Origin: Bacillota bacterium
GTDB taxonomy: Bacteria > Bacillota > Clostridia > Oscillospirales > Ruminococcaceae
Assembly (NCBI GenBank): GCA_029572815.1
Contig: JAKPUQ010000004.1
Span: 62,001 to 126,000 of the forward strand
Length of the DNA: 64,000 bases
Reading direction: 5' to 3'
Shown: one piece after another, positions 1-64,000 of the stretch
Layout: every line of letters begins with the position of its first letter
Numbering within the stretch: the stretch's first letter is position 1
Notes under the pieces: generated by a model
Databases searched by the model: none
What the model was told of the DNA's origin: nothing
The model's input: the letters and a program-made list of their open reading frames with translations, nothing else
Program-made: the position numbers and the translations under genes

Positions 1-179
1 ACTTTCAGTGGAAAATTCTGCGCTGAGAACGCGCAAAAATATTAAATAATTAAGATTTAATGTCAATTAATATGACACATGAGAGTAATTATTTGGCTCT
101 ATCACGTTGTTTTCACCGTTCTTTCACCGCTTTAAAACGAAATAATTATAATTTTTCCTTAAAACATCGTAAAAATAGC
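1..179. other. AT-rich intergenic stretch before the spoVG promoter
   Basis: No convincing coding region is visible here. On the minus strand two GGTGAAA motifs lie 11 nt apart (111-128), resembling the repeated boxes in front of mraZ in this window. A short inverted repeat (TGTCA/TGACA) sits at 61-77. Whatever lies upstream is outside the window. Confidence 0.5.
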
Positions 180-208
180 TTGCATTTTTACAAAATATGC
201 TGTATAAT
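180..208 (+). promoter_or_regulatory. Sigma-A type promoter for spoVG
   Basis: TTGCAT (180-185) and TATAAT (203-208) are separated by 17 nt. The predicted start is near 215, giving a leader of about 90 nt before the spoVG start codon. A strong ribosome binding site (AAGGAGG) lies at 293-299. Confidence 0.75.
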
Positions 209-306
209 AGTTTACAGGTTTACTTTCTGCTGAAAACGGTTGAGAAAAAGAAATAATATTTCAGCGTATAACCAAGGAGTCACACCACATATAAGGAGGA
301 AAATTT

Positions 307-615
307 ATGGAAATTACAGATGTGAAGATCAGAAAGATCATGTCTGACGGACGTCTCAGAGCGGTAGTATCGGTAACTATCGACGATATGTTTGCCGTAC
401 ATGATATCAAGGTCGTACAGGGCGATGAAAGACTGTTCGTTGCAATGCCCAGCCGCAAGAACGAAAACGGAGTTTTCCGTGACATCGTTCATCCTATCTC
501 ACCTTCAGCAAGAAAGCTCTTTGAGGAGAATATCCTTGATGCTTATGAGAGACAGCTTGCGATCATGGAGACCGAGGCTTCCGAGGAAGCAAACGAAGAA
601 GCTGACGAGCTTTGA
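307..615 (+). CDS. spoVG: SpoVG family regulator
   Basis: The 102-residue product has the compact SpoVG fold signature: it opens with MEITDVKIRKI, has the central AMPSRK motif near residue 56, and the DIVHPISPSAR motif near residues 68-78. SpoVG proteins are small nucleic-acid-binding regulators first linked to cortex formation and septation in Bacillus and later to RNA and DNA binding in other Firmicutes. The C-terminus is a run of Glu and Ala, as is common in the family. The gene has its own promoter and is followed by a terminator, so it appears monocistronic. The ATG at 307 follows AAGGAGG with good spacing. Confidence 0.95.
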   Translation: MEITDVKIRKIMSDGRLRAVVSVTIDDMFAVHDIKVVQGDERLFVAMPSRKNENGVFRDIVHPISPSARKLFEENILDAYERQLAIMETEASEEANEEADEL

Positions 616-630
616 TAAGTGATCTTACAT

Positions 631-659
631 AAAGACCTGCCTGTGAGGTGGGTCTTTTT
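631..659 (+). terminator. Rho-independent terminator after spoVG
   Basis: AAAGACCTGCCT and AGGTGGGTCTTT form a stem with a 3-nt loop and a U-run follows. It lies between convergent genes. The opposite strand also ends in a short T-run, so it may serve the NUDIX gene as well. Confidence 0.85.
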
Positions 660-660
660 G

Positions 661-1197
661 TTATATGCCCAGTATTCTTGCAGCCTTCAGAATGGCTATC
701 TGAGTCTTGCCGTCGCGGATAGTACCGTCCATGACCTGAGCCACGGCTTCAGAGAGGGGGATGCGCTCAACGTCGAGAAATTCGTCGGGATCAAGGCTTT
801 GTGAGCTGAAGGTAAGTCCCTTCGCCAGGTACATATGTGTGATCTCGGTATCATAGGCGGGGGTGGGGAGCATTTCTCCGAGATAGATGTACTCCGAGCA
901 GGTACAGCCCACTTCCTCAAGGAGCTCGCGGCGTCCGCAATCGGCGTGATCCTCGCCCTTTTCGAGCTTGCCTGCGGGGACCTCCCTGGTCACCGTCTGA
1001 AAGGGGTAACGGAACTGTTTTACGAGGTATATCTCATTGTTTTCAGTAACGGGCATGACGCAGACTCCGCCGTGGCGATGAAGCACATCACGGGCAGCGG
1101 TACTGCCGTTTTCAAGCTCGGCAGTGTCATGAGTTATTGTGAAGATGACTCCTTCATACGTGACCTCACTGGTGAGTGTTTTTTCCTGAAGATGCAT
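661..1197 (-). CDS. nudF: NUDIX hydrolase, ADP-ribose pyrophosphatase type
   Basis: The 178-residue protein has a complete Nudix box at about residues 76-98, G-x5-E-x7-R-E-L-L-E-E-V-G, which binds the catalytic Mg ions. The architecture (beta-rich N-terminus, Nudix box, LPTPAYDTE-like segment after it) is that of the ADP-ribose pyrophosphatase/NudF group, which hydrolyses ADP-ribose to AMP and ribose 5-phosphate. Its start codon overlaps the stop of the upstream YfhO gene by one base (TAATG), so the two are probably translationally coupled. AGGAGGAAAA precedes the ATG. The exact substrate cannot be read from the sequence. Confidence 0.9.
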   Translation of the reverse strand: MHLQEKTLTSEVTYEGVIFTITHDTAELENGSTAARDVLHRHGGVCVMPVTENNEIYLVKQFRYPFQTVTREVPAGKLEKGEDHADCGRRELLEEVGCTCSEYIYLGEMLPTPAYDTEITHMYLAKGLTFSSQSLDPDEFLDVERIPLSEAVAQVMDGTIRDGKTQIAILKAARILGI

Positions 1198-3728
1198 TAT
1201 TTTTCCTCCTTGCCGGATTTTGTATTGAACAGGCTGTCGCAGTATTCCTGCGCAGCCTTTATTTTTTCGCAGGACTCATAATCATAGAAGTGCTTGTGGT
1301 CGGGATAGTCTCCCTTGCTGCGCTTTCTGCGGAATATGACCACATATGCTGCCAGCACGGAAGCGCTTATGCAGCTTATGATAATGCCCTCCCTGAGGTA
1401 GGGAGTCCTGTATCTGAATACGATGGTGCTGCTGCCCTTTTCGGCTCTGACAGCCATAAAGCCCTCGTTGACCTTCTCGATATCAACAGGAGAGCCGTTT
1501 ACCTCAGCGGTCCAGCCGCTGCTGTAGGGAACGCTGAAAAATACAAGCTTTGGAGAGTCAAGGTCTATCTCAGAGGTGAAGCCGTGGGAGTCATAGGTGA
1601 AGCTCTTAGCGGAGAGGCTCTGCTTTTTGCGGCAGAACTCCTTGTAAGTCTCGCGGGACAGCCCGACGGTTATCTCCGGGTCATACTCGGTGATAATGTC
1701 GCTGTATCTCTCAGCCTGTTCATCGGTGAGTATCAGGGACTTCATCATGAGCTTTTCGCGCTGGAGCTTGCTCTTGTCATCGGCAGTCGCCCTGGTGACA
1801 TAGGTATTATATGCAAAGCCCATGGGCACATACAGAGTATTCTCGTATATTTCAAAATTGTCTGTCTCACCAACATATCTGAATCCGGGGAGCTCATCGG
1901 GGATAACGGCGATGTCGGTATTCTCGTCAGTGGGGTCTGCAGATGAAACGGGGGAGCTGTCCGGAGAAGCGTGGAGCAGCTCCTCGTAGGTGAAGCCATT
2001 CTTCTTCTCCTTGTAGTAGTACTTTACAGAGAGAAGCCCGCGGAGAGCATAGTGGCTGAGCTTTGCTCTTGAAGCCACGTCTCTGGGGACACCCACATAG
2101 CTGTAGAAATCCATGATAGAGGTATTGACCACGCTCTGGAAAGCTCTCATGGAGGGAAGTCCCCATAGCATGGGATAGTTGTCGCAGTCTGCGGAAATAT
2201 CTATCCTGAAGAATTTATCATCGGCGACCTCTTCCCAGACCTCGTCCTCGCCCTCGATAGCCGAGTCGATGTACTCACGGGCGTATCCCACGCTGTTCGC
2301 TCCGTAGAGGGTGGTGGTGAACACGCAGATTATGGAGGCTACGGCAGTTACGAACACCACGAATATACTGCTGAGCCTGCCCCTTTTCTTCCTGCGGAAG
2401 ATGAGGAAGGCGCACACGAGGAAAAGCACCGTAACGCCCACGGTCACCCAGAAGTAGATGACGTCCTCGGGCATGGCAAAGAGCTTTGCTTTTTTGCCCT
2501 CCTCCGGTTTAGCGGGAAAGCAGCCGATAACTGCAAATACAGCCGTCATGACTGCGCAGACCTTCAGACCCGTGAAGCCGCTGTTATTTTCGTCGTCAAG
2601 GGTGTGGGCGGTCATCATAGCCATAATGAGTATGGGCATATAGAACCAGCGGGCGTAGTAGTAGGAATTAGCCGCCTGGAAAAGACTGTTGAGAATTGGC
2701 ACCAGGGCAAAGACTCCGCAGCAGAAAAGCAGCTTTGAAGCCCAGTGCTTCCTGCGCAGGTGCATGAAGGAGATGACTCCCGCCATGGAGAACAGAGGGA
2801 GATATGCTCCGATAGACGCCCATTTTTCATATTCCGAGGTAAACAGATTGGGATAGGCAGGCGGGTCGGCGGGCATGAACAGTGTCTGCACCAGACGGGG
2901 GAGCAGGGTCTTGTCGGTGTAAGCCGTCATATCTGCTCCGTAGAGCCTTTCACTTATCCTGTAGTTGCCCATTAGCGCCATGGCTGATGGCAGAAGAATG
3001 AATGCCGCCATAAGTGAGCCGGTAACAGCTTCAAAGGCAAGTCCGAAGAACTTCCTCCATGAAGTGTGGAAGTCCCTGCACCTCATGCGGAAGAGGTAGT
3101 ATAGTATCAGGAACACAGCCTGACCTGCGAAAAAGTAGTAGTTAACACAGGCGCAGAGTGCCACGGTCAGCGCGAAAACGCCTCTGCGGCGGCAGTTTAT
3201 GTTTTCCTCCATAGCGATGAGCATAAGAGGGAACAGGGCTGTGACGTCCTGGAAATGGTTGAAGAAAATGTTGAACACCTGAAAGCCCGAGAAGCTGTAT
3301 AAGAGAGCTCCTGTTACAGCGGCGTTCTTGCCGCGGACAAACCGTCTGATGTAGGCATAGGCGGTCAGGGAGGCTATACCGTGCTTCAGCGCCAGAACAA
3401 AGGGCATGGCATAGATCACAAGACCTCTCGGCAGAAGAACGGTGAGCCAGAAAAAGGGGCTTCCGCTCAGGTAGAAGGAGTAGGAGGTAAGGAAGTCCGT
3501 ACCCAGGTCGGTGAACCAGTTCCAGCCGAGGCTGCCGCTTCTCACAGCGTCATTGGCGAGGCTGTAAAATGGTATCTGCTGAGCGTTGTAATCGCCATAG
3601 TAGATGAAGTAACCGTGTTCGGTGAACATCATGGGCAGGAGAGTGAAAAGCATAGTGCCGAAGCCCAGCAGGAATGCCATCAGGTATTTTTCTTTTGTAC
3701 AGCCTCTGGCGGTGAAACTTCTTTTCAA
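1197..3728 (-). CDS. YfhO family polytopic membrane protein
   Basis: The 843-residue protein begins with a TM helix (about residues 15-35), then a periplasmic-type loop with FIYYGDYNAQQIPF, followed by about a dozen hydrophobic helices and a large soluble extracellular C-terminal region ending in one more helix. This matches the YfhO family, GT-C-like membrane proteins implicated in glycosylating cell-surface polymers such as lipoteichoic acid; the sugar donor here is unknown. The only suitable start is a TTG at 3728, 8 nt after GGAGG. It is first in a two-gene minus-strand operon with the NUDIX gene and has a clear promoter. Confidence 0.88.
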   Translation of the reverse strand: MKRSFTARGCTKEKYLMAFLLGFGTMLFTLLPMMFTEHGYFIYYGDYNAQQIPFYSLANDAVRSGSLGWNWFTDLGTDFLTSYSFYLSGSPFFWLTVLLPRGLVIYAMPFVLALKHGIASLTAYAYIRRFVRGKNAAVTGALLYSFSGFQVFNIFFNHFQDVTALFPLMLIAMEENINCRRRGVFALTVALCACVNYYFFAGQAVFLILYYLFRMRCRDFHTSWRKFFGLAFEAVTGSLMAAFILLPSAMALMGNYRISERLYGADMTAYTDKTLLPRLVQTLFMPADPPAYPNLFTSEYEKWASIGAYLPLFSMAGVISFMHLRRKHWASKLLFCCGVFALVPILNSLFQAANSYYYARWFYMPILIMAMMTAHTLDDENNSGFTGLKVCAVMTAVFAVIGCFPAKPEEGKKAKLFAMPEDVIYFWVTVGVTVLFLVCAFLIFRRKKRGRLSSIFVVFVTAVASIICVFTTTLYGANSVGYAREYIDSAIEGEDEVWEEVADDKFFRIDISADCDNYPMLWGLPSMRAFQSVVNTSIMDFYSYVGVPRDVASRAKLSHYALRGLLSVKYYYKEKKNGFTYEELLHASPDSSPVSSADPTDENTDIAVIPDELPGFRYVGETDNFEIYENTLYVPMGFAYNTYVTRATADDKSKLQREKLMMKSLILTDEQAERYSDIITEYDPEITVGLSRETYKEFCRKKQSLSAKSFTYDSHGFTSEIDLDSPKLVFFSVPYSSGWTAEVNGSPVDIEKVNEGFMAVRAEKGSSTIVFRYRTPYLREGIIISCISASVLAAYVVIFRRKRSKGDYPDHKHFYDYESCEKIKAAQEYCDSLFNTKSGKEEK

Positions 3729-3764
3729 TGCCTTTTCCTCCGTAAAAAATAGATATACATACTA

Positions 3765-3793
3765 ATTATATCATAAGAGATAAAAAAATGCAA
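3765..3793 (-). promoter_or_regulatory. Sigma-A type promoter for the YfhO/NUDIX operon
   Basis: On the minus strand TTGCAT (3788-3793) and TATAAT (3765-3770) are separated by 17 nt. Confidence 0.75.
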
Positions 3794-3849
3794 CAAAAAA
3801 CAGAATATATTTTCGATTTTTAGTCTGTAAAGCATTTTTACCGCGCCCC

Positions 3850-3878
3850 TTGCTATTTCTTTAATTGTATGTTATAAT
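3850..3878 (+). promoter_or_regulatory. Sigma-A type promoter for the cysteine desulfurase operon
   Basis: TTGCTA (3850-3855) and TATAAT (3873-3878) are 17 nt apart, with the start codon at 3918. It lies back to back with the YfhO promoter. Confidence 0.75.
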
Positions 3879-3917
3879 ATAGGGTATGCAACTATACTGA
3901 ACAAAGGGGAACATAGA

Positions 3918-5048
3918 ATGGAAGTTTACCTGGACAATGCGGCGACTACAAAGCCCTGCGAGGAAGCAGTGGCGGCGGCGGTGACCGCAATGACACAGAA
4001 ATACGGCAATCCATCGTCGCTCCACCGCGCAGGTCTCGAAGCACAGCTCCTTATGGACGCAGCAAGAAAGACCATTGCCGACTCCATAGGCGCGGACAGC
4101 GGCTGTATATATTTCACGTCGGGAGCTACAGAGAGCAACAACCTTGCCCTCCGCGGAGCTTCCGCAGCCTACGGCAGAAAGCGGAAGAAAATAGTCATTT
4201 CCGCGGTTGAACACGCTTCCGTTGAGGAGACTGCAGCTGACCTTGAGACTAAAGGCTTCGAGGTGATAAGGGTGTCACCCCGTGAGGATGGACGTTTCTA
4301 TGCGGCGGACTTCATAAACGCCTGCGATGAGAACACCTGCCTTGTAAGCATGATGTACGTCAACAACGAGACGGGGTATATACTTCCTGTCAAGGAGGTC
4401 TTCTCGGCTATAAACCGCAGAATGCCCGATATTATCACCCATACGGACTGTGTGCAGGCATATATGAAGCTGCCTGTGAAGGTAAGCGCACTCAACGCGG
4501 ACCTTGTTTCACTCAGCGCCCACAAGATACACGGCGTAAAGGGCGTTGGAGCTCTCTATATCAGGAAGGGAGTCCGTGTGCTGCCCATAGTTACGGGCGG
4601 TAAGCAGGAAAAGGGCATTCGCTCGGGAACTGAGAGTGTTCCTCTCATAGCTGCCTTCGGAGCTGCTGTGGAGAAGATGCTTCCCACTGTGGCTCAGCGC
4701 TATGAAAAGGCGCTCCGCCTGAAGGCTTATCTGCTGGAGAAGCTCGGCGGCATTGAAGGCGTTGAGGTGAACTCTCCCGGGGACGGTTCGCCCTATGTCA
4801 TAAATATCTCTGCAGGGGGCAAGAGGTCGGAGATAATGCTTCACTTCCTTGAAAGCAGGGAAATATATGTATCCAGCGGATCAGCCTGTTCAAAGGGACA
4901 GCAGAGCGGCGTGCTGGGACAGTTTGGTATAAGGGACAAGCGCGCAGACAGCGCACTTCGTGTAAGTATCACTGCGGAGACCACAGAGGCTGAGCTTGAT
5001 GCCTTCTGCGAGGGGCTGCACATCGGTATGGAAAAGGTAAGGGGTTAA
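3918..5048 (+). CDS. Cysteine desulfurase (NifS/IscS family)
   Basis: This 376-residue PLP enzyme takes sulfur from L-cysteine as an enzyme-bound persulfide. The N-terminus reads YLDNAATTKP, the PLP-binding lysine is K203 in the SAHKIHG motif, and the catalytic cysteine is C324 in SSGSACSKG. The gene is followed two bases later by a membrane protein and then by thiI. In Bacillus subtilis the NifZ desulfurase is paired with ThiI for 4-thiouridine synthesis in tRNA, so the same partnership is the likeliest role here. The family cannot be split more finely from sequence alone, and a general Fe-S role is also possible. Confidence 0.93.
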   Translation: MEVYLDNAATTKPCEEAVAAAVTAMTQKYGNPSSLHRAGLEAQLLMDAARKTIADSIGADSGCIYFTSGATESNNLALRGASAAYGRKRKKIVISAVEHASVEETAADLETKGFEVIRVSPREDGRFYAADFINACDENTCLVSMMYVNNETGYILPVKEVFSAINRRMPDIITHTDCVQAYMKLPVKVSALNADLVSLSAHKIHGVKGVGALYIRKGVRVLPIVTGGKQEKGIRSGTESVPLIAAFGAAVEKMLPTVAQRYEKALRLKAYLLEKLGGIEGVEVNSPGDGSPYVINISAGGKRSEIMLHFLESREIYVSSGSACSKGQQSGVLGQFGIRDKRADSALRVSITAETTEAELDAFCEGLHIGMEKVRG

Positions 5049-5049
5049 T

Positions 5050-5568
5050 ATGGAAGAAGTACAGAAAAAGAAGAAAAGTCCGCTGAAAACGCTCATTATA
5101 GTATTTATCGTGCTTGCGGTGCTCGGTGTGGGCGGCTTCTGGTTTCTTTGTGAAGAAATGAAGATGACCACGGGCTCAAAGGTGAACACAAGAAATGCTG
5201 CGGCACAGTCTTATCTCAAGGCTGTAAGCGCTCAGGTGGAGGACGTATACAAGGAAAAGGGCGAGAAGGTCCCTGCCGACAAGGAATACATCATCAGGGG
5301 CAAGGGACAGATGAATGATCCCTGCGAGCTTCTTGAGGAGAGCGTTACCAATCGATATACCTCTGATACCAGATATTACTGGGTGGTGAAGTTCAGGGAC
5401 GGAACTGCCTGTGAAGCCTGGTCAGCACTTCGTCCTATAGAGGACAGCGAGCTCAGATACTACAGCCGCAAGGAGTTGATAGATAAGTCCAACGAGCATC
5501 CCATGAAGCAGGATAAGCTGGTCATCGGCTACTACAGCACAGCTGAGGGAAATACTTATACAGACTGA
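5050..5568 (+). CDS. Single-pass membrane protein of unknown function
   Basis: A 172-residue protein with a lysine-rich cytoplasmic start (residues 5-9), one TM helix at about residues 13-33 and an extracellular domain of about 135 residues. I do not recognise the domain. The gene starts two bases after the desulfurase stop and precedes thiI by 36 nt, so it is co-transcribed with tRNA thiolation genes, but nothing in the sequence ties it to that pathway. Confidence 0.75.
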   Translation: MEEVQKKKKSPLKTLIIVFIVLAVLGVGGFWFLCEEMKMTTGSKVNTRNAAAQSYLKAVSAQVEDVYKEKGEKVPADKEYIIRGKGQMNDPCELLEESVTNRYTSDTRYYWVVKFRDGTACEAWSALRPIEDSELRYYSRKELIDKSNEHPMKQDKLVIGYYSTAEGNTYTD

Positions 5569-5604
5569 CGTTTATATTTATAATAGTATATTAGGAGAAT
5601 AGAT

Positions 5605-6783
5605 ATGAAGGAATTAGTACTTGTAAAATACGGCGAGATGGCTCTGAAGGGACTTAACAAAAAGACCTTCGAGGATATGCTCATCAAGAATATAAAGCGC
5701 AGACTGAAGCCTCTGGGACATTTCCAGATGACCAGTGCTCAGTCTACAACATACATAAATCCCCTCGACGAGGACATCGACCTTGACGAGGTAGTGGACA
5801 GAGTGGGCAAGATATTCGGTATCGCCACACTGTGCCGCGCCTGCGTATGTGAGAAGGACTTCGAGGACATATGTGCAAAGAGCTATGAGTATCTTGGTAC
5901 GGTGCTCAGCTGCGCAAAGACATTCAAGGTCAACGCAAAGCGCTCAGATAAGGCTTTCCCCATGAAGTCTCCCGAGATATGCGCGGAGCTGGGCGGAAAG
6001 CTCCTGGACAGGTTCCCGAATCTGTCTGTGGACGTTAAGAACCCCGAGGTCACTGTTACTGTTGAGATACGCGACGAGAACGCCTTTGTTCACGCCGAGA
6101 ACATCAAGGGAGCAGGCGGACTTCCCGTGGGAAGCAGCGGCAAGGCTCTTCTCCTTCTCTCGGGCGGTATCGACAGCCCTGTTGCAGGCTACATGATGGC
6201 AAAGCGCGGTGTCCACATCGCTGCTATCCACTATGTGAGCCCTCCTTACACCTCCGACCGCGCACAGCTCAAGGTGGAGCAGCTCTGTCAGAAGCTTACT
6301 GACTACTGCGGCGGGATTGCCTTCTACTGTGTGCCCTTTACAGAGCTCCAGGAGGCTATCAAGGACCACTGTCCCGAGGAGTTCTTCACTATCATAATGA
6401 GAAGGCTCATGATGGAGATAGCACAGCGCATCGCTGCAAAGGACAACTGCCTCGCCCTTATAACAGGCGAGAGCGTGGGACAGGTGGCAAGCCAGACCAT
6501 GGCTGCCATCGCCTGCACAGACGCGGTTTGCAGGATACCTGTTTTCCGTCCCTGCGTTGGTATGGACAAGACCGAGATAATCGACATTGCGCGTAAGATA
6601 GATACATTCGATACATCTGTCCTTCCCTATGAGGACTGCTGTACCGTTTTCACTCCCCGTCACCCGAAGGTGCGTCCTGTGCTCAGCGATGTTGAAAAGG
6701 CACAGAACAGCTTCGATTTTGAGCCTCTGATACAGAAGGCAGTTGAAGGTACAGAGATGAAGACCTTCAATTATGGCGAATAA
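5605..6783 (+). CDS. thiI: tRNA 4-thiouridine synthetase ThiI
   Basis: The 392-residue protein has the N-terminal ferredoxin-like and THUMP region (about residues 1-165) followed by a PP-loop ATPase with SGGIDS at about residues 185-190. It adenylates U8 of tRNA and inserts sulfur delivered by a cysteine desulfurase. There is no C-terminal rhodanese domain, the usual state in Firmicutes, where the persulfide comes directly from a partner desulfurase; that enzyme is encoded two genes upstream. AGGAG precedes the ATG. Confidence 0.96.
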   Translation: MKELVLVKYGEMALKGLNKKTFEDMLIKNIKRRLKPLGHFQMTSAQSTTYINPLDEDIDLDEVVDRVGKIFGIATLCRACVCEKDFEDICAKSYEYLGTVLSCAKTFKVNAKRSDKAFPMKSPEICAELGGKLLDRFPNLSVDVKNPEVTVTVEIRDENAFVHAENIKGAGGLPVGSSGKALLLLSGGIDSPVAGYMMAKRGVHIAAIHYVSPPYTSDRAQLKVEQLCQKLTDYCGGIAFYCVPFTELQEAIKDHCPEEFFTIIMRRLMMEIAQRIAAKDNCLALITGESVGQVASQTMAAIACTDAVCRIPVFRPCVGMDKTEIIDIARKIDTFDTSVLPYEDCCTVFTPRHPKVRPVLSDVEKAQNSFDFEPLIQKAVEGTEMKTFNYGE

Positions 6784-6820
6784 TTCTTAATTTTCTCACA
6801 AAATTATCACACTGATTTTG

Positions 6821-6826
6821 TATAAT
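6821..6826 (+). promoter_or_regulatory. Possible -10 box before pncC/cinA
   Basis: TATAAT preceded by TTTG lies 28 nt before the GTG start. No good -35 hexamer is seen at 16-18 nt, so this is tentative. Confidence 0.4.
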
Positions 6827-6853
6827 GTTTACTAAAGCAAGGGCGGCGATTTA

Positions 6854-7390
6854 GTGGTAAGCAGTAAATTTTCTGAATGTAATGCCGAAAAACTTGACAA
6901 ATCGGTCAGTAATGTTGTAAAATTATTAGAACGGAAAAGTCTGACCATTGCTACGGCGGAAAGCTGTACCGGCGGACTTCTTTCAGAGCTTATAACATCA
7001 GTATCGGGCGCGTCTGCGGTCTTTGAGCTGGGGATATGCACTTATTCCGAGCGCATAAAGACCAAGTTCCTCGGTGTGCCTGCCGAAACTATCAGTAAGT
7101 ACGGCGTGGTCAGTGAGGAGACGGCTCTGGGCATGGTCAGGGGACTGAAGGAATGCTCAGGAGCAGACGTCTGCGTTTCGGTAACGGGTATCGCAGGTCC
7201 ATCGGGCGGAACTGCCGAGACTCCCGTCGGAACGGTCTATATCGGTTTCGATATCTGCGGCAGGCAGTTCGTGTGTCTGCCCGAGCTTTGGAAGCTCAGC
7301 GACATGAGCAGGGATAACATCAGAAGATGCGCCGCTGCTTTTGCGTTCGATACGATAGAAAAAATACTGATGGAGGCGAGGACAGACTGA
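6854..7390 (+). CDS. pncC: CinA C-terminal domain protein (nicotinamide-nucleotide amidase)
   Basis: The 178-residue product is a stand-alone CinA C-terminal domain: TIATAESCTGGLL near residues 31-43 and the VTGIAGPSGGTAE motif near residues 111-123. Proteins of this family deamidate nicotinamide mononucleotide to nicotinate mononucleotide in NAD recycling. The N-terminal molybdopterin-like domain of full-length CinA is missing. Translation starts at GTG 6854. The TGA stop overlaps the ATG of the sortase gene by one base, indicating coupling. A competence role is not implied. Confidence 0.92.
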   Translation: MVSSKFSECNAEKLDKSVSNVVKLLERKSLTIATAESCTGGLLSELITSVSGASAVFELGICTYSERIKTKFLGVPAETISKYGVVSEETALGMVRGLKECSGADVCVSVTGIAGPSGGTAETPVGTVYIGFDICGRQFVCLPELWKLSDMSRDNIRRCAAAFAFDTIEKILMEARTD

Positions 7391-9093
7391 TGAGCGAAAA
7401 AATGACCGACGGAATGACTGAGGCTCAGCGCAGAGCTGAGAAGATAAAAGCTATCAGAAGGTCTATCCGCGGTGAAGCGGAAGTCGCTCCGACGACATAT
7501 GAAAACAAGGCAGAAGCTGAACACAGCAATGTCAGTGTAGGACGCTTAAAGCGTACCGATACAGGACACAGTTCAACGGCTGCTGATATACTTGACGAGC
7601 TGGATGAGGCAATCGCCTATGAAAAGGCGGAGGCCGCTCGCATCGCAGCCCGTGAGGCTGAGGCTGCTGCCGCTGCTGCAGAGCAGGCAGGCCCCGACAT
7701 CTCGGATATAATCCCGGCGCTGGAGCCTAACGCACAAGATAAGCTCCATGAGATAGCTGAGGAGATAACCGAGGATTTTTCGGAGGTCCGCACTGACAGC
7801 TCCGGCGAGGTCATGGACTTCACGGAGAACGATGAAGCAGACAGTGAATACAGCCAGCCTGTTCAGGAGGATACCTATTATAATGAGCCGCAGGCTCAGG
7901 AGACAGCTGCCGATATTTTACGGGCTGACGCAGCTGAGGACACAGTGGTATTCACTCCCGTGGGACATACTCACCGGGAAGCACCGCCCCCTCCCGTTAT
8001 GGAGAGAAGAGCGGCTCCCGAAATGAGTGCGCCTGCCGAGGATACGGCAGTGCAGAAGCCACACAAGAAAAAGAAGAAGAAAAAGAAGACCTTCGCACAG
8101 AAACTGAGAGGACTTCTCCCCGAAAAGGGAGACAGCGTTCTCGAATGTGTGAGAAAAATAGTATTTCTCGGTTCTGTCATAGCGATATTCGTCTGCGGTT
8201 ATCTCGTCGGCGACTATTACTACGAGCTTTGGGCGAGTAAGAACAAGACCGAGAATATCATGGAAATATACGACATCTACGACGGCAGGGAGGCTACTAC
8301 CGTTGCTGTTGAGGAGGAAGGCAAGACCAGGATAAGGTTCGAGGGTATGCTGGACGGAGTGCGCAAGCTCTGGGACCAGAATCACGATATCGTTGGAGTT
8401 ATCAATATCCCCGATACACCTGTCAACAATCCTGTGATGCAGGCCGATGACAATGACAAATACATGAAAAGAAAGTTCGACCTCAGTGAGAACAGGGCGG
8501 GCGAGATATTCCTCGATTACAGAAACCACTTCGACGAGGTGGGCGAGGACGGTTATCTCAAGTGCCCCAACTCAGGCAATCTGGTCATCTACGGACATAA
8601 TATGCTTGACGAGCAGATGTTCGGAAGTCTTAAATGGTACCAGAGACATGAGGATTACTACGGCAAACACCCTATAATCTATCTCAGTTCAAATTATCAG
8701 AAATACACTTATAAGATATTTGCCTACTTCATTCTGGACGCCACAGACGAAACTGATACAAAGTTCGACTGCTGGAACGAGCTTGAGTTCTCTGATGAGA
8801 ATGAGTTCTATGGCTTTGTCAACGAGGCTAAGAGGAGATCCCTTCGACTTAACGACGTTGATGTGAAGTACGGCGATCCGCTCATAACTCTTTCTACCTG
8901 CAACACCACACTTCCCGATGAGGAAGCAGGTCGTCTCATCATCATGGCGAGACTGGTCAGGGACGGCGAAGATCCTATGGCGGGCACACAGAACAGCAAG
9001 CCTAATCCCAATATCAAGTGGCCCACAAGTTACTATCAGGCTCATCCCAATGAGCATTACGATCCCGACGCGGAATTCGTTCCCTACGGCTGA
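7390..9093 (+). CDS. Class B sortase with long acidic cytoplasmic N-terminus
   Basis: Starting at ATG 7390 (overlapping the cinA stop) the protein has 567 residues. Residues 1-215 are soluble and acidic, ending in a poly-lysine tract (about 217-225) before a single TM helix at about 253-275. The extracellular sortase B domain follows, with catalytic His in YGHN (near residue 402), Cys in LSTC (near 504) and Arg near 520. Class B sortases are cysteine transpeptidases that join sorting-signal proteins to the cell wall. The long cytoplasmic part is unusual for a sortase. No sorting-signal substrate is encoded nearby. Confidence 0.9.
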   Translation: MSEKMTDGMTEAQRRAEKIKAIRRSIRGEAEVAPTTYENKAEAEHSNVSVGRLKRTDTGHSSTAADILDELDEAIAYEKAEAARIAAREAEAAAAAAEQAGPDISDIIPALEPNAQDKLHEIAEEITEDFSEVRTDSSGEVMDFTENDEADSEYSQPVQEDTYYNEPQAQETAADILRADAAEDTVVFTPVGHTHREAPPPPVMERRAAPEMSAPAEDTAVQKPHKKKKKKKKTFAQKLRGLLPEKGDSVLECVRKIVFLGSVIAIFVCGYLVGDYYYELWASKNKTENIMEIYDIYDGREATTVAVEEEGKTRIRFEGMLDGVRKLWDQNHDIVGVINIPDTPVNNPVMQADDNDKYMKRKFDLSENRAGEIFLDYRNHFDEVGEDGYLKCPNSGNLVIYGHNMLDEQMFGSLKWYQRHEDYYGKHPIIYLSSNYQKYTYKIFAYFILDATDETDTKFDCWNELEFSDENEFYGFVNEAKRRSLRLNDVDVKYGDPLITLSTCNTTLPDEEAGRLIIMARLVRDGEDPMAGTQNSKPNPNIKWPTSYYQAHPNEHYDPDAEFVPYG

Positions 9094-9113
9094 TGGAGGA
9101 AGATGAATTATCA

Positions 9114-10073
9114 ATGAGCAAAAAAGCAAAAACTATTGCAGCCTGCGCAGTGTGTGCTGCTGCCCTGGGACTTGGCGGATATGCCCTTTTCCTCAACAAG
9201 GAAACGGACACCGTTCCCACAGTCAGCAGCTTCACAGAGACTGCCGAGCTCACAACAGAGCAGGCGGGATCTCTTCCGCTGGGCTGGGCTGAAAAGATAG
9301 ACTATGCACCGTCATCGGACGGAATGACAGAGAGGGCAAAATCCCTCCTCAGAGTCAATAAGGACATAGTCGGCTGGCTGAAGATCGACGGTCTCCAGCT
9401 GGATTACCCCGTAGTAAAGGACCCGGGCGAGATACCTGCCAACGATCCGTTCTACGGTCCCGAGGAATATATCCCCGATGCCTTCTACCTTGACCATGAC
9501 CTTTACAGGGGACACGATCAGGAGGGCACTCTCTATCTGGACTACCGCGATGAGTTCGGAAGCGACGAGAGCCAGCACTCCGAAAACCAGGTCATCTACG
9601 GTCATGCCATGTGGAACGGCAACATGATGGGCTGTCTCAGGCGCTACCGCCAGGACTTCGACTTCTATGACGTAAGTCCCTTTATCCAGTACAGCTCAAA
9701 CTATAAGACCTACGATTACGTTATTTTCGCCTTCCTTATTACCAGCGGAAGCTACAATGCTACCGACTTCCACTACTGGAATATGGAGGAGCTTGATTCA
9801 GAAGAGGACTTCAACTTCTATATCGACAACTGCAAAAGCAGATGGATGCTCGATACGGGAGTGGATGTGAAGTACGGCGACCAGCTGCTGACCCTCTCCA
9901 CCTGCTATGCAGACGAGGACAACTCCCGTTTCTTAGTAGTTGCCAGAAGGCTCAGGGACGGCGAGGTCGCAGGAGACATGACAACTATCCAGCGCACTGA
10001 GGAGTGGAAAAAGGCTCAGGAAGAGAAAAAGAAAGAAGCAGAAGAGCACGATACCCCTCCCAAGAATGACTGA
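9114..10073 (+). CDS. Class B sortase (second copy)
   Basis: This 319-residue protein has an N-terminal signal anchor (about residues 3-23), then a sortase B domain with YGHA (His near residue 163), LSTC (Cys near 264) and a downstream Arg in VVARRL. It is related to the preceding sortase but lacks the long cytoplasmic region. An in-frame ATG at 9093 overlaps the upstream stop (TGATG); I prefer ATG 9114, which gives a normal basic start and lies downstream of GGAGGA (9095-9100). The C-terminus is a charged Lys/Glu tail. Two different class B sortases in tandem suggest separate substrates or sequential action. Confidence 0.88.
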   Translation: MSKKAKTIAACAVCAAALGLGGYALFLNKETDTVPTVSSFTETAELTTEQAGSLPLGWAEKIDYAPSSDGMTERAKSLLRVNKDIVGWLKIDGLQLDYPVVKDPGEIPANDPFYGPEEYIPDAFYLDHDLYRGHDQEGTLYLDYRDEFGSDESQHSENQVIYGHAMWNGNMMGCLRRYRQDFDFYDVSPFIQYSSNYKTYDYVIFAFLITSGSYNATDFHYWNMEELDSEEDFNFYIDNCKSRWMLDTGVDVKYGDQLLTLSTCYADEDNSRFLVVARRLRDGEVAGDMTTIQRTEEWKKAQEEKKKEAEEHDTPPKND

Positions 10074-10116
10074 TCTCATTAGTGAGCTGACCTTATGTTT
10101 TTAAAAGGAGATTGTT

Positions 10117-11412
10117 ATGGAAATGCAGAAAATGCTCAGAACAGCTGCGGCTGCTGTGTCGGGAGCTTTAGTGCTCTCGGCTGCAACAGGCATGGACACT
10201 GCGGACAGTACAACGGCTGAGGAGACCTCCGTCGTTACAACTGCTGCGGAGGAAACCACTGCGGCCCAGGAGACAGAGGCTTCTGCTGCTGCCGAGGCTG
10301 AAACAGCTGAGGAAGAGCAGGAAATGCCTGAGGACTGGGTCAAGGCTGATATCAGCGAATACGACTCAAGTATGTCTCTCATAAGCTATGAGCTTGCAAC
10401 GCCTGAAATGGCAAAGGTAGGCGAGCCTGTGGATCCTTTTGCAGGTCTTTCCGAGGAGGAGCGCAAGGCTCTTGAGGAAGAGATCGCCAAGAAGAAGAGC
10501 GCCCTCAGAAAGGGGACGCCGACACTTTCCAAGAACGCTGCAAAGAGCAGGAGCAAGGAGCCTACTGCCGTAGAGCTCAAGACCTCGGGCGCTTATGTGG
10601 GAGATATCCCCGAGTCTCAGCCCGATCCCAGCATTGCAGCCCAGCCCGGTGAATTCGCCTTTGTTACATACGGCTGGGGACACGGAGTCGGCATGAGCCA
10701 GAACGGCGCTAACTTCTACGCTGCCTACGCAGGCTGGACATATCAGGATATCCTGTTCCACTATTACCCCGGAACTTACCTGATGAATACCGGACTTACC
10801 GACGAGGAGGAGCTTACCATTGCTCATGAGCCTGCGGGCGATACCCTCAAGGTAGTTTCTGAGATAGTCAACCGCGAGGTGGGCGGCAGCTTCTCTTATG
10901 AAGCTATCAAGGCTCAGGCAGTTGCAGTATATACTTATATAAAGTATAACGGCGACGACTCAAAGGACCTGAGAGGCAAGCCCAATCCGCCGCAGGTAGT
11001 CATCGACGCCTGTGAGGAGGTTCTCGGTGAGGCTCTCTATTACGATGACAATTATGCGCTGACCGTATTCTCCGCTTCAAGCGGAGGCTGCTCGGCAAAC
11101 TGCTATGAGGTCTTCTGTGCGGATTATCCCTACCTCAGAAGCGTGCCCAGCGACTACGATGCAGCCTTTGATCCCCACTGGGGAACAGTTACATATATGA
11201 GTGCGGAGACCGTGAAGAAGAAGCTTGAGACAGCTTACAATATCACCCTTTCCGATGATCCGGGCAACTGGATCCAGCCTGTATATTCAGACGAGACAGG
11301 CTATGTTACAGAAGTCCTCATAGACGGACAGACCTATGCAAAGGGCTACCCCTTCTCTATGATGATGGGACTCAAGTCCTCAAAATTCAATCTTACATAT
11401 ACATATGATTGA
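10117..11412 (+). CDS. Secreted SpoIID/LytB-type protein with permuted catalytic domain
   Basis: The 431-residue protein has a signal peptide (about residues 1-26), a Thr/Ala/Glu-rich spacer to about 185, then SpoIID motifs. SpoIID enzymes are lytic transglycosylases acting on denuded peptidoglycan. Usually the EALKAQAVAARTY motif with the catalytic Glu comes first and the GWGHGVGMSQ...YYPGT segment is at the C-terminus. Here GWGHGVGMSQ is at about 186-195 and YYPGT near 217, ahead of the NREVGG/EAIKAQAVAV segment (about 250-270) and the SSGG...YLRSV block (about 320-345). All motifs are present but in circularly permuted order. The gene follows two sortases and precedes mraZ, a cell-envelope setting. 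Confidence 0.85.
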   Translation: MEMQKMLRTAAAAVSGALVLSAATGMDTADSTTAEETSVVTTAAEETTAAQETEASAAAEAETAEEEQEMPEDWVKADISEYDSSMSLISYELATPEMAKVGEPVDPFAGLSEEERKALEEEIAKKKSALRKGTPTLSKNAAKSRSKEPTAVELKTSGAYVGDIPESQPDPSIAAQPGEFAFVTYGWGHGVGMSQNGANFYAAYAGWTYQDILFHYYPGTYLMNTGLTDEEELTIAHEPAGDTLKVVSEIVNREVGGSFSYEAIKAQAVAVYTYIKYNGDDSKDLRGKPNPPQVVIDACEEVLGEALYYDDNYALTVFSASSGGCSANCYEVFCADYPYLRSVPSDYDAAFDPHWGTVTYMSAETVKKKLETAYNITLSDDPGNWIQPVYSDETGYVTEVLIDGQTYAKGYPFSMMMGLKSSKFNLTYTYD

Positions 11413-11448
11413 TAAGCGGCGAAAAGCTGCAAACTGATACAGAACAAA

Positions 11449-11516
11449 AGAAATAAGTCTTTGGATACGGGAGAACGCCACGGCACTCTATATCCGGAGA
11501 CTTATTTCTCCTTTTT
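11449..11516 (+). terminator. Long-stem terminator after the SpoIID-like gene
   Basis: The left arm at 11449-11467 pairs with 11491-11509 (a perfect 12-bp outer stem plus inner pairs with two G-U wobbles), the loop is 23 nt, and CCTTTTT follows. Confidence 0.85.
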
Positions 11517-11712
11517 GGTGATGAAAGGTGAAGCCGAGTGGTGAAAAAAACCTGGATTTTTTCCAAAAAGGTGAAAAAAGGTGAAAAACAAGAAAATAAT
11601 TTAACAAAAATAAAAACGTTTGTTTCGTTTTCGAACGACCTTTGATTAATCATTGAACAAAATCAACAAAAAATAGGCGATTTCTGTGTTAATGATTGTG
11701 AAATACTCCGTC
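11517..11712. promoter_or_regulatory. Upstream cluster of GGTGAAA repeats before mraZ
   Basis: No gene fits here. GGTGAAA-type boxes occur at about 11527, 11540, 11570 and 11580; the last two form an exact 10-nt tandem (GTGAAAAAAG/GTGAAAAACA). The same motif recurs over the mraZ start region. MraZ is known to bind tandem GTG-containing repeats upstream of its own gene, so autoregulation is plausible. Confidence 0.5.
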
Positions 11713-11741
11713 TTGATATTCTACCCGAATGATGATAAAAT
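11713..11741 (+). promoter_or_regulatory. Sigma-A type promoter of the division/cell-wall cluster
   Basis: TTGATA (11713-11718) and TAAAAT (11736-11741) are 17 nt apart. The predicted start near 11748 is directly at the proximal GGTGAAA boxes. Confidence 0.75.
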
Positions 11742-11747
11742 AGTTTT

Positions 11748-11776
11748 AGGGTGAAAAAAGGTGATGGGAAGTGAAA
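11748..11776 (+). promoter_or_regulatory. Probable MraZ operator
   Basis: Three GTGA-containing boxes occur in phase every 10 nt (GGTGAAAAAA, GGTGATGGGA, AGTGAAATTT), starting at the predicted transcription start. Their phasing on one helix face fits binding by the ring-shaped MraZ oligomer. The role is inferred from position and repeat pattern. Confidence 0.6.
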
Positions 11777-11833
11777 TTTTCCAAAAAATGGTAAATCATT
11801 CCTGAGTTTCAAAGGAAAGCGAGGCGAAGTTCG

Positions 11834-12265
11834 ATGGCAGATCTGTTATGCGGTACATATTACCCCAGTATAGATCAGAAAGGCCGTATGAGCTTCCCCA
11901 CAAAGCTCCGAGAGGTACTTGGAGCAGAGTTTTACCTTTGTCAGGGTCATGATGACGCCTACATCGCCGTTTACTCGCTCGATGCATTTCAGGACTATTG
12001 TGAGACCCTTAACTCCATACCGGGCAAGCAGGGAAGCGACATAAGACGTAAGCTCCTTGCAGGTGCAGATAAGCAGATCCCTGATAAGCAGGGACGTATC
12101 TTCATCACCCAGCAGCTCAGAGATCACGCAGGTATCACCGACGAAGTCGTTGTTATCGGCGCAAACAGAAGATGTGAGATATGGAATAAGGCCAAATGGG
12201 AAGAATTCAATAACAACATCTCTCAGGAAGAGATCAACAACGCGCTTGCTGACCTCGTCCTCTGA
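11834..12265 (+). CDS. mraZ: MraZ transcriptional regulator
   Basis: The 143-residue protein contains two AbrB-like SpoVT/MraZ repeats, with the DQKGRMSFP motif near residues 14-22 and the second DKQGRIFIT copy near 84-92. MraZ forms ring oligomers that bind repeats in its own promoter and represses the division/cell-wall operon. It is the first gene of that cluster, as in most bacteria, with rsmH 56 nt downstream. Confidence 0.96.
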   Translation: MADLLCGTYYPSIDQKGRMSFPTKLREVLGAEFYLCQGHDDAYIAVYSLDAFQDYCETLNSIPGKQGSDIRRKLLAGADKQIPDKQGRIFITQQLRDHAGITDEVVVIGANRRCEIWNKAKWEEFNNNISQEEINNALADLVL

Positions 12266-12321
12266 TACAGACGTTTTTGTCTTTGTTCCGACACCCGTCG
12301 GATTAAGGAGAGTTTTAGCTA

Positions 12322-13263
12322 ATGGAATTCAGCCATATACCTGTTATGCTTGAGGAATGTCTCGAAGGGCTCAACATCCGCCCCGACGGTATCTATGTTG
12401 ACGGTACCGCAGGAGGTGCAGGCCATTCCTCTGCAATAGCAGCCCGCCTTGGCGAAAAAGGCAGACTGATCGCTCTTGACAGAGACCCCGATGCTGTCGC
12501 AGTTGCGACGGAAAGGCTCTCGGTCTACAAGAACGCGAAGGTGTTCCACAGGAACTATTCGGAAATAAGAGCGGTCCTCGATGAACTTGATATAGAGTAC
12601 GCTGACGGTATCCTCATGGATCTGGGCGTATCTTCATTCCAGCTCGACGAGGGAAGCAGAGGCTTCTCGTACCACTCCGACGCTCCGCTTGATATGCGTA
12701 TGAGCAAGGAGGGAATGAGCGCTGCCGATGTAGTCAATACCTATACCGAGTCAGAGCTTGCAAGAATAATATTCGAGTACGGAGAAGAAAAATTCTCCCG
12801 CAGAATTGCGTCGAATATAGTAAAAGCAAGAGAAACAGCTCCTATAGAGACCACACTTCAGCTCGCTGACATCATAAGAGAAAGCGTTCCTCAGAAGGCG
12901 AGACGTGAAAAGAACCCATGCAAAAAGACCTTTCAGGCAATAAGAATAGCTGTCAACGGAGAATTCGAGCACCTTTCAAAAGGGCTTGAGGACGCGTTCT
13001 ACAGTCTGAGGGCAGGCGGACGCCTTGCAGTTATTACATTCCATTCCCTTGAGGACAGAATTGTTAAACAGAAATTTGCGGAATGGTGCAGGGGCTGTAT
13101 ATGTCCACCGGATTTTCCCCAGTGTGTATGCGGACATAAGCCGCAGGGGAAGCTTATAAACAGAAAGCCGTTAGAGGCTAAAGAACAGGAACTCGAAAGA
13201 AACAACAGAAGCAGAAGCGCAAAGCTCAGAATAATAGAAAGGAGTGTGGAAAGCAATGGCTGA
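12322..13263 (+). CDS. rsmH: 16S rRNA (cytosine-1402-N4)-methyltransferase RsmH
   Basis: The 313-residue protein shows family hallmarks: HIPVMLEECLEGL at the N-terminus, DGTAGGAGHS (SAM-binding, near residue 26), LMDLGVSSFQLD near 100 and the NGEFEHL segment near 213. It methylates N4 of C1402 in 16S rRNA. AAGGAG at 12305-12310 precedes the ATG. The 3' end overlaps the next gene by 8 nt. Confidence 0.97.
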   Translation: MEFSHIPVMLEECLEGLNIRPDGIYVDGTAGGAGHSSAIAARLGEKGRLIALDRDPDAVAVATERLSVYKNAKVFHRNYSEIRAVLDELDIEYADGILMDLGVSSFQLDEGSRGFSYHSDAPLDMRMSKEGMSAADVVNTYTESELARIIFEYGEEKFSRRIASNIVKARETAPIETTLQLADIIRESVPQKARREKNPCKKTFQAIRIAVNGEFEHLSKGLEDAFYSLRAGGRLAVITFHSLEDRIVKQKFAEWCRGCICPPDFPQCVCGHKPQGKLINRKPLEAKEQELERNNRSRSAKLRIIERSVESNG

Positions 13264-13756
13264 AAACACTGTACGCTATTATAACGACGAAAGCTACGAC
13301 GACGCCGATTCGGACGAGACGACCGAGGTAAACGGCGCTCTGCGCAGCGACTCTGAGCAGAAGCCTGAGATCGAAATGAGCAAGAACGAAGCAAGAAGCG
13401 GTTCTATCCTCACTATATTATTCGTATCTCTGCTGGCTGCAGCGCTGCTTGGCTCGGTGATCTATTCACTTGATAAGCGGAATACCGTGTATAACAAGGT
13501 CGCCGTTCTGAATGAACGACTTGATAGTGCCGAAGCCGAAAACGTAAGACTCCAGTCTGAACTTGACAGTAAAATGAGCGCAAAGAATATAGAAGAATAC
13601 GCTCAGTCTCTCGGAATGGTAAAACTCAATTCCTCACAGATCTTCTACGTCAAGACACAGACAGGCGATGTCGTAACAATTCCCGAACAGGAAAAGGGAC
13701 TGATCGCGAAAATAAAATCCCTTTTCGATAAGTGCGTGGAATATTTCAGAGGGTAG
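13256..13756 (+). CDS. ftsL: FtsL-like division protein
   Basis: From ATG 13256 (11 nt after AAAGGAG) the protein has 166 residues: an acidic cytoplasmic part of about 50 residues, one TM helix (about 52-72), a short coiled coil with a leucine-type heptad pattern (about 80-115) and the EYAQSLGMVKL motif typical of FtsL/DivIC-like septum initiators. Its position between rsmH and the class B PBP gene is the standard ftsL slot. Sequence conservation in FtsL is low, so the call rests on topology and order. Confidence 0.85.
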   Translation: MAENTVRYYNDESYDDADSDETTEVNGALRSDSEQKPEIEMSKNEARSGSILTILFVSLLAAALLGSVIYSLDKRNTVYNKVAVLNERLDSAEAENVRLQSELDSKMSAKNIEEYAQSLGMVKLNSSQIFYVKTQTGDVVTIPEQEKGLIAKIKSLFDKCVEYFRG

Positions 13757-14072
13757 TACCAATATAAATATAACACATGGACTGCCTGTTATTAAAATGA
13801 ACACTATCGGCGACAAAAAATATATATGCCGAAGTTATATGTAGAACACGGAGATACAGCGGGTGATCGGAAATAAGGAATTGCAGTTCCCGGGCTTTGG
13901 GCGTTATAAGAGCCCGGGAGCGGCAGTCCCACGCTTGAATAGCGATAAATCCTTCGTCGTATCAGAACAAAAGGACATCCCAGAAAAAATAAGATGTTCA
14001 GAGGCGGGGCACATGAAAACCCTGCCTTATTTATTTATAGATGAATTTTTCACAGAAAGGAAGAATCCTGCG
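13757..14072 (+). promoter_or_regulatory. Structured leader (or N-terminal extension) of the PBP gene
   Basis: The reading frame of the PBP is open from GTG 13863, but a better start with AAAGGAAG lies at 14073. The intervening stretch contains a perfect 8-bp inverted repeat (CCCGGGCT at 13889-13896, AGCCCGGG at 13911-13918) and a second hairpin near 13985-14035 ending in an AT-rich run, which suggests an untranslated leader. Confidence 0.45.
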
Positions 14073-16502
14073 GTGATAAATACAAATCCCTCAAATGCAA
14101 TGAGGTTCAGAAGCAAGATAGTCATGACAGCAGTATTCAGTCTGCTTTTTGCTGCTGTTGCAGGCAATTTTTTCAAAATATCAGTGCTGGACAATAAAAC
14201 CTACCAGACTATGGCTAATGACCAGCATTTCGGTTCTATAAGCATCTCAGCCCACAGAGGCTCGATCTATGATTCAAACGGCTATGCCTTCGCCAAGAGC
14301 GCAACGGTCTATAAGATATTTATTGACCCACAGAGCTTTAAGGACGATATGGAGTCCCTTCAGAAGCTCATCGACAAGCGCAATCTGGAGAAGGCTAACG
14401 GCACATATACTCCCGTATACGATGAGGAGGGGAACGAGACCAATGTCCTGCCCGCTTCCTCTGAGGAGTTCAGGGAGAAGGCTGCCACATTTCTGGCTTC
14501 CAAGCTGAATGTGACTGCTGATAAGGTCAAGGAGGCTATGGATGCCGAAGGACGCTATGTGGAGTTCAAGACACAGGTGGAGAAGCCTGTTGCAGATGAG
14601 ATAGCTGAGTTTTTCGGTGATATGGGCTTCATATCAGTCGGAAATACTGAGGACACCAAGCGCTATTACCCTCAGAATGAGCTTGCTGCTCAGGTGGTGG
14701 GCTTCACAAACGGCAATATCGCCTACGGCATTGAATCTTACTATGACAGCTACCTCTCGGGCGTAGACGGAAGAACCGTTTCTGCGGTAGACTCAAACGG
14801 AAAGGAGCTTCCTTACAGGTACTCCAAGACCTTTGAGCCCAAGGACGGCTCCGACGTTTATCTCACCATAGACAGAGAGCTTCAGTTCATACTGGAAAAG
14901 CACCTTGAGGAAATGTCTGTGGAACACGAGGTCAAGAACAGGTCCTGTGCAATACTCATGAACCCCCAGACAGGTGCGGTCCTGAGCATGGCTACATATC
15001 CCAGCTTTGACCTTAACGATCCTATGGAACTTGCCGATGACGGTATGCTTCTCAGGAAGATATTCACCGAGAAGAAGATAGATGAGCCTACAGAGAAGGA
15101 TATTGAGGAATATACTCCCGAAGCTCGTGAGCGTCAGTGGAAGAACAAGTGCATAAGCGAGACCTATGAGCCGGGCTCTGTATTCAAGATAGTTACAGCA
15201 GCCTCTGCTATTGAGGAAAAGACCATAGATGTCAACAAGTTCAGTTACAACTGCGAGGGCTTTGTGACCCGTGATGACGGAACTGATGTCCCGCTGACGA
15301 TCAAATGCCACGAAACAAACGGACATCATGTGCAGGATTTCAAGACAGCTCTCAAGAATTCATGTAACCCTGCGTTTATATCCATAGGAGAATCCCTCGG
15401 CATCGAAAAGTTCCACCAGTATTTTGATGCGTTCGGCTTTGAGGAAAAGTCGGGTATCGATCTTCCTTATGAGGTCAAGGGTAAGATCCCTCCTCTTAAA
15501 GATACACCCGAGGAAAGGGCAATGACCAATATCGACCTTACGCTTTCGTCCTTCGGACAGTGCGTTACCGTTACTCCTCTGGAGCTCATAACAGCCTGCA
15601 GCGCTGTTGTCAACGGCGGCTATCTGCTTGAGCCTTATGTGGTGGACAGAGTGGTGGACAGCGACGGAAACATCGAGCTGAAAAACGAGCGCACCGTAAG
15701 GCGTCAGGTAATATCCGAGGACACCTCCGCCATCATGCGCGAATCTCTGGAATATGTGGTTGAGAATAACCAGACAGGAAATGTCAAGATCAAGGGCTAT
15801 GCTATCGGCGGTAAGTCGGGTACATCACAGCGAATCAGTGAAATGGAAAATACTCTGGACGAGAACAAGCAGGAAAATGCCGATATACAGGAGTACGGTG
15901 CTTCATATATCTGCTTTACACCAGCGGACCACCCCGACCTTATGCTTCTTGTTCTGGCGGATATGCCCCTGGCAGACAGTACAGGACAGTATTACGGAAG
16001 CAAGTGCGCAGTGCCCTGTGCAGCCAAAATACTGGAGGACGTTCTCGAATACATGGACAAGAGCCCTGAGTACAGCGACCTTGAGCTCAAGAACCTTGAC
16101 ATAAAGATACCTCTCGTAAGAGGTTCATCTATTGACGACGCCAAGAAGACACTTCTCGGACTGGGCATCATGGAGGATCACATCGTGACCGTCGGAAGCG
16201 GAATCGAGGTAGTGGAGCAGTCTCCAAAGACAGGAATGTCCATATCCAAAGACGGATATATTTACCTTTACACCGAAAAGGGCAACACCACCGATCCTGT
16301 AATGGTGCCTGATCTGACCGGATTTTCTCCTGAGGCGGTGAACCAGACCATCTATGCCTACGGACTGAACTATGTTTCAAAGAACATTGTCGGCGATCAG
16401 GAAGATGCCTATGTAGAGAGCCAGAGCATCGAAGGCGGACTTATGGTAGAAAAGGGTACAACTATCGAGGTAAAGTTCAAAGCACAGCAATTCAACGATT
16501 AA
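14073..16502 (+). CDS. pbpB: Class B penicillin-binding protein with PASTA domains
   Basis: From GTG 14073 the protein has 809 residues: a short cytoplasmic tail, one TM helix (about 15-35), a dimerisation/pedestal region beginning HRGSIYDSNG, then a transpeptidase with SVFK (S369), SCN (about 430) and KSGT (about 581), and two C-terminal PASTA domains (about 675-735 and 742-808). It crosslinks septal or spore-cortex peptidoglycan with FtsW. Cluster position favours the divisional FtsI/PBP2B role; the PASTA tail also occurs in SpoVD. The open frame extends to 13863, so the start is uncertain. Confidence 0.93.
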   Translation: MINTNPSNAMRFRSKIVMTAVFSLLFAAVAGNFFKISVLDNKTYQTMANDQHFGSISISAHRGSIYDSNGYAFAKSATVYKIFIDPQSFKDDMESLQKLIDKRNLEKANGTYTPVYDEEGNETNVLPASSEEFREKAATFLASKLNVTADKVKEAMDAEGRYVEFKTQVEKPVADEIAEFFGDMGFISVGNTEDTKRYYPQNELAAQVVGFTNGNIAYGIESYYDSYLSGVDGRTVSAVDSNGKELPYRYSKTFEPKDGSDVYLTIDRELQFILEKHLEEMSVEHEVKNRSCAILMNPQTGAVLSMATYPSFDLNDPMELADDGMLLRKIFTEKKIDEPTEKDIEEYTPEARERQWKNKCISETYEPGSVFKIVTAASAIEEKTIDVNKFSYNCEGFVTRDDGTDVPLTIKCHETNGHHVQDFKTALKNSCNPAFISIGESLGIEKFHQYFDAFGFEEKSGIDLPYEVKGKIPPLKDTPEERAMTNIDLTLSSFGQCVTVTPLELITACSAVVNGGYLLEPYVVDRVVDSDGNIELKNERTVRRQVISEDTSAIMRESLEYVVENNQTGNVKIKGYAIGGKSGTSQRISEMENTLDENKQENADIQEYGASYICFTPADHPDLMLLVLADMPLADSTGQYYGSKCAVPCAAKILEDVLEYMDKSPEYSDLELKNLDIKIPLVRGSSIDDAKKTLLGLGIMEDHIVTVGSGIEVVEQSPKTGMSISKDGYIYLYTEKGNTTDPVMVPDLTGFSPEAVNQTIYAYGLNYVSKNIVGDQEDAYVESQSIEGGLMVEKGTTIEVKFKAQQFND

Positions 16503-16539
16503 AGATATAAATAAAGAAAAAGACAGGAGGCAGACAAAA

Positions 16540-17979
16540 ATGAAATTACGCGATCTTATCGAAAATAACGCCGTTACAGCCATAGGTGATACCGAAATAA
16601 GCTCCGTGACTGATGATACGCGCAAGGTGACTGAGGGAAGCCTCTTTGTCTGCGTAAAGGGCGGCAGCTTCGACGGACATACGGCTGCCAGGGAAATGAT
16701 TGAAAAGGGCGCGGCGGCAGTGGTCTGCGAGCGTGATCTGGGGCTGGGTGACAGACAGATACTCACCGATAATTCCAGAAAGCTCTATGGACAGATCTGC
16801 TCAGCCTGGTTCGGACATCCCGAGCGCAGAATGAAAATGATCGGCGTTACGGGCACCAACGGCAAGACTACCATAACCAACGTCATCAAGCATATACTCA
16901 CAAAAAACGGTCATAAGACAGGTCTTGTGGGAACGATACAGAATGAGATAGGGGACGAGGTGCTCCACACGGACAATACCACTCCCATGACCTATGATTT
17001 CATGCAGCTCCTGGCGAAAATGGCAGACGCGGGCTGCGAGTACGTGGTCATGGAGGTCTCCTCATTCGGACTCTGCCAGTACAGGATAGGAGCTTCACAT
17101 TTTGATGTTGCGGTATTCACCAATCTTACCCAGGATCACCTTGACTACCACAAGGACATGGAGGACTACTATCAGGCAAAGAAAATGCTTTTCGACATCT
17201 GCGATACAGCTGTTATCAATGCGGACGATGATTACGGAAAGCGGCTTTACGGAGAGGTGAGCTGCAAAAAGCTCAGCTTCAGCGTAAAGGAAAATGCAGA
17301 CTACTATGCCGACGGCATAAAGATAAAGTCCACAGGCTCAAGTTTCTGGTTCTGCAGCGGCGATAAATCCCACCTTATAAAGACAAGGATGCCCGGAGCC
17401 TTCAATGTTTCAAATATTACAGCAGCTATCGCTGCCTGCCTTGAGGAGGGGCTGTCTATCGACAGCATAATCCCCGCCATAGAGGAGTACAACGGCGTCA
17501 AGGGACGCTGCGAGGTCATTCCCACGGGAAGGGACTTCACCGTTATCTGTGACTATGCTCACACTCCCGACGCCATCGAGAATATCCTCAGGAGCGTTAA
17601 GGAGTACACCGAGAACGATCTCATCTGCCTGTTCGGCTGCGGAGGAAACCGCGATGCCGCAAAGCGCCCGAAAATGGCGAAGGCAGCTGCAAAATACGCC
17701 GACAAGCTCATAGTTACCTCGGATAATCCACGCAATGAGGACCCTGAGGCGATCATTGCAGACATACTCAAAGGCATCGAAAATTCGTCTGTAAACTACG
17801 ATGTTGTGGTTGACAGACGGGAAGCTATATATCATGCCTTGAAAATTGCAGAAAAAGGTGATATAATAGTTCTTGCAGGCAAGGGACATGAGGACTATCA
17901 GATCCTTGCAGGCATGGAACATATCCACTTCGACGAGCGCGAAGTGGTAGCTGAGGGGCTCAGGCTCCTCGAGAATTAA
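16540..17979 (+). CDS. murE: UDP-MurNAc-tripeptide synthetase MurE (meso-DAP type)
   Basis: The 479-residue Mur ligase has the ATP-binding GVTGTNGKTT motif at about residues 105-114, the central YAHTPDAIEN region and the SDNPRNEDP motif near 405. The DNPR signature marks enzymes adding meso-diaminopimelate rather than lysine, so the peptidoglycan is predicted to be of the mDAP type. AGGAGG precedes the ATG. In many clusters murF follows; here mraY follows directly. Confidence 0.96.
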   Translation: MKLRDLIENNAVTAIGDTEISSVTDDTRKVTEGSLFVCVKGGSFDGHTAAREMIEKGAAAVVCERDLGLGDRQILTDNSRKLYGQICSAWFGHPERRMKMIGVTGTNGKTTITNVIKHILTKNGHKTGLVGTIQNEIGDEVLHTDNTTPMTYDFMQLLAKMADAGCEYVVMEVSSFGLCQYRIGASHFDVAVFTNLTQDHLDYHKDMEDYYQAKKMLFDICDTAVINADDDYGKRLYGEVSCKKLSFSVKENADYYADGIKIKSTGSSFWFCSGDKSHLIKTRMPGAFNVSNITAAIAACLEEGLSIDSIIPAIEEYNGVKGRCEVIPTGRDFTVICDYAHTPDAIENILRSVKEYTENDLICLFGCGGNRDAAKRPKMAKAAAKYADKLIVTSDNPRNEDPEAIIADILKGIENSSVNYDVVVDRREAIYHALKIAEKGDIIVLAGKGHEDYQILAGMEHIHFDEREVVAEGLRLLEN

Positions 17980-18001
17980 AAACTGGAGTTGTTTTAATAA
18001 A

Positions 18002-19039
18002 ATGTCTTTCTGGATAATCGATCTTATAACAGCACTTTTGTCATTCGTCATTGCAGGAGTTTCGGGTATCTTCCTGGTGCCCTTCCTGCACAGGATAAAA
18101 TTCGGTCAGCCTATCAAGACCGAGGACGGACCCAAGTGGCACGCCAAAAAGCAGGGAACTCCCACCATGGGAGGCTTCATGTTCATCATATCCACTGTCA
18201 TTACCTCTATCGCAGGCTACTGGATATACAGGTGGAAAACAGGTATCGACACCACCGATAAGGACAGCTTCAAGCCCTTCTATCTGCTGCTCAGCGTACT
18301 TGTGTTCTCGGCAGCATTCGGACTTATTGGCTTCATCGACGATTACACCAAGGTCGCCAGAAAGAAAAATGATGGACTGACGCCCTGGCAGAAGATAGCC
18401 CTCCAGCTGGTATGCGGTGCAGGCTTCCTCTTCGCGGTAAGATGCTTCGGCGACAGCTCAACAAAGATAGACCTCGGATTCTGGAGGTCGCCTTCACTGG
18501 GGATATTCTACTATATACTCATGATGGCAGTCATAATCTACCTTACCAATGCGGTAAACCTTACAGACGGCGTTGATGGTCTCTGCGGCTCGGTCACATT
18601 CGTGGCGATGCTCATATTCACAGTCTGCTGCTCGATCCTGAAGCAGAACGAGATGACCTGCTTCACCATGGCTCTTGCAGGCGGCTGTCTTGGCTTCCTG
18701 CTGTGGAACCTCAATCCCGCAAAGTGCTTCATGGGCGACACAGGCTCTATGTTCCTGGGCGCAGCTGTTACAGGCGTGGGACTTATCCTCCACAAGCACC
18801 TGCTGATCCTCCTGGTAGCTCTGGTCTACATCATCGAGGCGCTGTCTGTTATGATACAAGTGCTCTACTTCAAGTACACCAAGAAAAAGTACGGAGAGGG
18901 ACGCCGTATATTCAAGATGACGCCTATCCACCACCACTTTGAGATGAGCGGCTTCAGCGAGTACAAGATAGTGATAACTTTTTCGCTCTGCGGCATTATC
19001 TTCGGAGTTCTGGGCATAATCACACTGATGGTATTCTGA
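18002..19039 (+). CDS. mraY: Phospho-MurNAc-pentapeptide transferase MraY
   Basis: A 345-residue integral membrane enzyme with about ten TM helices. Conserved loops are visible: the KTEDGPKWHAKKQGTPTMGG segment near residues 39-58, FIDDYTK near 112, NLTDGVDGLCG near 186-196 and the C-terminal TPIHHHFEMSG near 309. It transfers phospho-MurNAc-pentapeptide to undecaprenyl phosphate to make lipid I on the inner membrane face. Confidence 0.97.
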   Translation: MSFWIIDLITALLSFVIAGVSGIFLVPFLHRIKFGQPIKTEDGPKWHAKKQGTPTMGGFMFIISTVITSIAGYWIYRWKTGIDTTDKDSFKPFYLLLSVLVFSAAFGLIGFIDDYTKVARKKNDGLTPWQKIALQLVCGAGFLFAVRCFGDSSTKIDLGFWRSPSLGIFYYILMMAVIIYLTNAVNLTDGVDGLCGSVTFVAMLIFTVCCSILKQNEMTCFTMALAGGCLGFLLWNLNPAKCFMGDTGSMFLGAAVTGVGLILHKHLLILLVALVYIIEALSVMIQVLYFKYTKKKYGEGRRIFKMTPIHHHFEMSGFSEYKIVITFSLCGIIFGVLGIITLMVF

Positions 19040-19067
19040 GAATTACGTCTGACCTTAAGGAGGAAAA

Positions 19068-20348
19068 ATGGCGGCAAGCAAAACTGAAAAGAAAAAGCGC
19101 CCTGCGATCCCGAATCCTTTTTCGGGAGGCAGGCGCGGTGATATAAGTCTGTCTTTCTTTGCATATGTAATGATACTGCTTGTAGTGGGCATAGTAATGA
19201 TGTCCTCCGCAAGCTATGCGTGGGCATACAGCGAGCACGGGGGAGACGGACTTTACTACGCTAAAAATCAGGCAAAGAATGCCATCATCGGCTTCGTTGC
19301 TATGATTTTTTTCATGAAGATGGACTATCACAACTTCAAGAACCTGAAGCTCCCCGTGCTGAAAAAGCTTAATATCGCAGGACTCATGTATATCGTGGGC
19401 GCAATACTTCTTATAGCCGTTCTCCTTATCGGTAACGACGAGGGCGGTTCCATGGGAGCAAAAAGATGGATCGACATCGGTCCTCTGAACCTGCAGCCCT
19501 CTGAGGTGGCGAAGCTGGCACTGATAATCTTCTTCGCCTACAGCATGGAGCGTGACGGTCAGAAGATGAACACCTTCACCACCGGTGTTGTAAAATATGC
19601 CATAATACTTGGCGTTTATGTTCTGCTCATCGCCCTTGAAAAGCATATCTCCGGTATCATACTCATCGGTACTATCGCTGTAGCCATGATACTCTGCGGC
19701 GGTGTAAACAAGAAGCACTTCATTGCCCTTGGCGCAGGAGCTCTCGGATTTGCCATAGCCTATATCTCATGGCAGGCGCAGGTGCCCGGAAGCTACGTTG
19801 CGGTCCGTATCAAGTCATGGCAGAACCCCTTTGCCGATAAGCTGGGCGACACCTGGCAGACTGCAAACTCACTTATTGCCATAGGCTCAGGCGGACTTTT
19901 CGGACTGGGTCTGGGCAATTCCCGTCAGAAGTATCTCTACCTCCCCGAGACCAAGAACGACTTCGTTTTCCCCATTGTCTGTGAGGAGCTGGGCTTTGTG
20001 GGAGCACTGGCTATTATAATAGTATTCTTCCTTCTCATCGTTGAAGGTTACTCCATAGCAGTCCGCTGCAAGGACCGCTTCGGTATGCTCATCGCAGTTG
20101 GTATCACTACACAGATAGGCATACAGACCGTCCTCAACCTTGCCGTTGTAAGCAACCTGATACCTAACACAGGTATCAGTCTTCCCTTCTTCAGCTACGG
20201 CGGTACTGCGCTTATCATGCAGCTGGCGGAAATGGGCATCATGCTGAACATATCCCAGCACAGGTACTACCCCGACGAGAAACCAAAGGAGAAAAAGAAG
20301 AAACAACAGCAGAAGGAAGAAAAGATCGCTGAACCAAAAGGAGCATGA
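19068..20348 (+). CDS. ftsW: FtsW/SpoVE-type SEDS glycosyltransferase
   Basis: The 426-residue SEDS protein has about ten TM helices, GAKRWIDIGPLNLQPSEVAK near residues 130-150, and the C-terminal PNTGISLPFFSYGG motif near 366. SEDS proteins polymerise glycan strands from lipid II with a class B PBP partner, here probably the PBP encoded three genes upstream. The C-terminal cytoplasmic tail is very lysine-rich. AAGGAGG precedes the ATG. Confidence 0.94.
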   Translation: MAASKTEKKKRPAIPNPFSGGRRGDISLSFFAYVMILLVVGIVMMSSASYAWAYSEHGGDGLYYAKNQAKNAIIGFVAMIFFMKMDYHNFKNLKLPVLKKLNIAGLMYIVGAILLIAVLLIGNDEGGSMGAKRWIDIGPLNLQPSEVAKLALIIFFAYSMERDGQKMNTFTTGVVKYAIILGVYVLLIALEKHISGIILIGTIAVAMILCGGVNKKHFIALGAGALGFAIAYISWQAQVPGSYVAVRIKSWQNPFADKLGDTWQTANSLIAIGSGGLFGLGLGNSRQKYLYLPETKNDFVFPIVCEELGFVGALAIIIVFFLLIVEGYSIAVRCKDRFGMLIAVGITTQIGIQTVLNLAVVSNLIPNTGISLPFFSYGGTALIMQLAEMGIMLNISQHRYYPDEKPKEKKKKQQQKEEKIAEPKGA

Positions 20349-20350
20349 GC

Positions 20351-21493
20351 ATGAGAGTACTGATAGCCTGCGGAGGCACAGGCGGACATATAAATCCGGG
20401 TCTGGCCATCGCTGATATCATAAAGAAAAAATATCCCGACGCGGAGTTCCTCTTTGCAGGAACACCCAAGGGAATGGAGTCAAAGCTTGTACCCAAGGCA
20501 GGATATAAGCTTGAGACCATAAAGGTTGCAGGCTTCCAGAGAAAGATATCCCTTGAGAATATCGGAAGGAACGCCAAGGCTCTCGCCTATCTTGCCACTT
20601 CGGGCAGGAGAGCAAAGCAGATCATCGAGGGCTTCAGGCCCGACATCGCCATAGGTACAGGCGGTTACGCCGCAGGTCCCGTTATTCGCAAGGCGGCAAG
20701 AATGGGCATACCTACGGCAATCCATGAGCAGAATGCCTATCCCGGCGTGACGAACAAGCTCCTCTCAAAGGAAGTGGACTACGTTATGCTCACTGTTGAG
20801 GAAGCGCTCAAGTTCATGGACAAGAGCAAATTCGAGTACAGCGTTACGGGACTTCCCGTGCGAAGCAATATCAACACTATGAGCCGCGAGGAAGCACGTA
20901 AGAAGCTGGGATTTGATGACAGCTTCACCATTCTTTCCTTCGGCGGAAGCCTCGGTGCAGGCTGTATCAACGAGACTATGACCGAGGTATTGAAGTGGCA
21001 CACAGGGAAGAAGCTTCCCGTCAACCACATACATGGCTACGGCGGAATGGGCAAGGATACATTCCCACAGGCAATGAAGGAAGCAGGCATACCGCTTAAA
21101 TCCGACAGGCTCCGTATCACCGAGTACATAAATGATATGGACGTATGTCTGGCTGCGGCTGACCTGGTCATCTGCCGATCGGGAGCCTCCACACTTGCGG
21201 AGCTTGAAGCCGCAGGAAAGGCTTCCATACTCATTCCATCTCCCATAGTTGCAGGCAACCACCAGTACCATAACGCAATGGTGCTTGGCAAGGCAGGCGC
21301 AGCGGTAGTCATCGAGCAGAAGGACGTTACCAATGAACGCATGATAGCTGAGATAGAAAAGCTGTACAATGACAGCGAAAAGGTGAAGGCTATGTCCGAA
21401 AGCGCGGCAAAGCTTCACCTTACCGATACTAATGACAGAATACTGGAAGTAGTTGCCAAGCTTGTAAAGAAGGCACAGAATGGAAACAGGTAA
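20351..21493 (+). CDS. murG: UDP-GlcNAc:lipid I N-acetylglucosaminyltransferase MurG
   Basis: The 380-residue GT-B enzyme begins RVLIACGGTGGHINPG and has the IHEQNAYPG motif (near residue 125), the SFGGSLGA motif (near 198) and the CRSGASTLAEL donor-binding segment (near 276). It converts lipid I to lipid II. Two ATGs are possible: 20345 overlaps the ftsW stop, while 20351 has ideal spacing to AAAAGGAG (20336-20343), so I chose 20351. The 3' end overlaps the hydrolase gene by 14 nt. Confidence 0.96.
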   Translation: MRVLIACGGTGGHINPGLAIADIIKKKYPDAEFLFAGTPKGMESKLVPKAGYKLETIKVAGFQRKISLENIGRNAKALAYLATSGRRAKQIIEGFRPDIAIGTGGYAAGPVIRKAARMGIPTAIHEQNAYPGVTNKLLSKEVDYVMLTVEEALKFMDKSKFEYSVTGLPVRSNINTMSREEARKKLGFDDSFTILSFGGSLGAGCINETMTEVLKWHTGKKLPVNHIHGYGGMGKDTFPQAMKEAGIPLKSDRLRITEYINDMDVCLAAADLVICRSGASTLAELEAAGKASILIPSPIVAGNHQYHNAMVLGKAGAAVVIEQKDVTNERMIAEIEKLYNDSEKVKAMSESAAKLHLTDTNDRILEVVAKLVKKAQNGNR

Positions 21494-22358
21494 GAAAGTG
21501 GAAGTGGCAGGTACTACCCTCAATGTCTACACCGAGGGCAGCGGCAGTCCCACTATCGTGTTTCTTTCAGGGGGCGGAGTTACCTGCCCCGTGCTTGAAT
21601 ACAAGCCAATATACCGCAGGATGTCAAAGAATTACAGGATAGCAGTGGTGGAAAAGGCAGGCTACGGCTTCAGCGGAGAAATGAAGACTCCGCGTACAGT
21701 AGAAAATCTTGTCAGCGAGGACAGAGAAGCCCTCCGCAGGGCAGGCATCGAGCCGCCCTATGTGCTTGCTGCTCATTCCTATTCGGGACTGGAGACAGTA
21801 TACTGGGCAAACAGTTATCCTGATGAGGTCAAGGCTGTGCTCAGTCTGGACATGGGAGTTCCCGATTATGCAGTATTGCAGGCTGAGGAGGTCCCCGACG
21901 ACAAGAGGGACAAGCTCCTTGCAAAGCAGCACAGGCTGCTGAAGACCATAGCAAAGGGCGGACTTCTTGCTAAGCTTTTCAGAAACAAGACCGAGAATGT
22001 CTCGGGTCTTCTCACAGGCAATGAGCTTACCGACGAGGAGAAGAAGATATACCGTCAGCTCTTCTACAAGAACATCGCCAACAGCGAGTTTATAGAGGAG
22101 TCGCGGCTCATGACCGCCAACGCGGAAGCCGCAGTGAAGACGGGGTATCTTAAATGTCCCTGCTGCTTCTACATAAGCGACATGAAGGGCATGAGCAAGC
22201 AGAAAACATGGCGTCAGGCAGGCATTGAATATGCCGAAAAATGCAGCGCTGAGATACATTTATCTGATAAGGGACACATGATGTATACCCGTATTCCCGA
22301 CGAGATGTCGGAGACCTTTCTGAAATTCCTTGCTGCGCATGGAATAGGCGCAGAGTAA
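21480..22358 (+). CDS. Alpha/beta hydrolase inside the cell-wall cluster
   Basis: The 292-residue protein has an alpha/beta-hydrolase fold: an oxyanion-type VFLSGGG near residue 24, the nucleophile Ser in AAHSYSG (near 100) and the catalytic His in DKGHMMY near 264. No signal peptide is seen. The gene overlaps the murG end by 14 nt and lies 52 nt before murA, so it is expressed with lipid II synthesis genes. It is not a standard member of this cluster. The substrate is unknown. Confidence 0.85.
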   Translation: METGKKVEVAGTTLNVYTEGSGSPTIVFLSGGGVTCPVLEYKPIYRRMSKNYRIAVVEKAGYGFSGEMKTPRTVENLVSEDREALRRAGIEPPYVLAAHSYSGLETVYWANSYPDEVKAVLSLDMGVPDYAVLQAEEVPDDKRDKLLAKQHRLLKTIAKGGLLAKLFRNKTENVSGLLTGNELTDEEKKIYRQLFYKNIANSEFIEESRLMTANAEAAVKTGYLKCPCCFYISDMKGMSKQKTWRQAGIEYAEKCSAEIHLSDKGHMMYTRIPDEMSETFLKFLAAHGIGAE

Positions 22359-22410
22359 CAACACATCAGTCTACGGCATACAATACATAAAAATGCTGTG
22401 GGGTGATAAA

Positions 22411-23671
22411 ATGCAGAAATTCATAATAAATGGCGGCAGGCGGCTGAGAGGCGAGCTTGCCCTCCAGGGCAGCAAAAACAGCTCACTGCCGATAATGGCG
22501 GCGGCTCTGCTTTGCCGCGGCGAGTGTACGCTGCACAGCTGTCCCAGGCTCACCGATGTCTATGCGGCTTCGAGGATACTCAACTGCGTGGGCTGTCGGT
22601 GCAGCTTTTCCGATAACACGGCGGTGATAAACGCCGAAACAGTTGACAGGACTCAGGTCTCGGAGGAGCTTATGCGCGAAATGCGTTCCTCCATCATCTT
22701 CATGGGAGCCATGCTCGGCAGAGCAGGGGAGTGCGTGGTAAGCGTCCCCGGAGGCTGCGAGCTGGGACCGAGACCAATAGATATGCACCTTGCCGCACTG
22801 AGAAAAATGGCTGTCGATATCCGCGAGAGCGGCGGCAGTATCATTTGCAGGGCGGTCTGCGGCAGAGCAAAGGGTGCAAAAATATCCCTTGCCTTTCCCT
22901 CGGTGGGAGCTACGGAGAACATCATTCTCTGTGCGGTGACCGCTGACGGCGAAACTGTGATAAACAATGCTGCCCGTGAGCCTGAGATATGTGACCTCTG
23001 CGGCTTTCTCAGAGCCTGCGGAGCAGACATAAAAGGGGACGGCGAGAGCCGTATAATTATAAGAGGAAAACAACAGCTCCACGGCTGTGAATATACAATA
23101 ATGCCCGACAGGATAGTCGGAGCCACCTATCTTTCCATGGTAGCTGCGGCAAAGGGCGAGCTTATACTTACCAATGCCTGCGTTCCCGAAATGGAGCCCT
23201 TTTTATCGGTGCTGGAACAGACGGGATGCAGTGTATATACATCTGAAAACAGGATATATCTGCGCAGCGGTACACGGCTGAGAGCGGTGAAGGAGAGGAT
23301 AAGAACAATGCCTCACCCGGGGTTTCCCACGGACGCTCAGGCGGTGCTTATGGCTGCACTTTCACTTGCTGACGGTACCAGCATATTCGAGGAGAATATC
23401 TTCGACTGCCGCTACCGCCACACAGACGCTCTTGTGAAAATGGGAGCGGATATAGAGGTGCTCGGCAAGGTCGCCGTGGTCAAGGGAGTAAGCTCCCTGT
23501 GCGGTGCAAATGTTGAGGCCACCGACCTGAGAGGCGGAGCTGCTATGGCAATAGCAGGGCTCTGCGCCGGGGGGAACTACCGTTATCACCCGTATCTGTC
23601 ACATAGACAGAGGATATGAAAATATGGAGGAAGCTGTAAGACTTCTCGGCGGAGATATGCGTCGGGTCTGA
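22411..23671 (+). CDS. murA: UDP-GlcNAc 1-carboxyvinyltransferase MurA, with apparent 3' frameshift
   Basis: MurA makes the first committed peptidoglycan precursor from UDP-GlcNAc and PEP. The start region (QGSKNSSLPIMAAALL), the catalytic Cys in VPGGCELGPRP (near residue 115) and TDLRGGAAMAIAG are intact. At a run of six G (23569-23574) the frame is lost: the open frame ends at 23619 with an unrelated tail, while the family C-terminus (HIDRGYENMEEA to MRRV) is encoded in another frame to the TGA at 23669-23671. Five G would restore one protein. The shifted part includes the conserved DRGYE segment, so the gene as written would be impaired. ATG 22411 was preferred to 22393. Confidence 0.85.
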
Positions 23672-23693
23672 GGCCGAAGGAATTGGAGAAGGT

Positions 23694-24794
23694 ATGAAAG
23701 ACGTCGAAAAAACCAGTGTGGAAAGGCAGAACAGCCGCAAGCGCATAAGACGGCGCAAAAGAATGATGAACGTCTACGGACTTGTAGTGCTTCTGCTTGT
23801 TATTACTGCGGGAATAACCATAAGCTATACTTTTCTTTTCAACATAAACGAGATAAGAGTCTCGGGCGAGTCGGATATGTATTCCGCTGAGGAGATAGTA
23901 ATGGCTTCGGGAATAAAAGAAGGCGACAATCTGCTAAGGCTTGACTGCGCAAAAAGCGAACAGAGAATTCTCGATGAGCTGCTCTATGTTGAGACTGCAA
24001 AGGTAGAGCGCGATTTCCCCTCATCTCTGGATATAACCGTTACCAAGTGCATACCTGCCTTTAATGTACAGTACAGCGAGGGTACCCTCCTTGTAAGCAA
24101 GAAGGGAAAGATACTTGCCGACAACGGTTTTGTCACCGACGGACTCCCTATAATCTATGGACTTGAGCCCTCGGAGACAACTCTCGGAAAGCCTGTTGCC
24201 TCCGATAATGAGCATAAGAATGATGCATTTGCCGAGATAATCGCAAGTATGGTAGCCAAGAGCGACAATAATATTATGTCAGTTGACCTCAGCGATGAGC
24301 ACTCGATTATCGTGAACTACAAGAATGATATGATATTCAAGATGGGCAACTGGAACGATGTTGAGTATAAGCTCAGCCTTGCGGATACTGTAATGAATGA
24401 AGATTCCGTCAAGGGCAAAAAGGGCTATCTGATGATGGTAGGCACCAATATGTGCAGCTTCAGGGACAGCAATCTTCCTGCGTCATCTCCGGAGCCTACT
24501 ACAGCTCCCAAGACCGATGAATACGGCAATCCCATTGAGGAGATCAACGAGCAGGATCCCGATATAGAGGCAAAATTCAGTGAGATAAACAACAGCCGTA
24601 CAACAACCGTCCCCACAACAGTTACCGAAGCAGTTACCGAATGGAGCGGCGGAGATGACTACAACAACGGCTACGATGACGGAAGCCAGTGGGACGGCGG
24701 CTATGATAACGGATACTATGACGAAAACGGCTATTCAGACAACGGTTATGGCAATAACGGCTATGACAGCGGTTACGAAAATAATCAGTGGTAA
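23694..24794 (+). CDS. ftsQ: FtsQ/DivIB division protein
   Basis: The 366-residue protein has a basic cytoplasmic start, one TM helix (about residues 25-47), a POTRA domain opening with INEIRVSGESDMYS (about 50-120) and a beta domain. A Pro/Thr spacer then leads to an unusual tail (about 315-366) very rich in Asn, Gly, Tyr and Asp. FtsQ/DivIB links FtsL and FtsB-like proteins at the septum. GAAGG precedes the ATG. The tail is probably extracellular and disordered. Confidence 0.9.
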   Translation: MKDVEKTSVERQNSRKRIRRRKRMMNVYGLVVLLLVITAGITISYTFLFNINEIRVSGESDMYSAEEIVMASGIKEGDNLLRLDCAKSEQRILDELLYVETAKVERDFPSSLDITVTKCIPAFNVQYSEGTLLVSKKGKILADNGFVTDGLPIIYGLEPSETTLGKPVASDNEHKNDAFAEIIASMVAKSDNNIMSVDLSDEHSIIVNYKNDMIFKMGNWNDVEYKLSLADTVMNEDSVKGKKGYLMMVGTNMCSFRDSNLPASSPEPTTAPKTDEYGNPIEEINEQDPDIEAKFSEINNSRTTTVPTTVTEAVTEWSGGDDYNNGYDDGSQWDGGYDNGYYDENGYSDNGYGNNGYDSGYENNQW

Positions 24795-24876
24795 CTGTTT
24801 GATGTGTGCAAAATGCTGATGATGAGCTCTGCTCGATTGTACAATTCGCTGAAAATAAAAAAAATTTTGTTTACTC

Positions 24877-24905
24877 TTGAAAAAAATGCTTCTATATGCT
24901 AAAAT
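24877..24905 (+). promoter_or_regulatory. Sigma-A type promoter for ftsZ
   Basis: TTGAAA (24877-24882) and TAAAAT (24900-24905) are 17 nt apart, about 70 nt before the ftsZ start, so ftsZ has its own promoter at the end of the cluster. Confidence 0.75.
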
Positions 24906-24975
24906 ATAAAGTGTATTTATGGAGTGATATATAAAATTGATAAATTTAGGATAATAAATAGTAGGAGGAGTTCAA

Positions 24976-26112
24976 ATGTCAGATTTCAATTATGAGGAAA
25001 CACTCGAACCCGATGTTAATATAAAGGTCATCGGTGTTGGCGGCGGCGGCGGAAACGCTGTAAACTGCATGGTGGATTCGGGTGTCAATAATATAGAATA
25101 TATAGCTATAAACACAGATGCAAAGGCTCTTAACAAGTCCAAGGCTACTACAAGGATACCGATCGGTGCCAAGCTCACAAAGGGCAGAGGTGCAGGCAAC
25201 AAGCCCGAGATCGGTCAGCGCAGTGCCGAGGAGAACCGCGACGAGATCGAGACACACCTCAAGGGTGCTGACATGATCTTCATCACAGCAGGTATGGGCG
25301 GCGGAACAGGTACAGGTGCTGCTCCCGTTGTTGCTAAGATCGCCAAGGAAATGGATATCCTCACTGTTGCCGTTGTTACAAAGCCCTTCCTCTTTGAGAG
25401 AGAGCAGAAGATGGCTCAGGCTGAGAGAGGTATCGCAGAGCTGAGAAAGTATGTTGATTCACTTATCGTTATCCCTAACGAGAGACTTCTCGTAGGCCTC
25501 GATAAGCCCCTTACAATGATGCAGAGCTTCGCACTTTCAGACGACGTTCTCAAGACAGGTGTAAAGAGCATTTCCGACCTTATCGTTGAGGAAGGCTACA
25601 TAAACCTGGACTTCGCAGACGTTTCTACTATCATGAAGGATGCCGGCTATGCTCACATGGCTATCGGTCACGGTACCGGCAAGGACAAGGCAAGAGATGC
25701 TGCAAATGCAGTTATCTCCAGCCCGCTTCTCGAGACATCTATCTCCGGCGCAAAGCGACTCCTTATCAATATCGCTATGTCCGAGGATATTCTTTCTTCC
25801 GATGTTGATGCAGCTACAAAGATGATCACAGATACAGCTGCTGAGGGTGTTGAGTTCATCTTCGGTACAGCATTCAAGGAAGATATGCAGGATGAGATGA
25901 CTATTACAGTTATCGCTGCAGGCTTCGATGATGATGACGCTCCCGCTCCTTCAACTATCGAGGAGTCAAATCCCGAGGAGGACATCATTCCTATCGATAA
26001 TCCTCTTATCGATGAGTTCGGCTTCGGCGGAAACAGCAGCCCTGCAAAGCCTGCTTCTTCTTCAAGCCAGGATTACGATCTTGACGATATTTTCAAGATG
26101 CTCGGCAACTGA
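24976..26112 (+). CDS. ftsZ: Cell division GTPase FtsZ
   Basis: The 378-residue tubulin homologue has [11 protein letters not shown] near the N-terminus, the GTP-binding [10 protein letters not shown] motif near residues 107-116 and the T7-loop region NLDFADV near 210. The C-terminus has a short variable linker and the conserved tail ending [11 protein letters not shown]. It polymerises into the Z-ring. AGGAGG precedes the ATG and a terminator follows. Confidence 0.98.
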
Positions 26113-26125
26113 TATAAGCAAATAC

Positions 26126-26152
26126 AAGCGGTCCGTATGGGCCGCTTTTTTG
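26126..26152 (+). terminator. Terminator after ftsZ
   Basis: AAGCGGTCC and GGGCCGCTT pair with one wobble around a 4-nt loop, followed by a U-run. Confidence 0.85.
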
Positions 26153-26379
26153 TTTATGCAGTGATAAAAATATCGGGAACTCACTTCGGACTGCTGTTCA
26201 TTGTGCAGTCTGGACACAGTTTTTCTTTATACTATTTATATTATGAAAGTTTTACTAATTAAACAAATCTAACATTATAAGTTAAACGGATTTACCTTAT
26301 TTTTAACACTTAGTATATTTTTGCCTGTTTTTATAGTAAATTGCACTAAAATCAGTTCAAATTTTCTACATTTGGGTAG

Positions 26380-26408
26380 TTGAAATAATATATTCAATAT
26401 GTTATAAT
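26380..26408 (+). promoter_or_regulatory. Sigma-A type promoter of the DivIVA-like gene
   Basis: TTGAAA (26380-26385) and TATAAT (26403-26408) are 17 nt apart. The stretch 26153-26379 before it is AT-rich and shows nothing else. Confidence 0.8.
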
Positions 26409-26414
26409 TTATGT

Positions 26415-26561
26415 AAGGCATAATCATTGGAACCTGTATTCGTGGGCTGTGAAGGCTTTTTTATATGCAAATTCACCAAAACGGACCTTCACAGAGACTG
26501 AGTATGGGTTCTTATTCCTTAATTTTTTACCTCGGTGGTACCGAGGGGAACGGAGTGTACC
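26415..26561 (+). promoter_or_regulatory. Structured 5' leader of the DivIVA-like gene
   Basis: The leader of about 147 nt contains a 9-bp stem (CTGTGAAGG 26447-26455 with CCTTCACAG 26486-26494). A compact hairpin (CCTCGGT/ACCGAGG, 26530-26546) sits directly before the ribosome binding site CGGAG (26551-26555). The GGTGGTACCG core of that hairpin resembles the T-box antiterminator sequence, but other T-box elements are not evident. Confidence 0.5.
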
Positions 26562-28079
26562 ATGGGCGAACAGTCACCAACAGTATTAAGAGAAACCAAG
26601 ATGGGTCAAAGAGGTTTCGTAAAAGAAGACGTTATTACTTACCTTGACGAACTCAATTCAAAGATCGTTGCTCTCGAGGACGAGCTTAAGGCTTCAAAGG
26701 AAGGCGGTGCTTCTGACCCTCAGGAGGTTACAAAGTACAGAAATCAGGTGGAGAACCTTCAGGAGAAGCTCAATACCTCCAATAACGCTCTCAGAGCTGC
26801 AAAGAAAGAAAACGAAGAGCTCCAGAAGACCATTGCTCAGCTGAAGACTGCAGGCGCAGGCGGTGCTCAGGCTGCTGCTGCACTGGAGGCTGCTAAGAAG
26901 GAAATAGAGACACTCAAGGAACAGCTCAAGGCTTCAGAGGCCAAGGCTGCTGCTTCAGGAAATAATGCACAGGCTAATGCTCAGACAACAGCTGCTCTCG
27001 AGGCTGCAAAGAAGGAGATCGAGGATCTCAGAAACAGGCTCAAGGCTGCCGAGGCTAAGGCTGCATCAGCAGGAGCTGCTATCGCTGCAGGCGGAAACGC
27101 TGACGGCGAGGTAGCTAAGATCAAGCAGGAGCTTGCCAAGATCACTGAGGAACTCAACAATAAGAATAAGGACCTTGCCGCTAAGGCTAAGGAACTGGCT
27201 GATAAGGACAGCAAGATCGCTGAGCTTACTAAGAAGGGCGATGAGACCTCCAAGATCAGCGAGGAGATCGCTAAGAAGGATGAGGAGATCAAGGCCCTCA
27301 ACGAGCAGATCACCAAGCTCAAGGAAGAGTCTACAGATCCTATCGCTCAGATGGGCGCTATGTTCGCTGAGGCTCAGAAGAACGTTAACCAGATCAAGAA
27401 CCAGGCTAAGCTGGACGCTGAGGCTGTTACCAAGGAGGCTAACGATAAGGCTGCTCAGATCCTCAAGGATGCCAACAGTGAAGCTGAAAAGGCTGTTGCT
27501 AACGCAAATGCTGCTGCTGAGGCTTGCATTAAGGAAGCAAACGATCAGGCCAAGAATACTGTCGATGAGGCTAATACTCATGCAGATAAGGTAAACCAGA
27601 TGTCCAAGACTGTCCGCGAGATGCTCCTTACAGAGATCGAGAGCGTAAACAGCAAGTTCACAGATATTGCTTCTGTACTCAATAACCTGACAGGTCAGTG
27701 CTCAAGCAGAATGAACGAGGCTCAGAACATCATTGGCGAGGCACGTAAGACAGTTGACGTTGCCAAGTCAGAGAACAGCGTAAAGAAGGCTGAGGCTCCC
27801 AGAGCTGAATTCAATCCTTCTAAGGCTCCCAAGGCTGACATCACAGAGCTTCCCTCAGCAAAGCCTTCTGACAACAGCGATCCCTTTGCTAACGTAGGCA
27901 ACTTCAATAACGCTAACAAGAATAACAATAATGTTAATAACAACAAGCCCGCTCAGGCTCCTGCTCAGAATCAGCAGCAGAACAACAAGCCTGCACAGGG
28001 CAACAAGAGCGCAAACTTCAACTTCGATATGGCAGAGCTCCTTAAGGCTGCTGAGGAAGAAGCTGCAAAGGAAAACTGA
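26562..28079 (+). CDS. DivIVA-like coiled-coil protein
   Basis: From ATG 26562 (6 nt after CGGAG) the protein has 505 residues. The first 35 residues, with GQRGFVKEDVITYLDELN, resemble the membrane-binding DivIVA N-terminus. A very long Ala/Lys/Glu-rich coiled coil follows (about 35-410), containing near-repeated ALEAAKKEIE blocks, then a low-complexity Asn/Gln/Pro tail ending FDMAELLKAAEEEAAKEN. DivIVA-type proteins mark curved membrane at septa and poles. Location next to ftsZ supports a division or polarity role. The match is by motif and architecture only. Confidence 0.75.
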   Translation: MGEQSPTVLRETKMGQRGFVKEDVITYLDELNSKIVALEDELKASKEGGASDPQEVTKYRNQVENLQEKLNTSNNALRAAKKENEELQKTIAQLKTAGAGGAQAAAALEAAKKEIETLKEQLKASEAKAAASGNNAQANAQTTAALEAAKKEIEDLRNRLKAAEAKAASAGAAIAAGGNADGEVAKIKQELAKITEELNNKNKDLAAKAKELADKDSKIAELTKKGDETSKISEEIAKKDEEIKALNEQITKLKEESTDPIAQMGAMFAEAQKNVNQIKNQAKLDAEAVTKEANDKAAQILKDANSEAEKAVANANAAAEACIKEANDQAKNTVDEANTHADKVNQMSKTVREMLLTEIESVNSKFTDIASVLNNLTGQCSSRMNEAQNIIGEARKTVDVAKSENSVKKAEAPRAEFNPSKAPKADITELPSAKPSDNSDPFANVGNFNNANKNNNNVNNNKPAQAPAQNQQQNNKPAQGNKSANFNFDMAELLKAAEEEAAKEN

Positions 28080-28094
28080 TAACCGACTGATTTA

Positions 28095-28128
28095 CCGACT
28101 CTCTTCGGAGCGCTCCGAGGAGAGTCGG
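28095..28128 (+). terminator. Near-perfect 34-nt palindrome after the DivIVA-like gene
   Basis: CCGACTCTC and GAGAGTCGG flank an inner CGGAGC/GCTCCG palindrome, giving a very strong stem. There is no U-run after it, so it may be an RNA-stabilising or processing hairpin rather than a true terminator. Confidence 0.5.
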
Positions 28129-28166
28129 GAATAAAATAACTTGTATGGAAAAATGCGGATTGTTGG

Positions 28167-28766
28167 GTGGATATCTTGCTTGATCTTGATCACGATTTGA
28201 ATGAACTTAACAGCAAAACGGACGAGGAGCTGGCTGTGCTCGGCAAGACCGACAAGACGGCTGCTGCTGTTCTGATATCACGCTTTTCAAGACTTGTTTT
28301 TATAAAGTCTGAGATCTTTGCAAACTCGGAGTCGGACTGCGATGACCTCCACCAGGAGGGAATGATGAGCCTTCTGAAGGCCATTGAGGCTTTTGATCCG
28401 AAAAAGGGCGTGAAGTTCTCTACCTTTGCTGAGGTATGTATCGTTAACCGTATGAGGACACTGTCCAGAAGATCAGTGAAGGATCTGTCTTATACCGAAA
28501 GGATCGACGATGACGAGGCGGAGGATATACTTTCTGTGGAGGAGACTCCGGAAAGTATTTACTTTTACAAAGAATTTTTTTCCGGGCTGCGGAAGACTAT
28601 ATGCTCGGTGTTGTCTCTCACAGAGCTGAACGTTCTCACACTGTGCGTACAGGGGCTCAGCTATAAGGCTGCGGCGGAAAAGCTGGGAATTACCGAAAAA
28701 GCAGTGGATAACGCCATGCAGCGTGCGAGAAAAAAGATACGTGCAGTAATGCATGACACAAATTAA
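28167..28766 (+). CDS. RNA polymerase sigma-70 family factor
   Basis: The 199-residue protein has region 2 (LHQEGMMSLLKAIEAFDPKKG near residues 52-72, followed by KFSTFAEVCIVNRM) and region 4 with a helix-turn-helix (LSYKAAAEKLGITEKAVDNAMQRARKKI, about 165-192). Size and spacing resemble the SigH group of alternative sigma factors. No anti-sigma gene is adjacent. The start is a GTG with a poor ribosome binding site, so the N-terminus is uncertain. Confidence 0.85.
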   Translation: MDILLDLDHDLNELNSKTDEELAVLGKTDKTAAAVLISRFSRLVFIKSEIFANSESDCDDLHQEGMMSLLKAIEAFDPKKGVKFSTFAEVCIVNRMRTLSRRSVKDLSYTERIDDDEAEDILSVEETPESIYFYKEFFSGLRKTICSVLSLTELNVLTLCVQGLSYKAAAEKLGITEKAVDNAMQRARKKIRAVMHDTN

Positions 28767-28771
28767 AAGAT

Positions 28772-28838
28772 GACCGTGTAGCTCAACCCAGAAGAGCGTT
28801 GTTTTACAAAGATGTGGGTGGAAATCCGACCGTGGTCG
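28772..28838 (+). ncRNA. tRNA-like structured element
   Basis: The sequence folds like a shortened tRNA: acceptor arms GACCGTG (28772-28778) and CGTGGTC (28831-28837) pair over all 7 positions with two wobbles; TA follows as at tRNA positions 8-9; a D-stem GCTC/GAGC (28781-28784, 28794-28797); a T-stem GTGGG/CCGAC (28814-28830) with one mismatch. The anticodon arm is cut to about 15 nt (TTGT/ACAA with a 3-nt loop) and the T-loop lacks TTC. It is not a normal tRNA gene. It lies between a sigma factor and a zinc-ribbon gene and may be a decayed tRNA or a regulatory mimic. Confidence 0.35.
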
Positions 28839-28865
28839 AAAAAAAATTAAGCGAGGTATTGTACT

Positions 28866-29141
28866 ATGTACGAAGACAAGACATTAGTTTGCAAGGAATG
28901 CGGACAGGAGTTTATTTTCTCCGCAGGCGAACAGGAATTTTATGCAGAGAAAGGCTTCGTGAACGAGCCCCAGAGATGCAAATCATGTCGTGACGCCAGA
29001 AAGAATGCAGGCAAGGCAGAGCGTGTAATGTACACAGCAGTCTGTGCTTCATGCGGCGGCGAGGCAAAGGTTCCTTTTGAACCCAAGGAAGGAAGAGCTG
29101 TTTACTGCAGCGACTGCTTCGCAAAGATGAACGAGGCATAA
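28866..29141 (+). CDS. Small zinc-ribbon protein
   Basis: The 91-residue protein has four CxxC pairs. The N-terminal half (LVCKECGQEF ... RCKSCRDARK) matches the probable zinc-ribbon domain zf-trcl, and the C-terminal half (CASCGGEAKVPF ... YCSDCF) is a second CxxC ribbon common in Clostridia. Two zinc ions are expected. Function is unknown; nucleic-acid binding is often suggested for such proteins. Confidence 0.88.
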   Translation: MYEDKTLVCKECGQEFIFSAGEQEFYAEKGFVNEPQRCKSCRDARKNAGKAERVMYTAVCASCGGEAKVPFEPKEGRAVYCSDCFAKMNEA

Positions 29142-29154
29142 TTAATGAGACCGA

Positions 29155-29190
29155 AAGCACAGTCGGAAACGGCTGTGCTTGGTTTTGTTT
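29155..29190 (+). terminator. Terminator after the zinc-ribbon gene
   Basis: AGCACAGTCG and CGGCTGTGCT pair around a GAAA loop (one wobble), followed by a T-rich stretch. Confidence 0.75.
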
Positions 29191-29238
29191 ATGCGTACTG
29201 CTATGCAGTGCGCTATTTTACTGTAGATGAGGTGCAAT

Positions 29239-30696
29239 ATGCTTGATAACAGACTGAAGAAGATAGCTGAGCTGGTCAGCGGAAATGGTATTGCTGTTGA
29301 TGTGGGAACAGACCACGCCTACCTCGCGGCGGAGCTCATTAACAGCGGAAAGTGCAGCAGAGTCATTGCCTCCGATGTGAAAGAGGGACCTCTTGACTCG
29401 GCGCGGAATACGGTGGATAAGTACGGCATACAGGACAAGGTCGAGCTGGTGCTGTCCGACGGACTGGAGAATGTATCACTTGACGGCGTTTCCGACGTTG
29501 TTATCGCAGGTATGGGCGGCGAGACTATAGCGGATATAATCGGCGCTGTAAAAATAGATTCCATAGATAAAATGAGCATCCGCTGGGTGCTTCAGCCAAT
29601 GACCAAGCCCGAGATCCTCCGCAGAAAGCTCTATGAACATAACCTGGAGATCACAGGGGAGTATGTTGCGGAAGAAGGCGACAAGCTGTATGTTATAATG
29701 ACGGCGGAGTATTGCCCCTTCCCGAGAAGACTCACCGAGGCTGAGTCGGTCTGCGGATTTTTCGATGACGAGGACAAAACTGCCAATAAATACCGTGCCC
29801 GTGAGGCAGAGCGCCTTGAAAAGGTCGCCGACAGTCTTGAAAAGGCAGGCAGAAACTCCGACGCTCAGCACTACAGAGTCCTCGCACAAAAAGTTATAAA
29901 CGGTATCGGCGTTGAGAATACTTGTGACGTTATTGAATACCTCAATGAGCTCTACCCCTTTGCTGCACAGGAGAAGTGGGATAACTCGGGCTATCTTGTG
30001 GAAAGCTCCGAGCAGGAGTGCAGCAGGATACTGCTGAGTCTTGATATTACCTCTGAAGCAGTAGATGAAGCAGACCTGAAGTGTGCCGAGCTCATTATCT
30101 CTCATCACCCCGTTATTTTTGAGCCGCGCAAGAGAATAAAGTGCAGCGACCCTGTCTACAAGCTCATTGCAAGCGGTATCGGAGCGGTTTGTATGCACAC
30201 AAATCTGGACATAGCTGAGGGCGGTACAAACGGCGTGATTCTGCGCAAACTCAGCAGCAAGTTACGGATTTGCGGTGAGCCTGAGCCCTTTGAGGAGCTT
30301 GGCGGCGGAAACAGTCTGGGCTGGATAGTTACGCTTAATGAAGCTGTAAATGCAAGAAAGCTTGCAGAGGTCTGCAAAGAGATCTTCGGCTGTGAGTATG
30401 TAAGGACCTCGCATATCAGCAAAAAACTTGTGTCAAAAATTGCGTTTTGTTCAGGCTCAGGAGGCTCAATGCTGGGACTTGCCGGCGAAAAAGGCTGCGA
30501 TGCGCTCATAACCGGCGATGTTAAACACGACGTATGGATAGACGCGAATAATTACGACATCGCTCTTCTGGACTGCGGACATTTTCATACGGAAAACATT
30601 GTTCTTGAGGAGCTCCGCCGCGTACTTGAGGAGAAGTTCCCGCTTCTTGATATTGAGATCGCGGAGACTTCCGTTGATCCCTGTGATTATGTCTGA
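29239..30696 (+). CDS. TrmK-Nif3 fusion: tRNA m1A22 methyltransferase joined to a dinuclear-metal Nif3-like protein
   Basis: From ATG 29239 (after GAGGTG) the product has 485 residues. Residues 1-225 match TrmK (YqfN family): SAM motif AVDVGTDHAYLA near 21-32 and VIAGMGGETIADI near 87, followed by a C-terminal coiled coil; TrmK methylates A22 of tRNA. Residues 226-485 match the Nif3/DUF34 family: KWDNSGYLVE, metal ligands in ISHHPVIF, MHTNLDIAEGG and the DCGHFHTE segment. The PII-like insert of B. subtilis YqfO is absent. In Bacillus these are two adjacent genes (yqfN, yqfO); here one continuous frame joins them. Confidence 0.9.
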   Translation: MLDNRLKKIAELVSGNGIAVDVGTDHAYLAAELINSGKCSRVIASDVKEGPLDSARNTVDKYGIQDKVELVLSDGLENVSLDGVSDVVIAGMGGETIADIIGAVKIDSIDKMSIRWVLQPMTKPEILRRKLYEHNLEITGEYVAEEGDKLYVIMTAEYCPFPRRLTEAESVCGFFDDEDKTANKYRAREAERLEKVADSLEKAGRNSDAQHYRVLAQKVINGIGVENTCDVIEYLNELYPFAAQEKWDNSGYLVESSEQECSRILLSLDITSEAVDEADLKCAELIISHHPVIFEPRKRIKCSDPVYKLIASGIGAVCMHTNLDIAEGGTNGVILRKLSSKLRICGEPEPFEELGGGNSLGWIVTLNEAVNARKLAEVCKEIFGCEYVRTSHISKKLVSKIAFCSGSGGSMLGLAGEKGCDALITGDVKHDVWIDANNYDIALLDCGHFHTENIVLEELRRVLEEKFPLLDIEIAETSVDPCDYV

Positions 30697-30705
30697 GGTG
30701 AGACA

Positions 30706-31524
30706 ATGAGCATTTTCATATGTCCTGTATGCGGACAAAAACTTGATATATCGGGAAATTCCTACATCTGTCCCAAAAGGCACAGCTTCGACAGGGCGAA
30801 GAGCGGCTACGTCAATCTGCTGCTGTCAAAGCACATGGGCAAGACCGTTCACGGCGACAACAAGCTTATGGTGCAGGCGAGGAGGAATTTCCTTGACAAG
30901 GGCTACTATAAGCCTCTGTGCGACGCCCTGCGTACTGCGGTTACGGAGTATTTTTCGGGCGGCACCATTATTGACGCAGGCTGCGGTGAAGGCTACTACA
31001 CAGGCGCAATAATTGAGCAGTTTAAGCAGCTCGAAATTGCTGCGGAGGTCTGCGGTATAGACATATCAAAAGCAGCAGTTGAGTACTGCGCAAAGCGGTG
31101 CAGGGACGCCGAACTGGCTGTGGCAAGCGTTTTTCATATCCCTGTTTCGGACGGCTCCTGCGATATGCTGGTGACACTTTTTGCTCCCTACTGCGGAGAG
31201 GAGTTCCGCAGAGTGCTGAAAAAAGGCGGTATCATGATAATGGCGATACCCTCGGCGGAGCACCTATGGGAGCTGAAGCAGGCTGTGTACGATACTCCCT
31301 ACAAGAATGAGGTCAAGCCCTACGAGCTTGAGGGCTTTGAGTTCCTTAGTGCACAAAAAGTCACATATGACATGAAGCTTGAGTCCTCCGAGGATATCAT
31401 GGCACTGTTTTCCATGACGCCCTACTACTACCGCACGGGACGGGATCAGCAGGAGCGCCTTAATAAGCTGGACAGTCTCAGCACAAAAGCTGACTTTGAG
31501 CTTTTAGTATATCGCAATATTTGA
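30706..31524 (+). CDS. 23S rRNA (guanine-N1)-methyltransferase, RlmA type
   Basis: The 272-residue protein starts with a zinc finger (CPVCGQKL ... CPKRHSFD, with Cys at about 6, 9, 22 and His at 26) followed by AKSGYVNLL, both typical of RlmA. The SAM-binding motif IIDAGCGEGYYTG lies near residues 86-98. The family methylates N1 of a guanine in helix 35 of 23S rRNA (G745 in RlmA(I), G748 in RlmA(II)/TlrB). Which base is modified here cannot be told. Confidence 0.88.
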   Translation: MSIFICPVCGQKLDISGNSYICPKRHSFDRAKSGYVNLLLSKHMGKTVHGDNKLMVQARRNFLDKGYYKPLCDALRTAVTEYFSGGTIIDAGCGEGYYTGAIIEQFKQLEIAAEVCGIDISKAAVEYCAKRCRDAELAVASVFHIPVSDGSCDMLVTLFAPYCGEEFRRVLKKGGIMIMAIPSAEHLWELKQAVYDTPYKNEVKPYELEGFEFLSAQKVTYDMKLESSEDIMALFSMTPYYYRTGRDQQERLNKLDSLSTKADFELLVYRNI

Positions 31525-31548
31525 TTAGATTGGCAGCGCACAAAATGT

Positions 31549-31554
31549 TATAAT
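31549..31554 (+). promoter_or_regulatory. Possible -10 box before rqcH
   Basis: TATAAT lies about 90 nt before the rqcH start, without a good -35 at the standard distance. Confidence 0.4.
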
Positions 31555-31643
31555 AAACATAGAAAAGAATATGTGCAATTCCTACAGAGCAGCAGTGTCA
31601 GTCTTATCACTCTTTCACAATAAAACAGCAAAGGATTGATTTT

Positions 31644-33395
31644 ATGGCTCTGGATGGAGCATTCTTATATACAGTCAGGAACGAACTCCTTCCCCTTATC
31701 GGCGGAAGGGTCGAGAAAATACATCAGCCCTCCCGCGAGGAGGTCATCATCTCTATCCGCACAAAAAACGGCAGCAAAAAGCTGTATATCTCCGCCAACG
31801 CAGGCAGTGCGAGAGTCCACATTACGGAAAACACAGTGGATAACCCACAGACTCCGCCTATGTTCTGTATGCTTCTCAGAAAGCGTCTTGGCAGCGGCAA
31901 GCTTATTGATATACGTCAGGACGGTCTGGAGCGTATACTATTTCTGGACTTTGAATGCGTAAACGAGCTTGGCGACATAGTTACCGTGACCCTTGCGGTG
32001 GAGATAATGGGTCGCTGCTCCAACCTTATAATAGTAAGCGGCGAAGGCAGAGTCATCGACAGTATCAAGCGCGTTGACGAGGAGATGTCCCGTGAGCGAA
32101 TGGTGCTTCCGGGAATGGAGTACACACTCCCTCCCCGTGATGACAGGCTGAATTTCCTCACCTGCGAGCCTGAGGAGATAAAGGTACGTCTTGCCGAAAC
32201 TCAGCCCAAGGAGCTGTCAAAGGCTCTTATACGTATTTTTGAGGGTATTTCTCCCATACTTGCCCGTGAGTGGGCTTACTTTGCAGGCAGGGGAGCGCAC
32301 ATCGAAAGCGATACCATCAGCAGCGACCAGCTTGACAGACTGCTGTTTACAATAAAACGTACCCGCGAGCAGGTACTCGAAGGCGAGTGCCGCTTCTCGG
32401 TGGTCAGCGACAAGGAAGGTCAGCTGAAGGACTTTTCCTTCGTGCGCCTTTCACAGTTCGGAACACTTATGTATACCAAGGAGCTCTCGGGGCCCTCGGA
32501 GCTTCTGGACTATTTCTATTCGGAACGCGACCGCGCAGCCCGTACAAAGCAGCGTGCAAACGACCTTTTCAAGCTGCTCATGAACCTTACTGACAGGACC
32601 TCAAGGCGTATTGCCGCCCAGCGTGAGGAGCTGGATGCCTGTGCCGACAAGGATCGTGCAAAGCTGTTCGGCGACCTTATCTCCGCCAATATGTACCGCA
32701 TACAGAAGGGCGACAGCAGCGCTGTTGTGGAGAATTTCTATGACGAGGAGTGTCCGCAGGTGACGATACCTCTGGACGTGAGAAAGACTCCTGCCCAGAA
32801 CGCCCAGCATTACTACGGCGAATACAAGAAGTCTGTTACTGCCGAGGAGAAGCTGGCGGAGCAGATACAGAAAGGTGAGGATGAGCTTCAGTATCTTGAG
32901 AGCGTATTCGATTCGCTCACCAGAGCTTCCTCCGAAAACGATATAATCCAGCTGAGACTGGAGCTGCGTGAGCAGGGCTATGTCCGCTACGCAGGCGGAA
33001 AGGCGAAGCCGCCAAAGGCTCTGCCGCCCATTGAGTACAAGTCCAGCGACGGCTTCTCCATACTTGTGGGACGAAATAACAAGCAGAACGACCAGCTGAG
33101 CCTTAAATTTGCGGAAAAGACCGATATATGGCTCCATACTCAGCTTATCACGGGCTCCCATGTCCTTATTCTGACAGACGGCGAGACTCCTCCCGACAAG
33201 ACCATCGAGGAGGCTGCGGTGATAGCTGCGGTCAACAGCAGCGGCAGGGATTCTGGCCTTGTTCCCGTGGACTACTGCCTTGCACGCTATGTAAAGAAGC
33301 CCGCAGGTGCTAAGCCGGGCAAGGTCATTTTTACCAACTACAAGACCGCTTTTGTCAAGCCCGACCGCGAGCTTGAACAGAGCCTGAGGGTATGA
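31644..33395 (+). CDS. rqcH: RqcH (NFACT/FbpA family) ribosome quality-control protein
   Basis: The 583-residue protein has the NFACT-N domain beginning MALDGAFLYTVRNEL, the middle coiled-coil region, and the C-terminal NFACT-R domain with ILVGRNNKQND and DIWLHTQLITGSHV. RqcH binds stalled 50S subunits and directs C-terminal alanine tailing of nascent chains. Older annotations call this family fibronectin-binding protein. The next gene starts two bases after its stop. Confidence 0.94.
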   Translation: MALDGAFLYTVRNELLPLIGGRVEKIHQPSREEVIISIRTKNGSKKLYISANAGSARVHITENTVDNPQTPPMFCMLLRKRLGSGKLIDIRQDGLERILFLDFECVNELGDIVTVTLAVEIMGRCSNLIIVSGEGRVIDSIKRVDEEMSRERMVLPGMEYTLPPRDDRLNFLTCEPEEIKVRLAETQPKELSKALIRIFEGISPILAREWAYFAGRGAHIESDTISSDQLDRLLFTIKRTREQVLEGECRFSVVSDKEGQLKDFSFVRLSQFGTLMYTKELSGPSELLDYFYSERDRAARTKQRANDLFKLLMNLTDRTSRRIAAQREELDACADKDRAKLFGDLISANMYRIQKGDSSAVVENFYDEECPQVTIPLDVRKTPAQNAQHYYGEYKKSVTAEEKLAEQIQKGEDELQYLESVFDSLTRASSENDIIQLRLELREQGYVRYAGGKAKPPKALPPIEYKSSDGFSILVGRNNKQNDQLSLKFAEKTDIWLHTQLITGSHVLILTDGETPPDKTIEEAAVIAAVNSSGRDSGLVPVDYCLARYVKKPAGAKPGKVIFTNYKTAFVKPDRELEQSLRV

Positions 33396-33396
33396 T

Positions 33397-33915
33397 ATGA
33401 ACAAGAGGATAGACCCCGAGTTCTTCCACCGCGATGTTCTGGAGGCTGCTCCCGACCTTGTGGGGAAGATTCTTGTACACCGCCTTCCCGACGGTACTGA
33501 GCTCCGCGAGCGTATAGCTGAGGTGGAGGCGTACAGAGGCGAGGAGGACAAGGGCTGCCACGCCGCAAAGGGAAGAACAAGGCGGACGGAGCTGCTCTAC
33601 GGTGAGAGCGGTATTATATATGTATACCTTTGCTACGGTATGCACTGGCTCATGAATGTTATAACAGGGGAGAAGGATCAGCCCCAGGGACTCCTTCTTC
33701 GTGCAGGAGAAAAATTTGACGCGCCTGCAAAACTGACAAAAAATATGATGATCGACGGAAGCTTCAATGGTATTGATCTTCGCAGCTGCGAGGAGATATG
33801 GTTCGAGGACGACGGCTTTCGTCCTTCCATAAGGACTGCCCCGAGAGTAGGCATAGACTACGCAGGGGAGTACTGGAAGGACGTAGAGTGGCGTTTCATC
33901 GGCAGCGAGGAGTGA
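33397..33915 (+). CDS. 3-methyladenine DNA glycosylase (AAG/MPG family)
   Basis: The 172-residue protein has the MPG fold signatures: FHRDVLEAAPDLVGKIL, the catalytic-region motif IAEVEAYRGEEDKGCHA (near residues 43-59) and YVYLCYGMHWLMNVI (near 73-87). It excises alkylated purines in base excision repair. It overlaps closely with rqcH in an operon-like arrangement. Confidence 0.93.
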   Translation: MNKRIDPEFFHRDVLEAAPDLVGKILVHRLPDGTELRERIAEVEAYRGEEDKGCHAAKGRTRRTELLYGESGIIYVYLCYGMHWLMNVITGEKDQPQGLLLRAGEKFDAPAKLTKNMMIDGSFNGIDLRSCEEIWFEDDGFRPSIRTAPRVGIDYAGEYWKDVEWRFIGSEE

Positions 33916-33919
33916 TGTT

Positions 33920-34696
33920 GTGAATATACGGTGTTTAGGCTGTAATTCCATATATGACAGCAGCTCGGTCTTTCGCAGGGCTGCAACAGGCGAATACATG
34001 ATAATGCTCACAAGGAGCCGATGTCGGTTCGATATAAACGGGCTCACCATGAGGGTGCCGCAGGACGCCTTCATTATCTGTGACGGAAGGCTTCCCGTGG
34101 TCTATGCGGCTGATGACAGTCCGCTTATCTGCGACTGGATATGCTTTGACGGCGAGGACGAAAAGGAGTTCATCGACGCCCTGGAGCTCATATTCAACCG
34201 CCCTGTGCTCTTTGCGGATACGGATTTTATTGGCGAGCTCATGCGCAATATAGCTTCTGAGTACTACTCTCTGGCTTCGCGGAGAGCGAAAATGCTGGAG
34301 AACCTTATGCGTCTGCTGCTTGTTAAGGCAGGGGATGCCATGAACCGCGGCGGCGAGAAGGTACAGACCTCCGAGCCACACTATGCAATGCTCATTGAGC
34401 TCCGCGAAAAGATATACCGCAATCCGCAGATGAAGTGGAACGTGGATACCATGGCAGCGTATGTGAGTATGTCACGCTCATATTTCCAGCACCTTTACCG
34501 TGAGACCTTCGGGGTGTCCTGCATTGCCGATGTAATCAGCGGTAAGATAGAAAAGGCGAAGGAGATACTCACCGAGACGGGCTGCACTGTTTCTCAGGTT
34601 GCGGCGATGTGCGGATACGACAACGAGGAGCACTTCATGCGCCAGTTTAAAAAGATAGTAGGAGTGACTCCGACCCGATACAGAAAGCAAGTATAA
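33920..34696 (+). CDS. AraC family transcriptional regulator
   Basis: The 258-residue protein has a cupin-like N-terminal region and a C-terminal AraC double helix-turn-helix (about residues 170-258), with MAAYVSMSRSYFQHLY and VAAMCGYDNEEHFMRQFKK. The start is GTG at 33920, 4 nt after the glycosylase stop. The inducer and targets are unknown; no adjacent sugar operon is seen. Confidence 0.88.
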   Translation: MNIRCLGCNSIYDSSSVFRRAATGEYMIMLTRSRCRFDINGLTMRVPQDAFIICDGRLPVVYAADDSPLICDWICFDGEDEKEFIDALELIFNRPVLFADTDFIGELMRNIASEYYSLASRRAKMLENLMRLLLVKAGDAMNRGGEKVQTSEPHYAMLIELREKIYRNPQMKWNVDTMAAYVSMSRSYFQHLYRETFGVSCIADVISGKIEKAKEILTETGCTVSQVAAMCGYDNEEHFMRQFKKIVGVTPTRYRKQV

Positions 34697-35126
34697 AAAA
34701 GGCAGTCTATTGGCAGAGCCTTTTGAAATAGACGTTAAAAAAACAACGAAATGACGGCATTTGTGTCAATTATTGCGGAACGCTGTTCAAAAATTGCTAA
34801 AAATAAGTTTTAAGGAGGCATTTAATCTCAAAAACTTACATTTATAACGTGTTGAAACTGTGAAAAATTAATAAAAATATATGAATTATTGATGTACAAA
34901 TACAGAGAATGAACTTTGAACAGCAGCTTCTGACAGAAAAATCAGCTCCTGAAATGACGTAATATAGCTGAATTCGCGCGGTGTGTGAAAAATTGCGGTG
35001 GGATATTGAAGATTTGGTGAATTTTTAGCAAACTTAAGACTATTTTAAGGAAACGTCACTATAATATAATCAAACGATACGAAAGGAGTGTGAGCTTCGG
35101 GCGGCAGGACCGCTGCGAAGGCGATT
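34697..35126. other. AT-rich intergenic region with two alternative hairpins
   Basis: After the AraC gene, AAAAGGC (34697-34703) can pair with GCCTTTT (34718-34724), a weak terminator. GTCTATT (34705-34711) can instead pair with AATAGAC (34727-34733). The rest is AT-rich without a credible ORF. Overlapping TATAAT boxes at 35060-35070 lack a clear -35. Confidence 0.5.
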
Positions 35127-35939
35127 ATGGCTATTAATGCATTCGCTCGTAAAGAGATCAAGTTCCTCCTTAATATGGATCAGTATCACGGACTCATGGA
35201 GGTCATAAACCAGTATATGAACCCCGACAAGTTCTGCATAGGCGGAAAAGAGTACGGAATTTACAACATCTATTATGATACACCTGATGATTTTCTTATA
35301 AGGGAGTCACTGTCAAAGCCTTATTATAAGGAGAAGATCAGGCTCCGCAGTTACTATTCACCTGCGTCACCTGACGATACAGTGTTCCTTGAGATAAAGA
35401 AGAAGATCGGCGGCATCGTTACCAAGAGGAGAGTGTCCATGACTCTGGCTGAGTCAGATGCTTATCTCCGTGACCGTTCAAAGCCCGAGTGTACAAAGTA
35501 CATCACTGAGCAGGTTTTCAGAGAGCTGGACGTGTTCCTTGATAACTACCCCATAGCTCCCAAGCAGTATATCAGCTATCAGCGTGAGGCTTTCTTCGGT
35601 AAGGATGACGGAGACTTCCGCCTTACATTCGACAGAAAGATCACAGAGCGCCGCTATGATCTGGGACTGAACTACGAGAGCTACGGCAACTACATAATCG
35701 GTGCTGACCAGAGACTCATGGAGGTCAAGGTCTCCAATGCGATACCCGACTGGCTGGTAAATAAGCTTTCAGAGCTTGAGATCTATAAGACCAGCTTCTC
35801 AAAATACGGAAGAGCCTACCAGAACTTCATAAAGAGCCAGGTAGAGGGCGCTCAGCAGGCGTCGGGAGGCAGGCCGCGTATATATATATCGGGGATCTCA
35901 ATGGTAAACAACAACATCATTATGAACAGGAGCGTATAA
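35127..35939 (+). CDS. VTC-domain (polyphosphate polymerase-like) protein
   Basis: The 270-residue protein shows the VTC tunnel-fold features: ARKEIKFLLN at the start, YYDTPDDFLIRESL, the basic KEKIRLRSY, EIKKKIGGIVTKRR and the late RLTFDR and LMEVKV strands. In yeast Vtc4 this domain makes polyphosphate from ATP. In bacteria it often sits next to DUF4956 membrane proteins and CotH or carbohydrate-binding proteins; this gene is followed 4 nt later by a DUF4956 gene. The bacterial activity is not established by sequence alone. Confidence 0.88.
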   Translation: MAINAFARKEIKFLLNMDQYHGLMEVINQYMNPDKFCIGGKEYGIYNIYYDTPDDFLIRESLSKPYYKEKIRLRSYYSPASPDDTVFLEIKKKIGGIVTKRRVSMTLAESDAYLRDRSKPECTKYITEQVFRELDVFLDNYPIAPKQYISYQREAFFGKDDGDFRLTFDRKITERRYDLGLNYESYGNYIIGADQRLMEVKVSNAIPDWLVNKLSELEIYKTSFSKYGRAYQNFIKSQVEGAQQASGGRPRIYISGISMVNNNIIMNRSV

Positions 35940-35943
35940 TTTT

Positions 35944-36684
35944 ATGTTTGAACATGGTTTTTTCGGAAATGTACTTTCAAAGTATTATGAAAGTGACTCG
36001 GTGATCAACAGCAGCAGTTCTGCTTTGGGTACCATCAAGCCCGGGGAGTTCTTCCTCTGTGTGGGAGCGGCACTCGTTATCGGCTTCCTTATAAGCCTTA
36101 TCTACATAGTTACCCACAGAAAAGAAGGCTATTCACAGAGCTACGTGCTTACAATGATAATGCTTCCCACTATCGTATCACTGATACTTCTCCTCATCAA
36201 TACTACTGCGGGTGCTCTCAGCCTTGCAGGTGCATTCACCCTTGTACGATTCCGAAGCGTGGCAGGAGACCCGAAGGATATAGCTTATATCTTCTTCGCA
36301 ATGGCAGCAGGTGTTGCCTGCGGAATCGGCTACATCGGATTTGCTATCGTATTCTTCATCATTCTGGGCGCTGTAATGTTCATTCTCAGCGAGACTGATT
36401 TCGGCGGCTGCAAGAAGAGACACATGACCCTGAAGATAGCTATCCCCGAGAACCTGGACTATCAGGGAGTTTTTGAACCCGTGCTTTCAAGATACACAAC
36501 ATTCCACAAGCTCAGAAGAGTAAAGACCACAAACTTCGGTACACTGTTCGAGCTCATCTACAGTGTTGATGTTCTTGAGAACGTTGACCAGAAGAAGTTC
36601 GTTGACGAGCTCCGCGCACTCAACGGCAATATGACCATCAATCTCGTATTCTTCAAGTACGATGATAAGATCTACGAAAACTAA
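35944..36684 (+). CDS. DUF4956 membrane protein
   Basis: The 246-residue protein has about four TM helices in the first 150 residues, including the family core GALSLAGAFTLVRFRSVAGDPKD near residues 90-112, followed by a soluble ferredoxin-like C-terminal domain. It lies 4 nt after the VTC gene and its start codon follows directly, so they are surely co-transcribed. The pair probably forms a membrane-linked complex; function is unknown. Confidence 0.87.
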   Translation: MFEHGFFGNVLSKYYESDSVINSSSSALGTIKPGEFFLCVGAALVIGFLISLIYIVTHRKEGYSQSYVLTMIMLPTIVSLILLLINTTAGALSLAGAFTLVRFRSVAGDPKDIAYIFFAMAAGVACGIGYIGFAIVFFIILGAVMFILSETDFGGCKKRHMTLKIAIPENLDYQGVFEPVLSRYTTFHKLRRVKTTNFGTLFELIYSVDVLENVDQKKFVDELRALNGNMTINLVFFKYDDKIYEN

Positions 36685-36718
36685 ATATAAATAAAGAAGA
36701 AATACTACCCTCTTACTT

Positions 36719-36762
36719 AAAAATTTGTCAGACTTGATATGCTTTGAGTCTGGCAAATTTTG
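36719..36762 (+). terminator. Terminator or attenuator between DUF4956 and the lipoprotein gene
   Basis: AAATTTGTCAGACT (36721-36734) pairs with AGTCTGGCAAATTT (36747-36760) with one wobble, ending in UUUU. It may reduce transcription into the lipoprotein gene. Confidence 0.7.
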
Positions 36763-36789
36763 TATATGGGGAAAAAAGGAGTGCTTATT

Positions 36790-38160
36790 ATGAAATATAG
36801 AAGGTTAATGGCAGCAGTTGCAGCAATGGTAGTTATGGCATCAATGGTTTCCTGCGGAAAGGATAAGAAAAGCAGTACAGTGACCACATCTGAAAGTCCG
36901 GCAGCTACAGATACAAATACAGCCGGCAGCGATACTACAACTGCTGACAAGGAGGAGACTACTGACTCCGACGGGGAAAAAACTACCACAAAGGCTAAGG
37001 AAAAGGACGATAAGTCTGAGACCACTACCACAAAGGCAGGGGAGAAGAAGGCTGATACTACAACTACAGCAAAAAGCGGCTCCTCCGGCGGCAGCAACAG
37101 CGGCGGAAACTCCTCCTCCGGCGGAAGCAGTTCAGGGGGAAGCGGATCGTCCGGCGGCAGCTCCTCTGGAAACAGCTCGGAAGGCAGCGGCGGCAGTACC
37201 TCGGGAGGCGGTTCGGGTGACACAGGCACGGTCAAGGAGTATACTGCTGAGATCGTCCTTGGCAGCACTCCTAAGGTAACAGGCAGCAACGTGACCGTAA
37301 ACGGCTCAACAGTCATCATAACAGCAGAAGGCGATTATATCTTCTCTGGAAGCGTTTCCGAGGGACAGATAGTCGTAAAGACAGGAGTTGCAAAGACTGA
37401 GGACAAGGTCACGATAGTTCTTAACGGCGTTGGCATATCGAATTCTTCCCAGCCTGCAATATTTATAGAGGAGTGCAAGCGCTGCACTATCAAACCGAAG
37501 GAAGGCTCTGTGAACTACGTTTCCAGCGGCGTTGAGAAAAAAAGCGCTCATGAAACAGGAGCCATATTCTCCAATGATACTATAAAGCTCAAGGGCAACG
37601 GCGAGCTGAATATTACCGCAACAGCTTCCCACGGAATCAACAGCGATGACGATGTTGTCATCGAGAGCGGTACATATAATATAGAATCACGTAAATCAGG
37701 CATTATAGCTAACACTGATGTCACGATAAATGACGGAAATATCCATGTCAAGTCCGGCACAAACGGCATCAAGTCCGAGGGAACGCTCAACGTTAATGGC
37801 GGATATACCGTTATCTCGGGCGGTACAAAGGAAGAGAAGAGTGCAGTTTATGCCTACAGTACATTCAGCTACACAAACGGTTATCTCTATGCGGCGGGCA
37901 ACAAGGTCTCCACTCCCACATATTCCGACCATCCTTACATAGTTGCTGACCTTGGCGAGGTCGTTGGCGGCGGAAGCACAGTGGAAATGGTGCTTGACGG
38001 AACGCAGGTAGTGTCCATGGAACCCCACAATGAATTCCGCTGTCTGATGATGCTCTCGCCAGATGTACATGAGGGTTCAAATTTCTACACAGTAATCAAC
38101 GGAAACAGCAGCAGCGAATTCAACGTATCTGGGGGACAAAACCTGTTTTCACTGAAATAA
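36790..38160 (+). CDS. Cthe_2159-type carbohydrate-binding lipoprotein
   Basis: From ATG 36790 (after AAAAAAGGAG) the protein has 456 residues: a lipoprotein signal with Cys near residue 23 (SMVSCG), a long Thr/Lys then Ser/Gly linker to about 155, and a beta-helix domain whose repeats (GDYIFSGS, ISNSSQPAIFIE, HGINSDDDVVIESGTYNI, NGIKSEGTLNVNGG) match the Cthe_2159/DUF4353 family. The C. thermocellum founder binds pectin-like polygalacturonate. It probably works at the cell surface with the VTC and DUF4956 proteins. Confidence 0.85.
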   Translation: MKYRRLMAAVAAMVVMASMVSCGKDKKSSTVTTSESPAATDTNTAGSDTTTADKEETTDSDGEKTTTKAKEKDDKSETTTTKAGEKKADTTTTAKSGSSGGSNSGGNSSSGGSSSGGSGSSGGSSSGNSSEGSGGSTSGGGSGDTGTVKEYTAEIVLGSTPKVTGSNVTVNGSTVIITAEGDYIFSGSVSEGQIVVKTGVAKTEDKVTIVLNGVGISNSSQPAIFIEECKRCTIKPKEGSVNYVSSGVEKKSAHETGAIFSNDTIKLKGNGELNITATASHGINSDDDVVIESGTYNIESRKSGIIANTDVTINDGNIHVKSGTNGIKSEGTLNVNGGYTVISGGTKEEKSAVYAYSTFSYTNGYLYAAGNKVSTPTYSDHPYIVADLGEVVGGGSTVEMVLDGTQVVSMEPHNEFRCLMMLSPDVHEGSNFYTVINGNSSSEFNVSGGQNLFSLK

Positions 38161-38288
38161 CAACGAATTTTCATAAATAAAGTGTAAATTGAGAATATCA
38201 GAAAACATATTAATAAAAAATTGACAATAAAAAATAAGAAAAAAGTGAGAAAACTACACAATAATCTATTTTTGTTTATAAACGTATA

Positions 38289-38317
38289 TTTACAAACGGG
38301 CAGTTTTGCAATATAAT
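38289..38317 (+). promoter_or_regulatory. Sigma-A type promoter of a candidate small RNA
   Basis: TTTACA (38289-38294) and TATAAT (38312-38317) are 17 nt apart, inside a 515-nt gene-free stretch and not followed by an ORF for 350 nt. Confidence 0.65.
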
Positions 38318-38323
38318 AATATC

Positions 38324-38462
38324 AGCAAATGAAGATTATTGGTATTCAATATCAAGTACCCTCCCCTCTCATGTGCTTGATAGTGAGTATTAGTTCACTT
38401 GCACGCCGTAGAAATAGTTTTGTCAAGTAATAAAACTAACCCCTTTCATTTGTAATTTTTTC
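38324..38462 (+). ncRNA. Candidate small RNA with C-rich loop
   Basis: A promoter predicts a start near 38324. The ends pair (CAAATGAA 38326-38333 with TTCATTTG 38445-38452) and are followed by TAATTTTTT, a terminator signature. Inside are three hairpins: 38350-38358/38374-38382 with a C-rich loop CCCTCCCCTCTC; AGTGA/TCACT at 38382-38399; and TAGTTTT/AAAACTA at 38415-38438. The unpaired C-rich loop is complementary to Shine-Dalgarno sequences, as in several Firmicute small RNAs that block translation. No family was recognised. Confidence 0.55.
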
Positions 38463-38507
38463 ATGTTTTCTATTCTCAATAACTTATTTTAACTTATTGT
38501 CTATGGC

Positions 38508-38578
38508 TCGGTCCACAGTGCTAAACGACGAAAATCGTTTGGGCCGAATTATCCGCTCCTCGTGAGCGGACTTTTTTT
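38508..38578 (+). terminator. Hairpin pair ending in a strong terminator
   Basis: TCGGTCC (38508-38514) pairs with GGGCCGA (38541-38547) around an inner AAACGA/TCGTTT hairpin. Then TCCGCTC/GAGCGGA (38552-38570) with a U-run of 7 forms a strong terminator. This would stop any read-through from the small RNA or the upstream operon before the next promoter. Confidence 0.75.
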
Positions 38579-38615
38579 ACATTGTGAAATTTGCGTGAAA
38601 GATTATATAATCCGC

Positions 38616-38644
38616 TTGACAAATTCAATAATCCGTGATATTAT
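38616..38644 (+). promoter_or_regulatory. Sigma-A type promoter of the RHH-clpB operon
   Basis: TTGACA (38616-38621) and TATTAT (38639-38644) are 17 nt apart, which fixes the downstream gene start at 38676 rather than the longer open frame. Confidence 0.8.
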
Positions 38645-38675
38645 GAATATAACAGAGAAGGGAAGTGATGTACCC

Positions 38676-39320
38676 GTGAAAAAAAGTGTATACAGTCTCG
38701 TCCTTATGGACGACGTTATAAAGGCGGTGGATCAGCAGGCTTATCGTCTCGGCACCAGCCGCTCCAACCTTATAAATCAGATACTTGCGGAGCACCTCTC
38801 CTGCGTGACCCCCGAAATGCGAATGAGGGAGATATTCGCGCAGATGACAGAGCTGATGAACAGCAGCTTCCGCATACAGGAGCAGCGCTCACCGTCCCTG
38901 ATGACTGTGAAAACGGCGCTGGAATACAAGTACCGCCCTACTATTAATTATAAGGTGGAGCTGGAGCGCTCACCGCAGCAGTACCTTGGCACCCTGAGGG
39001 TAAGCATACGCACACAGAGCGCGGCACTCATAGATATGTTCCACAGCTTCTTCGCCTACAGGGCAAAGCTGGAGAACAGCTGCCTGAGCCGTCTGGGAAT
39101 AGGATGCTACAGCTGCGAGATTGGCGACGGCAGCTTCTCGCGGAGGCTCATAAATACAGGAGCCCTTACAGGCGAGCAGGCGGGAGAGGCCATAGGCGAG
39201 TACATCAAGGATCTTGACCGCGCTGTAAAGACATATTTTGCAGCTCCCGAAGCCTTCGGCGAAAATGCGCCCATACTGGAGCGGGACTACCGCGCACTGC
39301 TTGAGCGGTACATTATTTAG
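38676..39320 (+). CDS. Ribbon-helix-helix protein upstream of clpB
   Basis: From GTG 38676 the protein has 214 residues. The first 45 residues look like a CopG/MetJ-type ribbon-helix-helix: a short basic strand (KKSVYSLVL) then two helices with TSRSNLINQILAEHLS. The rest (about 50-214) is an unrecognised mixed alpha/beta domain. The frame is open from 38562, but that would begin upstream of the promoter. The clpB gene starts 52 nt later, so this may be a DNA-binding regulator of the operon; that is inference. Confidence 0.75.
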   Translation: MKKSVYSLVLMDDVIKAVDQQAYRLGTSRSNLINQILAEHLSCVTPEMRMREIFAQMTELMNSSFRIQEQRSPSLMTVKTALEYKYRPTINYKVELERSPQQYLGTLRVSIRTQSAALIDMFHSFFAYRAKLENSCLSRLGIGCYSCEIGDGSFSRRLINTGALTGEQAGEAIGEYIKDLDRAVKTYFAAPEAFGENAPILERDYRALLERYII

Positions 39321-39372
39321 GCAGGCAAAGAAAAAAGGATAAATACGAAAAATAAGAATGGAGGATATTGAT

Positions 39373-41967
39373 ATGAATGCAGAGAAACTTACTCAGAAGT
39401 CAATCGATGCTGTAAGGAAGGCTCAGAGCATAGCCGTTATGCAGTCTAACTCGGTCATTGAGCCTATACACCTCCTTGCAGGACTTGTACGTCAGGAGAA
39501 CGGTCTTATCCCGCAGCTCCTGAAAAAGATGAATATAGATGAGGATATTTTCGACAGCGAGGTGGAGAAGAAGCTTAACGGGCTTCCCAAGGTAACGGGA
39601 AGCGGCAGAAGCAGTAACCTCGGTATCTCAGCCGAGTGCGACCGCGTACTCACCTCCGCCGAGGGAATAGCTTCAAACATGAAGGACGAATTTGTTTCCG
39701 TTGAGCACCTGATGCTTGCTCTCATTGACAGTAAGGACAGAGAGGTGTCACAGCTTCTGGGCACCTTCAACATTACGAGAGACAGCTTCCTCAGCGCACT
39801 TATGTCCGTAAGGGGCAATACCAGAGTTACAAGCGAAAATCCTGAGGACACCTACGATGTTCTTACTAAGTACGGTCAGGAGCTTGTTGGACTTGCCAGG
39901 CGCAACAAGCTTGACCCCGTTATCGGACGCGACAGCGAGATACGCAATGTTATCCGCATACTTTCAAGAAAGACGAAAAACAACCCTGTGCTCATCGGTG
40001 AGCCGGGCGTCGGAAAAACTGCCATTGCAGAGGGACTTGCCCTTCGTATCGTGGCAGGAGACGTACCCGACAGCCTTAAAGACCGCAAGGTCTTCTCACT
40101 TGATATGGGAGCTCTCGTGGCAGGCGCCAAGTACAGAGGCGAATTTGAGGAGCGTCTGAAGGCTGTCCTCAACGAGATAAAGAACAGCAACGGACAGATA
40201 CTTCTCTTTATAGATGAGCTCCACACCATCGTCGGCGCAGGCAAGACCGACGGAGCTATGGATGCAGGCAATCTGCTGAAGCCTATGCTGGCAAGGGGCG
40301 AGCTCCACTGTATCGGCGCTACCACCCTTAACGAGTACCGCCAGTACATTGAAAAGGATCCTGCTCTTGAGCGACGTTTCCAGCCTGTAATGGTGGACGA
40401 GCCCAGCGTTGAGGACACAATATCCATACTTCGCGGACTCAAGGAGCGCTATGAGGTATTCCACGGCGTAAAGATAAGCGATAATGCACTTATTTCTGCG
40501 GCTGTGCTGTCCAACAGATACATCACCGACAGGTTCCTCCCCGATAAGGCTATCGACCTTATAGACGAAGCCTGCGCAACTATCCGCACAGAAATGGACT
40601 CAATGCCCACAGAGCTTGATGTTATCTCCCGTAAGATAGTACAGCTTGAGATTGAGGAAGCCGCTCTTAAAAAGGAGAGCGACAATATCTCTCAGGAGCA
40701 CCTTGAGGAGATACAGAAGGAGCTTGCAGAGCTTCGCGAGAAGTTCAGCGGCATGAAGGCTAAATGGGAAAACGAAAAGAACGATATATCCGCCGTTCAG
40801 AAGCTCCGTGAGGAGATAGAGCGTACAGGCGGAGAGATAGAAAAGGCAGAGCGTGAGTATGACCTGAACAAGGCTGCCGAGCTTAAATACGGCAAGCTGC
40901 CACAGCTTCAGAAGGAGCTGGAGGAGCTTGAAAAGCAGGCAGAGCATGACCTTGAAAATGACAGGCTGCTACGTGACAAAGTAACCGAGGACGAAATAGC
41001 CAAGATAGTATGCCGCTGGACAGGTATACCCGTTTCAAAGCTCATGGAGGGCGAAAAGGAAAAGATACTGGGACTGGAAGGACTGCTCCGCAAGAGAGTT
41101 ATCGGACAGGACGAAGCTGTCACAAAGGTCAGCGAAGCTATCCTGCGCTCCCGTGCAGGCATACAGGCTCCCGACAGACCCATCGGCTCATTCCTCTTCC
41201 TGGGACCTACTGGCGTGGGCAAGACGGAGCTTGCAAAGGCTCTCTCGGAGATACTCTTCGATGACGAGAGGAACATTATCCGTATCGACATGAGCGAGTA
41301 CATGGAGAAATTCAGCGTAAGCCGTCTTATCGGAGCGCCTCCCGGATATGTGGGCTACGATGAGGGCGGTCAGCTTACGGAAGCGGTACGCAGAAAGCCC
41401 TACTCGGTAATACTCTTTGACGAGATAGAAAAGGCACACCCCGATGTGTTCAACATACTGCTCCAGGTGCTTGACGACGGAAGAATTACAGATTCACAGG
41501 GCAGAACGGTGGACTTCAAGAACACTATCATAATCCTGACCTCAAATCTGGGCTCACCCTATATCCTTGAGGGTATCGACGAAAACGGTGAGATAACCGA
41601 CGAGGCACGCGCACAGGTGGAGGTACTGCTGAAAACTCAGTTCCGTCCCGAGTTCCTCAATCGTCTTGACGAGATAATCTTCTACAAGCCCCTCACAAAG
41701 GACAATATAATAAAGATAGTAGACCTTATGCTGGCGGACCTCCAGAAGCGTCTGGACGACAAGCATATCCGCATAAATGTCAGCGACGCTGCAAAGAACT
41801 ATATCGTTGACTGCGGCTACGATCCTAATTTCGGTGCAAGACCTCTCAGAAGGTTCATACAGCGCAATGTGGAGACTCTTGCAGCTAAGCGTATCATCGG
41901 CGGCAACCTGTCCGCAGGGGACGTTATAGACATCGACCTTGACGCCAACGGAAAGCTGATAGCGGAC
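39373..41967 (+). CDS. clpB: ClpB disaggregase
   Basis: From ATG 39373 (after GGAGG at 39360-39364) the protein has about 865 residues: the N domain (1-145), first AAA+ module with GEPGVGKT near 205, the ClpB-specific coiled-coil middle domain (about 405-530), and the second AAA+ module with GPTGVGKT near 608 and the R-finger LGSP region. ClpB threads aggregated proteins with DnaK help. The long middle domain separates it from ClpC and ClpA. No CIRCE or CtsR box was recognised upstream; the preceding RHH gene may regulate it. Confidence 0.95.
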
Positions 41968-42011
41968 TGACGAAAATGTCATCAGAGTACCAATAAACTG
42001 ATCGAAAAATA

Positions 42012-42056
42012 AAAATGCTCCCTGAGTGTAAAAATTGCTCAGGGGGCATTTTTTTA
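42012..42056 (+). terminator. Terminator after clpB
   Basis: AAATGCTCCCTGAG pairs with CTCAGGGGGCATTT around an 11-nt loop and is followed by a long U-run. The stretch from here to 42255 is AT-rich with nothing else visible. Confidence 0.9.
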
Positions 42057-42255
42057 CATAAAATAAGAGAATGTAAAAGTGGATTTTTTATGAATATTTC
42101 GGAATAAAATGCCAATAATATACATATCGTATAACAAAATCGGCAGTACCAAAATTCTGTCAACGGAAAATAGGCAAATTCTATGGCGGTTTTGAATAAA
42201 AAACAGGCTGTAAATACCCAAATATAGGTGGATTTGTCATTTTTTCGGGAATTCC

Positions 42256-42284
42256 TTGACAAATCGTTATAAAGGGTATATAAT
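42256..42284 (+). promoter_or_regulatory. Sigma-A type promoter of hup
   Basis: TTGACA (42256-42261) and TATAAT (42279-42284) are 17 nt apart, a consensus promoter, as expected for an abundant protein. Confidence 0.85.
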
Positions 42285-42320
42285 TCAATTGTAAAATCTT
42301 ATTTTATGGAGGATAATACT

Positions 42321-42596
42321 ATGACAAAGACCGAATTAATCAGTGCAGTTGCTGAGAAGGCAGACTTCACTAAGAAGAACGCAGAGACAGCTGTAAACGC
42401 TATCATTTCAACCATCACAGACGCTCTCGCAGGCGGAGAGAAGGTTTCTATCGTTGGTTTTGGTACTTTTGAGGTTCGTGACCGTAAGGAGAAGCAGGTT
42501 ATCAATCCCCAGACAAAGAAGATGATGACTGCTCCCGCTTCAAAGGCACCCGCTTTCAAGGCTGGTCAGGCACTCAAGAACGCTGTTAACAAGTAA
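42321..42596 (+). CDS. hup: DNA-binding protein HU
   Basis: From ATG 42321 (8 nt after GGAGG) the protein has 91 residues with the HU pattern: MTKTELISAVAEKADFTKK, the GFGTFEVRDRK core and the beta-arm segment NPQTKKMMTAPASKAPAFKAG. HU bends and compacts DNA. It is followed 19 nt later by a histone-H1-like basic protein. Confidence 0.96.
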   Translation: MTKTELISAVAEKADFTKKNAETAVNAIISTITDALAGGEKVSIVGFGTFEVRDRKEKQVINPQTKKMMTAPASKAPAFKAGQALKNAVNK

Positions 42597-42615
42597 TTCT
42601 AAGGAGGAAATAATC

Positions 42616-43095
42616 ATGCCGGATAAGAAGACTGTTGAGACAAAGGCAGCAGAGACAGCCGCTCCTGCTGTGGAGAAGAAGCCCGCTGCTAAGAAGACAG
42701 CTGCTGCAAAGAAGCCTGCTGAGAAGAAGGCTGCTGCTGCAAAGAAGCCCGCTGAGAAGAAGGCAACTGCTGCAAAGAAGCCTGCTGAGAAGAAGGCTAC
42801 AGCTGCAAAGAAGCCTGCTGAGAAGAAGGCTACAGCTGCAAAGAAGCCTGCTGAGAAGAAGGCTACAGCTGCTAAGAAGCCCGCTGCTGCTAAGAAGACA
42901 GCTGCTGCTGAAGAGAGAAAGGTTTTCATTCAGTACAATGGCGGTGAGGTAGCAGGTACAGACCTTATCGACAAGGCAAAGGCTGATGCCGGAGTTAAGT
43001 CGGCTAAGAGCGTTGTTGTATACGTAAGACCTGAGATCAACAAGGTTTACTACGTAATTGACGATAACACATTCGGCAATTTTGATCTTTTCTGA
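42616..43095 (+). CDS. Histone-H1-like basic protein with DUF6465 domain
   Basis: The 159-residue protein has a Lys/Ala/Pro-rich N-terminal half (about 20-95) built from imperfect 11-residue units (AAKKPAEKKAT), encoded by a 33-bp DNA repeat, and a C-terminal domain (about 100-159) with KVFIQYNGGEVAG and the VVYVRPEINKVYYVIDD motif that fits DUF6465. The tail resembles eukaryotic H1 and bacterial H1-like nucleoid proteins, and the gene follows HU in the same transcript. Nucleoid binding is inferred from charge and context. Confidence 0.82.
   Translation: MPDKKTVETKAAETAAPAVEKKPAAKKTAAAKKPAEKKAAAAKKPAEKKATAAKKPAEKKATAAKKPAEKKATAAKKPAEKKATAAKKPAAAKKTAAAEERKVFIQYNGGEVAGTDLIDKAKADAGVKSAKSVVVYVRPEINKVYYVIDDNTFGNFDLF
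42700..42890 (+). repeat. 33-bp coding tandem repeat
   Basis: About five imperfect copies of a 33-bp unit encode the 11-residue Lys/Ala/Pro blocks of the H1-like protein. Repeat number may vary between strains. Confidence 0.85.
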
Positions 43096-43102
43096 GAATT
43101 AT

Positions 43103-43129
43103 AAAGCTCCGCTTCTGCGGAGCTTTTTT
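43103..43129 (+). terminator. Terminator after the H1-like gene
   Basis: AAAGCTCCGC pairs with GCGGAGCTTT around a 4-nt loop and runs into a U-run. Confidence 0.9.
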
Positions 43130-43154
43130 GCGTCGGTCTATATAATAATAAGGA

Positions 43155-43180
43155 AAAGGCTCTCCATTGGAGAGCCTCTT
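43155..43180 (-). terminator. Terminator of the dockerin/Ig gene
   Basis: GGCTCTCC and GGAGAGCC pair around a 3-nt loop; short T-runs lie on both sides, so it may act on both strands. Confidence 0.65.
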
Positions 43181-43183
43181 TTG

Positions 43184-45481
43184 TTATCTCATAGCGAGAG
43201 TCTTTTTGCCCAGAAGGTGGAGCTGAATGTCCAGAGCGTCGTCTGTGGTCATTCCGCCGCCGTTTACGTCGGCATTCTTTCTTCCTGTTTCTGTCATGCA
43301 GCGTACATAAGAACCGCCAATATCGTATTTATCGGGGTTTGCCAGAGCCTGCATAACGAGTATCGCATCGGCAAGCTCTATCTTGTTATCACAGTTTGAG
43401 TCGCCGTTTCCAAGTGTGGGGTGGAATACTTCCAGGTCGCCCGCTATGATGTAGTTTGTCTCGGAATTGATATAGAGGACTCCCGAAACTATATCGCCTT
43501 TCTGAAGGTGTGAGGGCATATTATAACCCATGTGCATATGAGCGTCCATATCGATGCTGAATGCACCGTAGCCCTTGATCTTAAAGCCGTGGGTGTCGAA
43601 TCCGTAGCTGAATGCCTCTACTTCGCCATTTTTGATAGGAATGAACTTGCTCTTGCCGTCCTTGGGGGAAATGTATATCCTGAATCTGAATTCGTTTGTA
43701 TCGTACATTTCCTTCTCGTACTGATCGCCCTTGACGTTAAGATTAATTGCATTTCCGCCGCCGATTACTACTGTATAGGCTTCGCCGCCGTTGAGCTTGC
43801 TTATATCGCCGTTAGTGCCCTTGACCTCGCCGGTCATGCCTTCAATAGTGATGAACTTCGGGTCGATCTTCTCGATCTCCCAGACATAGTCGGTTCTTAC
43901 GGTCATTGAATTGCCCTTGTTGGAGAATTTATCTGCCTGGTGGTAGGCGTTTATAACCAGACCGCTGAGGTCGAGCTCCTCGCCCTCGGTGTAGATAGTC
44001 TTGGTGGGGAGAGTCCTGATGCTGTCGAAGTGATCCACGCCTGTCATCCACATCCATACCTCAGTTGGGTCTGAGGTAGTGGTAGCCGTAGATGTACTTG
44101 TGTCACAAATAGCGGTAGAAGTTGTTGTAGCTGTGGTGGTTATGGGAGTTGTGTCACATATAGGACCTGTGAATGATGTAGTTGTGGTGGTTATGGGAGT
44201 TGTGTCACATATAGGACCTGTGAACGAAGTAGTTGTAGTGGTTATAGGGTATTCGGTTACCACATAAGTAGTTGTGGAAACGCTGCTTGTACCGGTGCTG
44301 AATGATGTCAGTTCGTCGATGAAGGTATCATAGGTGGAGTGCCAGATTAAGCTTACGGAAACCTTGTCGCCTGCTGTAAGGTTTTTGAGCTTTGCGGCAT
44401 CATCGGCAGGAAGCTTTGTGTAATTATAGCTTCCTTGCTTTGCAAAGGTGATATGATCGCTGCTGACAGCTGTAACGGTGTCTGTGAATTCTGCTGTTTC
44501 CATAGTTCCGCACCAGCCGTAGTCGATGTCATCCTCGCAAACGTACGCACCGAGATTGGTATAGGTCAGATGATTTCTGGGGAAGGTCTTTTTGCATTTG
44601 TCGCAAATACGCGTTTCTGTTACGGAAAGGCTCTCGATGTAGGTGATAAGATCAACTGAATCGGAAAGCTCTCTGTGGTCAAAAACTATACTGCATTCAT
44701 CGCCCACGATGAGCTTTAAAGGATTTGTTATCCTGCTCGTTGAACAGCCCTTATTGAAGAAGAACTTTCCGTGATCCTTGAAGGTGATGCTGTAGGCATC
44801 TTTTTCCATGACAAAATCACTGATAGAAAGTCTTTCGGGAGTGGGAAGGCTTATAGGCTGTTCATGTTTTACTACTGATGAATTGCCGAACTTAGTAATT
44901 GTGCGGACGCCATCAATAGTCTCGAAGCTGAAGTTCACATTAACGGTATTTCCCTCTGCCAGGGGATTGCCGCCGGGGTACTTCAGATCGTCGACGAGCA
45001 TAAACAGTCCGTGTTTTTGGAATGAAACAAATCTTGCAGAGCTGTACATAACATAGTCGGTGAATGTAAGCTCGCCGGAGTCAGCCTCGGCACCGCCTTC
45101 TGTTACAGTCACATAAGCCTTTGAAGTGTTGCCGTTATAGGTATATGTTATCTCGGCAGTACCTGCCTTGAGACCTGTGACAACAAGACCTGTTGAGTCC
45201 ACGGAGATGACCGACGGATCGCTTATCTCCCAGGAGTCGGGGGTGGTTATACCGCAGCGTGAGATGTAGACAGTGCTGCCTGCCTTCACATCATAGCTGG
45301 TCTGGAGCAGAGCGAATGAGCCGCTGCCTGCTATAGTTGTGGTAGTCAGTGCAGGGGAGTCGCCGTCAGCTGCGAATACAGTGCTTGTGTAGTTTGCAGT
45401 TGGAATGGTCGGAACTGCTGCTATCATAGATGAAGACACAGCAGCTGCAAGGGTAAAAGATAAGATTTTCTTGAATAGCAT
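43184..45481 (-). CDS. Secreted dockerin protein with Ig-like domains
   Basis: From ATG 45481 (after AAAGGAGGT) the protein has 765 residues: a signal peptide (about 1-37), a BIG2-like Ig domain (about 60-125), an unrecognised beta region with a Cys-rich segment (CDKCKK ... VCEDD, near 320-345), a Thr-rich linker with a duplicated 17-residue unit, a second Ig-like segment (EGEELDLSGLVINAY), and a C-terminal dockerin (ELADAILVMQALANPDKY, then DVNGGGMTTDDALDIQLHLL). The dockerin should attach it to a cellulosome scaffoldin. No catalytic domain was recognised. Confidence 0.85.
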   Translation of the reverse strand: MLFKKILSFTLAAAVSSSMIAAVPTIPTANYTSTVFAADGDSPALTTTTIAGSGSFALLQTSYDVKAGSTVYISRCGITTPDSWEISDPSVISVDSTGLVVTGLKAGTAEITYTYNGNTSKAYVTVTEGGAEADSGELTFTDYVMYSSARFVSFQKHGLFMLVDDLKYPGGNPLAEGNTVNVNFSFETIDGVRTITKFGNSSVVKHEQPISLPTPERLSISDFVMEKDAYSITFKDHGKFFFNKGCSTSRITNPLKLIVGDECSIVFDHRELSDSVDLITYIESLSVTETRICDKCKKTFPRNHLTYTNLGAYVCEDDIDYGWCGTMETAEFTDTVTAVSSDHITFAKQGSYNYTKLPADDAAKLKNLTAGDKVSVSLIWHSTYDTFIDELTSFSTGTSSVSTTTYVVTEYPITTTTTSFTGPICDTTPITTTTTSFTGPICDTTPITTTATTTSTAICDTSTSTATTTSDPTEVWMWMTGVDHFDSIRTLPTKTIYTEGEELDLSGLVINAYHQADKFSNKGNSMTVRTDYVWEIEKIDPKFITIEGMTGEVKGTNGDISKLNGGEAYTVVIGGGNAINLNVKGDQYEKEMYDTNEFRFRIYISPKDGKSKFIPIKNGEVEAFSYGFDTHGFKIKGYGAFSIDMDAHMHMGYNMPSHLQKGDIVSGVLYINSETNYIIAGDLEVFHPTLGNGDSNCDNKIELADAILVMQALANPDKYDIGGSYVRCMTETGRKNADVNGGGMTTDDALDIQLHLLGKKTLAMR
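44128..44240 (-). repeat. 51-bp tandem repeat in the Thr-rich linker
   Basis: Two nearly identical 51-bp units encode a 17-residue Thr-rich block containing TGPICDTTPI. They lie within the dockerin/Ig gene. Confidence 0.85.
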
Positions 45482-45693
45482 AAAGATACCTCCTTTACTG
45501 GTTTCATGCTTTCTATAACATAGACGTATCAACTCGCATAATCTCTCACATCTTTTTCAGAAATTATAAGAAAATTCTGCTGTAATGACATACATATATA
45601 AAAAGATGATGATATTATATATTTATCTGACCGATTGTACCGAGTTCTGATAAATAATAGCATAAAAAATCATATTCTGAGTATTATATGTCA
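45482..45693. other. AT-rich intergenic region between divergent secreted-protein genes
   Basis: This is the 5' side of both the dockerin/Ig gene (minus) and the pectate lyase gene (plus). Only the plus-strand promoter is clear; no convincing minus-strand pair of hexamers was found. Confidence 0.5.
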
Positions 45694-45722
45694 TTGAAAA
45701 GGCTCTGCTTCGGGGATATAAT
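45694..45722 (+). promoter_or_regulatory. Sigma-A type promoter of the pectate lyase gene
   Basis: TTGAAA (45694-45699) and TATAAT (45717-45722) are 17 nt apart. The leader has a small hairpin AGCGCC/GGCGCT (45742-45758) before GGAGGG. Confidence 0.75.
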
Positions 45723-45794
45723 ATATACAGTAAGAGAAAGAAGCGCCGATAGGGCGCTCATCAGAGGATATTAAAATTTCTGGAGGGATCACTT

Positions 45795-48700
45795 ATGAAG
45801 AACAGTATGCTGAAAAAAAGAGCAGCTTCAATTGCAGCAGCGGCTATGATGACAGTGTCGGCAGCAGTCGGCACAGCAGCTTCATCAATGTCCGTTATCA
45901 CCGCAGGAAGCGGGTTCACAGCCTATGCAGCCGAAAGCAGCGTGAAGATACTCAGCTCCGCAGGCTTCGGTGAGGGAATGTATGCCACATGGTCATCGGT
46001 ATCGGGAGCAGGCGGCTACAACGTCTATGTTGACGGCGTCCAGATCGATACCATGCTTGTGAGACAGTACAGCGGCTATATGAGAGCAGACGCCGTGGGA
46101 CTGAAGGCAGGCAGCCATACAATGCGCATAGTTCCTGTTATAGGCGGAAAAGAGGACAGCTCAAAGGCAGCAGAGGCAAAGGCAGAAGCCTATGCCCATG
46201 ACCGCAGCGGCTTCGGATTCGTGAACGGAAGCTCAAGCGGTGCCTACAACAATGACGGTACTCTTAAAAGCAATGCCATAGTGATCTATGTTACAGAAGG
46301 AAACAAGGACACTGTTTCAGCAAGCATCGACTCCACAGGCAAGGGAGCTGCAGCGGTGACGGGCGTGCAGAATATAATCACCGCATACAAGAAGGGCAAG
46401 GAGTCAAGACCGCTGAATATCCGCTTTATCGGAAATATCACCGATCCCTCCGTTCTCATGAAGGGAGACCTTATGGTGGATACAGTCACAGCAGGCTGCA
46501 CCATCGAGGGCATAGGCAATGACGCAACTCTCAACGGTTTTGGTCTCGTCATGAAGAACTGTTCCAACGTAGAGGTAAGAAACCTGGGCTTCATGAACTG
46601 CAACAGCAGCGAGGGCGACAACTGCGGACTCCAGCAGAACAACAACCACATCTGGGTCCACAACTGCGACTTCTTCTACGGAGACGCAGGCTCTGACGCC
46701 GATCAGGCAAAGGGTGACGGAGCTCTTGATACCAAGACCTCTACCTATATCACTCACTCTTACAATCACTTCTGGGACAACGGCAAGTGAAATCTCCAGG
46801 GCATGAAATCAGAGAGCACCGAGAATTACATAACCTACCACCACAACTGGTACGATCATTCCGATTCCCGTCATCCCAGAATAAGGAGCTGTTCCGTACA
46901 TTGCTACAACAATTACTTTGACGGCAATGCAAAGTACGGAGTAGGCGTTACCATGGGAGCTTCCTGCTTTGTGGAGAGCAACTATTTCCGCAACTGCAAG
47001 TATCTCATGCTCATCTCCCTTCAGGGCTCCGATGATCTTTCAGGCGGCACCTTCTCGGGAGAAGCAGGTGGAGTCATCAAGTCCTTCGGCAACATCATGA
47101 CAGGTCAGAAGGCGTACACCACCTATCAGGAGAACAGCACTGATTTTGACGCCTATGAGGCTTCCTCAAAGACAGAGAAGATAGGAGCTTCTGTAAAGGC
47201 TAAATCGGGCGGAACAGCCTACAACAACTTTGACACATCAAACGTAATGTACAGCTACACAGCGGACAGTGCAGCTGACGTACCTGCCATAGTAACGGCA
47301 AAGGCAGGCAGAGTTGACGGCGGCGACTTCAAGTGGCAGTTCAACAACTCGGTTGACGATGAGAGCTACGCAGTAAATCAGGCACTTAAATCTGCACTCA
47401 GCTCCTACAAGGGCACAGTGACCGCAATAGGCAGCGGCTTCAAGGAGGATAATTCCTCAGCCCCTGTAGTCACAACGTCAGCTGTCCCCGTTATCACCAC
47501 GCAGCCTGTAGTTACAATTATCCCCGTGACACAGCCTGCCAAGACCACAACTGTGCCTGTATCAGTTACCCCGGTTACAGGCGCAAACGTGATCTATGCT
47601 TCTCCCAACGGCGGAGGAGACGGTAAGACAATGAATACCCCCCACAGATGTTCTTACCGCGATCAAGTCGGTACCTGCGGGCGGCACTGTCTATCTTCTC
47701 GGCGGCACATATAAATACAGCTCGCCCATTATGATAGAGGAGAGCAATGCAGGCAAGTCGGGCGCATACAAGACCATCGCAGCCTACCCCAATGCGGCGG
47801 TAAAGTTCGACTTCTCGGGCGAAGCGGTATCAGGCACTAACCGCGGATTCGTCCTTGACGGCTCATACTGGCACTTCTACGGCTTTGAGATAGCCAATGC
47901 AGGCGATAACGGAATGCTCCTTTCGGGCGATAACAATATCATCGAGATGATGGTATTCGACAATAATCAGGATACAGGCTTACAGATCTCCAGATACAAT
48001 ACCTCGTATACAAGTGTATCCCAGTGGCCCACAAACAATCTGGTGAAGAACTGTACATCACGCAATAACTGCGATGATGCCACAATGGAGAACGCAGACG
48101 GATTTGCTGCAAAGCTGACCTGCGGCGAGGGCAACGTATTCGACGGCTGTATCGCTTACAACAACTCCGATGACGGCTGGGACCTCTATGCAAAGACGGA
48201 GACAGGTCCTATCGGTAGTGTGACTATAAAGAACAGCATAGCCTTCCGCAACGGCTTTACCGAGAACGGCAGAGGCTACGGCGACTGTGACGGAAACGGC
48301 TTCAAGCTTGGCGGCGGCGGAGTAGGTACACGCCACACCGTTGAGAACTGCCTTTCCTTTGAGAACCTGAACTGCGGATTTACCGATAACAACAATCCAA
48401 AGTTCGGCGACATGAAGAACTGCACCGCATACAATAACGGTATCGGCGGCAACGGCAAGTCCAATTACATGGTATACCGCTGCGACACATCGGCTAAGTT
48501 CAGCGGAATGATGTCCTACATCAACACAGGCAAGGTCTCAAAGACCAACGCCGCAGGCATAAAGGTATCCAATGACAAGTTCGTTGGTATCATGAGCGAT
48601 TCTGTATACTACAACGCCAAGTATTATTACGCAAAGTCAGCTGTTACCATGACCAACGGCGCAAAGCTGGGCGACATCGTAACACCTGCAGACAGCGACT

Positions 48701-49596
48701 TCATGAGCCTCAGCGTTGCAGCCATGGGAACAGATTTCCACAAGTCATGGAGAAACGCAGACGGCTCGCCCAAGCCCTCGGGATTTGCCGAGACAGCTTC
48801 GGGCAGCACATACAAGAGCATAGGCTATCACATGAGCGGCGGAGTATCTCAGACCGCAACTCCGAACCCCTATGCAGCAGGAACAGCTCCTGCACAGACA
48901 ACAGCTCCCGTGCAGCAGCCTTCGACTACTACTACAAGCAGCAGTCAGCCTGTACAGAGCACCACAACCACAGTAACTTCACCTGTTGTACCTGTATCCG
49001 GCGGCTATATCCACAACTTCACCGAAAACGGTACACAGAGCAGCTTCTACAGCATTACCGGTAACCTCTCTGACGCTAAAGGAACTGTGAATTATGACGG
49101 TAAGACCCTGACAAGATGCCTTAAGATCGAGACAGCAACAGCTATAAGCTTCAATGCTCCTTCAAACGGCAGACTTACCCTCGTATTCACAGAGCCTGCG
49201 GCAACTATCAAGATAGACGGTACCAAATATACATCGTCAGGCAGCGGCATCATCACCGCAGACCTTTCGTCCGGCGCTCATACCGTAGCAAAGGCAGACG
49301 CTGCAAACCTGTTCTACATGGTATTCTCAGCAGCTGAGGGACAGCCTGCTGTCACCACTACAACCGTCAAGCCCTACAACGGCAAGGCAGGAGATGCAAA
49401 CGGTGACGGTACGGTCGAGCTTGCTGACGCGATACTCATCATGCAGTCACTTGCAAATCCCGACAGGTATCAGATAAAGCCCGAGTTCCGCGTAAACGCT
49501 GATGTCAGCGAGCCGGGAAGCGGTGTCACAGCCAATGATGCACTGGCTATACAGAAGTATCTCCTTGGTCTTCTGCCAGCTCTCCCCGAGTCCTGA
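45795..49596 (+). pseudogene. Cellulosomal PL1/PL9 pectate lyase with CBM77-like domain and dockerin, interrupted
   Basis: Restored, the protein would have about 1266 residues: signal peptide, FN3-like domain (about 50-110), PL1 pectate lyase (VRNLGFMN, NHIWVHNC, TYHHNWYDH, SRHPRIR), Pro/Thr linker, PL9 beta-helix (YASPNGGGDG, HFYGFEIANAGDNG, GDCDGNGFKLGGG), a second linker, a CBM77-like domain (YIHNFTENG) and a dockerin (ELADAILIMQSLANPDRY). This order is that of R. flavefaciens PL1/9, from which CBM77 was defined. As written it is broken twice: an in-frame TGA at 46788-46790 inside PL1, and a frameshift at six C (47638-47643), where five C would restore the frame. Confidence 0.88.
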
Positions 49597-49630
49597 GATC
49601 CGACAGGACTTCGGTATAATGATATGATGG

Positions 49631-49662
49631 AAAAAGGAACCTCCCCATAAGGTTCCTTTTTT
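49631..49662 (+). terminator. Terminator after the pectate lyase gene
   Basis: AAAAAGGAACC pairs with GGTTCCTTTTT around a 9-nt loop with a U-run. A second perfect 10-bp inverted repeat (49664-49673/49680-49689) follows. Confidence 0.9.
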
Positions 49663-49724
49663 CATAATTTAAGCAACAACTTAAATTATCACAATAATTT
49701 TACATATTCGATAGCCTAAAAGCC

Positions 49725-49753
49725 TTGACACAGGGCTTAAAAAGGACTATAAT
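49725..49753 (+). promoter_or_regulatory. Sigma-A type promoter of the GH26 mannanase
   Basis: TTGACA (49725-49730) and TATAAT (49748-49753) are 17 nt apart: full consensus. Confidence 0.85.
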
Positions 49754-49799
49754 AAAGTTATAGGTTATTGGTCGTATCCAATAAAGGAGGATATTGAAA

Positions 49800-51908
49800 A
49801 TGAATGGAAAGCTTAAAAAAACACTGGCACTGACAGCTGCGGGAGTTATGGCAGCAGTACAGTGCAGCACCGCAGGACTTTTCACTTCCATCGCAGCAGG
49901 GGAGACAGCTGCAACATCTTTCCCTTATGTTATCGAGGGCGAGAAAATGGAGGGTGCTGATCTGTGGACAAGTATCTATCAGACAGAGATACCCGGTTAT
50001 TCAGGCGATGGATTTTTCTATCTGACAGCATCACCTGCTTCATTTGAGGTAACTGTTCCCGCTGACGGAATGTACTCCATAATGGTACACGGCGCACAGA
50101 TCCTCGACAAGGGCGCAAGACAGCAGGCAGTCAAGATAAACGGAGTAAAATACACAACTCAGGCAGCCTATTCCGATAAGTGGACGGATTATGACTTCGG
50201 AATGGTGCGAATGAACAAGGGCGTGAACACTATCGAATTCATCAGCGAATACGGCTACATGGCAATTGACACGGTAACGGTGGACGAGGCACAGTTCCCC
50301 GACCTCTCAAAGGCTGACGGCACAACAGTTGATCCCGATGCTACTCCCGAGACAAAGGCACTCATGAAGTACCTCAAGAGCGTTTACGGCAAGCATATCC
50401 TTTCGGGACAGCAGGAGATATACGGCGGCGGTCACGGTGTTGATACCACTATCCGCTATGATGCAAATGCAAACAAGTGCGTGGACAGCGACGGCGTTGA
50501 GTACGTCATCGACGAGGAGAGCTGGGATAAGACCGAGAGCGGCGAGAAGTTCCCCTGGCACTGCACAGGTCCCGACGGACAGGTCTATACTTACAGCACT
50601 CAGAACCGCAACTACTCATACAATGACTATAACTTTGAGGTGAGATACATCAAGGAGCTCACAGGCGAGGAGCCTGCTATCCGCGGCTTTGACTTCGGAA
50701 GCTATTGCCCCTGCTATGCCTGGGACGACGGCGTGGCACAGCGTATGATCGACTGGGCTACCAAGAAGAACGGTATCTGCACAGCTTCATGGCATATAAA
50801 CGTTCCCACCAGCAAGGCTGACTATACTCTCGGAGAGCCTCTTGACTTCTCCAAGACCACATATACCGAGAAGACCGATTTCATCACCAAGAACTGTATG
50901 GTAAAGGGCACAATGGAGTACGATTACTTCCAGCTCTGCATGAAAAATCTTGCAGCTGAGCTGAAGAAGCTCCAGGACGCAGGGGTTCCTGTTATCTTCC
51001 GTCCCTTCCATGAGGCAGAGGGCAACCCCAGCCGTACCGAGGATCCCATTGACGGTTCCGGCGCATGGTTCTGGTGGGCAAAGGAAGGCGCAGTTGTATA
51101 CAATCAGCTGTGGAACTTCCTCCAGGACACACTGAGAGACGAGTACGGTCTCCACAATCTCATCTACGAGCAGAACCTTTATGCATGGTCTGACAATTCC
51201 GCCAAGTGGTATTCGGGCGATGACAAGGTGGACATCGTAGGCTTTGATAAGTATAACTGCCAGTACAACCGTCACGACGGCAAGCAGCAGGGAACTCCCA
51301 ACGAGGACGCTGAGGCCGGCATATTCTACACACTGAACAAGTTCGTCAAGGGTAAGAAGATGGTAGCAATGCCCGAGAACGATTCCTGCCCAAGCCTGAA
51401 CAATATGCAGGTAGAGCACGCATACTGGCTGTACTTCTGCCCCTGGTATGATTCAGAGCAGTCACACTTCCTCTGCGGCAAGGAGTATCAGGACCCTGAG
51501 ACCTTCACAGAGCTTTACAAGAGCGATTTCTGCATCACACTGTCAGAGCTTCCCAAGGACCTCTACAAGGGAAGCGCAGAGCAGCCCAAGACTACGACTA
51601 CAACCACAACAGCTCCCAAGGTGACCACCACTACAACCACAAGCAAGCCTGTTGACAAGGATGTCGTATACGGCGATACCAACTGCGACACAAAGATAGA
51701 GCTTGCAGACGCTATCCTCATAATGCAGTCACTTGCAAACCCTGACAAATACGGTCTGAAGGGTACTTATGAGAAGCACCTCACCGATAAGGGAAAGATC
51801 AACGGCGACGTTGACAAGGAAACAGAGGGACTCACCTCCAACGACGCTATGTTCATTCAGGAGTTCCTTCTCAAGAAGAGAACAACTCTTGACCCAAGCG
51901 CAAAATAA
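49800..51908 (+). CDS. Cellulosomal GH26 beta-mannanase with CBM35-like domain and dockerin
   Basis: From ATG 49800 (9 nt after AAAGGAGG) the protein has 702 residues: signal peptide (about 1-33), CBM35-like domain (about 40-165), GH26 catalytic domain (about 180-590) with the acid/base Glu at about E405 (RPFHEAEG) and the nucleophile Glu at about E526 (AMPEND), a Thr-rich linker and a dockerin (ELADAILIMQSLANPDKY, then a second half LTSNDAMFIQEFLL). GH26 enzymes cleave beta-1,4-mannans. It is intact and has its own strong promoter and terminator. Confidence 0.93.
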   Translation: MNGKLKKTLALTAAGVMAAVQCSTAGLFTSIAAGETAATSFPYVIEGEKMEGADLWTSIYQTEIPGYSGDGFFYLTASPASFEVTVPADGMYSIMVHGAQILDKGARQQAVKINGVKYTTQAAYSDKWTDYDFGMVRMNKGVNTIEFISEYGYMAIDTVTVDEAQFPDLSKADGTTVDPDATPETKALMKYLKSVYGKHILSGQQEIYGGGHGVDTTIRYDANANKCVDSDGVEYVIDEESWDKTESGEKFPWHCTGPDGQVYTYSTQNRNYSYNDYNFEVRYIKELTGEEPAIRGFDFGSYCPCYAWDDGVAQRMIDWATKKNGICTASWHINVPTSKADYTLGEPLDFSKTTYTEKTDFITKNCMVKGTMEYDYFQLCMKNLAAELKKLQDAGVPVIFRPFHEAEGNPSRTEDPIDGSGAWFWWAKEGAVVYNQLWNFLQDTLRDEYGLHNLIYEQNLYAWSDNSAKWYSGDDKVDIVGFDKYNCQYNRHDGKQQGTPNEDAEAGIFYTLNKFVKGKKMVAMPENDSCPSLNNMQVEHAYWLYFCPWYDSEQSHFLCGKEYQDPETFTELYKSDFCITLSELPKDLYKGSAEQPKTTTTTTTAPKVTTTTTTSKPVDKDVVYGDTNCDTKIELADAILIMQSLANPDKYGLKGTYEKHLTDKGKINGDVDKETEGLTSNDAMFIQEFLLKKRTTLDPSAK

Positions 51909-51923
51909 CGACCTCCAATAGAA

Positions 51924-51955
51924 AAGCTGCACGGTTTCCGCCGTGCAGCTTTTGG
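51924..51955. terminator. Bidirectional terminator between the mannanase and thioesterase genes
   Basis: AAGCTGCACGG pairs with CCGTGCAGCTT around a 6-nt loop; T-runs occur on both strands between convergent genes. Confidence 0.85.
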
Positions 51956-51956
51956 T

Positions 51957-52388
51957 TTATTCCTCTGTTATTTTAAGAAGTTCATTGAATATGTTGTAGA
52001 TATGGGGGAACTTCAGCTTTGTCCTGAGAGGCTTCATATCTGTGTCGGTGAAGCAGTGAGAGGAGCTTCCCTCGGCGCAGAGCTCTCCGGTTTTCAGGCT
52101 GATGACCCTGTATGCCAGGTGGAGGGTAGTTCCGTTGAACTTAGTGACCTTTATGCTGGACTGAAAGGGCTCACCGAAGACCAGAGGGTGCTTGTAGGAG
52201 CATTCCACGGACAGCACAGGCATGAGGACTCCTTCCGCCTCTATATTCTCAAATGGTATACCTGCCTCAGCAAGATAGTGGACTCGGGTCTCCTCGAAAA
52301 TGCGGATATAGTTTGAGTGATGGACGATACCCATCTTATCGGTCTCGTAGTAATATACATTTCTTTCGTATGGTCTGATCTTTGTCAT
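51957..52388 (-). CDS. Acyl-CoA thioesterase, YbgC/4HBT hot-dog family
   Basis: From ATG 52388 the protein has 143 residues of hot-dog fold: YETDKMGIVHHSNYIRIFEE near residues 12-31 carries the catalytic-type Asp and the HHSNY motif of the 4-hydroxybenzoyl-CoA thioesterase family. The track continues upstream in frame to 52661 but that part is not credible and overlaps the cls promoter. Substrate chain length cannot be inferred. Confidence 0.9.
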   Translation of the reverse strand: MTKIRPYERNVYYYETDKMGIVHHSNYIRIFEETRVHYLAEAGIPFENIEAEGVLMPVLSVECSYKHPLVFGEPFQSSIKVTKFNGTTLHLAYRVISLKTGELCAEGSSSHCFTDTDMKPLRTKLKFPHIYNIFNELLKITEE

Positions 52389-52438
52389 AGTGTTTGATCC
52401 TCTCTGTTTTGAATTTGCAGTTTTTACGCTGCATACCG

Positions 52439-52467
52439 TTGATTTATTCGGCATTATGTGGTATAAT
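52439..52467 (+). promoter_or_regulatory. Sigma-A type promoter of cls
   Basis: TTGATT (52439-52444) and TATAAT (52462-52467) are 17 nt apart; the start codon is at 52498 after GGAGGTGA. Confidence 0.75.
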
Positions 52468-52497
52468 AACTTTATCATTTTTATCCGGAGGTGAGAT

Positions 52498-54030
52498 ATG
52501 AAGCTCAAAAAACTTCTCAGCAGTATACTCAGCAGCAACGCCGCATTCGTTATACTTCTGCTGTTGCAGATAGGCTTCCTGATGCTGGCGGTGATGAGCC
52601 TGGGAGAGCGTTTCGTGTTCGTATATTTCGCTCTCATCGTACTTGACATAATACTTGCCATTTACCTGACAAACAAGAACGACCCAATTTCCTACCGAGT
52701 TTCGTGGATAATCATTATCAGTATCTTCCCCCTGCTTGGCGGAGTATCCTACCTTTTCATCAAGCTGACCCAGCAGTTCCCAAAGTCCATAGATATGCGC
52801 AACCAGAAGCAGACAAAGGCGCTTCTTGTGCAGGAGGACGCTGTCATGGAGGAGCTGAAGCTGAGATGTCCCGATTCTGTCAATCTTGCCCGCTACGTCA
52901 CCGATTTCGGACTTTACCCAGTCTACAGGAATACCTCTGCGGAGTATTCCCCCCTGGGCGAGATACAGTTCGAGAACCTCATCGCCCAGCTTGAAACGGC
53001 TAAGAACTTCATCTTCCTTGAGTTCTTCATCATCACCGAGGGCTATATGTTCGACGTGATGTCCGAGCTCCTTATACGTAAGGCTAAGGAGGGCGTGGAC
53101 GTAAGGCTCATGTATGACGGTATCGGCACGGGAATGCTCAATTCCGTGAAGCCATTCCGAAAGCTTGAGGAGGGCGGCGTCAAGTGCAAGGTGTTCAATC
53201 CATTCCGTCCCATGATCTCCTCGGTGCAGAACAACCGCGACCACCGAAAGATAGTCATTATCGACGGCTATACAGCCTTCAACGGCGGAACCAATCTTGC
53301 AGATGAGTACATCAACCGCAAGGAGCGCTTCGGCCACTGGAAGGACACTGCAATTATGATAAGGGGACAGGCTGTATGGAATTACACAGTCATGTTCCTC
53401 CAGCTCTGGGAGAAGGCTGAAGACGAGGAGTTTCTGAAATATCAGCCTCAGCACTCTGAGTTATTCAGCTTCCTGGGCAGCGACGGCTTTATCCAGCCCT
53501 TTTCCGACTCTCCCCTTGACGAGGAGCCCGTGGGAAAGCGTGTTTACATGGAGCTCATAAACAATGCCCGCGAGTACGTCTGCATAACCACGCCATATCT
53601 GATACTTGACGAGGAGATGCTTAACGCTCTGGGCTTTGCGGCAAAAAAGGGAGTGGACGTGCGCATAATCACTCCCCATATCCCCGATAAGTGGTATGTT
53701 CACATGATAGCCTGGAACAACTACGCCACCCTTACGGAAACAGGAGTAAAGATATACGAATACACTCCCGGATTTATCCATGCCAAGACCTGTGTTGCGG
53801 ACGGAAAGACCGCAGTGGTCGGCACTATCAATTTTGATTACAGAAGCTTTTACCTTCATTTTGAATGCGGCTCCGTTCTCTATGACTGCTCCGTGATAAA
53901 GAAGATAGTCCGCGATTTTGAAAAGACCGTGGAGCTTTCACATCTTGTCACAGCGGAGGAGTGTGCGGCAAGACCCGTATTGAAAAAGGCAGCAGGAGCG
54001 GTGCTGAATATGTTCGCGCCTCTGCTCTAA
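52498..54030 (+). CDS. cls: Cardiolipin synthase
   Basis: The 510-residue phospholipase-D-superfamily enzyme has two N-terminal TM helices (about 15-35 and 40-60, followed by a third hydrophobic stretch near 75-95), and two HKD motifs: HRKIVIIDG ... FNGG near residue 248 and HAKTCVADG ... GTINFDYRS near 428. It condenses two phosphatidylglycerols to cardiolipin at the membrane. The 3' end overlaps the convergent acetyltransferase gene by 4 nt. Confidence 0.93.
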   Translation: MKLKKLLSSILSSNAAFVILLLLQIGFLMLAVMSLGERFVFVYFALIVLDIILAIYLTNKNDPISYRVSWIIIISIFPLLGGVSYLFIKLTQQFPKSIDMRNQKQTKALLVQEDAVMEELKLRCPDSVNLARYVTDFGLYPVYRNTSAEYSPLGEIQFENLIAQLETAKNFIFLEFFIITEGYMFDVMSELLIRKAKEGVDVRLMYDGIGTGMLNSVKPFRKLEEGGVKCKVFNPFRPMISSVQNNRDHRKIVIIDGYTAFNGGTNLADEYINRKERFGHWKDTAIMIRGQAVWNYTVMFLQLWEKAEDEEFLKYQPQHSELFSFLGSDGFIQPFSDSPLDEEPVGKRVYMELINNAREYVCITTPYLILDEEMLNALGFAAKKGVDVRIITPHIPDKWYVHMIAWNNYATLTETGVKIYEYTPGFIHAKTCVADGKTAVVGTINFDYRSFYLHFECGSVLYDCSVIKKIVRDFEKTVELSHLVTAEECAARPVLKKAAGAVLNMFAPLL

Positions 54031-54578
54031 CGGTATTCCTCTCTGAGGATACTGTATACCCTGACGTCCACCACACCCTTGTTTGTGCGCTCTGAGCGTC
54101 GCAGGGTACCCTCGTATGTCATACCGCATTTTTCCATGACACGGCCCGAAGCAGGATTGCGCGGGTCGTGTTTTGCTTCTATGCGGCAGGCTCCCACGGT
54201 GTCAAAGAAAAAGCCCATGACAGCATGAAGAGCTTCCGTGGTGTAGCCCCTGTTCTGAAAGGCTCTGCCAATGCAGTAGCCCACCTCTATTGTATCGGTG
54301 TCATCGTAAACATTGGCGGCGGAAATCGTTCCCACAGGTTCGCCGATCTCCTTCGGCACTATAGCCCAGTGGTACCATCTCAGGTCACTGTATTTTTCTT
54401 CCCAGAAGCGGGCGAGACTCTGTGTCTCAGAAAGGTGAGAGTGATTTTTCCACCGCAGAAATTCCGTTACCATCGGATCACTTGTCCAGTTGCGGAAAGC
54501 TGCCTCCGAGTCGGCATATTCAAAGCGCCTCAGGATGAGGCGCTTTGTTTCAAGTTTAACTGTTCCTTTGTGTTCCAT
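54027..54578 (-). CDS. GNAT acetyltransferase, RimJ/RimL type
   Basis: The 183-residue protein has the GNAT pattern of ribosomal-protein or small-molecule N-acetyltransferases: ETKRLILRRFEYADSEAAF at the start, the EVGYCIGRAFQNRGYTTEAL acetyl-CoA-binding segment (near residues 100-120) and the NPASGRVMEKCGM motif. The substrate is unknown. Confidence 0.88.
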   Translation of the reverse strand: MEHKGTVKLETKRLILRRFEYADSEAAFRNWTSDPMVTEFLRWKNHSHLSETQSLARFWEEKYSDLRWYHWAIVPKEIGEPVGTISAANVYDDTDTIEVGYCIGRAFQNRGYTTEALHAVMGFFFDTVGACRIEAKHDPRNPASGRVMEKCGMTYEGTLRRSERTNKGVVDVRVYSILREEYR

Positions 54579-54583
54579 AGTGT

Positions 54584-56504
54584 TTAGTCGCGGCGCAGGT
54601 ACCTTGAGGTCTTCTTGCGCTTTTTCTTTTCGTACATTATCTCGTCAGCCTGAGTGATGAGCTGAAAAAGAGTCTGTCCCTCTGAGACTTCAGTGACCAC
54701 AGTACCGATACTTGCGTCGATGGTATAGGGCTTTTTGATAAGAATGTTTATATTTTCCAGCTGAGAGTAAAAGGCGGTCTCAACAGCTTCGGCGTCCTCC
54801 TCAGAGGCGTTCTCACCGAGGATTATGAACTCATCTCCGCCGAAGCGCGCGCATATCCTTCCGCTCCTGCAGCACTCACTTATGACTGCGGCAAGGCGCT
54901 GGAGCGCGAAATCTCCCTCCTTGTGACCGTAGTTGTCATTTATCATTTTCAGTCCGTCCATGTCGATGAAGGAGATAAGCAGCTTGCTTCCTGCTTCCTG
55001 ACAGCGTCTGAACATGGTATCGGCAGTTCTGATAAAGCCGTTGCGGTTATAGATATTGCACAGCGGGTCGATGACATAGAGCTTATCCAGCTCGGCTATC
55101 ATGCTGTTAAGGTGGAGCAGCTTTCGTATATTCTCCACAGAGTTGCTGATGTTCAGTATAAGGGTGTGACAGAGCAGGCTCTTTGTGGGGAACTGGCTGT
55201 TGGTGAAGATATAGTAGCCGAGACAGCGCTCGCGGAAATGCAGGGGGCAGGAAGTAGCTCACATTGCCGCCGCTCTTAAGCGGCATAGGCTGCATATCCG
55301 AGGTGCTGAACAGCTTTACCGGTGAGTTTATACCGCCCTCAAGTACAAGGGGCGCGGTCATTTTCTCGGTATATCCGTTTACCTGTATATCGGCAGGGGA
55401 GCGGTTCTGTGAAGCTCCCTTTATGACCTGGTCCCAGTTGGTGCACAGGCAGACAGTGAATCTGTCACATTTTATCTCGCTGATAAACTTAGCGATAGTT
55501 TTCAGGTTGGCGTCGCTCTTCTCGTTTTCCGCAAGCTCTGCGGTCATGCGGTTTATTATGGAGATATCGCTTTTGCAACTGTTGAGTGCCTTGTATACGG
55601 ATACCATGTATTCAGCCATATCGTCACTGCTGCCGCTGGTGCAGCCGCAGCTTCCGGTGAAAACAGGTGAGGATTCAAGAGTGGTGGTCTTTTCGTGCTT
55701 TTTGCCCTTGATGACATCAATGAGTATCTCACAGGCTTTGTAGCCTGCCTCGTCCAGAGGACGTGAGACCGTAGTCAGTGCAGGCAGATGATGTCTCGCG
55801 TTGTAGGTATTGTCGAAGCCCGTCACGATGATATCGTCGGGAACCACATATCCGTAGCTGGTGAGCTCCTCGATGGCAGCCAGAGCCATTGCGTCGTTTG
55901 CGCAGATAATGGCTTCGGGACGGGGCTTGCCCGACCTGATGAACTTTTCAACAGCTTTTTTGCCGTCAGATGGTCTGAATTCTCCGAAGAAGACCCTGTC
56001 CATTTCAGCAACGAGTGAGTTATCGGACATGACCTCCAGGAAGGCTCTGTATCTGTCGGCTGCCTCGGGGTTGGCAAGGGGACCGGAGATATAATTTATG
56101 AGCTGAGCGCCGTGGACCTTTATGACGTGCTCCACGATATCCTTCATAGCCTGATAGTTGTCGATGCTGACGTTATAGAATTCGGGATACTCGTCATAGT
56201 CCAGAACAGTGACGGGAAGCCCTGAGTCTCTGACCTTTGAGAGTATCTTTTCCTTTTCCACAGGGTCGCTTATGGTATTGGTCAGAAGGATAACGCCATC
56301 GAATTTCTTGTAATTTATAAGGGAGTATATATTATACTCGCCCTGATCGTATTTGCTGCTTGAGAGAACACCTCCGAAGGCACAGAAGCAGGAAATATTC
56401 GCCTGATACTTCTTTGCACATACGGTAATGCCGTCCAGTATACTGTTCTGGTATTCCTCGTCTATTCCTGCAACTATAACAGCTATTTCGATAATTTTTC
56501 GCAT
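54584..56504 (-). pseudogene. LacI-like sensor joined to GGDEF diguanylate cyclase, frameshifted
   Basis: Restored, the protein would have about 639 residues: a LacI/periplasmic-binding-like ligand domain (about 1-300; FDGVILLTN, ICANDAMALAAIEEL, VTGFDNT), a middle region, and a C-terminal GGDEF domain with intact RFGGDEF. There is no helix-turn-helix and no signal peptide, so it is probably a cytoplasmic sugar sensor controlling cyclic di-GMP. The position of a canonical RxxD inhibitory site reads RSGR, so product inhibition may be lost. The frame breaks at five G on the plus strand (55243-55247; CCCCC in the gene); four would restore it. Confidence 0.82.
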
Positions 56505-56547
56505 GGTCAAATCCCCCCCGATCATGACGTAAACAGTTATATACTTT

Positions 56548-56576
56548 ATTATAACACATAATAACTATTATTGCAA
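56548..56576 (-). promoter_or_regulatory. Sigma-A type promoter of the sensor-GGDEF gene
   Basis: On the minus strand TTGCAA (56571-56576) and TATAAT (56548-56553) are 17 nt apart. Confidence 0.75.
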
Positions 56577-56623
56577 CATTAAATCGTTATTTTTTGTGTA
56601 TTATTTCAGTCGTGCAACCTGAC

Positions 56624-56656
56624 ACAAAAAGACCCGAAAGATATTCTTTCGGGTCA
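56624..56656 (-). terminator. Terminator of the GH3 gene
   Basis: GACCCGAAAG and CTTTCGGGTC pair around a 5-nt loop; on the minus strand a T-run follows. Confidence 0.8.
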
Positions 56657-56661
56657 TGAGT

Positions 56662-58185
56662 TTATCTTTTAAGAAGTCCCAGTTGATACTTCTGTGTGAG
56701 AATGCGCATAACGCTTTCGTCTATCCTGCTCTCGGGAATCTCGCCGCTGCGTACGGCACTGCACACCTCGTCGATAGCCTGACGGTAGTCCACGGGCATA
56801 AGGATAATATCCATGCCTGCCTTTATGGACAGCTTTGCAGCCTCACCCGAGGAGTACACCTTTGAGATGGTATTCATCTGGTGAGCGTCGGTGACAGCAA
56901 TTCCCTCAAAGCCAAGCTCGCCGCGGAGCATTTTCGTTACTGCCGTATATGAAAGGTCACAGGGGAGATCGTCACCGAAGCCTGTGACGGTCTGGTGTCC
57001 CACCATAACGAAGTCCGCACCGTTGTCAATAGCTGCCTTGAAGGGAATAAACTCGGTCTCACGGAGCTCTTCAACAGAACGGTCGATAACTACGGTGGAA
57101 TTTGTGTGGGTATTGCCGTCCTCGGCGCCAAGTCCGGGAAAGTGCTTCAGGGTAGCGCAGACGCCGTTGTCCTGAAGTCCCTTTGTGACTCCGCAGACCA
57201 TATTTGCAACCACATCGGGGTCACTGCTGAATATACGGTCTCCCAGCTCGTTGCCGCTGCAGATATCCACATCCGCAACGGGAGCGAAGTCCACGTTGAA
57301 GCCGAGACTGTGCAGGTCTCTGCCGAGAGCTGCGCCTATGTCATAGGCTGTGCCATAGTCATTATCCTTGCCGTAATAAGCCATGTTGTAGAATGAAGCG
57401 GTACCCAGCTTCTGAGCGCACCTTGCAACGGTGCCGCCCTCCTCGTCCACGGCGGTGAAGAGTCCCACACCGCAGGCGCTGCGTGAATAGCTCTGGGTAT
57501 TGCTTATCATAGTCTTTATCTGGTTCTTTGAGGTAAGGTTCTGGGCGAAGTAGATGATACCGCCCACGGGGTAAGCCGCCATAGCGTTTTTTGTGCCGTT
57601 ACCCACCTCTCGCATGGGAGAGATACCCGTTATAGCCTCGGGAGTCACCATGAACATCTGTCCCACCTTCTGCTCAAGGCTGAGCTCATTGAGCACCTCC
57701 GCAGGTGATGGGTCGTGATTGATGGTAGTAGTGGTGACGGTGGTGGTAATCCTTACCGCTGTAGTACGTCTGGCGGCAGTAGTCTGGACGTACCATTTTG
57801 TAGTGACAGCAGGCTCGTAGCTCTGCTGCTGTGGCTCATAGCTGTTATTATCATCGGAGCCGCCATCGTCAGCAGGCTCCTCACTGTCATCGTTGTTTCC
57901 GCTGTCGGAGCTGTCCTCGTTTTTCTGAGTCTGAGCTGCAGTTGTAACAGCAGAGGAAGCAGTTACAGCAGTGGTTTCCGCCTTAGTGGTCACGGGAGCA
58001 GAGGTGATGAACTCGGTGACTGTTTCCTGGACAGGTGATAGTTCTTCTGTATCGTAAAACTCCTCGGTAACTGACTCAGGCTCTGTGGCGGCGTCTGTGT
58101 CGGAAGAGGTTTTGGGAGCCCTTCCGCAGCCTGTCAGCATGAGGCAAATACCGAGAGTGAAGGCAATGTGCTTTTTAAGTTTCAA
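56662..58185 (-). CDS. GH3 lipoprotein, NagZ-like beta-N-acetylhexosaminidase
   Basis: The start is TTG 58185, 8 nt after GGAGG (the longer open frame begins before the promoter). The 507-residue protein has a lipobox (LMLTGCG, Cys near 20), a Thr/Ser/Glu-rich linker to about 160 and a GH3 domain. NagZ-type motifs are KHFPGLGAEDGNTHT (near 345) and the nucleophile Asp in GIAVTDAHQM (near 425). Such enzymes remove GlcNAc from peptidoglycan fragments or related glycans, here on the cell surface. No C-terminal GH3 domain is present, as in NagZ. Confidence 0.9.
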   Translation of the reverse strand: MKLKKHIAFTLGICLMLTGCGRAPKTSSDTDAATEPESVTEEFYDTEELSPVQETVTEFITSAPVTTKAETTAVTASSAVTTAAQTQKNEDSSDSGNNDDSEEPADDGGSDDNNSYEPQQQSYEPAVTTKWYVQTTAARRTTAVRITTTVTTTTINHDPSPAEVLNELSLEQKVGQMFMVTPEAITGISPMREVGNGTKNAMAAYPVGGIIYFAQNLTSKNQIKTMISNTQSYSRSACGVGLFTAVDEEGGTVARCAQKLGTASFYNMAYYGKDNDYGTAYDIGAALGRDLHSLGFNVDFAPVADVDICSGNELGDRIFSSDPDVVANMVCGVTKGLQDNGVCATLKHFPGLGAEDGNTHTNSTVVIDRSVEELRETEFIPFKAAIDNGADFVMVGHQTVTGFGDDLPCDLSYTAVTKMLRGELGFEGIAVTDAHQMNTISKVYSSGEAAKLSIKAGMDIILMPVDYRQAIDEVCSAVRSGEIPESRIDESVMRILTQKYQLGLLKR

Positions 58186-58218
58186 AATGTCTTCCTCCTG
58201 TTGATGTTGTATACAACT

Positions 58219-58247
58219 ATAATAACATGGCGACTGAAAAATGTCAA
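58219..58247 (-). promoter_or_regulatory. Sigma-A type promoter of the GH3 gene
   Basis: On the minus strand TTGACA (58242-58247) and TATTAT (58219-58224) are 17 nt apart. Confidence 0.8.
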
Positions 58248-58267
58248 TAAAAACAATGAAAGGCAGC

Positions 58268-58304
58268 AAAAAAATACTCCCCGATATATAACATCGGGGA
58301 GCGT
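58268..58304 (-). terminator. Terminator of the GH43 gene
   Basis: CTCCCCGAT pairs with ATCGGGGAG around a 7-nt loop; on the minus strand a long T-run follows. Confidence 0.9.
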
Positions 58305-58307
58305 TTT

Positions 58308-60855
58308 TCAGTTAGTGCTAAGTATGTGCTTTCTGAGAGCGATCATGTCGAAAACGTCGATGACACCGTCGCTGCACAGGTCACCGTTAAGGGGAGCAGC
58401 CAGGCTGTCCTTGCCGAGAAGGAACCTCTGCATAGCGGTGAGGTCTGCAACATTGCAATTACCGTCGTTGTTGACATCGCCCCTGACAGGTCCGCTGACA
58501 GTGGGAGAGCTGCCTGTTATCTCGGCATCTGTGAGGGCGCACTTGTATATCTTCAGGTTGTCTATCTCGCCTTTGAAGCAGGTGTCGTCCCGTAGTAGGA
58601 CTTGCCGATATAGCAGCTTGTGCCCGAACCCATATCAGCTATCTGACCGTGGGTCTCAGTGGTCTCGCTGACGAACTTTCCGTCGATGTAGAGCTTTGAA
58701 GTTGCGTCGCTGAAGACCAGGGTATAGTTGTGCCAGTTCGTACCGTCCGCATCGCGCTCAATAACGGTCTCGTCGCGCCATGAATCTGTAGTTGCGGCAA
58801 ATCTGAAAGTATCCTTTGCAACGCGGAAGAAGACGTACTTCTCGTCATTCTTACCTGCGGCAAAGGTGAAGAAGTTGCCTTCCGACTCGGACTTTATGTC
58901 CATGCTCACCGTATAATCGCGGCAGCCGTCCAGCAGTCCCGAGGGGAGCTCCGCAAAGGAGCTGTCGCTGCCGTCGAGACGTAGTCCCTTTCCGCTAAAG
59001 CCGTTTCCGTCAACGGAAGCACCGCTGCTGAGCTTGAGGTCTCCCGTGCCATTGTCAAAGTCGATGTCGATAACGGGAGCGGGAGTCTCTGCCTTGCTGA
59101 CTGGAGTTCCGAAAATCTTCATTTCGTAGACCTGCGGATTGTACCAGTTATTGTCGGGATTGTTCTGGAGGGTGGCGTTCTTTACGTTGAGCCTTACATA
59201 CCTTGCCCGTCCCTTGAGCATATCGCTGTTGAAGCCGTAGGTCTTGGTGACCGATTCGCTGTTCTTGTTGGTGTGGTCAAGGATCTGTGTCCAGTTGACG
59301 CCGTCAAGGCTGCCCTCCACGGTGTATGTGTAGTATCCCTCAGAGCCCTTGCAGATGTACCAGGAGGTCTGGATATTTGCGAGGTCACAGACCTGTTCAA
59401 GGTCTACCTGAACGTAGAAGGGCCACTTCTTATAGTCGCCGATTGCGTTGAAAGAGCTCTGGTAGGAGCCGTCCACTGCCTTGGCAGGAGAGTTTCCGCT
59501 CTTTGCCGCCAGTGAAGATGAAGCAGGCTTGTCCTGTGAGAGGAGCTCGCCCTGCTGAACAGGGAAAAGGTCTCCCGTTGAGGTGTTGTATTTGAAGTAG
59601 GGGCAGTAGTCATAGAAGGCGAAGCCGTTGTCGAAATACAGGGGGGGCACAGCGTGGTTCCGCTGGTATCCGAGGCTCTCAGCCAGCGGTAGGCGTGCAT
59701 GAGGTAGTTCTTGTCCTGCATATTCACTATCCAGCCCGACTGTGATGAGAATGTTGAGGTGTTGCCTATGCTGCGCAGGTCGCTCCAGTTGCCGCCGATG
59801 TCGGTGGTAACGCTGTAGGCGCCGCTGCTGGGGTACCAGCCTGCCGCCTGTGAGGTGAACAGGAAGTAGTAGCTGTCCTTCTTGATAAGGTTTGGGAATT
59901 CGCGGTACTGATCCTCAAAGAGAGTTTTTACCACGCGGGTAACATCGCTGTAATCCTCGTTCATCTGGAAGATGTACATGGTAGCGTTGGCACCCTGTCC
60001 CTCCTTGTTGGCGGCTGCGATAAGGTAGCCTGTTCCGTCATCGTCAAAGAAGATAGCCATATCGCGGACCTGTATATTCAGGGGATTGTAAACGTGGTGC
60101 ACGGTGAATTGTCCTCCGGGAGTACCCGTGATAACAAGGGCTTTACCGTCGCTGTATCCGCTGGGCTTTTCCCAGTGCGCCCAGACCACCACCTTGTTTT
60201 TAGCGGGGATATAGTCGATGTGCACCGACTCTATCTTGCAGCTTGCCAGTGCCGAATTCTGTGAACTGTCCGCCACGTTTTTTTCGTTGGAGAACCATTT
60301 TCCGTCCTTTGAGGTAGTCTCCGCAAGGTAAATATCGTCCTTGCCGGCGTGTTTTTTCAGAGAGTAGCTGTAGTAGGTGTCGCCCACCTTGTAGCCGTTG
60401 GTCTCATAGACCAGATTGCTGCCCTTCTGGTTGTCGTAGGTGTTGAGACCCGATGGAAGTGCGCAGGGAGTCAGCTCCTTTACCTCCGAGCAGTTCTCGC
60501 TGTTCTTGCCGATGACCTTCAGCTGATAGTAATAGGTCTGTCCTGTGGACATATCGTTGTCCGTCCAGGAGTTTCCCGTACCCTCGTATACGGGTACAAA
60601 GCCGCTGCTCTTGTCGGTGGATCGGTAGAGCACATAGCTTTGTGCGGAGAGCGTAGTAGCCCACTGGAGCTCTGCGTGGTCAGCCTTGCCGCTGTCGGCA
60701 ACGGTAAAGAGATTTCCCACCAGACCTATCTCCTCGGAAAAAGCCTCCGAGGGAGCCTGTCCTGCTGCCTTGACATTGGACAGCTGCACGGGAGCTGCCG
60801 AAAGTGCCAGAGCTATAGCCGCCGCAGCGGACAGAAGTTTCTTTCTGATATTCAT
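58308..60855 (-). pseudogene. Cellulosomal GH43 protein with F5/8C, LamG-like and dockerin domains, frameshifted twice
   Basis: Restored, the protein would have about 850 residues: signal peptide, FN3-like domain (about 45-130), GH43 five-bladed propeller (about 140-450; DIYLAETTSKDG, REFPNLIKKDSYYFLFTS), F5/8 type C domain (about 470-600), LamG/concanavalin-like domain (about 610-760) and a two-repeat dockerin (GDVNNDGNCNVADLTAMQRFLL and the matching second half). The propeller pattern resembles exo-galactanase-like GH43 members. The frame breaks at seven G (59641-59647) and at CCC 58589-58591 (four would fit); the stop is 58308-58310. The start follows GGAGG. Confidence 0.84.
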
Positions 60856-60897
60856 GATATTCCTCCTTTATGATAAAATAAAGTATATGTCAACTCA

Positions 60898-60926
60898 ATT
60901 ATAACACAATTATGAGCAAATAGCAA
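60898..60926 (-). promoter_or_regulatory. Sigma-A type promoter of the GH43 gene
   Basis: On the minus strand TTGCTA (60921-60926) and TATAAT (60898-60903) are 17 nt apart. The -35 box abuts the radA terminator. Confidence 0.75.
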
Positions 60927-60956
60927 TAAAAAAGATGATACACGGGGTATCATCTT
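60927..60956 (-). terminator. Terminator of the radA operon
   Basis: GATGATAC and GTATCATC pair around a short loop; on the minus strand a T-run of 6 follows. Confidence 0.85.
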
Positions 60957-60962
60957 CAATAC

Positions 60963-62339
60963 TTATTTTATCACCGCAAACGCCTGTTTCAAGGTGGAGG
61001 CGGGGATTATATCCATATCGTAGTCCTTGGGGTCAACAGCGGACATGGACTGCTTCGGCACCACGCAGGTGCGGAAGCCCATACGCTCTGCCTCGCGGAT
61101 ACGCTGGGCGATATGTGATACTGAGCGTATCTCGCCGCCGAGACCTATTTCACCGAAGGCGATGAGCTGCTCATCTATCTGCTTGTCCATAATACCCGAG
61201 TACAACGCCATAGCCACGGGGAGATCTCCCGCAGGCTCGTCCAGACGGAAACCGCCGACGATGTTGAGGTACACATCGAGAGTTCCCATGTATATACCCA
61301 GACGCTTTTCAAGAATGGCAATAATAATGCTGAGCCTGTTGAAGTCAAAGCCCGTAGCCATTCTTCTGGGAGCGGCATAGCTTGTCTTTGAAGCCAGCGC
61401 CTGTACCTCAGCAAGAATAGGTCTGCTGCCCTCCATTACGCAGGCAACGCAGGTTCCCGAAACATTATGGGGACGCCCCTCCAACAGCATCTGCGAGGGA
61501 TTAGCCACCTCGCGGAGCCCTTTGTCCAGCATCTCGAACACGCCAATTTCATTGGTGGAGCCGAAACGGTTTTTCACCGCGCGGAGAATACGATAGCTCT
61601 GATGGCGCTCGCCCTCAAAATAGAGAACGGCGTCAACGATATGCTCCATTACCTTAGGACCTGCGATAGCGCCGTCCTTGTTTACGTGTCCCACTATGAT
61701 AATGGGTATCTCCTGATTTTTTGCGGTATGCATGAAAAGATTAGTGCACTCTCTTACCTGAGTCAGACTTCCCGGACTTGAGGTTATCCTGCCGATACTC
61801 ATGGTCTGTATTGAGTCGATGATAGCTATATCCGGGGCGCTTGCGGCAATGGTCTGAGCCACAGCCTCAGCGTCTGTTGCAGTAAGTATGTACAGGTTTT
61901 CCGTATCAACGCCAAGGCGCTGTGCGCGGAGCTTTATCTGCCTTGCAGACTCCTCTCCCGAAACGTAGAGGACGGAGTGGTCCTCGCCGAGAAACTGGCA
62001 TATCTGGAGAAGTATGGTGCTCTTTCCTATACCCGGTTCACCGCCGAGAAGAACAAGAGAGCCTTTCACAAGACCTCCGCCGAGGACTCTGTTCAGCTCT
62101 CCGATACCCGTATCATAGCGGACGTCATTGTCGGCGCCTATGTCCTCAAGCTCGAGGATACAGTCGGAAAGATCAGGAGCCGCTCCCTGAGAAGCCGTTC
62201 CCCGACCGCCTGCGGGAGAGACATCGGCGATGTCCTCCTCAAAGCTGTTCCAGGTGCCGCAGGAAGGGCATTTGCCGTTCCATTTTGTGCTTTCGTAGCC
62301 GCACTGATTACAGGTGTAGATATATTTTGATTTAGCCAT
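60963..62339 (-). CDS. radA: DNA repair protein RadA (Sms)
   Basis: The 458-residue protein has an N-terminal CxxC...CxxC zinc finger (CNQCGYES ... CPSCGTWN), the Walker A GGEPGIGKST near residue 97, the RadA-specific KNRFG motif near 253 and a Lon-like C-terminal domain. RadA is a hexameric helicase that extends D-loops in recombination. Its ribosome binding site GAGGT overlaps the end of the upstream lipoprotein gene, so the two are co-expressed. Confidence 0.96.
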   Translation of the reverse strand: MAKSKYIYTCNQCGYESTKWNGKCPSCGTWNSFEEDIADVSPAGGRGTASQGAAPDLSDCILELEDIGADNDVRYDTGIGELNRVLGGGLVKGSLVLLGGEPGIGKSTILLQICQFLGEDHSVLYVSGEESARQIKLRAQRLGVDTENLYILTATDAEAVAQTIAASAPDIAIIDSIQTMSIGRITSSPGSLTQVRECTNLFMHTAKNQEIPIIIVGHVNKDGAIAGPKVMEHIVDAVLYFEGERHQSYRILRAVKNRFGSTNEIGVFEMLDKGLREVANPSQMLLEGRPHNVSGTCVACVMEGSRPILAEVQALASKTSYAAPRRMATGFDFNRLSIIIAILEKRLGIYMGTLDVYLNIVGGFRLDEPAGDLPVAMALYSGIMDKQIDEQLIAFGEIGLGGEIRSVSHIAQRIREAERMGFRTCVVPKQSMSAVDPKDYDMDIIPASTLKQAFAVIK

Positions 62340-62347
62340 AAATTACC

Positions 62348-63412
62348 TCATGAAAGGAAGGCATTCTCGATATTTTCTGCTGTGAGATCGTACTCTCTTC
62401 CGCAGCGGATAGTGCTGTCGGAGGGCTGGAAGCTGCTGATATCTGCGCCCGCCATGGACCAGCACTGTATAGAGCCGTAATAGTCGGCAGCGAAGAATAT
62501 CTTTGAGCTTACATCGAACTGGATACCGCCGTCAGCGTCTGAGGTAGCTGAAAGCTCTTTTACGCCCTCGGTATCGAGATAGAGGATACGGGTCTCGGAG
62601 TCATTGAGGAGACCTGTTGATACTACCACCTCAGGAAGCTCATTGAGGTCAAGGTCAACTATCTCAAAGGCAGCGTCCTTGAGGTCGCCGCTTCCAAGTA
62701 TCTCGGTGAGCTTATCCTTGTAGAGCTGCTTCTGGTCATCGGTAAGCACCTGAGTCCAGCACTTGCTGCGGCGGATAGCATAATTCACAGCGTCCGTGCC
62801 AAGTGAGAACTTTCTTCCCACCTTGACTGTAAAGGAATCCTGATATGGTAAGAGGGCTTCCTGGAACTTAGCCAGAGTAACGTCCTCGCCGTTGACCTCA
62901 TAGCGGATAACTGCGCCGGATGAAGCGCTGTCCGCATTGGTGTAGAAATTCACATCGGTAACGAAGCTGCCGTCCTGATAGGTCTGGTATTCGCCCATCT
63001 TGAAGCCTGTGCCTTCGTAGAGGAAGCCGATAGCGTTCATTGCGGGAATGTAGTCGATAGTGCCGTATGAGCCCGAGTTTGTGATAAGGTCGGCTCTTGA
63101 ACCGATAAGCCTGTACACCTCACACTTTGCCGCAACGTCATCGGAGGGTGAGATGATGAGCTCGGGGACGTCATCACCTGTCAGGTCACGGATCTCGAAC
63201 ATTGAGGTGTCTGTGCATCTGTCGGAGTTCTTGAATGCAACAAGAATGGTCTCAAAGGGCTCCTGCCAGTCGAAGGTAACGTTCTGAGGAGCTGTTTTCA
63301 GAGCCAGAGGATCCACCTCAGAGGTAGATACGGTCTTTTTGCTGCTGCAGCCTGCACAGGCAGAAAGGATAGCACCTGCTGCGATAAAGGATAATATCTT
63401 ATCAATTTTCAT
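62348..63412 (-). CDS. Lipoprotein of unknown function
   Basis: From ATG 63412 (after GGAGGAAAC) the protein has 354 residues with a lipoprotein signal: SACAGCSSK with Cys near residue 22. The mature part has repeated short blocks that look like beta-propeller or VCBS-like strands (FEIRDLTGDDVPELII, FEIVDLDLNELPEVVV), in which the DLTGDDVPELII type recalls Ca-binding turns. Function is unknown. It is the first gene of the operon with radA. Confidence 0.8.
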   Translation of the reverse strand: MKIDKILSFIAAGAILSACAGCSSKKTVSTSEVDPLALKTAPQNVTFDWQEPFETILVAFKNSDRCTDTSMFEIRDLTGDDVPELIISPSDDVAAKCEVYRLIGSRADLITNSGSYGTIDYIPAMNAIGFLYEGTGFKMGEYQTYQDGSFVTDVNFYTNADSASSGAVIRYEVNGEDVTLAKFQEALLPYQDSFTVKVGRKFSLGTDAVNYAIRRSKCWTQVLTDDQKQLYKDKLTEILGSGDLKDAAFEIVDLDLNELPEVVVSTGLLNDSETRILYLDTEGVKELSATSDADGGIQFDVSSKIFFAADYYGSIQCWSMAGADISSFQPSDSTIRCGREYDLTAENIENAFLS

Positions 63413-63427
63413 TGTTGTTTCCTCCCG

Positions 63428-63447
63428 AATATCTATATATAGATATT
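63428..63447 (-). promoter_or_regulatory. Perfect 20-bp palindrome at the lipoprotein-radA transcription start
   Basis: A perfect 10+10 palindrome overlaps the -10 box and the predicted start on the minus strand. It could be a repressor operator or form a 5'-end hairpin. Confidence 0.5.
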
Positions 63448-63473
63448 GTACCACTTTTGACGAACTCTGTCAA
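63445..63473 (-). promoter_or_regulatory. Sigma-A type promoter of the lipoprotein-radA operon
   Basis: On the minus strand TTGACA (63468-63473) and TACAAT (63445-63450) are 17 nt apart. Confidence 0.8.
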
Positions 63474-63505
63474 TAAATATATTATTACAGTTCGGATAAA
63501 AGGGG

Positions 63506-63859
63506 TCAGGGCATGAGCTCCCAGAAGTACTTTCTTGCGGACAGTGGAAAGTCCTCCATCACACCGTGCTCCGGGTCATAGAAGGTGCCTTCACAGTACA
63601 GTGACCAGTGCCAGCAGCGCGGAGTTTCCAGGCTCAGCAGGCAAATGGGGGGCAGCTCATCTTTTGAGGAGACCTGCTTTCTCTCGTCGGAGATATTGAC
63701 ACCATGTGAGCGGAAGGTGTGTTTCATCTCTTTAAGGTCGGTCTCGCGGTCATTTTTGAGAAATTCGCATATATATTCGGGAGTTTTCCCCAGCACCATA
63801 GCCAGCACAGCCTGACCGCACTGCAGGTCTGTTGGTTCGTGGATATATCGGATATTCAT
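63506..63859 (-). CDS. Small C39-like (papain-fold) protein
   Basis: From ATG 63859 (after GAGGTGAT) the protein has 117 residues. It has the pattern of a C39-type peptidase: LQCGQAVLAMVLG near residues 13-25 with a Gln-x-Cys-Gly nucleophile site, and a His in CWHWSLY near 82 followed by YDPEHG. It lacks a signal peptide and the ABC transporter parts of bacteriocin exporters. The substrate is unknown; it may be a stand-alone protease or an inactive relative. Confidence 0.7.
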   Translation of the reverse strand: MNIRYIHEPTDLQCGQAVLAMVLGKTPEYICEFLKNDRETDLKEMKHTFRSHGVNISDERKQVSSKDELPPICLLSLETPRCWHWSLYCEGTFYDPEHGVMEDFPLSARKYFWELMP

Positions 63860-63876
63860 TGTATCACCTCTGTTAT

Positions 63877-63905
63877 ATTTTACAACATATCGCCTCAAAA
63901 ATCAA
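63877..63905 (-). promoter_or_regulatory. Sigma-A type promoter of the C39-like gene
   Basis: On the minus strand TTGATT (63900-63905) and TAAAAT (63877-63882) are 17 nt apart. Confidence 0.75.
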
Positions 63906-63932
63906 TTTAAATCATAATTTAACGCAAGCGCT

Positions 63933-63991
63933 AATAGTGATTAGTGCATAGTGGTTAGTGATTAGTTAATGTGTTCGCTGCGCTCACATTA
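63933..63991. repeat. Short intergenic repeats at the window end
   Basis: TAGTGATTAGT occurs at 63935-63945 and 63956-63966, and an inverted repeat TAATGTG/CACATTA spans 63967-63991. It probably continues beyond the window. Confidence 0.5.
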
Positions 63992-64000
63992 TTTAAATAA

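Follow-up and report, generated by a model that had tools for sequence, protein, structure and literature searches.

A SpoIID/LytB domain of rotated block order beside two sortase genes in the Ruminococcus flavefaciens group

The window, i.e. the whole stretch of DNA that was analysed, comprises 64,000 nucleotides of a member of the Ruminococcaceae (assembly GCA_029572815.1, contig JAKPUQ010000004.1, positions 62,001 to 126,000). The source of the gene considered here is a rumen bacterium of the Ruminococcus flavefaciens group, the best-matching named locus being that of R. flavefaciens ND2009 with 99% identity. The gene, its parts and its upstream neighbours are given below; residue numbers refer to the encoded protein.

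5605..6783, + strand: gene which we take, from its sequence, to be of the thiI type; conserved neighbour, part of the conserved slot
6854..7390, + strand: gene presumably of the CinA type, which belongs to the conserved slot; conserved, and in L125 a fused ORF in the corresponding slot has a CinA match in Pfam
7390..9093, + strand: class B sortase 1; TIGR03064 154.2 bits against a cut-off of 153.75, scored from 7327
9093..10073, + strand: sortase 2, class B-like; PF04203 28.4 bits against 26.6, TIGR03064 108.8 bits, under the cut-off of 153.75
10103..10110, + strand: likely ribosome-binding site AAAAGGAG, six bases 5' of the ATG, proposed from the sequence
10117..11412, + strand: permuted SpoIID/LytB-domain protein of 431 aa, by its TIGR02669 and PF08486 scores; ATG at 10117, stop codon 11410-11412
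10126..10179, + strand: N-terminal hydrophobic helix, residues 4-21, from the sequence and a low-confidence model helix
10339..10392, + strand: linear motif KA....Y..S.SLISYE, about residues 75-92, conserved in the permuted clade; model confidence is low there
10633..10788, + strand: GWGHGVGMSQ...YYPGT segment, residues 173-224, C-terminal in canonical SpoIID and first here; canonical-only profile 223-273, pLDDT 96-98
10789..10809, + strand: linker, residues 225-231, that connects the former C- and N-termini; it lies between model strands 221-224 and 232-235
10810..11403, + strand: residues 232-429, the N-terminal segment of canonical SpoIID; it includes the catalytic helix, EAIKAQA, SSGG and the last strand
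10876..10878, + strand: codon of Glu254, aligned by phmmer with the catalytic E101 of C. difficile SpoIID (the chain position of 5txu was taken as residue number)

The cinA stop overlaps the start of the first sortase gene at 7388-7392 (this ORF is listed from 7327, with the ATG at 7390), and the two sortase genes overlap at 9093. These stop/start overlaps suggest one operon with translational coupling. An earlier note, made from the sequence alone, had described the gene as lying next to two sortases. That is right, as both neighbours score above the Pfam cut-off for sortases and the linkage is conserved; of the two, the first lies just above the class B cut-off of TIGR03064 and the second below it.

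TIGR02669 reaches 111.1 bits (cut-off 83.3) on the window ORF, in two stretches, each of which alone stays under the cut-off in a six-frame search of the genome, and PF08486 reaches 24.6 (cut-off 23). Since PF08486 covers only part of SpoIID and TIGR02669 sums separate stretches, neither model shows the order of the blocks. The SpoIID equivalog TIGR02870 gives 114.8 bits, where the cut-off is 234.75. We therefore rejected the protein as an orthologue of the SpoIID of engulfment, all the more as the genome encodes a separate canonical SpoIID of 340 aa (L001). The GHG segment, which comes last in the canonical order, does not stand last in the window protein. Judged by its sequence, this is a permuted variant of the SpoIID/LytB domain and not a canonical member.

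The earlier note had placed GWGHGVGMSQ and YYPGT ahead of EAIKAQAVAV, SSGG and GYPFSMMMGL, and the motifs are found in exactly this order (residues 186-195, 216-220, from 262, 321-324 and 410-419). Both the GHG/YYPGT segment and the context of the catalytic glutamate are present. Among solved structures, phmmer aligned the ORF with SpoIID from C. difficile (5i1t, 5txu) and from B. anthracis (4rwr), in pieces whose order is rotated. For 5i1t (whole-sequence E = 2e-18) residues 177-222 correspond to chain positions 282-326, residues 250-288 to 73-111 and residues 293-424 to 145-276. A profile of 277 positions was built from 49 canonical-order SpoIID/LytB domains only, and eleven proteins were scored with it. 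In the window protein, profile positions 223-273 match residues 173-224, positions 16-49 match 249-282 and positions 94-226 match 296-429, with individual E-values of 2e-15, 2e-5 and 8e-21. The rotated ends meet at a single profile position, about 223-226, as is expected of a circular permutation. In comparison, the canonical SpoIID of the same genome is matched over positions 2-272 as a single piece, and the canonical-order relatives P0242 and L091 in ascending pieces. In the window protein no more than 13 residues separate the match to position 49 from that to position 94; the stretch at positions 50-93 is probably absent or nearly so. The near absence of this stretch and the neighbouring sortases, besides the rotated order, set the protein apart from SpoIID.

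The AlphaFold model of the permuted domain is confident, with a pLDDT of 96-98 over residues 171-220; within the domain the confidence is lowest in the linker region (76-83 over residues 221-240). The string of strands and helices equals that of the canonical relative in rotated form, and the cut falls in the turn of a hairpin. The matches listed by VIA-align for the permuted model are SpoIID entries only; for the model of the canonical control P0242, with a mean pLDDT of 61 low overall, SleC is listed too. By its predicted model and fold matches the window protein thus has the SpoIID fold. The earlier note had looked to a superposition on SpoIID, which succeeded in part: the fold match and the rotated element string stand, whereas the relocated GHG segment lies outside the three-dimensional superposition, the aligners being sequential.

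The same order was found in many relatives. Our set of 241 proteins consists of the window protein and 240 listed matches of two protein searches (best 120 of 4018 and best 120 of 3908). The GHG block comes first in all 241 listed proteins, in 238 of them according to a strict pattern, where the blocks are 75-76 residues apart, and in the other three by eye, so that the homologues of like motif order which the earlier note proposed to search for do exist. Canonical order was seen in 120 of 120 listed canonical-order relatives. No tandem-duplicate intermediate occurs among the pattern-passing proteins (238 of the 241 permuted and all 120 canonical ones), each motif being present once.

The catalytic glutamate (E254, in a GVVxxEM context) is kept in all 241 listed permuted proteins and in all 120 listed canonical-order relatives. 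Seven further residues (G186, G188, H189, G192, S194, Q195 and Y216) are conserved in 74 of 74 rows, and these 74 show little or no variation at the GHG, KAQ and SSGG positions. For C. difficile SpoIID, E101 is reported to be needed for in vitro activity and for sporulation; the same source describes a zinc site, reported for this one only of two solved SpoIIDs (PMC6221140). The N-terminal motif is more restricted. K76, Y82 and Y91 are found in 72 and E92 in 71 of the 74 rows, and by pattern the motif is present in 179 of the 241 listed permuted proteins and in none of the 120 listed canonical-order relatives. This conserved motif at about residues 75-92 may be a docking site.

A search of 248 genomes of the same family revealed permuted loci in 29 of the 30 best-scoring cases, the exception being L072, which is canonical. 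The 29 genomes span 10 genus codes, or 11 if a divergent permuted form (L090 from G001, genus g2) is counted. Among the matches listed, most other rows of the family cover about residues 240-430 only, as expected of canonical order, and 11 of the 248 genomes gave no match. An order-wide sample comprised 197 genomes, of which 14 gave a match at E <= 1e-30; one of these matches is permuted and comes from another family (G421, L126). Class-wide and phylum-wide profile searches at the same limit matched 3 of 292 and 1 of 299 genomes, with only the window's own protein permuted; this limit misses distant permuted forms such as that of G716, which lies within the phylum sample and surfaced only by another route. 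When plasmids were searched for the window's domain, two weak matches, both from Subdoligranulum, were all that resulted. The permuted protein of G421 (L126:6305-8623, - strand) has 773 residues; its long N-terminal region is followed by a likely membrane helix, and Pfam names only its SpoIID part.

The gene slot is conserved too. With the window's genes as references, all 38 loci of one set of relatives proved to have both sortases upstream. Among loci L073-L092 (19 permuted, L091 canonical) at least one sortase match was found in all 20 and thiI in 17. Twenty further loci were fetched, namely the 18 best canonical-order rows of the family search together with G421 and G384; 19 are canonical-order (18 by pattern, L123 by eye) and one, L126, has the permuted order. 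Of these 20 loci, 18 contain a sortase match, which is absent from L108, where the contig starts at the gene, and from L111. As in the permuted slot, thiI lies upstream in 10 of the 19 canonical-order loci; the other canonical loci, most of which have sortase runs, show no thiI in the stretch fetched. In two canonical-order cases the neighbours are fused: a single ORF of 709 aa joins sortase and SpoIID domains (L103:124-2250, + strand), and another of 1303 aa joins CinA, sortase and SpoIID domains (L125:2692-6600, + strand). The conserved linkage and the fused ORFs support the view that sortase and SpoIID domain are functionally tied and that the permuted and canonical genes correspond in position. 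As the canonical-order relatives are sortase-linked as well, the permutation is not needed for this linkage.

The downstream dcw-type genes were rejected as members of the unit. The genes mraZ and rsmH occur in 36 of the 38 loci (the exceptions L010 and L026 both end at the contig end) and in none of the 20 loci L073-L092; on this gene-order evidence they are lineage neighbours. In L109, L110 and L113-L118 up to four consecutive sortase-like ORFs precede the canonical-order SpoIID-domain gene. One of the 38 loci, from a record titled Alistipes (L040, contig JAMPAJ010000001.1), carries a cluster of the R. flavefaciens type with 54% identity and is perhaps a mislabelled metagenome assembly.

The canonical-order slot-mates (such as L119-L125 and the relative P0242) are among the nearest known systems. 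They resemble the window protein in their neighbours, the catalytic glutamate and the missing stretch, and their domains measure 245-266 residues compared to 247-249 in the main permuted clade, with flanks chosen by us. They differ in having canonical order and, as given above, in lacking the N-terminal motif. The circular permutation claimed by the earlier note is thus supported by the rotated pieces, the predicted fold, the relatives of the same order and the canonical-order counterparts in the same slot.

A rotated order may be frequent among actinobacterial SpoIID/LytB proteins, of which the following cases were covered. Plasmid-borne proteins of Tsukamurella tyrosinosolvens (WP_068740546.1) and Rhodococcus ruber (WP_017681162.1) contain permuted domains with profile positions 226-274 followed by 4-225 or 5-225, and a Nocardia farcinica match appears to follow this pattern. 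These proteins share order and cut point with the window protein, but stand apart from it in the tree, carry a C-terminal LGFP repeat match (above the Pfam cut-off in Rhodococcus only) and have no sortase annotated within 3.7 kb around each, while the window gene adjoins sortases. In another Bacillota family, G716 (genus g399) encodes a 873-residue ORF with a permuted SpoIID domain and then three C-terminal SLH matches (L187:5774-8392, + strand); three more g399 genomes match the same query. An order unique to Ruminococcus is ruled out by these Actinomycetota and g399 proteins, whose cut at about profile position 225 is that of the Ruminococcus lineage. The cut is at about profile position 131 in a protein from the Fusobacterium animalis plasmid pSB029A (L200:721-2274, + strand), in which positions 213-275 are followed by 3-131, where the protein ends; the GHG segment precedes the catalytic part, and the placement of the rest of the domain is weakly supported. 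The Tsukamurella, Rhodococcus and Fusobacterium records are all named plainly "SpoIID/LytB domain-containing protein", an ordinary name which permuted variants carry in databases because the domain models are blind to order.

A tree was calculated from 99 of 142 extracted domains, with the permuted domains reordered for alignment. Left out were three duplicates or near-duplicates (L095, L096, L113), 20 of the 30 canonical rows from across the phylum, 10 of the family's 18 canonical SpoIIDs and 10 of the 15 rows sampled from the P0242 type; L081, L089, L123, L135, L136, L141, L144, L148 and L151-L156 fell outside the extraction patterns, and the domain end was set by fixed length for L079, L082, L090 and five P rows. 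The main permuted clade comprises 39 rows (support 100/100) and joins 34 canonical-order rows (99/94), separate from canonical SpoIID. The divergent permuted rows L126 and L090 split off just beneath the group's canonical-order rows, the placement of the long rows (L090, L126, g399 branch) being uncertain. The order label changes five times on the tree, and at least three changes are forced by well-supported branches. Several unions are compatible with the AU test: the main clade with L126 and L090 (p 0.089), with L126 (0.42) or with L090 (0.36), Actinomycetota with g399 (0.53), and L126 with L090 (0.47). A single clade of the 34 canonical rows is compatible too (p 0.25, a test chosen after seeing the tree). 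A canonical-order parent is likely within the Ruminococcus-lineage group and is the simpler story, as canonical order is the general one; with L090 and L126 below the canonical rows and the p of 0.25, an early permutation with a later return is likewise compatible.

We propose, with a probability of roughly 0.7, that the gene encodes an exported, membrane-tethered lytic transglycosylase of the SpoIID/LytB type with a truly circularly permuted catalytic domain, which probably trims glycan near sortase-attached proteins. The helix of residues 4-21 is likely to be an export signal or membrane anchor, judging from sequence and model, and the retained glutamate suggests lytic transglycosylase activity. 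Most likely the parent was a SpoIID-domain protein of canonical order whose gene occupied the slot behind cinA and the sortase genes. The new ends would fall within a beta-hairpin turn of the canonical fold, with the old ends bridged by a short linker, and the closed domain should retain the active site around Glu254. The membrane tether would then enter via the GHG strand, no longer beside the catalytic helix, and the C-terminus would be freed. Together with the neighbouring class B sortases the enzyme would probably open or trim glycan strands where sortase substrates attach.

Chance resemblance of motifs is excluded as the source of the rotated order by the E-values and the conservation. 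So is an assembly error or broken gene, to which we give practically no weight, since the order and spacing recur in 238 of 241 proteins by the strict pattern, and in the other three by eye, from many separate assemblies. The cut at about profile position 225, common to Ruminococcus-lineage, Actinomycetota and g399 proteins, would fit one ancient permutation behind every permuted SpoIID domain, also in Actinomycetota and the SLH-bearing Bacillota genus, with later returns to canonical order or horizontal transfer. This is very improbable, as a single origin of all 46 permuted rows was rejected (lnL 112 lower, p-AU 8e-68) and the Fusobacterium protein is cut elsewhere. At least two permutation events sharing one cut, rather than five, are supported.

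Even with the permutation accepted, the domain might be a non-catalytic modifier of the LytB type, which binds glycan and stimulates an amidase. A review reports stimulation of LytC by LytB and of SpoIIP by inactive B. subtilis SpoIID, followed by a reservation (PMC6934232). Such a role is unlikely given the catalytic glutamate in every listed permuted and canonical-order protein and the near invariance of the GHG, KAQ and SSGG positions. A domain swap, in which the GHG segment completes the fold of a second molecule to form an intertwined dimer, could draw on the short linker that leads from YYPGT to the old first strand and has the lowest confidence in the domain. The single-chain model is confident on either side of it, and we regard a swap as improbable.

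As a reading of wider scope, which we hold only tentatively and at less than even odds, the hairpin before the GHG strand could be a recurrent break point, cut independently in two or more lineages (in Fusobacterium the cut lies elsewhere) and with the tether side moved each time. The switch in Ruminococcus would have occurred inside a sortase cluster and with a new, possibly docking, motif. If this were true, the locus would be a before-and-after experiment on tether geometry controlling a wall hydrolase. The presence of both orders in related genera allows direct comparison of fold, active-site reach from the membrane and sortase partnership.

The domain belongs to a known family; as far as we have seen, its rotated order together with a canonical counterpart in the same slot is new. 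No description of a circular permutation of SpoIID was found in the literature searched, which took in few subscription papers, and among papers on circular permutation of lytic transglycosylases or peptidoglycan hydrolases none concerns SpoIID, judged by their titles. To our knowledge natural circular permutations of catalytic domains have seldom been observed while the same slot still holds an unpermuted relative.

The scaffoldin ScaE of R. flavefaciens is reported to be bound to peptidoglycan by a sortase mechanism via an LPXTG motif (PMC2930009). The putative wall hydrolase of the sortase cluster is a candidate for the anchoring pathway of R. flavefaciens. In C. difficile, SpoIID is reported to be active only in combination with SpoIIP (PMC6221140, PMC6934232), whose prior action it needs (PMC6221140). 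The window's own genome contains six sortase matches and one SpoIIP match, which may serve sporulation only. A further ORF of this genome (L004:589-1980, - strand) has a GLSQWGT motif and apparent peptidoglycan-binding repeats; it is perhaps SleC-like, as SleC was among the fold matches of the canonical control.
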